Source: an uncultured Collinsella sp. (lineage in GTDB: Bacteria; Actinomycetota; Coriobacteriia; Coriobacteriales; Coriobacteriaceae). From it: DNA of 26,794 nucleotides. The stretch's first letter is position 1. Every line of letters starts with the position of its first letter. Both the position numbers and the translations under genes were made by a program. The stretch lies in contig CAAECP010000197.1 in the NCBI GenBank assembly GCA_900754385.1, positions 1-26,794 of the forward strand, given 5' to 3'. Below the pieces are notes generated by a model. It was not told the origin of the DNA. It saw only the letters and a list, made by a program, of their open reading frames with translations, and searched no databases. Positions 1 through 26,794 of this stretch are shown one piece after another.

Positions 1-21
1 GAGCTCCCCGTAGGGGAGCTC
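1..21 (+). terminator. Hairpin at window edge, probable end of an upstream terminator
   Basis: A perfect 9-bp inverted repeat (GAGCTCCCC / GGGGAGCTC, 3-nt loop) opens the window. The stem probably extends left of base 1, since the sequence continues CCGGGCTT, like the confirmed terminator at 1535. No clear T-tract follows, so the call is tentative. Confidence 0.35.
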
Positions 22-97
22 CGGGCTTCATGGGGGCACGAATGGTCCGCTCCGACCTGCAAAATCTGTGCTCACGGTGCGAATGGCGCCCCTAACC

Positions 98-126
98 TTA
101 AACTTTAGCTTGAACTTAGCTATAAT
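98..126 (+). promoter_or_regulatory. Candidate sigma-70 type promoter
   Basis: TTAAAC (98-103) and a perfect TATAAT (121-126) are separated by 17 bp. The -35 box is only a partial match; the -10 box and spacing are ideal. Transcription would start near 133, giving a leader of about 325 nt before the lipoprotein gene. Confidence 0.55.
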
Positions 127-132
127 GCGCTG

Positions 133-457
133 CGTTCCTGCCAGGCTGTGGTTGCGGACGGACGAAATGTCCATCCTAGTCCAAGACAGACGCGGTCAAA
201 GGGATCCACGTAAGCGACCGCGTGCGCGCGGCGCGATCATGGCGCGTCCTAGATGTAAGCCGCACCGTCCGTTCTACTTTCTTTGGGGCAATACCGCCTC
301 GCGGGCGAGCGGGCCAGTCGTGAAGGTGGCTACGGCCTCCCGAGCAAACACCCCGGTGCGCAAGTGTGGGGTCAAATACCAGGTCAGCTGGTGGGAACAA
401 CCCGTTATTCCGCGCAACGCACGGATTGTATACGACACAGAAGGCAGGGTAGTGGAC
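133..457 (+). promoter_or_regulatory. Long GC-rich leader with nested helices (possible structured RNA)
   Basis: Between the promoter and the lipoprotein gene there is no convincing gene. Complementary segments nest as in a structured RNA: GCGGACGG (154-161) with CCGTCCGT (265-272); ATC-CTAG (173-179) with CTAGAT (249-254), one bulge; ACGCGGTC (190-197) with GACCGCGT (216-223), perfect; and a CGCG hairpin (232-235/243-246). The remainder to 457 is GC-rich with further short stems. No known riboswitch, T-box, tmRNA, RNase P or 6S hallmark was recognised. The reading frame is open through this stretch, but the lipobox of the next gene argues against translation from here. Confidence 0.35.
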
Positions 458-1468
458 ATGGTGAGGGGCAGCTTGATGCACGCGGCTCGGTTAGGTGCTG
501 GGACCGCGGCGGTCATTGCCGTATTGGGCTTGAGCGGATGCGCGTTCAATCCACTGTCCACGTTCACGACACCCACGATTGATCAGATCGAGCGCGAGAC
601 CGTCACGCCGGCGGTGTCGGACGATGCCCTGGTCACTCCCGGTACCCTGACGGTTGCCCTCGATACCTCCGATGCTCCGCAGGCCATGCAGGGCGCCGAT
701 GGCAACCTTACGGGCTACGCGGTCGACGCTGCCCGCGCCCTTGCAAGCCGTATGGGCCTTAAGGTTGCCTTCGTCGATGCGTCTTCTGCCGATTCCGCGC
801 TTGGCGACAAAAAGGCCGACATCTTCATTGGCGACATCAATTCCACGGATAGCGACATCAGCACGCTCGGTACTTGCCTGTACGACGCTGCGGCAGTGTT
901 CGGAAAGACGAGCGACGGCGAGTCGCTGAGCGTTTCCACCGAAACGCTTAACACCGCTACCCTGGGCGTTCAGACCTCCTCGGCCTCGCAGGAAGCGCTC
1001 GCCAAGCAGAGCATCACGGCCAACCAAAAGACCTTCTCCAACATCAACGAGTGCTTTGAGGCGCTCGAGTCCGGCGAGATCGACTACGTGATTTGCGACT
1101 CCACGGCCGGCGGCTACCTTGCGCGCCTGATGAGCCAGATCTCTTACGTCGGCGCGCTCGAGACGCCCTCGACGCTCGGCGTCGCGGGCCTTGCGGCCAA
1201 CGACGAGCTGTGCCACGCCGTGAGCGATGCCCTCGACGGTATCACGGTCGATGGCACGCTCGAGGCGGTCCACTCCGTCTGGTACGGCACGATGCCCTAT
1301 GACCTCACCACCAAGACGGTCTCGGGCGCCGACGTGCAGTCGACCGATACCGGATCTAGCGAGTCCGCATCCTCCGATTCGAGCAGCGAGGGTGCGACCT
1401 CCGAGGATAAATCGTCCAGCCAGGAGGGCACTATCACCGACGACGACATTAACAAGCTCAATAGCTAG
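458..1468 (+). CDS. Solute-binding lipoprotein, amino-acid-binding type (SBP_bac_3-like)
   Basis: Predicted 336-residue lipoprotein. From the chosen ATG the N-terminus has Arg residues, a hydrophobic stretch and a lipobox LSGC with the lipidated Cys at residue 28, so the mature protein would be anchored to the outer face of the membrane. The body (about residues 60-300) resembles family 3 periplasmic binding proteins: a start of the type GTLTVALDTSDAP, then GNLTGYAVDAARALASRMG, KADIFIGDI and CFEALESGEIDYVICDS. The last 40 or so residues are Ser/Asp/Glu-rich and probably disordered. The start is uncertain: ATG 458 follows AAGGCAGGG, while ATG 476 follows GAGGGG at good spacing; both keep the signal peptide. 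No ABC permease or ATPase gene is nearby, so the partner and ligand are unknown. Polar amino acids are the family's usual ligands. Confidence 0.75.
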   Translation: MVRGSLMHAARLGAGTAAVIAVLGLSGCAFNPLSTFTTPTIDQIERETVTPAVSDDALVTPGTLTVALDTSDAPQAMQGADGNLTGYAVDAARALASRMGLKVAFVDASSADSALGDKKADIFIGDINSTDSDISTLGTCLYDAAAVFGKTSDGESLSVSTETLNTATLGVQTSSASQEALAKQSITANQKTFSNINECFEALESGEIDYVICDSTAGGYLARLMSQISYVGALETPSTLGVAGLAANDELCHAVSDALDGITVDGTLEAVHSVWYGTMPYDLTTKTVSGADVQSTDTGSSESASSDSSSEGATSEDKSSSQEGTITDDDINKLNS

Positions 1469-1534
1469 TTATTGCTAGGGGTGGCGTCTCCTATGCGCTA
1501 GGAGAGATGCCTCTTCACGGTTTCAACACGCACT

Positions 1535-1568
1535 GCCGGGCTTCCCCGATGGGGGAGCCCGGCTTTTT
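1535..1568 (+). terminator. Rho-independent terminator of the lipoprotein gene
   Basis: GC-rich stem GCCGGGCT...CCCC / GGGG-AGCCCGGC with a GATG-type loop, followed by TTTTT. It lies 66 bases after the stop codon. Confidence 0.85.
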
Positions 1569-1640
1569 CATCCCAATAAAACCAGCAGGTCAAAGCCAAT
1601 TTTCGGGACCAAATACAAAGTCGTCGTCGCCCTCCTATAG

Positions 1641-1664
1641 CGCACTTTGCCACAGAAAAGTGCG
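1641..1664 (+). other. 8-bp hairpin in the gap upstream of hpf
   Basis: CGCACTTT (1641-1648) pairs perfectly with AAAGTGCG (1657-1664) across an 8-nt loop. The gap 1469-1785 otherwise holds only the terminator at 1535 and no convincing promoter; a weak extended -10-like TGATTAAAT lies at 1719-1727. The role of the hairpin is unknown; it could be regulatory for hpf. Confidence 0.35.
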
Positions 1665-1785
1665 AGACTTCGGTATGCGGTACCAAGCAATCGTTATTCG
1701 GGTCTTTAGGAATCCGCGTGATTAAATGCACGGCAATGGGTACATAGCCAGTACAGTAAGTCCCCGAGGCAGATTGGAGCCACGT

Positions 1786-2370
1786 ATGGATATCAAGGTT
1801 TCTGGACGCAAGACGACGGTAACCGATGCTCTGCGTGCGCATGTGGATGAGAAGATCGGCGAGGCGCTCAAGGTTTTCGATATCGAGCCCATGACGGTCG
1901 ACGTTGTACTTCGCTATGAGAAGAACCCCTCGAACCCCAACCCGGCAATCGTCGAGGTCACGGTTCGTGCCCGCGGTTCGGTGATTCGCGTTGCCGAGCA
2001 CGGTGCAGATATGTACGCCGCCATCGACCTCTCCGCCGATAAGGTCACCCGCCAGCTGCGCAAGTTCAAGACCAAGGTCGTGGACAACCGCCAGGGCGGT
2101 GCCAACGCCGCGGATGTCGTGCCGGTCGAGCGCGTCGAGGATCTGGCCGACCTGCTGCTGCCCGAGGAGGAGGACGACCTGCTCGTCCGCGAGAAGGTCA
2201 TCGACGTCACCCCGATGACTGAGGAGCAGGCGCTGGTGCAGACCGATCTGCTCGGCCACGACTTCTACGTGTTCGAGAACGCGACGACTGGCCTCATCAA
2301 TGTGGTGTATCACCGTAAGAATGGTGGATATGGCATCATCAAGCCCCGCATCGAAACACTTGACGAGTAA
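1786..2370 (+). CDS. hpf: Ribosome hibernation promoting factor, long form
   Basis: 194 residues, the length of the long HPF class. The N-terminal HPF/RaiA domain (about residues 1-105) starts MDIKVSGRKTTVTDALRAHV and has the beta-alpha-beta-beta-beta-alpha pattern, with a basic stretch KVTRQLRKFKTKV near its end. The C-terminal dimerisation domain (about 135-190) carries the typical segment LLGHDFYVFENATTGLINVV and a final GYGIIKP. In this family the N-domain sits in the decoding centre of the 30S subunit and the C-domain joins two ribosomes into a silent 100S dimer, protecting them in stationary phase. ATG 1786 is chosen because GGAG lies 6 bases upstream; an in-frame ATG at 1726 has no ribosome site and would add residues unlike the family. 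Single-gene unit with its own terminator. Confidence 0.93.
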   Translation: MDIKVSGRKTTVTDALRAHVDEKIGEALKVFDIEPMTVDVVLRYEKNPSNPNPAIVEVTVRARGSVIRVAEHGADMYAAIDLSADKVTRQLRKFKTKVVDNRQGGANAADVVPVERVEDLADLLLPEEEDDLLVREKVIDVTPMTEEQALVQTDLLGHDFYVFENATTGLINVVYHRKNGGYGIIKPRIETLDE

Positions 2371-2399
2371 AATACGTTAACTTGCATGAGTTAACGGTT

Positions 2400-2431
2400 G
2401 GCGGCCATCCCATGCGGATGGCCGCCTTTTT
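2400..2431 (+). terminator. Rho-independent terminator of hpf
   Basis: 11-bp perfect stem GGCGGCCATCC / GGATGGCCGCC, loop CATGC, then TTTTT. A smaller perfect hairpin (CGTTAAC 2375-2381 with GTTAACG 2390-2396) directly precedes it. The downstream gene's ribosome site begins only 5 bases after the T-tract. Confidence 0.9.
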
Positions 2432-2449
2432 ACGTAAGGAGTCGCTTTG

Positions 2450-3403
2450 ATGGACAAGGCTGCATCTACCGGCCATTCTGACCGCTGCCGCATCGTCGTC
2501 GATACCTGCTGCGACTTTAGCCCCGAGGTCGCCGCGAACCTCGATGTCGATATCCTGGGTTTCCCCTTCATTATCGATGGCGAGGAGCGCACAGACGACA
2601 TCTGGTCGAGCATGAGCCCTAAGGAGTTCTACGACCGCATGCGCGCCGGTGCCCGCGTGTCCACCTCGGCTGTGTCGCTCGGTCGCTATATCGAGTTTTT
2701 TACCGAGTGCGCCAAAGAGGGCACGCCCACGGTCTACCTGTGCTTTACCTCGGCGCTGTCGTCGAGCTACAACTCCGCGTGCCAGGCGGCGGACGCCGTG
2801 CGCGCCGAGTATCCCAACTTTGAGCTCTACGTGGTCGACAACGCTCTGCCCTGCGCGACCGGCGCGCTCTTGGCGCTCGAGGCCGTGCGCCAGCGTTCGG
2901 CGGGACTGACCGCCAAGCAGCTGGTCGATTGGGCAAACGAGGCAAAGACCTACGTCCACGGCTACTTTACGCTCGAGAGCTTCGACGCACTGGCTGCCGG
3001 CGGCCGCATTCCGCCCGCGGCGGCGCAGCTCACGGCAAAGCTCGATGTCAAGCCCGAGCTCTCCTACGACCTTGCCGGCTCGCTGTCGCTGATCGGTGTC
3101 AACCGCGGCCGCAAGAAGGCGCTCAAGTCCATCCTCAAGTCGTTCCGCGAGAACTACGTGCCCGACCGCACCATGCCCATCGCCATCATGACGGCCGATG
3201 CCGAAAAGGACGGCGACTGGCTCGAGGCCGCCATCCGCAAGGAGGAAGGCTGCGCCGACGTCACCATCATCCGTAGTTCCGTCGGTCCTACCATCGGCTC
3301 GCACGTGGGTCCCGGCATGGTGGCTTGCGCGTTTTGGGGCAAGAATCGCGCCGAGAAAGCCTCGCTTTCCGACCGCATCGCGCGTCGTGTGCGCGGTGAG
3401 TAG
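2450..3403 (+). CDS. DegV family fatty-acid-binding protein
   Basis: 317 residues. The two-domain DegV fold is visible by its signatures: IVVDTCCDFSPEVA near the N-terminus, then CFTSALSSSYNSACQAA, VVDNALPCATGALLALEAV, the segment LESFDALAAGGRIPPAAAQL and, near the C-terminus, SVGPTIGSHVGPGMVACAFWG. Family members bind a fatty acid; Firmicute relatives (FakB) present it to the kinase FakA. No FakA-like gene is in this window, so the partner is not identified. The start is ATG 2450 with AAGGAG 8 bases upstream. It stands alone between the hpf terminator and the next cluster, 98 bases from the following gene. The annotation is sound at family level; the physiological ligand is inferred. Confidence 0.9.
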   Translation: MDKAASTGHSDRCRIVVDTCCDFSPEVAANLDVDILGFPFIIDGEERTDDIWSSMSPKEFYDRMRAGARVSTSAVSLGRYIEFFTECAKEGTPTVYLCFTSALSSSYNSACQAADAVRAEYPNFELYVVDNALPCATGALLALEAVRQRSAGLTAKQLVDWANEAKTYVHGYFTLESFDALAAGGRIPPAAAQLTAKLDVKPELSYDLAGSLSLIGVNRGRKKALKSILKSFRENYVPDRTMPIAIMTADAEKDGDWLEAAIRKEEGCADVTIIRSSVGPTIGSHVGPGMVACAFWGKNRAEKASLSDRIARRVRGE

Positions 3404-3501
3404 ACAGGCGCTGCGGCTGCAAGTGCCCTCAAGTCACGGCCGAAACGCTGGCACCGAGTATTTAACCTGGTAACAACACCCAACCCAAAAGGAAAGGTTT
3501 C

Positions 3502-4581
3502 ATGGCAAACAAGCTCTCCGTCGCATTTATCGGCACCGGAATCATGGGTGCCCCCATCGCCGGCCACATCCTGGACGCCGGCTATCCCGTCACGGTCAAC
3601 AACCGCACCAAGTCCAAGGCCGCCGCGCTTATCGAGCGCGGCGCTGTCTGGGCCGATACGCCGGCAGATGCCGTGGCGAACGCCGACGTCGTCTTTACCA
3701 TGGTGGGCTATCCCTCCGAGGTCGAGGAGCTCTACCTGGCGGGCGACGGCCTGCTCGCGTGCACTAAGCCCGGCGCGGTCTTGATCGACCTCACCACGAG
3801 CTCGCCCGAGCTCGCCCGTGACATTGCCGAGGCCGCCCAGGTTTCTGGTCGCATGGCGTTTGACTGCCCTGTCACCGGCGGCGAGTCGGGTGCTATCGCC
3901 GGCACGCTCACGGCTATCGTGGGCGCTACCGAGAACGACATCGCGCCGGTCCGCGATATCCTTTCCACCTTTGCGGCAAACATCTGCTGCTTCGACGGCG
4001 CCGGCAAGGGCCAGGCTGCCAAGCTCGCCAACCAGGTGTCGCTGGGCGCCTGCATGGTCGGCATGGCCGATGCGCTGGCATTTGCCGAGCTGAGCGGCCT
4101 TGACCTGGAGAAGACCCGTCAGATGATCCTGGGCGGCACCGGTAAGTCCGGCGCCATGGAGAGCCTGGCGCCCAAGGCGCTCGACGGCGACTACAAGCCC
4201 GGCTTTATGGTCGAGCACTTCATTAAGGACCTGCGCCTGGCGCTCGCTTACGCCGACGACCGCGAGCTCGCGCTGCCCGGCGCCGACGTCGCCTTTACGC
4301 TCTACGACATGCTCGATGCCATCGGTGGCGCCAAGCTGGGCACCCAGGCCATCACGGTCCTCTACAAGGAGGAGGCCGACGCCATCGCCGCCGGTCTGGA
4401 CTGGTCGCAGTATCGTCCCGAGGAGCACGGTGCTCACGAGGAAGGCTGCGGTTGCGGCGAGCGTGGCGACGACCACGAGTGCGGTTGTGGACACCACCAT
4501 GGCGAGGACCACGAGTGCTGCGGCGGTCACGGTCATGACGACGGCCACGAGTGCTGCTGCGGCCACCATCACGGGGAGTAG
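3502..4581 (+). CDS. 3-hydroxyisobutyrate dehydrogenase-family reductase with Cys/His-rich tail
   Basis: 359 residues; the family usually has about 290-300. Residues 1-300 are a complete beta-hydroxyacid dehydrogenase: Rossmann motif G11-T-G13-I-M-G16 for NAD(P), substrate-loop motif DCPVTGGESGAIAGT (121-135) and the catalytic Lys174 and Asn177 in AAKLANQ, followed by the all-helical C-domain with KDLRLAL. Relatives act on 3-hydroxyisobutyrate, tartronate semialdehyde or succinic semialdehyde, and the substrate cannot be told here. Residues 307-359 form an extra tail with 9 Cys and 13 His in repeats such as DHECGCGHHHGE and GHECCCGHHHGE, which looks like a metal-binding module (inference). 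First gene of a tight cluster (gaps of 5, 15 and 6 bases to the next three genes). AAAGGAAAGG precedes the ATG. Confidence 0.85.
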   Translation: MANKLSVAFIGTGIMGAPIAGHILDAGYPVTVNNRTKSKAAALIERGAVWADTPADAVANADVVFTMVGYPSEVEELYLAGDGLLACTKPGAVLIDLTTSSPELARDIAEAAQVSGRMAFDCPVTGGESGAIAGTLTAIVGATENDIAPVRDILSTFAANICCFDGAGKGQAAKLANQVSLGACMVGMADALAFAELSGLDLEKTRQMILGGTGKSGAMESLAPKALDGDYKPGFMVEHFIKDLRLALAYADDRELALPGADVAFTLYDMLDAIGGAKLGTQAITVLYKEEADAIAAGLDWSQYRPEEHGAHEEGCGCGERGDDHECGCGHHHGEDHECCGGHGHDDGHECCCGHHHGE

Positions 4582-4586
4582 CGCCT

Positions 4587-5015
4587 ATGAGCTTGACGTT
4601 CGTGGTGCTTGCGCTGGTGCTCTTTCTCTTTGCGATCTACATCGGCTTTTTGTGCGGCCAGTGGGCGTGCGAAAAGCGCGTCATCACCAAGCGCGACTAC
4701 TGGATTGCCAACTTTGCGGGAGCTGCGGCAGTCGTCCTGCTGACCTGGGTGTTCTCGCTGTTCCCGCTGGTGCAGTTTGCGCCGATCGGCTGGCTCGGCG
4801 GCTTTATCGCCGGCCTTAAGATGAGCTTTGGCGAGTCCGTCGGTCCGTGGCGCAAGCACGACGAGGTCTTTAACGTCAACAAGGCACACCGCGCCGCCGC
4901 CGACGCGGGCGATGCCGAGGAACGCCGCCGTGCGCGTCGTAATGGCGCTGCCGACCGACAGCTCATCTCGGTCACCGATGACAGCAAGGGTGCTGGCAAG
5001 CACGCTAAGAAATAG
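4587..5015 (+). CDS. Small membrane protein of unknown function
   Basis: 142 residues, no family recognised. A hydrophobic segment at about residues 3-24 is followed by CGQWACEKR, then two hydrophobic stretches (about 35-55 and 60-75) and a charged cytoplasm-like tail rich in Ala, Arg and Lys, ending GKHAKK. ATG 4587 is chosen because GGGGAG (4573-4578), which overlaps the end of the preceding coding region, is spaced 8 bases upstream; this suggests translational coupling. It lies between the dehydrogenase and the HEAT-repeat gene in an apparent four-gene operon. The real extent of the membrane segments is approximate. Confidence 0.7.
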   Translation: MSLTFVVLALVLFLFAIYIGFLCGQWACEKRVITKRDYWIANFAGAAAVVLLTWVFSLFPLVQFAPIGWLGGFIAGLKMSFGESVGPWRKHDEVFNVNKAHRAAADAGDAEERRRARRNGAADRQLISVTDDSKGAGKHAKK

Positions 5016-5030
5016 TAAAAAGAGGTAACT

Positions 5031-5729
5031 ATGGCAGAAAACAAAGACGAACAGCTCACCGACGAGGAGCTGGCACAGCTTCAGCTGGCAGAGGAGAACG
5101 AGAACGCCGTCGACCGTCTGGTCAAGGAACTCGGCTGCCCCACGCGCCGCATCCGCCAGTTTGCCGCCCGCGTGCTGCACCTGCTTGCCGAGCGCGATCC
5201 GCAGCGCGTCGTGCCCTGCGTGCCCGCGCTGATCGAGGCGCTCGACCGCCCCGAGGCTCAGACCCGCTGGGAGGCCCTCGATGCCCTGACGGCGCTCGCC
5301 ACCACCTGCCCCGAGCAGCTGGGCGATGCCTTTGAGGGTGCCGAGACCGCACTGTTCGACGAGATCTCCTCCACGCTGCGCTATGCTGCCTTCCGCCTGC
5401 TGTGCGTGTGGGGCGCCACGAGCGTCGAGCGTTCGCGCGAGGCTTGGCCCATCCTGGACGAGGCCATCCAGTGCTACCACGGCGACCTCGAGTATCGCGA
5501 TATGCTCGGTTGCCTGTACGAGTTTGGCCAGGGCGAGATTGACGCCGAGGTCGCCGAGAAGCTCGCGCTGCGCCTTAAGTTCGACGCCGAGAACGGCAAG
5601 GGCAGCTATCTCAAGGCCCGTTCGAGCGAGATTTGCGAAATGCTTGTTAAACGTTTTGGCCTGGATCTCTCCAAAAAGAAGAAGCGTGCTAGCGTTAAAA
5701 AATCTGACGACGCCGAAGACGAGGAGTAA
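5031..5729 (+). CDS. HEAT-repeat-like helical protein
   Basis: 232 residues, predicted almost wholly alpha-helical. Residues about 20-110 contain two or three HEAT-like helical pairs, for example RIRQFAARVLHLLAERDP followed by VVPCVPALIEALDRPEAQTRWEALDALTALA. The middle repeats the pattern less clearly. The C-terminus (about 210-232) is strongly charged, with KKKKRASVKK and then DDAEDEE. HEAT folds serve as protein-binding scaffolds, so a role as an adaptor is possible, but no partner is shown by the sequence. AGAGG lies 5 bases before ATG 5031. It sits 15 bases after the membrane protein and 6 bases before isocitrate dehydrogenase. Confidence 0.72.
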   Translation: MAENKDEQLTDEELAQLQLAEENENAVDRLVKELGCPTRRIRQFAARVLHLLAERDPQRVVPCVPALIEALDRPEAQTRWEALDALTALATTCPEQLGDAFEGAETALFDEISSTLRYAAFRLLCVWGATSVERSREAWPILDEAIQCYHGDLEYRDMLGCLYEFGQGEIDAEVAEKLALRLKFDAENGKGSYLKARSSEICEMLVKRFGLDLSKKKKRASVKKSDDAEDEE

Positions 5730-5735
5730 CAGATT

Positions 5736-6821
5736 ATGGCGCACGATGTAGTCCTGATTCCCGGTGACGGTATCGGTCCCGAGATTACGCAGGCCATGCG
5801 CCGCGTGGTCGAGGCCACCGGTGTCCAGATCAACTGGAACGTCCAGGAGGCCGGCGCCGGCGTCATGGACGAGTTTGGCACGCCGCTTCCCCAGCACGTG
5901 CTCGACGCGGTTGCCGAGACCAAGGTTGCCATCAAGGGGCCCATCACCACGCCGGTCGGCACGGGTTTCCGCAGCGTCAACGTGGCACTGCGCAAGCACT
6001 TCGACCTGTACGCCTGCGTGCGCCCCTGCCTGTCGCAGCCGGGCGACGGCTCGCGCTTCCGCGACGTCGACCTGGTCATCGTGCGCGAGAACACCGAGGA
6101 CCTCTACGCCGGCATCGAGTTCGATGAGGGCGCTGCCGAGGTTGAGGAGCTCTCGCAGCTTGTCGAGCGCTCGGGTCAGAAGACCTTCGCCGCTGATTCC
6201 GCCATCTCAATTAAGCCCATCTCCATCGCCAAGAGCCGCCGCATTGTGGAGTATGCCTTTGAGTATGCCCGCCGCTGCGGCCGCAAAAAGGTGACGGCCG
6301 TGCATAAGGCCAACATCATGAAGGCGACCGACGGCCTGTTCCTGCGCGTGGCGCGCGAGGTGGCCGCCAACTATCCCGATATCGAGTTCAACGACAAGAT
6401 CGTCGACGCCACCTGCATGGGTCTGGTCCAGAACCCCAACGACTTCGATGTCCTGGTGCTGCCCAACCTGTACGGCGATATCGTCAGCGACCTGTGCGCC
6501 GGCCTGGTGGGCGGCTTAGGGATGGCCCCCGGCTCCAACATCGGTGCCGACTGCGCCATCTTCGAGGCAACGCACGGCTCCGCGCCCGATATCGCTGGCC
6601 AGGATATCGCTAACCCCACGGCCGAGATTCTGTCTGCGGCTATGATGCTCGATCACCTGGGCGAGAACGATGCGGCCAATCGCATTCGCGCCGCCGTTTC
6701 TGCCACGCTCGACGAGGGTGAGCAGGTTACCGGCGACGTTCGTCGTGCCCAGACCGGCTCCGTTGAGGGTGCTGTGGGCACGCAAGCCTTTGCCGATGCC
6801 GTTATCGCGCACCTGGCCTAA
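5736..6821 (+). CDS. icd: Isocitrate dehydrogenase, NAD-dependent type
   Basis: 361 residues, a complete member of the isocitrate/isopropylmalate dehydrogenase family. [10 protein letters not shown] opens the protein; S80-x-N82-x-x-L-R-K is the isocitrate-binding loop; [10 protein letters not shown] (about 118-126) carries the catalytic Tyr; KANIMK holds a conserved Lys; and [12 protein letters not shown] supplies metal-binding Asp residues. The cofactor loop reads [17 protein letters not shown]. An Asp-Ile pair here, instead of Lys-Tyr of E. coli-type enzymes, indicates NAD+ rather than NADP+ (established family knowledge). The reaction is isocitrate to 2-oxoglutarate plus CO2, feeding glutamate synthesis. 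Isopropylmalate or homoisocitrate dehydrogenase are less likely alternatives given the S-x-N loop. The ribosome site GAGGAG overlaps the end of the preceding gene. Last gene of the cluster. Confidence 0.85.
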
Positions 6822-6880
6822 GGTATGCACGCTGCAAACGCCTAAATAGTACTTAAGTGTTTGCGTATAACCTAAGAATC

Positions 6881-6914
6881 AATACGCCCGGCGCTCTGTC
6901 GGGCGTATTCTATT
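6881..6914 (+). terminator. Terminator-like hairpin after isocitrate dehydrogenase
   Basis: Perfect 10-bp stem AATACGCCCG / CGGGCGTATT with a 9-nt loop, followed by CTATT, a weak T-tract. It separates icd from the next gene on the same strand. Confidence 0.7.
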
Positions 6915-6947
6915 GCGGACTATGTTTCCTAACAAGGAGTAACTGAT

Positions 6948-8030
6948 ATGGGTCTGATTCAAAAGAAGGACGAGAAGGACGAGATCGACGGTATCCAGAT
7001 CATCGAGCGCGGCGAAGGCCCCGACGGTGATGAGGAGGAGAAGATCGATCTGGTCGCCGGTACGTCTGCCGAGCACATTGCTGCCGGCACGACCGCCGAG
7101 GAGGAGGACGCCCGCCTGGAGGCTCAGATTGCCGCGGATGCCGCTGACGAGAACCTGATGCCCGAGGAGCAAGACGAGGACGACTCCGACGAAGACGACC
7201 ATGCATCCAAGCACAAGAAGACGATGATTGCCGCCTTCGTGGTTGCAGTCGTGATCGCTGCGATGGTCGGCTTCTTTATTGGCAATGGCGGCTTTGGCGG
7301 CAAGGGCGTCGGCTCGGCGACCCTCACCGAGGACCAGCTCGATTCGACCGTGGCAAGCTACAGCTACAACGGCAAGAAGAGCGACATCACCGCGCGCGAG
7401 GCCATCGAGAGCCAGTACAGCCTCGACACCGTCAAGGATAGCGATGGCAACTACACCGCTCCGTCTGCCGACGTTATCCTGTCCTACGTGCGCAACAAGA
7501 TCCTGCTCGATGCTGCCGAGGACGAGGGCATTACCGTCTCTTCCAAGGAGATGAAGAAGTACGCCGAGGATTCCATCGGCACCTCCGACTACAAGACCAT
7601 GGCCACGCAGTACGGCGTGTCCAAGGATCAGGCCAAGCAGATTGTCCGTCAGTCCGCGACGCTGCAGAAGCTCTACAAGAAGAAGGTCGGCGACAGCTCC
7701 GCAAGCATGCCGACCGCCCCGACCGAGCCTGCTGACGGCAACGAGGAGACCGCGAGCAAGGACTACGCTGACTACATCATCAACCTTGCCGGTGACGAGT
7801 GGGATAGCGAGAAGGGCGCCTGGAAGGATGCCGACAGCACCTATGCCAAGGCCTTCGCTGACGATGCCTTTACGGCCGATAGCGCTACCTATAAGCAAGC
7901 CATGACCGCCTATTACACTGCTTATCAGCAGTATTCCTCGCAGGCTTCGAGCGCCAGCTCCAAGTGGACCGAGTATGCGAACGGCCTCTACGCCAAGGCC
8001 AACATCAGCATCTACGGCCTGTTTGCGTAA
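6948..8030 (+). CDS. Membrane-anchored SurA-N-like protein
   Basis: 360 residues. Residues 1-90 are cytoplasmic and extremely acidic, with runs such as EEQDEDDSDEDD. One membrane segment follows (about 92-114, TMIAAFVVAVVIAAMVGFF), led by Lys residues that favour an extracytoplasmic C-terminus. Residues about 125-260 resemble the N-terminal chaperone domain of SurA/PrsA-type proteins: ADVILSYVRNKILLDAAEDEGITVSS, then KKYAEDSIG and YGVSKDQAKQIVRQSATLQKLYKKKV. There is no parvulin prolyl-isomerase motif; the remainder is Ala/Tyr/Ser-rich. A role in handling secreted proteins is inferred from the domain only. AAGGAG sits upstream of ATG 6948. Flanked by terminators, so a single-gene unit. Confidence 0.72.
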   Translation: MGLIQKKDEKDEIDGIQIIERGEGPDGDEEEKIDLVAGTSAEHIAAGTTAEEEDARLEAQIAADAADENLMPEEQDEDDSDEDDHASKHKKTMIAAFVVAVVIAAMVGFFIGNGGFGGKGVGSATLTEDQLDSTVASYSYNGKKSDITAREAIESQYSLDTVKDSDGNYTAPSADVILSYVRNKILLDAAEDEGITVSSKEMKKYAEDSIGTSDYKTMATQYGVSKDQAKQIVRQSATLQKLYKKKVGDSSASMPTAPTEPADGNEETASKDYADYIINLAGDEWDSEKGAWKDADSTYAKAFADDAFTADSATYKQAMTAYYTAYQQYSSQASSASSKWTEYANGLYAKANISIYGLFA

Positions 8031-8072
8031 GGTTTGCCTGCACTACTGCGCGCTAACCGATCTACCTGATTG

Positions 8073-8109
8073 AGCCCGCTAGAACGGACAACGTTCTAGC
8101 GGGCTTTTT
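8073..8109 (+). terminator. Strong terminator
   Basis: Perfect 14-bp stem AGCCCGCTAGAACG / CGTTCTAGCGGGCT, loop GACAA, then a T-run ending at 8109. Confidence 0.93.
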
Positions 8110-8142
8110 GCGTTGAGGGCGTGATTGACGGCTTAATTATGA

Positions 8143-8382
8143 CTATTCATCTTTAAGCCCAAAAAGGCTATCGGCTTCATCGTCGGATATATATTCCAGT
8201 ACATCGCCTGGTTGGCAGTCGAGTGCCCGGCATATCGCGTCAAGAGTTGAAAAACGTATGGCAGAAACCTTGCCCGTCTTAATGCGTGACATATTGACCT
8301 GGGAGATGCCCACGCGTTCCGCAAGCTCTTTGGATGAGATCTTGCGTTCGGCGAGCATGCGGTCAAGCCGCAGAATAATCAT
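8143..8382 (-). CDS. XRE/Cro-CI family regulator (small, YozG-like)
   Basis: 79 residues, essentially one helix-turn-helix domain. The pattern MLAERKISSKELAERVG-ISQVNMSRIKTGKVSAIRFSTL (about residues 9-47) is the five-helix Cro/CI fold, with SQVNMSRIK as recognition helix; CRALDCQPGDVLEYI is the typical C-terminal half. Proteins of this length are commonly encoded beside DUF2975 membrane proteins, as here: the membrane gene lies upstream with a 9-base gap, so both are probably one transcript. GGGGA precedes the ATG. A natural target is its own promoter; a GATAC-TT-GTATC palindrome lies at 9056-9067. Confidence 0.88.
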   Translation of the reverse strand: MIILRLDRMLAERKISSKELAERVGISQVNMSRIKTGKVSAIRFSTLDAICRALDCQPGDVLEYISDDEADSLFGLKDE

Positions 8383-8391
8383 GGATTTCCC

Positions 8392-9030
8392 CTAGAGCAA
8401 CTCGTCATCTTGCTTTTGCAGGATATACCCGTAGCGGAAGATGCTGGCAATCAGGCAAATAATCAGGCCTGCAAAGAGCATGGAGGGCTCGAATAACTGG
8501 CCGACGAACGCATCCGTAAAGCTGCCGCCAAATCCTGAGAGTATCATTCCCGTGATTACGGCGCCAAGAAGCCTCACGGCAACGCCGCCGATAAGGAATA
8601 AATGTCCTACTCGACGAAGTGTCTGGTTACATTCAAGGTCAAAGGGCCTGCCTTCCTTTTCAATGTTGAGGAAAAGCCTGCGCACGCTTATCGCGATGGT
8701 AAGCGCGAGGCATGTCATCAAGAGGCTCCCTATGGCAGTGTGACCATCGTGTGCGACGAGCATAAGTGGGGCCTGCGCATCGGTACCGACGATAGCAAGG
8801 CACGGCCCTTCGCCGGCTTGAAGTTCTACGGATTGGAGACACGAGCCTTGGGAGAGGCCAGGCAATATGAGTAGAAGGTCAATCGCAATGACTGCGAGGA
8901 GCCCCAGAGCGAGCGCGGTGGTAATGCAGATCGTGGCCCATTTGCAGATGCGAGCGAGCTTCCTCAGTTTGGCTACCGTCTGTTCGCGGCTGATGGTTTC
9001 ATTCGATATAGATGCGTTTCGATGGACCAT
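8392..9030 (-). CDS. DUF2975-type four-helix membrane protein
   Basis: 212 residues with four predicted membrane segments: about 33-55 (ICITTALALGLLAVIAIDLL), 97-115 (AIGSLLMTCLALTIAISVR), 144-166 (HLFLIGGVAVRLLGAVITGMI) and 181-200 (EPSMLFAGLIICLIASIF). Between helices 2 and 3 lies the family-like motif FLNIEKEGRPFDLECNQTLRRVG, and the protein ends in a charged tail. The arrangement matches DUF2975 proteins, whose function is unknown, and the adjoining XRE gene is the usual companion. A possible model is a membrane modulator of the regulator, but nothing in the sequence proves it. A strong GGAGGGG site is just before the ATG. GC content is visibly lower than that of the core genes to the left, a possible sign of transfer. 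Confidence 0.82.
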   Translation of the reverse strand: MVHRNASISNETISREQTVAKLRKLARICKWATICITTALALGLLAVIAIDLLLILPGLSQGSCLQSVELQAGEGPCLAIVGTDAQAPLMLVAHDGHTAIGSLLMTCLALTIAISVRRLFLNIEKEGRPFDLECNQTLRRVGHLFLIGGVAVRLLGAVITGMILSGFGGSFTDAFVGQLFEPSMLFAGLIICLIASIFRYGYILQKQDDELL

Positions 9031-9055
9031 AACCCCTCCAATCGGCGTTTTGGAT

Positions 9056-9067
9056 GATACTTGTATC
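9056..9067. promoter_or_regulatory. Candidate autoregulatory operator of the XRE/DUF2975 pair
   Basis: Perfect palindrome GATAC-TT-GTATC, 26 bases upstream of the DUF2975 start codon on the minus strand. A TTGTCA box lies further upstream (minus strand), so the palindrome falls near the expected promoter. Confidence 0.4.
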
Positions 9068-9259
9068 TTATCAGAATTAATGACAAACGATAAATAATTA
9101 CGGATACTGAGTATGTAATGATTGAAAACGATTAGCGTGAGCTATTAGCTCATTTTGGATGCCGGAGTTTGGCGCGTGGGGGATAAGGACAAATGCCAAA
9201 ATTTCCTGTGATCGCGCAAGCGCTCCATCGGGTTCCCCTAATTCATATGGGAAAACAGC

Positions 9260-9273
9260 TGCAAACGATTGCA
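9260..9273. promoter_or_regulatory. LacI-family/CRE-type operator candidate
   Basis: TGCAAACGATTGCA fits the LacI/CcpA consensus TGNAANCGNWNNCA at every fixed position and has TGCAA/TTGCA arms. A weaker relative, TGAAAACGATTAGC, is at 9123-9136. No LacI-family gene lies in the window, so the regulator would be encoded elsewhere. Confidence 0.5.
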
Positions 9274-9279
9274 AGTAAC

Positions 9280-9309
9280 CGGTGAACGGTCGAAAACTAC
9301 CGTTCACCG
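9280..9309. promoter_or_regulatory. Inverted pair of CGGTGAACGGT motifs
   Basis: CGGTGAACGGT (9280-9290) and its exact reverse complement (9299-9309) are 8 bases apart. The same 11-mer forms another inverted pair before the second PTS (25097 and 25173). It is about 440 bases upstream of the PTS EIIA gene. Two ACTGGTT/ACTGGTA direct repeats follow at 9321-9337. Confidence 0.55.
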
Positions 9310-9459
9310 ATAATCTCAAAACTGGTTCTAACTGGTATTAAGTCAAAAAGACCAATTCACATATCTTCACAATGACCTGCAATTTTTCTACACGCTATTT
9401 TTAGCCGCCCTACGTTGTTTAGACACAGGAAAAGATCAGATTTTTTGCCAAAGCATTTC

Positions 9460-9470
9460 GAAACGGTTTC
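9460..9470. promoter_or_regulatory. GAAAC-G-GTTTC palindrome
   Basis: Odd-centred perfect inverted repeat of five bases per arm within the gene-free PTS control region. It resembles LacI-type operators only loosely. Confidence 0.3.
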
Positions 9471-9497
9471 AAAACCGCAGGTAGAAGTGTTAACGAC

Positions 9498-9529
9498 CGG
9501 TAAACGGTCGATTTATCACCGTGAGCGGT
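9498..9529. promoter_or_regulatory. Two variant CGGTRAACGGT-like sites in direct orientation
   Basis: CGGTAAACGGT (9498-9508, one mismatch to the 9280 motif) and CCGTGAGCGGT (9519-9529, two mismatches) are spaced 21 bases start to start, two helical turns. They lie about 50-80 bases upstream of the candidate -10 box at 9581. Confidence 0.45.
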
Positions 9530-9577
9530 GCAAAAACGTTTTACCGTATGAATCAACGAAAGCGACCTCTTCTGGGG

Positions 9578-9586
9578 TGATATAGT
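9578..9586 (+). promoter_or_regulatory. Extended -10 promoter of the GalNAc-type PTS operon
   Basis: TGATATAGT fits the extended -10 pattern TG-N-TATAGT. No good -35 box is present, consistent with dependence on the TG extension or on an activator. A start near 9593 would leave a leader of about 140 nt. The rest of 9031-9732 holds no convincing gene, only the operator-like sites listed separately. Confidence 0.5.
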
Positions 9587-9603
9587 GACAACAACACGTC
9601 ACG

Positions 9604-9632
9604 TGGTTACTACCAGTTTAGAAACCACTGGT
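9604..9632. promoter_or_regulatory. GntR/HutC-type operator of the PTS operon
   Basis: TGGTTACTACCAG (9604-9616) is a TGGT-N4-ACCA dyad of the kind bound by HutC-subfamily GntR proteins. A second ACCACTGGT half-site lies at 9624-9632. The first 13 bases recur exactly at 13897-13909 before agaS. It falls just downstream of the likely transcription start, as expected of a repressor site. The best candidate regulator is the GntR protein at 13125. Confidence 0.65.
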
Positions 9633-9732
9633 CTTCAAAGAACGCTTTCTAAGAAGCTTTAAGGGCGAGCGCCCGCTGGCTTCCGAAAATCATCGGACTC
9701 AGATCGTACACACCTTCGGAAGGGAAATTTGA

Positions 9733-10176
9733 ATGGTTGGCTTTATTCTTACCGGTCATGGACAGTTCGCACCCGGTCTTGCAAGCGCTATCGCTATGGT
9801 TGCCGGCGACCAGCCTGCTTTTACCGTCGTTCCTTTTGAGGGCGACCAGGCCGCATCCTACGGTGAGGATCTCCGCGCCGCTATTACCGCCATGCGCGAG
9901 GAGTGCGATGGCGTGCTTGTCTTTACCGACCTGCTTGGCGGCACCCCGTTCAACCAGTCGATGATGATTGCCCAGGATGTCGACAACGTCGAGGTTCTGA
10001 CTGGCACCAACCTTCCCATGGTTATTGAGCTTCTGTTCCTCCGCGGCAATGCCACGCTCGCCGAGCTTGGCGAGCAGGCCGTGACCGTTGGCCAGACGGG
10101 CGTCACCGCCCAGACGGTCGCATCCGTTGCCGGCTCCGAGGAAGAGGATATCTTCGGCGACGAGGACGGCATTTAA
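9733..10176 (+). CDS. agaF: PTS EIIA component, mannose/GalNAc family
   Basis: 147 residues, the size of the mannose-family EIIA domain. It begins GFILTGHGQFAPGL, where His9 is the residue phosphorylated by HPr; the other family motifs DGVLVFTDLLGGTPFNQS and LTGTNLPMVIELL are intact. It receives phosphate from HPr in the cytoplasm and passes it to the EIIB protein encoded two genes downstream. First gene of an operon with yajC-like, EIIB, EIIC and EIID genes. GGAAGGG is 8 bases before the ATG. Linkage to agaS and a 6-phosphate deacetylase suggests N-acetylgalactosamine or galactosamine as substrate rather than mannose; the symbol is given on that inference. Confidence 0.88.
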   Translation: MVGFILTGHGQFAPGLASAIAMVAGDQPAFTVVPFEGDQAASYGEDLRAAITAMREECDGVLVFTDLLGGTPFNQSMMIAQDVDNVEVLTGTNLPMVIELLFLRGNATLAELGEQAVTVGQTGVTAQTVASVAGSEEEDIFGDEDGI

Positions 10177-10457
10177 TGGCCGATTTCGGAGCCAACGTCC
10201 TGAGCTCCTCGGTCGCCCTTTTAGGCCTGCTTGTCATCATGGGCTTGATTTACACCATCTGGTCGCAAATCAACATGAAGAAGAAGCAGAAGTACTTCAA
10301 GGAGCTGCACACCGAGCTCAAGCCGGGTCAGGAGGTTCTTTTCGCCGGCGGTATCTACGGAACCGTCAAAGGCTTCGAAGGCGAGAAGGTCCAGATCAAA
10401 GTCCGATCCGGAGCCGTCGTAGATGTTTCGCGTTACGCGATTCAGGAGATCAAGTAA
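10176..10457 (+). CDS. YajC-like membrane protein inside the PTS operon
   Basis: 93 residues. A single membrane helix (about residues 11-29, VALLGLLVIMGLIYTIW) is followed by a basic NMKKKQKYFKEL stretch and a small beta-rich domain: LKPGQEVLFAGGIYGTVKGFEGEKVQIKVRSGAVVDVSRYAIQEI. This is the standard YajC layout, including the GGIYGTV turn and the closing ISRxAI-like motif. YajC proteins are accessory to SecDF/YidC in protein export, yet no sec gene is near. The start codon shares a base with the EIIA stop (TAATG), so the two are translationally coupled and clearly belong to the PTS operon. It may be a PTS-specific paralogue helping to insert EIIC/EIID; this is inference. Confidence 0.82.
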   Translation: MADFGANVLSSSVALLGLLVIMGLIYTIWSQINMKKKQKYFKELHTELKPGQEVLFAGGIYGTVKGFEGEKVQIKVRSGAVVDVSRYAIQEIK

Positions 10458-10493
10458 CTGTCGTCAGCAAATATCGAAAGGAAGCTGATCAAC

Positions 10494-10976
10494 ATGGCAG
10501 AACCCAACATTCTTCTTACCCGCATCGATAACCGACTGGTTCATGGTCAGGTTGCCACCCAGTGGAACTCCACTCTGGGCTCCAACCTCATCCTCGTCGC
10601 CAACGACGACGTGGCGTCCAACACCATGCGCCAGAACCTCATGAAGATGGCCGCTCCCGCCGGCGTCGCTACGCGTTTCTTCTCCCTGCAGAAGACCATC
10701 GACGTCATTGGCAAGGCGAGCCCGCGCCAGAAGATCTTCATCGTGGCCGAAACACCGGAAGACGTGCTTACGCTCGTCAAGGGCGGTGTGCCTATAAAGA
10801 AGGTAAACATCGGCAACATGCACATGTCGGAAGGAAAGCGCCAAGTCGCCACCTCCGTCGCAGTTAACGACGAGGATGTCGCTGCGTTTAAAGAGCTGCA
10901 GGAATTGGGGGTGGAGTTGGAGATCAGGCGCGTTCCGAGCACGCCTGTTGAGGACACGAGCAAGCTCTTCTCGTAA
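10494..10976 (+). CDS. agaV: PTS EIIB component, mannose/GalNAc family
   Basis: 160 residues, complete. The phosphorylation site is His17 in TRIDNRLVHGQVATQW, the family signature. Further conserved blocks are LVANDDVASNTMRQNLMKMA, PAGVATRFFSLQKTIDVI and LVKGGVPIKKVNIGNMH. It takes phosphate from EIIA and transfers it to the sugar moving through EIIC/EIID at the inner face of the membrane. AAAGGAAG precedes the ATG. A 90-base gap with a 6-bp hairpin (GTCAGG 10994-10999 / CCTGAC 11008-11013) separates it from EIIC. A divergent paralogue with Tyr instead of His17 is encoded at 20281. Confidence 0.88.
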   Translation: MAEPNILLTRIDNRLVHGQVATQWNSTLGSNLILVANDDVASNTMRQNLMKMAAPAGVATRFFSLQKTIDVIGKASPRQKIFIVAETPEDVLTLVKGGVPIKKVNIGNMHMSEGKRQVATSVAVNDEDVAAFKELQELGVELEIRRVPSTPVEDTSKLFS

Positions 10977-11066
10977 TCCTCGTGATCCGCGTTGTCAGGA
11001 GTGAAACCCTGACGTTCTGTACGTGATATCCAAAGTGCGTACATACATTTTGAAAGGAGGAGCAAG

Positions 11067-11867
11067 ATGGAATACTCGATCATCCAGATCGCTCTGGTCT
11101 TCGTTGTCACGTTCATCGCGGCAATCGACCAGTTTGACTTCCTCGAGTCTCTCTATCAGCCCATCGTCACCGGCGCCGTCATCGGTCTTATCCTTGGCGA
11201 CCTCAACACCGGTCTTCTCGTGGGTGGTACCTATCAGCTCATGACGATCGGCAACATGCCGATCGGAGGCGCTCAGCCGCCTAACGCCGTCATCGGCGGC
11301 ATCATGGCAGCCATTCTCGCTATCGCCACGGGCCTCGAGCCCAACGCGGCAGTCGGCCTCGCCATTCCGTTCGCTCTGCTTGGCCAGCTTGGCGTTACCC
11401 TGGTCTTCACGCTTATGTCCCCGCTTATGTCCACGGCCGATAACATGGCTCACAACGCGGACACCAAGGGCATCGAGCGCCTGAACTACTTCGCCATGGC
11501 TCTGCTCGGCCTGATCTTCGCTGTCGTCGTCACCCTGTTCTTCATCGCTGGCGCTACCATCGGTCAGACCATCGCTTCTGCCATCCCGACGTGGCTGCAG
11601 ACCGGTCTGTCCGCTGCAGGCGGCATGATGCGCTTCGTCGGCTTCGCCGTCCTGCTCAAGGTTATGATGAACCGCGATATGTGGGGCTTCTTCCTCATGG
11701 GCTTCGGCCTCGCGCTCATCACCGTTGCCAACGATTCGCTGGCAACCCCTGCTCTGCTCATCCTCGCTCTCATCGGCTTCGGCATCGCTTTCTGGGACTT
11801 CCAGCAGCAGACCGAGCTGAAGGGTGCAGCTGTTTCTGACGGAGGTGACTTCGAAGATGGCATCTAA
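11067..11867 (+). CDS. agaW: PTS EIIC component, mannose/GalNAc family
   Basis: 266 residues, an integral membrane permease subunit with about eight hydrophobic stretches. The EII-Sor motif region is intact: FDFLESLYQPIVTGAVIGLILGD followed by LLVGGTYQLMTIGNMPIGGAQPPNAVIGGI, which forms part of the sugar path. With EIID it makes the membrane channel. A perfect AAAGGAGG precedes ATG 11067. Its last 11 bases overlap the EIID start, so the two membrane subunits are translationally coupled and probably made in equal amounts. Confidence 0.9.
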   Translation: MEYSIIQIALVFVVTFIAAIDQFDFLESLYQPIVTGAVIGLILGDLNTGLLVGGTYQLMTIGNMPIGGAQPPNAVIGGIMAAILAIATGLEPNAAVGLAIPFALLGQLGVTLVFTLMSPLMSTADNMAHNADTKGIERLNYFAMALLGLIFAVVVTLFFIAGATIGQTIASAIPTWLQTGLSAAGGMMRFVGFAVLLKVMMNRDMWGFFLMGFGLALITVANDSLATPALLILALIGFGIAFWDFQQQTELKGAAVSDGGDFEDGI

Positions 11868-12939
11868 TGAGTATGTGATCCCGGAGCACTACGAGGATCT
11901 CACTCCTGCTCCGCAGCTCGACCAGAAGACCCTCAACAAGATGGCTTGGCGCTCCTGCTTCCTGCAGGCCTCGTTCAACTACGAGCGTATGCAGGCCGCT
12001 GGCTGGCTCTACTCCATCATCCCCGGTCTGGAGAAGATCCACACCAACAAGAACGACCTCGCGGCTTCCATGAGCCACAACCTGGAGTTCTTCAACACCC
12101 ACCCGTTCCTCGTCACCTTTGTTATGGGCATCGTGCTTTCGCTCGAGCAGAACAAGGTTGACATCCCCACGATCCGCGCCGTCCGCGTCGCCGCAATGGG
12201 CCCGCTCGGTGGTATCGGTGACGCCCTGTTCTGGCTGACGCTCGTGCCTATCACGGCCGGCATCACCTCCAACATGGCCATCAACGGCAACGCCGCTGCA
12301 CCGATCATCTTCCTGGTGATCTTCAACGTCGTCCAGTTCGCTCTGCGCTTCTGGCTCATGAACTGGTCCTACAAGCTTGGCACCAGCGCTATTGACGCTC
12401 TGACCGCCAACATGCAGGCCTTCACGCGTGCCGCTTCCATCATGGGCGTCTTCGTCGTCGGTTGCCTGGTCGTCACCATGGGTGGCACCCAGATCAACCT
12501 CCAGATCCCCAACGGCACCACCCGTGGCCTTGCCCCTACTACCGTGATCGTCTCCGAGAAGGAGGCCGAGAACTTCACCGGTATGGAGGGCATCGATACC
12601 GAGACCGCTGAGGCCGGTACCATCGCCATGACCGATGAGGACGGCAACGCCCTCACCGCCACCGATGCCGACGGCAACGAGGCCAAGTGCGGCGTCGCCG
12701 ATCTGGGCAACGGCATGGAGTCCGTGACCTACGCTACCGTTACCGAGGATCCGGTCAACTTCTCTGTTGCCGACACCCTCAACACCATCGTCCCGAAGCT
12801 CGTCCCGCTTATGCTTACGCTGCTGCTTTACTACATGTTCGCTAAGCACAGCTGGACCCCGACCAAGGGCATTCTCCTGCTCTTCGTCCTTGGCATCCTG
12901 GGTGCTGGCCCGCTTGGTCTCTGGCCGAGCATCTGGTAA
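11857..12939 (+). CDS. agaE: PTS EIID component with an extra hydrophilic insertion
   Basis: 360 residues; family members usually have about 270-300. The N-terminal region is typical (LNKMAWRSCFLQASFNYERMQAAGWLYSIIPGL, then VAAMGPLGGIGDALFW and the membrane helix around 195-208), and the C-terminus is typical too (TIVPKLVPLMLTLLLYYM, then GILLLFVLGILGAGPLGLW). Between them, at about residues 222-300, lies an acidic, Thr/Asp/Gly-rich segment with no hydrophobic stretch, longer than the usual linker by an estimated 50 residues. ATG 11857 is chosen because GGAGGTGA lies 8 bases upstream. Last gene of the PTS operon. Confidence 0.88.
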   Translation: MASNEYVIPEHYEDLTPAPQLDQKTLNKMAWRSCFLQASFNYERMQAAGWLYSIIPGLEKIHTNKNDLAASMSHNLEFFNTHPFLVTFVMGIVLSLEQNKVDIPTIRAVRVAAMGPLGGIGDALFWLTLVPITAGITSNMAINGNAAAPIIFLVIFNVVQFALRFWLMNWSYKLGTSAIDALTANMQAFTRAASIMGVFVVGCLVVTMGGTQINLQIPNGTTRGLAPTTVIVSEKEAENFTGMEGIDTETAEAGTIAMTDEDGNALTATDADGNEAKCGVADLGNGMESVTYATVTEDPVNFSVADTLNTIVPKLVPLMLTLLLYYMFAKHSWTPTKGILLLFVLGILGAGPLGLWPSIW

Positions 12940-12952
12940 GGCTCTAGCTTGA

Positions 12953-12981
12953 GGGGTGTGTCCCTACGCGGCTCACACCCC
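12953..12981 (+). other. Hairpin between EIID and the operon terminator
   Basis: GGGGTGTG (12953-12960) pairs perfectly with CACACCCC (12974-12981) across a 13-nt loop. It might stabilise the 3' end of the PTS transcript; no T-tract follows it. Confidence 0.35.
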
Positions 12982-13005
12982 GACCCCTTAAGCCATGTGT
13001 ATGTT

Positions 13006-13045
13006 AAAAGCCGCGTGCTCGAAAGAGCGCGCGGCTTTTGTTTTC
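13006..13045 (+). terminator. Terminator of the PTS operon
   Basis: 15-bp stem AAAAGCCGCGTGCTC / GAGCGCGCGGCTTTT with one mismatch, GAAA tetraloop, then TTTTGTTTTC. Confidence 0.92.
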
Positions 13046-13124
13046 TTAATGATTCGGGTGTGGCAGACAGATAATGCATAACACCCTAGGTGGTTAGCCG
13101 AATTCGAGCAAAAGGGAGGATAGG

Positions 13125-13856
13125 ATGGCGATCGGAGCGCGTAAGCAACCGCTGTACGATCAGCTGGTCGATATTCTGACCGAAAAGATTGACCATGAAT
13201 ATCGCGCCGGTGACATGATTCCTTCCGAGCGCGAACTTTCGGAGCGCTATGGTCTCTCGCGCACTACGGTACGCCTGGCTCTGCAGGAACTGGAGCGTTT
13301 AGGACTGGTGGTTCGGCAGCACGGTCGCGGTACCTTTGTGACCGACCGTTCGGCAAAAGCAACCAATCTTATGCAGTCCTACAGCTTTACCGAGCAGATG
13401 CGCGCGATGGGTCGAGAACCCGAGACCACGATTCTCGAGTTTTGCGAGATGGAGGCCGATAAGAATCTGGCCGAGCATATGGGATTGCGCATCGGTGATC
13501 GCATTTTTAAGCTCAAGCGCCTTCGTTCTGCCGACAACATGCCCATGATGGTCGAACGCAGCTATCTACCGGTTCGTCAATTTCTGTCCCTAAAGCGACC
13601 GCTGCTGGAGCGTAAGCCGCTTTACGATGTGATTGAGCAGGACTTTCAGCAAAAGATTCGCGTGGCCGAAGAGGAGTTCTATGCAAGCATAGCCCGTCCC
13701 ACCGATGCCCACCTTTTGGGAATTGTCGAGGGCTCGCCTGTGCTCGATTTGGTCAGGACTACGTATAACGAGTCAAACGAGGTAGTGGAGTACACACTCT
13801 CGGTTGCTCGTGCCGATCAGTTTAAATACAAGGTTTACCACCAGCGCAGTAACTAG
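13125..13856 (+). CDS. GntR-family regulator, HutC/UTRA subfamily (likely GalNAc-locus repressor)
   Basis: 243 residues. The winged helix at 8-75 is typical: LYDQLVDILTEKI, then [44 protein letters not shown]. The UTRA effector domain (about 90-238) starts with LMQSYSFTEQMRAMGREPETTIL and includes FKLKRLRSADNMPMMVERSYLP. HutC-subfamily relatives such as NagR/YvoA and DasR bind phosphorylated amino sugars and recognise TGGT-N4-ACCA type dyads. Exactly such a dyad lies before both the PTS operon (9604) and agaS (13897), so the protein probably represses these genes until GalNAc-6-P or GalN-6-P accumulates (inference). It lies between the two units it would control. GGGAGG precedes the ATG. Confidence 0.88.
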   Translation: MAIGARKQPLYDQLVDILTEKIDHEYRAGDMIPSERELSERYGLSRTTVRLALQELERLGLVVRQHGRGTFVTDRSAKATNLMQSYSFTEQMRAMGREPETTILEFCEMEADKNLAEHMGLRIGDRIFKLKRLRSADNMPMMVERSYLPVRQFLSLKRPLLERKPLYDVIEQDFQQKIRVAEEEFYASIARPTDAHLLGIVEGSPVLDLVRTTYNESNEVVEYTLSVARADQFKYKVYHQRSN

Positions 13857-13896
13857 TGCTCGCATCGTTTCCATATGGTGATTCTTTGCATTTAAC

Positions 13897-13931
13897 TGGT
13901 TACTACCAGATAACCAACCGAAGTGTATAAT
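13897..13931 (+). promoter_or_regulatory. agaS promoter with GntR-type operator
   Basis: TGGTTACTACCAG (13897-13909) is identical to the dyad at 9604. It covers the -35 position of a perfect TATAAT (13926-13931); no recognisable -35 box is left. Repression by blocking polymerase is the simplest reading. Confidence 0.65.
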
Positions 13932-13970
13932 TGCACGTCAGAGGATTACTTCTAGAGAGAGGTATTAAAA

Positions 13971-15137
13971 ATGTTCGAGAAGAGTGTCGAGGAGCTCACC
14001 GAGCTCGGCGCCCAGATCACCACGGCCGAGATTGCTCAGCAGCCCGAGCTTTGGCGTGATACGCTCAACATCTATCGCGAGAACAAGGAGGCCATCGAGG
14101 CCTTCCTGGCCGAGGCTCGCGCTATGGGTGAGGGTCGTCTGTCCGTTGTCTTCACCGGTGCCGGTACGTCCGACTACGTTGGCGATACCTGCGCCCCGTA
14201 CCTGCGTCACGCTGGCAACACTGATCTCTACGACTTTAAGCCCATCGCCACGACCGACATCGTGAGCGCCCCGCGCGACTTCCTGCGCGCCGAGGATCCC
14301 ACGCTCGTGGTTTCCTTTGCCCGCTCTGGCAACAGCCCCGAGAGCCTTGCCGCCGTTGCCGTTGCCAAGGAGCTCGTCCACAACGTCAAGTTCCTCAACA
14401 TCACCTGCGCTCCCGAGGGCAAGCTCGCCGTCGAGTCCGCCGATGATCCCAATGCGCTGACGCTGCTCATCCCGCGCGCCAACGACAAGGGCTTCGCCAT
14501 GACCGGTTCCTACACCTGCATGACCCTGCTCTCCACCCTTATTTTCGACACTGCCTCTGACGAGCAGAAGGCCGAGTGGGTCGAGACCATCGCCAAGATG
14601 GGCGAGGAGGTCATCTCCCGTGAGCCCGAGATCGCCGATTACCTGGCTGGCGACTTCAACCGCGTGACCTACTTGGGTTCTGGCTCCTTCGGTGGCCTTG
14701 CTCAGGAGAGCCAGCTCAAGATTCTCGAGCTCGCTCACGGTCTGGTCGCTACTTCCTACGACACCTCCATGGGCTATCGTCACGGACCTAAGTCCTTCGT
14801 CGACGATAAGACGCTCGTCTTCGTGTTCGTCAACAACGACGCCTACACCCGTCAGTACGACATCGACATCCTCAACGAGATCGGTGGCGACAAGATTGCT
14901 CAGCACACCGTTGCCGTTCAGCAGGATGGCGCTACCGTCTACGAGGGCGAGTCCTTCACCTTTAAGGGCTACGAGGCGCTTCCCGAGGGCTACCTTGCCC
15001 TGCCGTTCGTGATGTTTGCCCAGGCTATCAGCCTGCTCAACTCCGTGCGCGTGGGCAACACGCCCGATACGCCGAGCCCCACCGGCACGGTCAACCGCGT
15101 GGTCAAGGGTGTGACGATTCACCCCTTCACCGCTTAA
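13971..15137 (+). CDS. agaS: AgaS: galactosamine-6-phosphate deaminase/isomerase (SIS protein)
   Basis: 388 residues, the usual AgaS length. Two SIS domains are visible. The first has VVFTGAGTSDYVGD (59-72) and VVSFARSGNSPES (113-125). The second has YLGSGSFGGLAQESQLKILEL and the segment TSYDTSMGYRHGPKSFVDD near residues 260-280. The E. coli homologue converts galactosamine-6-phosphate to tagatose-6-phosphate plus ammonia in the cytoplasm, the step between the deacetylase and the kinase encoded downstream. Older records call the family tagatose-6-phosphate ketose/aldose isomerase. GAGAGG lies upstream of the ATG. It has its own promoter/operator and terminator. Confidence 0.92.
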   Translation: MFEKSVEELTELGAQITTAEIAQQPELWRDTLNIYRENKEAIEAFLAEARAMGEGRLSVVFTGAGTSDYVGDTCAPYLRHAGNTDLYDFKPIATTDIVSAPRDFLRAEDPTLVVSFARSGNSPESLAAVAVAKELVHNVKFLNITCAPEGKLAVESADDPNALTLLIPRANDKGFAMTGSYTCMTLLSTLIFDTASDEQKAEWVETIAKMGEEVISREPEIADYLAGDFNRVTYLGSGSFGGLAQESQLKILELAHGLVATSYDTSMGYRHGPKSFVDDKTLVFVFVNNDAYTRQYDIDILNEIGGDKIAQHTVAVQQDGATVYEGESFTFKGYEALPEGYLALPFVMFAQAISLLNSVRVGNTPDTPSPTGTVNRVVKGVTIHPFTA

Positions 15138-15155
15138 TCGCGTCCCCCTGTAAGG

Positions 15156-15197
15156 GCGCCCGTCCGCTCATAACGGCGGGCGGGCGCTTTTTGTTTT
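15156..15197 (+). terminator. Terminator of agaS
   Basis: 12-bp stem GCGCCCGTCCGC / GCGGGCGGGCGC containing one U-G pair, loop of 8 nt, followed by TTTTTGTTTTT. Confidence 0.92.
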
Positions 15198-15255
15198 TAC
15201 ATGGACCGGGTATAAGCATTACCACAGTCAACTGCTTTAGAAGCAAGGAGTGCAT

Positions 15256-16425
15256 ATGAGCACGTACGCAATTAAGGCTGACAAGTTCTTCTTGCCGGCA
15301 GGCCCGCAACTGGGCGGCTATCTTATGGTCGAGGATGGCGTTTTTGGCGCCTGGCAGGCCGACGAGCCCTCTTGCGAGATTAAGGACTACACGGGATCGT
15401 GGATCGCACCGGGTATGGTCGATACTCACATCCATGGCTTCTACAACCACTCAACTACCGATAACGATCCCGAGGGCATCGATATCAGCTCAACCGAGCT
15501 CGCCCGTCGCGGTACCACCAGCTGGCTGCCCACGACGTTCACCGATGGCGTCGAACAGATCAAGGACGCCTGCGCTGCTATCGCCAAGGCGGACGAGGGC
15601 CGCGGCCCCGACTTCTGCGGTGCTCGCATTCAGGGCATCTACCTGGAGGGCCCCTTCTTTACCATGAAGCACGTGGGCGCGCAGAACCCCGCTTATCTTA
15701 TCGATCCCTCCGAGGAGGTCTTCGATCAGTGGCAGGAGGCTGCGGGCGGTCGCATCGTTAAGAGCGCCATGGCGGCCGAGCGCGACGGTGCCGCTGCTTA
15801 TGCGGCTGCTCTGAACGCCAAGGGTGTGGTGACCAGCATCGGTCACTCCGACGCCACCTACGATGAGTGCATCGCCGCCATCAACGCCGGTGCCAGCTGC
15901 TTTACGCATACCTATAACGGCCAGCGCGGGCTGCATCACCGTGAGCCCGGTGTCGTGGGCGCTGCCATGTCCACGCCCGAGACCTACGCCGAGATCATCT
16001 GTGACGGCAAGCACGTAAACCCCGCCGCCATCAAGGCGCTGCTGCAGGCAAAGGGCTGGCAGCACACGGTGCTCATCACCGACTGCCTTGGCTGCGGCGG
16101 CATGCCCGAGGGCAGCTATACCAGCGGCGGCATGGACGTCATCATGAAGGACAACCTGTGCTGGCTCGCCGACGGCAAGAGCATTGCCGGCTCGGTGCTC
16201 ACGCTTGCCCAGGGCGTCAAGAACATTGTCGATTGGGGCATCGCCAGCGCTGATATCGCCATTCGCATGGCAACCGAGGTGCCGGCTCGCTCTGCGCACA
16301 TCGAGGATAAGTGCGGCAGCATCATGCCGGGTCGCGACGCCGACTTTGTCGTGTTCGACCATGAGCTCACCCTCGTCGAGACGTATGTTGGCGGCCAGAG
16401 CGTCGGCAACGCCTTTACCGAGTAA
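15256..16425 (+). CDS. agaA: N-acetylgalactosamine/glucosamine-6-phosphate deacetylase
   Basis: 389 residues, amidohydrolase fold. Metal and catalytic residues are all present: H58-x-H60 in DTHIHGF, E131 in GIYLEGPFF, H197 in GHSDATYDE, H218 in CFTHTYNG, H253 in DGKHVNP and the catalytic Asp276 in ITDCLG. The enzyme removes acetate from the amino sugar 6-phosphate made by the PTS. By sequence, NagA (GlcNAc-6-P) and AgaA (GalNAc-6-P) are hard to separate; the neighbouring agaS favours GalNAc-6-P. ATG 15256 is chosen over GTG 15250, because the GTG overlaps the ribosome site AAGGAG. A 44-codon copy of the C-terminus lies at 19149-19283. Confidence 0.9.
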   Translation: MSTYAIKADKFFLPAGPQLGGYLMVEDGVFGAWQADEPSCEIKDYTGSWIAPGMVDTHIHGFYNHSTTDNDPEGIDISSTELARRGTTSWLPTTFTDGVEQIKDACAAIAKADEGRGPDFCGARIQGIYLEGPFFTMKHVGAQNPAYLIDPSEEVFDQWQEAAGGRIVKSAMAAERDGAAAYAAALNAKGVVTSIGHSDATYDECIAAINAGASCFTHTYNGQRGLHHREPGVVGAAMSTPETYAEIICDGKHVNPAAIKALLQAKGWQHTVLITDCLGCGGMPEGSYTSGGMDVIMKDNLCWLADGKSIAGSVLTLAQGVKNIVDWGIASADIAIRMATEVPARSAHIEDKCGSIMPGRDADFVVFDHELTLVETYVGGQSVGNAFTE

Positions 16426-16431
16426 CGATAG

Positions 16432-16469
16432 AAAAAGACGGCGGGCCCGAATCTGCTCGGACCCGCCGT
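16432..16469 (-). terminator. Terminator of the flavodoxin gene (minus strand)
   Basis: 13-bp stem ACGGCGGGCCCGA / TCGGACCCGCCGT with one mismatch and a 6-nt loop. On the minus strand it is followed by TCTTTTTC; on the plus strand no T-tract follows, so it mainly serves the minus-strand gene, though it may also stop deacetylase transcription. Confidence 0.8.
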
Positions 16470-16500
16470 ATGGGTTAAACGCTCAAAAGCACCTTAACAG

Positions 16501-17085
16501 TTACAGCTTGTTAGCGATCTTCTTTGCCGTGCGCTTGACGCCGGCCACAAGACCCCCCGCGGGATGCTCCTTTTCGTATGCTAGACGCTTCTCGCGCTTG
16601 GCGTACTCTTCGACGATGATGTCGCCATACTCGTCTTCGATCTTGTCGAAGAAGTCGACAGCGCCCTTAATTTCCTCAGCGGTCGGGTGTCCCTTCTGGA
16701 CGCCGCCGGTGAGTTTGAACGGCCCCCACGTATCAAAGCCGGGACAGCCGTAGACACCCATAAAGATGGCCTGCTTCATGCGGCAGATGCCATCGATATC
16801 CTTGCCGTACCACTTGTTTTTGCCACCGTAGGTCATAAGGCCAAACACCTTGTCCTGCGGCTGCAGCACGTTCGTGAGCACGCGCGCCATATCTTTGTCG
16901 ATCTCGGAGTAATAAATGCCCGTGGCGACGCCGATCAGATGGTATTCGTGCAGGTCGGGGTACTCGTTTTTACCGAGTGACTTCACGTCGAGGGTATCGA
17001 TTTCGGGGTGCGCCTCGACGATGGCGTCCACGAGCTTTTTCGTATTGCCGTGGTGGCGTGAGGCATAAAGGATGATGGTTCGCAT
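16501..17085 (-). CDS. Flavodoxin-family protein
   Basis: 194 residues. The N-terminus MRTIILYASRHHGNTKKLVDAI carries the FMN-phosphate loop as SRHHGNT (9-15), a variant of the usual T-x-T-G-N-T. LIGVATGIYYSEIDKDM and KVFGLMTYGG match the other flavin-contacting segments. Unlike a plain flavodoxin (about 140-150 residues), it has a basic C-terminal extension, about 155-194, ending KRTAKKIANKL. It likely acts as an electron carrier or flavin-dependent quinone or metal reductase in the cytoplasm; no partner is shown. AAAGG sits 8 bases before the ATG. The gene is opposite in strand to the sugar genes on both sides and is probably unrelated to them. Confidence 0.82.
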   Translation of the reverse strand: MRTIILYASRHHGNTKKLVDAIVEAHPEIDTLDVKSLGKNEYPDLHEYHLIGVATGIYYSEIDKDMARVLTNVLQPQDKVFGLMTYGGKNKWYGKDIDGICRMKQAIFMGVYGCPGFDTWGPFKLTGGVQKGHPTAEEIKGAVDFFDKIEDEYGDIIVEEYAKREKRLAYEKEHPAGGLVAGVKRTAKKIANKL

Positions 17086-17241
17086 AAGAAGGCCTTTCAG
17101 CTGTAATTGCATCAATGTCTGTATGGTACCCCGTTGCATGCCTGGGAAACCGGACGCATCGATGAACGTGCGGGTTTGTCCTTTGGTCAGGGCCGAGACG
17201 GGTTCTTGCGAGCAAAAAGCAGTTGTTCGAAAGGATGGACA

Positions 17242-18156
17242 ATGGAATACGCTCTCTCCAACGATTCGATTTCTATCAAGGTCTCCACGGCCGGCGGCTC
17301 GTTTACCTCGATTGAGGCTGGAGGTCGCGAGTACTTGTGGCAGGGCGATCCCGCCGTGTGGTCCGGCCAGGCACCGATTTGCTTCCCGATTTGCGGAGGT
17401 TTGCGCGATAACAGCGCCATGACGTTTGCCGGACATCATGTGAAGCTCGCCCGCCACGGCTTTGCGCGCAAGCAGGAGTGGAAGCTGTTGAGCCAAAGCA
17501 CAAACGAGCTGGCTATGTGCCTGGCTTCGGAGGATAACGCCGCGCTGCTGAGCGATTATCCGTATCCGTTTAAGCTTGCCGCCCGCTATACGCTCGAGGA
17601 CGCCGCCGTGCGCGTCTCCTATGAGGTTACCAACGAGGGCACCGAGGACATGCCTTTCTTTATCGGTGGACACCCCGGCTTTAGGTGCCCGCTCGATGAG
17701 GGCGAGGCCTATACGGACTACGAGCTGCGCTTTGAGAAGGACGAAGCTGCTGAGCTTTGCACTGCCGTCCCCTCGACTGGCTTGATTGACGTGACCAACC
17801 GCTCCAAGAACCCCATGGTGGGAAAGACGCTGCCTCTGTCACATGAGCTCTTCGATTTTGCGGAGACCATCTTTGACGTGCTCGAGAGCCGTCAGGTCAC
17901 GCTTTCCAAAAAGGGCGAGGACAAGGGCGTTCGCCTGAGCTTTGAGGGCTTCCCGTACCTCATTGTGTGGAGCAAGCCCGAGGGTGATTTTGTGGCAGTT
18001 GAGCCCTGGGGCGGCCTCTCGACCTGTTCCGATGAGGATGACGTGCTTGAGCACAAGCGCGGCTGCCTTATCGCCAAGCCCAAAGAAACCATCGTGCGCT
18101 CGTTCACAATCGAGATTCTGCAGTCGCATGTAGCCAATTCGTTTTGCAAGGCATAA
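17242..18156 (+). CDS. Aldose 1-epimerase family protein (mutarotase-like)
   Basis: 304 residues, close in length to the YeaD/LacX-like branch of aldose epimerases. Visible segments are GGREYLWQGDPAVWSGQAPICFP, HHVKLARHGFARKQEW (His/Arg of the sugar pocket), PFFIGGHPGFRCPLDEGE with the conserved GGHPGF, and a C-terminal YLIVWSKPEGDFVAVEPWGGL. These proteins interconvert alpha and beta anomers of a sugar or sugar phosphate; the substrate is not determined. AAGGA lies before ATG 17242. It is followed after 26 bases by the LacC-type kinase, so the two are probably co-transcribed, pointing to a galactose or amino-sugar derivative. Confidence 0.85.
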   Translation: MEYALSNDSISIKVSTAGGSFTSIEAGGREYLWQGDPAVWSGQAPICFPICGGLRDNSAMTFAGHHVKLARHGFARKQEWKLLSQSTNELAMCLASEDNAALLSDYPYPFKLAARYTLEDAAVRVSYEVTNEGTEDMPFFIGGHPGFRCPLDEGEAYTDYELRFEKDEAAELCTAVPSTGLIDVTNRSKNPMVGKTLPLSHELFDFAETIFDVLESRQVTLSKKGEDKGVRLSFEGFPYLIVWSKPEGDFVAVEPWGGLSTCSDEDDVLEHKRGCLIAKPKETIVRSFTIEILQSHVANSFCKA

Positions 18157-18182
18157 GGAGCCTGCGAGATAAGGAGCTAGAA

Positions 18183-19118
18183 ATGATCCTCACCGTTACG
18201 ATGAACCCGTCCGTCGATACGCGCTATCAGCTCGATGAGCTCATTATCGACGACGTCAACCGCGTGACGCCCGAAAAGACCGCCGGTGGTAAGGGCCTCA
18301 ACGTGGCCCGCGTCCTGGGCCAGCTGGGCGACGACGTTGTGGCAACCGGCTTGCTTGGTGGTCATATGGGCGCCTATATGGCCGAGCTCATGGATGCCAA
18401 CGGCATTAAGAATGATTTTGTGCCCATCAAGGGCGAGACTCGCATCTGTCTCAATATCCTTCATGCTGGCAACCAGACCGAGTTGCTCGAGAGCGGCCCG
18501 ACGATTGCCCCCGAGGAGCTCGATGCCTTTACCGCCAAGTTCGCCGAGCTTGCGAGCAAGGCCGATGTCGTTACCATCTCGGGTTCGCTGCCCCGCGGCG
18601 TCGAGGCGGACTACTACGCTAAGATCACGGGCATTGCAGAGAACGCCGGCGCCAAGGTGCTGCTCGATACCTCGGGCGCCTCGCTTGAGGCTGCGCTCAA
18701 GTCCGAGGTCAAGCCTGAGCTGGTTAAGCCTAACCTGACCGAAATTAACGGCCTTCTGGGCACGAGCTTTACCACCGACGATGTGGACGAGCTCCGTTCC
18801 GCGCTCGCCTCTGACGCCCGCTTCTCCGATATCCCCTGGGTCGTCGTATCTATGGGCGCTGCCGGCTCCGTTGGTTTCCATAACGGCCGTGCGTTCCGCG
18901 CCAAGACCCCCGATATCCCCGCCGTTAACGCTACGGGCTCTGGCGATTCGACCATTGCCGGCTTCGCACATGCGATTGCTGCCGGCGCCGACGACGAGAC
19001 GGTGCTGCGTACCGCCAACACCTGCGGCAAGCTCAATGCCATGGATCCCATGACTGGCCACTTGGTTATGGATCGTTGGGACGAGGTTTACAACGGCGTT
19101 GTCGTGACCGAGCTGTAG
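18183..19118 (+). CDS. lacC: PfkB-family hexose phosphate kinase, tagatose-6-phosphate kinase/1-phosphofructokinase type
   Basis: 311 residues, the LacC/FruK size. MILTVTMNPSVDTRY at the start and GGKGLNVARVLGQLG (35-49) are the family signature 1. GSLPRGV (134-140), LVKPNLTEINGLLG and the ATP/catalytic loop NATGSGDSTIAGF (249-261) with catalytic base Asp255 complete the fold; most relatives have GAGDS. It would phosphorylate tagatose-6-phosphate to tagatose-1,6-bisphosphate, the step after AgaS. FruK activity on fructose-1-phosphate is the main alternative; the neighbourhood decides, and no fructose PTS is present. AAGGAG is 7 bases before ATG 18183. The tagatose-bisphosphate aldolase is not in this window. 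Confidence 0.82.
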   Translation: MILTVTMNPSVDTRYQLDELIIDDVNRVTPEKTAGGKGLNVARVLGQLGDDVVATGLLGGHMGAYMAELMDANGIKNDFVPIKGETRICLNILHAGNQTELLESGPTIAPEELDAFTAKFAELASKADVVTISGSLPRGVEADYYAKITGIAENAGAKVLLDTSGASLEAALKSEVKPELVKPNLTEINGLLGTSFTTDDVDELRSALASDARFSDIPWVVVSMGAAGSVGFHNGRAFRAKTPDIPAVNATGSGDSTIAGFAHAIAAGADDETVLRTANTCGKLNAMDPMTGHLVMDRWDEVYNGVVVTEL

Positions 19119-19148
19119 GAGCTTGTGCTGCGGCCCCGGCATCGGTTG

Positions 19149-19283
19149 CCAGCTCATGTCGACGACAAGTGCAGTAGCATTATGCCGGGGCGCGACGCCG
19201 ACACTGTCGTGTTCAATCCCGACCTTACCCTGGTCGAGACGCATGTGGGTGGCAACAGCGTCGGTAATGCGTTTGCCGAGTAG
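19149..19283 (+). pseudogene. C-terminal remnant of a second NagA/AgaA deacetylase gene
   Basis: Forty-four codons plus a TAG stop, in one frame, encode PAHVDDKCSSIMPGRDAD-TVVF and LTLVETHVGGNSVGNAFAE. They match the last residues of the intact deacetylase at 15256 (AHIEDKCGSIMPGRDADFVVF, LTLVETYVGGQSVGNAFTE) almost residue for residue, and the DNA is clearly related although not identical. There is no start codon with ribosome site and no catalytic part, so it cannot be a functional enzyme. It lies directly after the kinase gene, which suggests that a deacetylase gene once ended this operon and was deleted apart from its 3' end, or that a recombination event duplicated the tail. Confidence 0.88.
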
Positions 19284-19315
19284 CCGCCAAAGAAACGATC
19301 CGAGAGGGGATTTAG

Positions 19316-19789
19316 ATGATTTACGGTGCATTGGGCGATATCGAGGAGTACCGTGGAATGCTCAAGGGCCTCGACGTGCTGATCGACTGGCTCGAGGAGA
19401 ACGATCCGGCGAAGCTCGAGGTCGGCAGCCATCCGATTCTGGGCGACAAGGTCTTTGCGAACGTCATGGCTCCCACGACGCGTCCCGAAGCCGAGGCTCA
19501 CTATGAGACGCATCAGCGCTATCACGACCTGCAGATCGACGTCGAGGGTCGCGAGGCCTTTAAGGTTGCCACGGGCAGCCTGACGCTGGTTCAGGAGTTT
19601 GACGAGAAGGACGACTACGATCTGGTCGATTCCGACGCCTCGATCGCCGGCGATCTTGCTGACGACAAGTTTGCGCTGTTTGTTGCCGGCGAGCCTCACA
19701 TGCCCACGCTCGAGTTCCCGGGCGATGGCGCGCAGCCGGTCAAGAAGATCTGCTTTAAGCTGCTTGCAGACGCTTACTGGGAGGAGTAA
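19316..19789 (+). CDS. YhcH/YjgK/YiaL family protein (NanQ-like sugar anomerase)
   Basis: 157 residues, the family length. It begins MIYGALGDIEEYRGM; the central metal-site motif AHYETHQRYHDLQ (61-73) holds Glu64, His66, His70 and Gln73 of a cupin-like barrel. The C-terminal FALFVAGEPHMPTL contributes a further His, followed by VKKICFKL. E. coli NanQ (YhcH) speeds anomerisation of sialic acid; other members accompany sugar catabolic operons. Here it follows the epimerase, kinase and deacetylase remnant, so a role in amino-sugar or galactose handling is likely, but no sialic-acid genes are in the window. GAGAGGGG precedes the ATG. Confidence 0.85.
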   Translation: MIYGALGDIEEYRGMLKGLDVLIDWLEENDPAKLEVGSHPILGDKVFANVMAPTTRPEAEAHYETHQRYHDLQIDVEGREAFKVATGSLTLVQEFDEKDDYDLVDSDASIAGDLADDKFALFVAGEPHMPTLEFPGDGAQPVKKICFKLLADAYWEE

Positions 19790-19849
19790 CGAGCCGCTCG
19801 GCTGAGCTGTTCGTTTTGCGAGCGTTATCCCTTGGAGGAACGCGCTTGG

Positions 19850-19898
19850 GCCCCGCTGATCGCGGTTCCTTTGGGGATTGCGGTTGGCGGGGCTTTTG
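19850..19898 (+). terminator. Probable terminator of the kinase-yhcH unit
   Basis: GCCCCGC (19850-19856) pairs with GCGGGGC (19887-19893), followed by TTTT. The intervening 30 nt can form further weak pairs. The long loop lowers confidence. Confidence 0.55.
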
Positions 19899-19963
19899 TT
19901 GAGTAGGAGAGTTTCCGGCGGCGTTGTGCTTGGATTGGCGGAAGCGCGCCCGAAATCAGCAAC

Positions 19964-19986
19964 AAAAAAGCCGCCCGAAGGCGGCT
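19964..19986 (-). terminator. Terminator of the tRNA-Thr gene (minus strand)
   Basis: On the minus strand: AGCCGCC, loop TTCG, GGCGGCT, then TTTTTT. It lies 11 bases beyond the tRNA 3' end. Confidence 0.9.
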
Positions 19987-19997
19987 ATCTTGTGCAA

Positions 19998-20073
19998 TGG
20001 AGCCAGCGACCGGGCTCGAACCGGTGACCCCCGCTTTACGAGAGCGGTGCTCTACCAACTGAGCTACGCTGGC
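19998..20073 (-). tRNA. tRNA-Thr (anticodon CGT)
   Basis: A 76-nt cloverleaf including an encoded CCA. The acceptor stem is GCCAGCG / CGCTGGC, the D-arm contains AGCTCAGTTGGTAGAGC and the T-arm contains GGTTCGAGCC. The anticodon stem CCGCT / AGCGG encloses loop CTCGTAA, so the anticodon is CGT, reading ACG (Thr). It has its own promoter and terminator. Spurious reading frames overlap it on both strands and should not be annotated. Confidence 0.96.
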
Positions 20074-20112
20074 GGCCATGTGATGGCGCAACTGAGGCGT
20101 CAACGGCTGTCT

Positions 20113-20141
20113 ATGATACGGGACATCGCAAATCCGCGCAA
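20113..20141 (-). promoter_or_regulatory. Promoter of tRNA-Thr
   Basis: On the minus strand TTGCGC (20141-20136) and TATCAT (20118-20113) are separated by exactly 17 bp. The start would be about 30 bases before the mature tRNA. Confidence 0.65.
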
Positions 20142-20280
20142 GTGTTCTGACGGCTTTTCTCACTTTAAATGCACTAATATTGGAGACGCGATGTCTGCGG
20201 TACCCATTTGGTGCTTGACCTGCTGTTGAGTTGGTGGCCGACGTCCCGCTCGTATGGGTCTCAAACAGAATGGGGCAGCC

Positions 20281-20760
20281 ATGGCTCAACCCAAGATCCT
20301 TCTCACGCGTATCGATGACCGTTTCATTTATGGGCAAGACGTTGAGCTGTGGAACGAAGCCGTGGGTTCCAACCTTGTCTTAATCGTCAACGATGAGATC
20401 GCGGCGGACGCTCGCAAGTGGGCCCCTATGAGGGTGGCCACGCCCGATGGCGTCTGGACACGGTTCTTCTCGGTGCAAAAGACCATCGACATCATCCACA
20501 CCGCGACGTCGCGCCAATGGATTCTGATCATGGTAGCCTCGCCCTCCGATGCGCTCGCGCTGGTTAAGGGCGGCGTGCCCATCACCAAGATCAGCATCGG
20601 TCACATGCAGGCAGGGGAGGGCAAGCGCCCCATAACGCCCGCAGTCGCCGTAGACAACGCAGATGTCGCAGCCCTCAAAGAGCTGCAGGCGCTCGGCATA
20701 GAGCTAGAAATCCGCTATCTCCCCAGCTCCAATCCCGACCCCATCCAACTAGTCATTTAA
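20281..20760 (+). CDS. Orphan PTS EIIB-like protein lacking the phosphorylated His
   Basis: 159 residues, colinear with the EIIB at 10494: MAQPKILLTRIDDRF, NLVLIVNDEIAADARK, GVWTRFFSVQKTIDII, ALVKGGVPITKISIGHMQ and ALKELQALGIELEIRYLPS all have direct counterparts. The decisive difference is residue 17: the family RLVHGQV is RFIYGQD here, so the His that carries phosphate is Tyr (a TAT codon; CAT would be His). It therefore cannot act as a normal phosphocarrier. No EIIA, EIIC or EIID gene adjoins it. The reading frame is intact, arguing against simple decay. It could be a regulatory decoy, a binding partner of EIIC/EIID, or an early pseudogene. The ribosome site is weak (GGGG before ATG 20281). 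Confidence 0.8.
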   Translation: MAQPKILLTRIDDRFIYGQDVELWNEAVGSNLVLIVNDEIAADARKWAPMRVATPDGVWTRFFSVQKTIDIIHTATSRQWILIMVASPSDALALVKGGVPITKISIGHMQAGEGKRPITPAVAVDNADVAALKELQALGIELEIRYLPSSNPDPIQLVI

Positions 20761-20786
20761 GAACGTCCCCAATGACTAGGTAGCAA

Positions 20787-20818
20787 AGCGCCCGTCGGCG
20801 GAGGTGCCGGCGGGCGCT
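20787..20818. terminator. Hairpin between convergent genes, possible bidirectional terminator
   Basis: 13-bp stem AGCGCCCGTCGGC / GCCGGCGGGCGCT with one mismatch and a GGAGGT loop. T-tracts are poor on both sides, but its place between the convergent EIIB-like gene and galM fits a terminator. Confidence 0.55.
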
Positions 20819-20844
20819 ACTGTGCGATATGTCGCGCGGTGGGC

Positions 20845-21897
20845 TTAGTGCCTCATAAAGTGGTATTCGATCACATTGCTGTAGGGGTGACCCGGGCCCA
20901 CAATGCCCTGCGGGAACAGCGGCTGGTGCGGCGTGTCGGGGTACATCTCTGCCTCGAGGGCAAAGCCGGCACCCCAACCATAGTTGGCGTCGTCCTTGGC
21001 GTGCTCGTCGCCCAGCCAGTTGCCGGTGTAGAGCTGCACGCCCGGGGCGGTGGTGTAGTAGTCCAGCTCGCGGCCGGTCCACATCTCCTCGACATGCAGG
21101 GCGCGGCGCAGATTGCGGCCGTACTGATAGCCATCGATGCACAGGCAGTGATCGTAGCCGCGGGCCTGCTTAATCTGCAGGTCGTCGGCTTCCATGCCGG
21201 GAGCGACGGGGCGCAGCTCGCGGAAGTCAAACGGCGTGCCCTCGACCGGAGCGATTTCGCCGGTGGGGATGCTCTGCTCGTTAACGGGCAGGTAGTGGGC
21301 GGCGTTAGCAACAAAGAAGTGCTCACAGTCCATGCCGGCGTTATGGCCGGCAAGGTTAAAGTACGTGTGGTTGGTCATGGACACGTAGGTGGCGCGGTCG
21401 CTCTCGCAGCCATACTCGATGCGAAAGACGCCGGTGCGTGTAACGGTAAACACGGCCGTAAAGGTGCGGTTGCCGGGAAGGCCCAGTTCGCCATCCTCAA
21501 GCGAGGTGGTCATGCGCACGGCGTTATGGGCCTCGTCGAGCTCAACGTCCCACACGCGTTTATGCAGACCGTGCTCAAGATCGCTGTGCAGGTTGTTGGC
21601 GCCCTCGTTGGCGGGCATATGCCAGTCCGTGCCGTCGATGGTAATCGTGGCGCCCGCGGTGCGGTTGGCCACGGGGCCGATGGTCGCGCCAAAGCAGGCG
21701 GGGTTGTCAAAGTAATCCTCGAGCTTATCGAAGCCCAACACCACATCGCGCACGTTGCCGGGAATGTCGGGCACATCGATACCAAGCACGGTGGCGCCAT
21801 AGTCCATAATGCGAACGCAGATCTCGGGCCCGTTGAGGGTGTAACGATGAACGGGGGTGCCGCACGGCGCGGTGCCGAAAAGCTCGGAAGTGATCAT
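20845..21897 (-). CDS. galM: Galactose mutarotase (aldose 1-epimerase)
   Basis: 350 residues, the GalM length. The sugar-binding segment NRTAGATITIDG and NNLHSDLEHG (101-110, His104) is followed by the catalytic His177 in SMTNHTYFNLAGH and the catalytic base, Glu315, in GFALEAEMYPD; TPFDFRE and PHQPLFPQG are also typical. The enzyme interconverts beta- and alpha-galactose (or glucose) before kinase action. The start is ATG 21897, with AGGAA 6 bases upstream; an in-frame upstream ATG at 21957 lacks a good ribosome site and adds residues not found in the family. It diverges from the DeoR-type regulator, which may control it. Confidence 0.92.
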   Translation of the reverse strand: MITSELFGTAPCGTPVHRYTLNGPEICVRIMDYGATVLGIDVPDIPGNVRDVVLGFDKLEDYFDNPACFGATIGPVANRTAGATITIDGTDWHMPANEGANNLHSDLEHGLHKRVWDVELDEAHNAVRMTTSLEDGELGLPGNRTFTAVFTVTRTGVFRIEYGCESDRATYVSMTNHTYFNLAGHNAGMDCEHFFVANAAHYLPVNEQSIPTGEIAPVEGTPFDFRELRPVAPGMEADDLQIKQARGYDHCLCIDGYQYGRNLRRALHVEEMWTGRELDYYTTAPGVQLYTGNWLGDEHAKDDANYGWGAGFALEAEMYPDTPHQPLFPQGIVGPGHPYSNVIEYHFMRH

Positions 21898-22042
21898 TTG
21901 GTTCCTAACATCGAGGTATTTCCGACAAACTGTAGCGCGAACAAGCGAGATTATCACTACACCCCACTAAAGCAGGGGGTATTTTTCTCAAAAAAGTGAT
22001 GATTGGAGCTGTGCGGGCGTTCATTTCTGACGCGCGCGAGTC

Positions 22043-22051
22043 TGATACAAT
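22043..22051 (+). promoter_or_regulatory. Extended -10 promoter of the DeoR-type regulator
   Basis: TGATACAAT is an extended -10 element (TG-N-TACAAT) with only a weak -35 (TTTCTG, 22024-22029). It lies about 50 bases before the chosen GTG start. Confidence 0.5.
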
Positions 22052-22102
22052 TTGTTCGTTATTGTTTGAATTGACGTGAGCGTGGAACAGCGAGGACTCA
22101 TC

Positions 22103-22867
22103 GTGATTAAAGCGGAGCGACAGGATAAGGTTCGGCAGCTGCTCGAGGAACAGGGAACGGTCTCGGTCAAGGAGATTTCGGATGCGCTAGGTGTCTCGGA
22201 TATGACAATCCGCCGTGACCTTGAGGAGCTTGCGAGCCTGGGCGAGATCGAGCGCGTGCACGGCGGAGCCCGCAGTGCACAGAGCCGTCCACACGCTATG
22301 CTGCGCCATGAGTATTCGCACAGCGAAAAGCGCACGAAGCATGCCGAGGAAAAGTTGCAGATTGCGCGCCGTTCTGTGGAGCTTATCGAGGAAGGCTCGA
22401 CCATCTTTTTGGGCACGGGCACCACGGTTGAGCAGATGGCCTCGATGCTGCCGGCGTTTCGCCTGCGCATTGTGACCAATTCGCTTTCGGTGTTTAACCT
22501 GCTCGAGGCGCGCGAAGACTGCGAACTGTGCCTGGTGGGCGGCGTGTACCGCCGCCGCACTGCCGCCTTTGTGGGCCCCACGGCCGAGGATACCTTGCGC
22601 GCACTGGGGATCGACGCAGCCTTTATCGGTGCCAACGGCATTTTGGACGGCGACGTGTCCACGTCTAACATGGAAGAGGGCCGCATCCAGCAGCTCGCCT
22701 TTAGCAAGGCCGACTCGCGCTATCTGATCGCCGATTCCAGCAAGATTGGCAAGCGCGACTTCTACACCTTCTGCCGTCTGGACAGCCTGGACGCCGTGGT
22801 GTGCGAGCCGGGCATCGCCGCCGAAGATCGTGCCGCCATCGAGGAGCATACGCAGGTCATTTGCTAG
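22103..22867 (+). CDS. DeoR/GlpR-family transcriptional regulator
   Basis: 254 residues, typical of the family. The N-terminal winged helix reads IKAERQDKVRQLLEEQGTVS, then VKEISDALGVSDMTIRRDLEELASLGEIERVHGGA, the DeoR signature. The C-terminal sugar-phosphate sensor domain has GSTIFLGTGTTVEQMA, LRIVTNSLSVF, LVGGVYRRRTAAFVGP and DSSKIGKRDF. Such proteins usually repress sugar genes and release DNA on binding a phosphorylated sugar. GTG 22103 is chosen as start: GAGGA lies 6 bases upstream and the protein then begins as its relatives do; GTG codons at 22076 and 22082 are poorer. It is divergent from galM (205-base gap), a likely target together with itself. Confidence 0.88.
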   Translation: MIKAERQDKVRQLLEEQGTVSVKEISDALGVSDMTIRRDLEELASLGEIERVHGGARSAQSRPHAMLRHEYSHSEKRTKHAEEKLQIARRSVELIEEGSTIFLGTGTTVEQMASMLPAFRLRIVTNSLSVFNLLEAREDCELCLVGGVYRRRTAAFVGPTAEDTLRALGIDAAFIGANGILDGDVSTSNMEEGRIQQLAFSKADSRYLIADSSKIGKRDFYTFCRLDSLDAVVCEPGIAAEDRAAIEEHTQVIC

Positions 22868-22907
22868 CTAACGCTGCAGGATTGCCAGCAAGCGTTGCGT
22901 GAGGACT

Positions 22908-22960
22908 TTCCCCCTGTCATTGTGGGGAATCGACGCGTCAGCGCTACGCGATATGACGCG
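22908..22960 (+). other. Small hairpins after the DeoR-type gene
   Basis: TTCCCC (22908-22913) pairs with GGGGAA (22924-22929), and CGCGTCA (22934-22940) with TGACGCG (22954-22960). Neither is followed by a T-tract. They fill the first part of the gap 22868-23298; the rest is the palindrome array. Confidence 0.35.
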
Positions 22961-22986
22961 CAAATGAGGACTCCACTATCAAATTG

Positions 22987-23282
22987 TTTCAACCTGTGAT
23001 ATCTAGGCGGCCAAAAGCGAGTCAGATGTTACAGATCGAGATTTTTGGCTCGGCCTATTCCGTTTGTCTCGATCTGTAACAGCTAGGACCGAAAAATTCA
23101 GCTAGTTGTTACAGATTGAGATTGAGAGGATTGACCTGTGCATTCATCTCAATCTGTAACATCTAGACGTCCAAAACCGGTCTTAGTGTTACAGATTGAG
23201 ACAATTCGGCGTGGTCTACCTTGTTTGTCTCGATCTGTAACGGTTAGGACTTAAAAACTCGGCTACGTGTTACAGATCGAGA
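22987..23282. repeat. Array of four 55-nt palindromic units separated by 25-26-nt spacers
   Basis: The 14-mer GTTACAGATYGAGA occurs in alternating orientation. Forward copies start at 23028, 23108, 23188 and 23269; reverse copies start at 23067, 23147 and 23228, with a degenerate one at 22987. Grouped as reverse-linker-forward they make four units of exactly 55 nt: 22987-23041, 23067-23121, 23147-23201 and 23228-23282. Each 27-nt linker keeps TAG at positions 4-6 and AAAA at positions 13-16. The spacers between units are 25, 25 and 26 nt. The period is 80-81 bases. Each unit can fold into a hairpin with arms of 14 to about 20 bp. The array sits between the 3' ends of two convergent genes. No cas gene is present; a REP/REPIN-like intergenic element is the most likely class. 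Confidence 0.93.
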
Positions 23283-23298
23283 CAAAAGAAAAAGAACA

Positions 23299-24018
23299 TT
23301 AGGACTTGAAAATAAAGTTTTGATAAGGGACCCGCCCAGTTAAGACGGTGCGGCAGACAATTGAGATTAGTTTGCCTCCGGAGTCGTAAGCATAATGAGT
23401 CAGTTCGATGACCGGAAGTTTTGCAACACCATAATTGCTGGCTTCGGAATCGCTAAGCTCACGTGCTCTATAGCTTTCTCTAACAGATTGGATAGACTTG
23501 GACAAGTCGTCCATGATTCTGCTAAATGCCTGAAAATCTAACTGGTTATTCGGAACGCGCGACTTTGAAATGAAGAACGTATCAGCGCCTATGAAGCTGC
23601 CTTCAAGTTCGTAGGTCAATTCAAGACGCTGAATCTCATCGCGACTTTGACATCCAAATTGTTGGAGCATCATTACGGAAATTGGACGACCTGATGTGAG
23701 GCCGCCGAAATGTTTGGTGATGGCATCCGGATCAACGCCATCGCAATGGCTTGCAAAGTCAAAGTCTAAAAGTGAATTGAGCTCGCTAACGCGTTTCGGT
23801 GCAACAAACGATCCCTTACCTTGGATTCGATAGATACTTCCACGACGCTCCAGCTCACTCATGGCAAGTCGGACGGTTGTTCTGCTTACGGCGTATTCGT
23901 CGCAGAGTTCCATTTCTGTTGGAAGTTTATCGTCTGCTTGATATTCATCGACGATCTGCTTGAGCAGCGCGTCGGTGAGCTGTAAATAGAGTGGCCGTTT
24001 TTCGTGTGTATCGAGCAT
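23299..24018 (-). CDS. GntR-family regulator, HutC/UTRA subfamily (second)
   Basis: 239 residues from ATG 24018, which has GAGG 5 bases upstream; an in-frame ATG at 24036 has poorer spacing and remains possible. The winged helix is clear: [18 protein letters not shown], then [44 protein letters not shown] (up to about residue 71). A UTRA-type effector domain follows, with [28 protein letters not shown], and a C-terminal [18 protein letters not shown]. It lies 72 bases downstream of the unknown TIM-barrel-like gene on the same strand and probably regulates that gene and the divergent PTS. A GGTTATACC dyad sits just upstream (24040-24048). Codon use is more AT-rich than in the left half of the window. 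Confidence 0.85.
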
Positions 24019-24090
24019 TAGAGCCTCAGTTTGCATGTTGGTTATACCTGATGGTTGCCTCAGTCGGGATGTAACGTGGGCAAGGTAACC

Positions 24091-25011
24091 TTAACGTATC
24101 ACAGAGCGGCTCAGCATGACGATCTGATGCCTGTATCCGCGAAGGGCTTGTCCGAGCGTGAAGATATTCTGGGGCAGGCAAATACCGTTCATGGAGTCCC
24201 CGATATGTTGGAGGTCAGCGCCGGCTGCTTTTGCTGCAAGGCCTATTTTCTTAATGGTCTCGCTGTCGCAGGAGTCTTGACTCGTCCCGTTCGCCGCCAT
24301 GACGAGAACCTTCTCTTCAATTGACTTGCCTACGTTGTGGGATCGTACAAAGTCTACGATGGCGCGCAGGTCTGCTTCTTGGAAGCAAGGGACGGTGTAG
24401 GGGGCTGGCACGAGAAGGATATCGACGCCGAGGTCAACAAACTTGCGCGCAATTTCGAGCGTCATGACAGGTTCCGCAACGCCCGCTCCATGCATTTTTC
24501 CGGCTATGACCAGGCCATTGAAATGCTCTTTGGAGAGTTTAATCGAATGGGCGATTGCATCGTTGGAGACGCCGGTTCCAGGGTTGCCCGTCAGGCAGAT
24601 AAAATCAAATCCGAGTTCGTTAGCCTTTTCTAAAGTCTTGGGTGAGACGCGACGACCCATGGGGATTTCCGTACGGGATTCAGACATCTCTGCCTCGTTA
24701 TCAACTGGCTCCAGATTGACGCCAATGGGCCTTCCGCATGCTCGCTTCACCCAAGTGACCGGGTTTTCATTGAGATCATCTGGAATACCGGCAATAACTG
24801 GATCGAACACATCGAGCGCGTTAAACAGAAGCAGGTCGGCACCTGCGGCACGTTCGATTTCTGCATTAGTAACGCCGCCGAGAAATTGGGAAGAGGGTAC
24901 GTTTTCCGCCATGATGGTACGTCCCTCGGAAGCCAGAATTGCCTGCTTTAGATCCATGGGTGACGTGGCGGCAAAATCGGATGCGGACATGTTCAGTAAT
25001 CGTTTGGGCAT
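24091..25011 (-). CDS. Uncharacterised TIM-barrel-like protein linked to PTS genes
   Basis: 306 residues. I recognise the type as an uncharacterised family often found beside PTS genes (DUF7916-like, from memory), not an enzyme of known reaction. Segments that look conserved are LLNMSASDF and ASEGRTIMAENV near the N-terminus, NAEIERAAGADLLLFNALDVFDP, GVNLEPVD, LEKANELGFDFICLTGNPGTGVSND, GKMHGAGV, FVDLGVDILLVPAPYTVPC and GADLQHIGDSMNGI. Alternating beta-strand and helix blocks ending in GAD or LEP motifs suggest an (alpha/beta)8 barrel. A sugar-phosphate or phospho-compound substrate is inferred from the context only. AAGGAAG precedes the ATG. It is divergent from the EIIC gene at 25368, with a 356-base control region between. 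Confidence 0.7.
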   Translation of the reverse strand: MPKRLLNMSASDFAATSPMDLKQAILASEGRTIMAENVPSSQFLGGVTNAEIERAAGADLLLFNALDVFDPVIAGIPDDLNENPVTWVKRACGRPIGVNLEPVDNEAEMSESRTEIPMGRRVSPKTLEKANELGFDFICLTGNPGTGVSNDAIAHSIKLSKEHFNGLVIAGKMHGAGVAEPVMTLEIARKFVDLGVDILLVPAPYTVPCFQEADLRAIVDFVRSHNVGKSIEEKVLVMAANGTSQDSCDSETIKKIGLAAKAAGADLQHIGDSMNGICLPQNIFTLGQALRGYRHQIVMLSRSVIR

Positions 25012-25057
25012 TGTTACTTCCTTTGACTAGAACGACAGGCTTGTGACATTGTCTCTA

Positions 25058-25075
25058 ATATTGTTACAACAATAT
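25058..25075. promoter_or_regulatory. Palindrome ATATTGTT-AC-AACAATAT, candidate operator
   Basis: Two perfect 8-bp arms around a 2-base centre, 47 bases upstream of the TIM-barrel-like gene. On the minus strand it falls between weak TTGAAT and TATTAG boxes, a likely repressor position. The adjacent GntR protein is a possible ligand of this site. Confidence 0.45.
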
Positions 25076-25096
25076 ATTCAATATGTTATATCCAAT

Positions 25097-25183
25097 CGGT
25101 GAACGGTTGCAAGCTTATTGTACTGCTCTGAAAAAATAGCCTTTAGCTGGGAAAACCTTATATTAATCAAATACCGTTCACCG
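25097..25183. promoter_or_regulatory. Inverted CGGTGAACGGT pair before the second PTS
   Basis: CGGTGAACGGT at 25097-25107 and its exact complement at 25173-25183, 76 bases apart. The 11-mer is identical to the pair at 9280-9309 before the first PTS. The AT-rich DNA between the sites could be looped. Confidence 0.55.
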
Positions 25184-25200
25184 AATAAGTATTTGAATTC

Positions 25201-25229
25201 TTGACATATCGACAAAGCGGAAAAAGAAT
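25201..25229 (+). promoter_or_regulatory. Candidate promoter of the second PTS gene
   Basis: A perfect -35 TTGACA (25201-25206) is followed after 17 bp by AAGAAT (25224-25229), a four-of-six -10. The leader would be about 130 nt. No other convincing feature was seen in 25012-25367 beyond the sites listed here. Confidence 0.5.
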
Positions 25230-25275
25230 TGGTTATGACAAATCGCGCAAATGATATTACATTTCGCACAAGAAC

Positions 25276-25299
25276 GTATTCACTTACATAAGTGGATAC
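25276..25299. promoter_or_regulatory. 24-bp near-perfect palindrome in the PTS leader
   Basis: Arms GTATTCACTTA and TAAGTGGATAC match at 10 of 11 positions around a CA centre. Located 69 bases before the EIIC start and downstream of the candidate promoter, it could be an operator or an RNA hairpin. Confidence 0.45.
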
Positions 25300-25367
25300 A
25301 AACGGGGACGACGACGGTTGAGTCCGGATAAATCGTTACGTGCCCGGGAATCATGAAAGGATGTGTT

Positions 25368-26794
25368 ATGGACGCTATCGTCAAATTCCTTGAAAAACAC
25401 CAGCCCCTCTTCGACAAAATCTCGAGGAACATTTATCTGGTGGCGATCAAGGATGGCTTTCTCTCGAATATGCCAATTGTGCTGTTCTCGAGCCTGTTCC
25501 TTCTTCTTTCGACGCTCCCTGCCTATGTAGGCATCACGCTTCCGCCTGAGGTGCTGGATTTCTTCAATAAAATCTATGCATATACCATGGGACTTCTTGG
25601 CATTATGGTGGCCGGCACCACGGCGAGCTCACTTGCCATGTCGATGAACCGTCGCATGCCTTCGGGTAAATCTCTCAACCCCACCTCGTGCATGGTTTGT
25701 GCCATGTGCGGCATGCTCTTGCTATCGGTGACGAACGATGTTGTCTCGATTGGCGGAGCAGATACATCTGTTTTTGAAACCGGCTATATGGGAACCAAGG
25801 GTTTTCTCGCTGCGTTCGTAGCCGCATTCTTGACCGTTAATATCTATAAGGTGTGCATTAGCCATAATGTGACGATCAAGCTCCCCAAAGAGGTCCCTGG
25901 CTCTATTGCGCAGAGTTTTCGCGATATCTTTGCATTTGGGTTTTCGATCCTTGCGTGCGCTTTTATCGATCTTGCGAGCCGCAAGCTGCTTGCTGTGCCG
26001 TTCGCCAATTTGGTATCCGCTCTCATCTCGCCGCTGTTCTCCGCGGTCGACACCTATCCTGGCATGGCGCTTATCGAAGGCGCGGTCGCACTTTTCCAAT
26101 TTATGGGTATCCACGGTGCTTCGGTTGTCATGAGTCCGATCAATGCTGCGCTCTACGGCAATACCGTTACCAATCTTGAGGTTTTCCAAGCAGGTGGACA
26201 CCCGTCAATTGCTCTCACGCAGGACTTTACAAGCTTCATCGGCGGTCTGGGCGGTTCTGGCTGCACGTTCATCGTTCCTATTATCCTGATCATGTTTATG
26301 CGCTCCAAGCAGCTTAAAGCCATGGGTAAGGCATCGATTATCCCGGTGATTTTTGGAGTTAACGAGCCTGTTATCTTCGGTATGCCGATTGTTCTCAATC
26401 CCTATATGTTCGTGCCCTTCCTAGTGGCTCCTATGGTCAACGCCATTATCGGTAAGTTCTTCATTGACGTCATTGGAATGAACGCCCCCATGTATACCAT
26501 GCCGTGGGCGCTTCCCGGCCCAATCGGTGCATTCCTCACCACGGGTCTCGATCTGCGTTCTCTCGTATTGATGGCAGTGCTGTTGGTCGTTGACTTTGTG
26601 ATTTACTATCCGTTCTGCAAGGCGTATGACCATCAGCTTTGTTTGGAAGAGTCTGCAAAGGAGACTGCAGGAACCTCGGATGCAGATGCTATTGCCGCAC
26701 AGGAAAATGTGGCTCTTCGGTGGTTTCTGTGGGAGAGATTCCGGCATAGGCCCAGCTCAGCGGGCGAAAACAACGATCTGGAACTGAAACGGCC
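25368..26794 (+). CDS. PTS EIIC component, lactose/cellobiose family (cut by window end)
   Basis: 475 residues are visible and the frame is still open at the last base. The membrane part (about 25-430) shows many hydrophobic helices and the family's sugar-site residues: His249 in FMGIHGASVVMSP and Glu333 in IPVIFGVNEPVIFGMPIVLNP. LTQDFTSFIGGLGGSG is also typical. After about residue 430 comes a hydrophilic stretch rich in Glu, Ala and Arg that is longer than in single-domain CelB-type EIIC (about 440 in total). A fused EIIB domain, as in LacE, could therefore follow beyond the window. AAAGGA lies 6 bases before ATG 25368. It is divergent from the TIM-barrel-like gene and the GntR regulator, the likely regulatory partner. 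Confidence 0.88.
   Translation, partial: MDAIVKFLEKHQPLFDKISRNIYLVAIKDGFLSNMPIVLFSSLFLLLSTLPAYVGITLPPEVLDFFNKIYAYTMGLLGIMVAGTTASSLAMSMNRRMPSGKSLNPTSCMVCAMCGMLLLSVTNDVVSIGGADTSVFETGYMGTKGFLAAFVAAFLTVNIYKVCISHNVTIKLPKEVPGSIAQSFRDIFAFGFSILACAFIDLASRKLLAVPFANLVSALISPLFSAVDTYPGMALIEGAVALFQFMGIHGASVVMSPINAALYGNTVTNLEVFQAGGHPSIALTQDFTSFIGGLGGSGCTFIVPIILIMFMRSKQLKAMGKASIIPVIFGVNEPVIFGMPIVLNPYMFVPFLVAPMVNAIIGKFFIDVIGMNAPMYTMPWALPGPIGAFLTTGLDLRSLVLMAVLLVVDFVIYYPFCKAYDHQLCLEESAKETAGTSDADAIAAQENVALRWFLWERFRHRPSSAGENNDLELKR

What the first reader, a model, noticed from the sequence alone, without database searches (positions are those of the whole stretch)
22987..23282. Four-unit palindrome array with CRISPR-like geometry but no cas genes
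Four units of exactly 55 nt, each an imperfect palindrome with GTTACAGATYGAGA ends and a linker keeping TAG and AAAA at fixed positions, alternate with 25-26-nt spacers at a constant 80-81-base period. The outermost left unit is the most degenerate, as at the trailing end of a CRISPR. Against CRISPR: spacers 1 and 3 still look related to each other, and no cas gene is near. A REPIN-like element, a protein-binding array or a transcript-end element between convergent genes are all possible. The strict spacing implies selection or recent tandem duplication.
Basis: seen in the sequence. Interest (0 to 1): 0.75.

Follow-up and report, generated by a model that had tools for sequence, protein, structure and literature searches.

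The report
Paired-site DNA arrays in Collinsella aerofaciens
A gut bacterium group, Collinsella aerofaciens, carries short arrays of mirrored 14-letter sites whose spacing is kept almost to the letter while the DNA between them changes freely, which looks like a docking rail for an unknown DNA-binding protein rather than a CRISPR.

Summary
In detail: four 55-nt units at 22987-23282, period 80-81, the leftmost degenerate. It is one of a genome-wide family. 22 of the 43 Collinsella genomes held (the C. aerofaciens clade) have 24-63 units each, in 17-18 intergenic arrays in the two genomes counted; the other 21 have 0-1. Paired half-sites (TCTCRATCTGTAAC / GTTACAGATYGAGA) lie exactly 41 nt apart in 470 of 476 cases and alternate in orientation. 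Between species most arm positions barely change. The 27-nt linkers change as fast as flanking DNA but show 5-13 times fewer gaps. The two arms vary independently and several linker columns are less self-complementary than chance. So selection holds DNA half-sites and their geometry, not an RNA hairpin. No cas gene was found nearby, no unit occurs in the viral contigs, and the transposase (RAYT-like) genes examined hold no half-site. Arrays lie between genes in all orientations. Best reading: multivalent binding sites of an unidentified, highly specific DNA-binding protein, probably a chromosome-architecture or operon-boundary system. An old selfish REPIN/MITE-like origin remains possible. The protein and the function are not shown.

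The parts
22987..23041 (.). unit 1 (left arm degenerate, right arm GTTACAGATCGAGA exact)
23042..23066 (.). inter-unit spacer 1, 25 nt
23067..23121 (.). unit 2, both arms exact
23122..23146 (.). inter-unit spacer 2, 25 nt
23147..23201 (.). unit 3, both arms exact; its 43-nt core is identical (reverse complement) to G015:C1:1409791-1409833
23202..23227 (.). inter-unit spacer 3, 26 nt; related to spacer 1
23228..23282 (.). unit 4, both arms exact; identical (reverse complement) to G015:C1:1409704-1409758
22076..22867 (+). left neighbour, DeoR-type regulator (PF08220, PF00455)
23299..24036 (-). right neighbour, GntR-type regulator (PF00392), convergent with the left one; its stop lies 16 nt from the array

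Best explanation
Each 14-mer is the core of a half-site of roughly 24 bp (consensus WWYR-TCTCRATCTGTAAC-A-nn-TAG) for a sequence-specific DNA-binding protein. Two inverted half-sites with their starts exactly 41 bp apart, about four helical turns, and an A-tract at the midpoint form one docking unit. Mostly two to four units at an 80-81-bp period form a multivalent rail. Such rails (17-18 in the two genomes counted) sit between genes in every C. aerofaciens-clade genome held, where they most likely let the protein assemble a fixed-geometry nucleoprotein complex that organises or insulates the chromosome between transcription units. Shown: the geometry, purifying selection on half-sites and on linker length but not on most linker sequence, the lack of arm covariation, the intergenic placement, the clade restriction among the genomes held. 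Inferred: the existence of the protein, its oligomeric form, and the architectural or boundary role.
For: Spacing between half-sites with at most one mismatch, found without assuming it: '<>' 41 nt in 470 of 476 (42 in 5, 40 in 1); '><' 39/40/38 nt in 175/121/8 of 304; no '<<' or '>>' at 15-75 nt. With two mismatches allowed ten same-orientation neighbours appear, all 32 nt apart, in look-alike sequence of one recurring unit type. 44 orthologous unit clusters, 391 units: deviation from cluster consensus in left-arm columns 1-3 and 7-14 is at most 2.0%, in the mirrored right-arm columns at most 5.8%, in the R/Y columns 27-28%, in linkers on average 14.0%, in spacers 16.5%; columns 15, 41 and 27-29 are also slow (2.8-5.1%). 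245 orthologous array pairs: linker substitutions 0.114 per site against 0.097 in flanks, gaps 0.0016 against 0.0080 (0.00065 against 0.0084 in the 212 pairs with the same half-site string). Arms independent: GC 100, AC 85, AT 85, GT 85, other 2 of 357 distinct units; 11/11/11/11 of 44 cluster consensuses. Columns 16/40, 23/33, 25/31 and 27/29 are complementary in 6, 8, 5, 5 of 44 against 14.0, 18.3, 14.0, 20.5 by permutation. Half-site preferences outside the 14-mer occur at both inner and outer ends. No array of 149 lies wholly inside a predicted gene; 21 of them are at a locus edge. Array edge to start codon: median 178 nt, 10th percentile 89 (n 145); to stop codon: median 61 (n 153). Flanking genes of the G015 arrays are of many kinds. 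22 of 43 congeners with 24-63 units, 21 with 0-1. ClpB is 99-100% identical in 9 of 9 array-rich genomes tested and 83-92% in the 20 of 21 array-poor genomes that matched.
Against: No candidate protein was found: ParB-family genes do not separate array-rich from array-poor genomes, and no other candidate regulator or architectural protein was profiled. Chromosomal positions are not significantly uneven relative to dnaA (KS p 0.06 and 0.09 in two genomes), so an ori- or ter-linked role has no support. In co-directional gaps the sense strand shows a slight excess of matched arms (75 of 129, about 64 expected from the margins, not independent; convergent 60 of 116, divergent 49 of 115), which a hairpin could also give. 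An RNA copy of the window array folds strongly (z -10.4), as an inverted-repeat array would. Y1_Tnp genes are in 22 of 22 array-rich but only 15 of 21 array-poor genomes. Convergent gaps are over-represented, which would also suit a transcript-end role. Arrays are missing at single loci in some species, so no single array is indispensable. Gains and losses were not polarised.
Confidence: 0.5

Rival explanations
1. A REPIN- or MITE-like selfish element: inverted ends mobilised by a transposase (RAYT or other) in the stem of the C. aerofaciens clade, now mostly vertically inherited and perhaps co-opted.
For: Overall shape matches REPINs: two conserved inverted ends, less conserved spacer whose length matters, intergenic, some tandem clusters (PMC3116915, passages). 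Y1_Tnp genes in 22 of 22 array-rich against 15 of 21 array-poor genomes. Bimodal copy number between clades.
Against: Eight of the 11 Y1_Tnp places of three array-rich genomes were fetched; none of these 4.0-4.5-kb stretches holds a half-site with up to 2 mismatches. All six places in G015 and G042 lie over 100 kb from the nearest listed half-site; distances in G025 were not settled. Two of four stretches examined show inverted repeats of other sequence around the gene. Arms show no compensatory change, whereas the REPIN paper reports common compensatory changes. Neighbouring units are mostly dissimilar. Arms stay conserved at orthologous sites while linkers drift, which past mobility alone does not explain. 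Of three empty sites aligned, none shows an obvious target duplication (one search is a poor alignment).
Confidence: 0.2
2. RNA element: bidirectional transcript-end hairpins, terminators or mRNA stabilisers.
For: Convergent gaps are enriched (50 of 149 against 9-17% of array-free gaps, depending on the length class); edges lie close to stop codons; strong predicted RNA fold; slight excess of matched arms in co-directional arrays.
Against: Arms vary independently and several linker columns avoid self-complementarity; linker length is fixed, though a hairpin loop would tolerate indels; 46 of 149 array gaps are divergent; no terminator-like site in 22700-24200.
Confidence: 0.1
3. Operator arrays of one transcriptional regulator controlling a regulon.
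For: Multivalent inverted half-sites resemble operators; divergent gaps are used; the window array lies between two regulator genes.
Against: 50 of 149 array gaps are convergent and array edges stay a median 178 nt from starts. Flanking genes of the G015 arrays include gltB-like, clpB, dxs-like, thrS-like, tuf-like and sugar genes with no common theme (names by eye from protein starts).
Confidence: 0.12
4. Degenerate CRISPR without cas genes, spacers acquired from invaders.
For: Regular repeat-spacer period and a degenerate end unit.
Against: Units and linkers are conserved at orthologous sites; no unit in viral contigs; no phage-record match to the region; no cas-like hit beyond weak HTH-type matches; 17-18 arrays with the same arms in each of two genomes counted.
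Confidence: 0.01

Closest known systems
REPIN / REP doublets with RAYT transposases (PMC3116915, passages)
   Same: conserved inverted ends, less conserved spacer whose length matters, intergenic, some tandem clusters
   Different: no arm covariation, no half-site near the RAYT-like genes examined, units in one array mostly dissimilar, arms selected at fixed orthologous sites, 14-mer not itself palindromic
BIME (bacterial interspersed mosaic elements): regularly spaced REPs in alternating orientation that bind several proteins (start of the abstract of PMC2817692, search listing)
   Same: alternating orientation, regular spacing, intergenic, possible protein binding
   Different: the arm is not a short palindrome; found in divergent gaps too; only 17-18 loci in the genomes counted, against over 100 REPs per genome in that abstract; very strict geometry. 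Gyrase binding of BIMEs is recalled and was not tested
Chromosome-organising site families such as matS/MatP or parS/ParB (recalled)
   Same: dispersed, highly specific protein sites under selection
   Different: long paired asymmetric half-sites in arrays; one narrow clade; no ori or ter confinement shown; no known protein
CRISPR array
   Same: regular repeat-spacer look, degenerate end unit
   Different: no cas found, no invader match found, both arms and linkers vertically inherited

Membership tests
REPIN/REP | ends pair as a hairpin, with compensatory changes | tested here: not met
   one search shows a slight non-independent excess of matched arms in co-directional arrays only
REPIN/REP | physical linkage to a RAYT gene | tested here: not met
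   8 of 11 Y1_Tnp places in 3 of 22 array-rich genomes fetched, no half-site up to 2 mismatches; other genomes not examined
REPIN/REP | conserved inverted ends, poorly conserved spacer | tested here: met
REPIN/REP | presence of a RAYT-like gene in genomes with the element | tested here: met
   22 of 22 array-rich genomes have a Y1_Tnp match; not shown to be one orthologous RAYT, and IS200-like matches are included
BIME | regularly spaced repeats in alternating orientation | tested here: met
BIME | built of REP palindromes | tested here: not met
   the 14-mer is not self-complementary (sequence)
BIME | binds gyrase, IHF or Pol I (recalled) | not testable with these tools
   no binding data
CRISPR | cas genes in the neighbourhood | tested here: not met
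   8 window proteins scanned, only weak HTH-type matches; the rest of the window was not scanned with that library
CRISPR | spacers matching mobile elements | tested here: inconclusive
   region has no phage-record match; whole units absent from viral contigs; the only match among plasmid records is a 900-kb C. aerofaciens record that itself carries such arrays; linkers not searched one by one
Rho-independent terminator | short G+C-rich stem followed by a T run | tested here: not met
   0 found at 22700-24200
parS/ParB-type centromere | dedicated clade-specific ParB-family protein | tested here: not met
   a ParB match in 42 of 43 genomes, array-rich and array-poor alike; extra weaker matches on both sides

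The most novel reading that the evidence does not exclude
An undescribed, clade-specific chromosome-architecture or operon-boundary system: a protein that reads a half-site of about 24 bp and assembles on inverted pairs at a fixed four-turn spacing into multivalent rails between operons. It arose in the stem of the C. aerofaciens clade and is selected for geometry rather than linker sequence.
Probability: 0.35. Interest if true: 0.78.

Novelty: new variant of a known kind. Interest (0 to 1): 0.62.

Why it matters
It is a clean natural example in which DNA geometry, separate from sequence, is under selection across many species of a human gut bacterial clade. If a protein binds these rails, it would be a new high-specificity architectural or boundary factor with a built-in evolutionary control: congeners without arrays, and stray copies outside the clade, one of which is visibly broken. 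It also warns that CRISPR-like or REPIN-like geometry can have another cause.

Tried and rejected
CRISPR remnant: rejected. Local satellite: rejected, since the same geometry recurs in 23 groups of loci (some groups hold more than one array). RNA hairpin: disfavoured by arm independence and fixed linker length. RAYT linkage: not found in three genomes, although the gene-presence correlation is told above. ParB-like partner: no distinguishing copy. Ori/ter bias: not significant. A different array of the same design in the relative G029: none found in 400 kb around its dnaA with a word-pair detector that recovers the motif in 114 kb of G015 array regions. The first gap comparison (174 pairs, 1 linker gap) was biased because units were defined by exact spacing; it was redone without that assumption. 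A first clustering of linkers merged 319 of 357 units into one cluster, so its column table was not used. Three of nine proteins sent to Pfam had no family and gave no lead. The looser core with two mismatches also gives 1-2 matches in six other genera, as the reversed control pattern does in some genomes; taken as chance. The 15-mer alone is in 86 viral-contig stretches, none as a unit. Plasmid records: one match, a 900-kb C. aerofaciens record labelled plasmid, with 31 places; its annotation in the 45 kb seen is mainly sugar metabolism, regulators, defence and toxin-antitoxin genes and hypothetical proteins, and whether it is a true plasmid was not tested. Paper searches: the four 14-mers as text gave 0 papers; the other searches with Collinsella listed nothing that names this element, by titles and abstract starts.

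Full report
What is there. Window 22987-23282 holds four 55-nt units, TCTCRATCTGTAAC - 27 nt - GTTACAGATYGAGA, separated by 25, 25 and 26 nt. Seven of eight arms match the consensus exactly; the left arm of unit 1 is worn. The array lies between the ends of a DeoR-type and a GntR-type regulator gene. Chance is excluded for the 14-mer (12 matches with up to 3 mismatches, 2.6 expected, 0 of 100 shuffles).

It is a genome-wide family. The exact unit, with linkers of 12-42 nt allowed, occurs in 24 of 98 related genomes, all of one genus (0 of 55 outside it). With a looser core (9+9 nt, one mismatch) 22 of the 43 congeners held carry 24-63 units and the other 21 carry 0 or 1. Genome G015 has 81 half-sites with at most one mismatch, nearly all in 17 arrays; I counted 18 arrays in G042. 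The array-rich genomes form a tight group: ClpB is 99-100% identical in the 9 tested and 83-92% in the 20 of 21 array-poor genomes that matched. Single copies outside look stray. G022 carries the window's DUF7916 and GntR gene order followed by a broken array. G014 has one unit, near what looks by eye like a tRNA, whose linker equals one of G015. G029 has one unit upstream of clpB; at that place 8 of the 9 array-rich genomes have two or three and G007 has none.

Geometry. With half-sites of at most one mismatch and no assumption on spacing, '<' to '>' is 41 nt in 470 of 476 cases and '>' to '<' is 39, 40 or 38 nt in 175, 121 and 8 of 304; two half-sites of one orientation never follow each other at 15-75 nt. 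With two mismatches ten such neighbours appear, all from one unit type whose arm and linker imitate the other arm. Most arrays hold 2-4 units (1 unit 19, 2 units 64, 3 units 65, 4 units 23, 5 units 2, 8 units 1, of 174, orthologous copies included). The half-site extends beyond the 14-mer: W W Y R outside, and A, TA(G) and an A-tract at the unit centre inside.

Selection. In 44 orthologous unit clusters (391 units) left-arm columns 1-3 and 7-14 deviate by 0-2.0% and the mirrored right-arm columns by 0-5.8%. The R/Y columns toggle at 27-28%, column 4 at 16% and column 52 at 10%; linkers average 14.0% and spacers 16.5%. In 245 orthologous array pairs (of 387 candidates; the rest fell below 75% identity) linker substitutions (0.114 per site) match flanks (0.097), while linker gaps are 28 in 18,012 sites against 572 in 71,849. 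Restricted to the 212 pairs with the same half-site string it is 10 in 15,411 against 519 in 62,183. Spacers lie between (49 gaps in 11,384 sites). An earlier version was biased by the unit definition. So the length of the linker is held, and most of its sequence is not. Pairs share ancestry and are not independent.

DNA, not RNA. At the one freely varying arm position the four combinations are nearly equal (100, 85, 85, 85 and 2 others of 357 distinct units; 11 each of 44 clusters). Four linker column pairs are clearly less complementary than by permutation. Against this, co-directional arrays show 75 of 129 matched arms, slightly above the 64 expected and not independent; convergent (60 of 116) and divergent (49 of 115) arrays show no such excess. 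The window array folds strongly as RNA, as inverted repeats must.

Placement. None of 149 arrays lies wholly within a predicted gene (21 of them at a locus edge); one in G015 overlaps a predicted gene end by 16 nt. Of 149 gaps with arrays 50 are convergent, 46 divergent and 53 co-directional; among 214 array-free gaps of 150-500 nt the shares are 9%, 32% and 59%, and over other length classes convergent gaps make up 10-17%. These counts repeat orthologous loci and rest on my own simple gene caller, which missed the window's GntR gene. Arrays keep away from start codons (median 178 nt) and sit near stop codons (median 61 nt). Positions relative to dnaA are not significantly uneven.

Turnover. 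Arrays fall into 23 groups by flank similarity; some groups merge neighbouring arrays. Unit number varies between species. Within arrays linkers are hardly more alike (0.50-0.53) than between loci (0.46); among the four arrays printed one recent duplication is plain, in L109. Of 43 rows of possible empty sites (several repeating one site) I aligned three; they show imprecise edges and no obvious target duplication, and one search is a poor alignment. The G029 site aligned is too diverged to show an edge.

Not a REPIN by the tests made. RAYT-like genes exist: Y1_Tnp in 37 of 43 congeners, namely 22 of 22 array-rich and 15 of 21 array-poor. That correlation counts for the rival. But the eight stretches fetched around such genes (of 11 places in three genomes) hold no half-site, and two of four examined are bracketed by other repeats. 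The REPIN paper (PMC3116915, passages read) reports compensatory changes and RAYT adjacency; neither was met here.

Mechanism. I commit to a protein that reads the half-site, bridges two inverted copies at a fixed four-turn distance, and assembles over 2-4 units between operons. Binding-type selection is strongly supported; the protein is inferred; an architecture or boundary role is the best guess because arrays occur in all gene orientations, neighbours share no evident function and start codons are avoided. ParB-family genes do not separate the two groups; no other candidate family beyond Y1_Tnp was profiled.

Noticed in passing
window 136-396 (+): A raiA RNA (RF03072, 145 bits) lies near the window start.
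   Followed up: no
L018 (genome G022), around 1500: The window's DUF7916-GntR gene pair appears in an array-poor congener with a broken array attached (one unit with a shortened linker, the next missing an arm), as if transferred and then released from selection.
   Followed up: partly
array flanks in held loci, e.g. L327 after the array; also the array-free site L369:12799: A second palindromic element, CCACCACAAAGGTGCCTGTCCCCTTTGTGGTGG (searched by its core), lies within 200 bp of 28 of 160 arrays (9 of 21 groups, median 35 nt away), with only 4 copies in 375 kb of array-free stretches.
   Followed up: partly
L185:1433-1483 and 2420-2470; L186:1425-1459 and 2311-2345: Two RAYT-like genes in G015 are bracketed by their own inverted repeats (GGGACAGAC-type and GACGGGGAT-type), so Collinsella seems to have separate RAYT-linked repeats.
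   Followed up: no
G025:C1:908140-908262 and 914740-914862 (L328): Two similar arrays 6.6 kb apart, perhaps from duplication of the region; weak DnaA-model (ATPase-like) matches lie between them.
   Followed up: no
L330:1640-1760 (genome G029): A 13-nt tandem satellite, CCCAACGCATCGG, in the relative G029.
   Followed up: no
window 23299-23312: A 14-nt near-copy (93%) of the unit-4 linker motif TTAGGACTTAAAAA overlaps the end of the GntR gene, 55 nt after the original; chance or a remnant.
   Followed up: no
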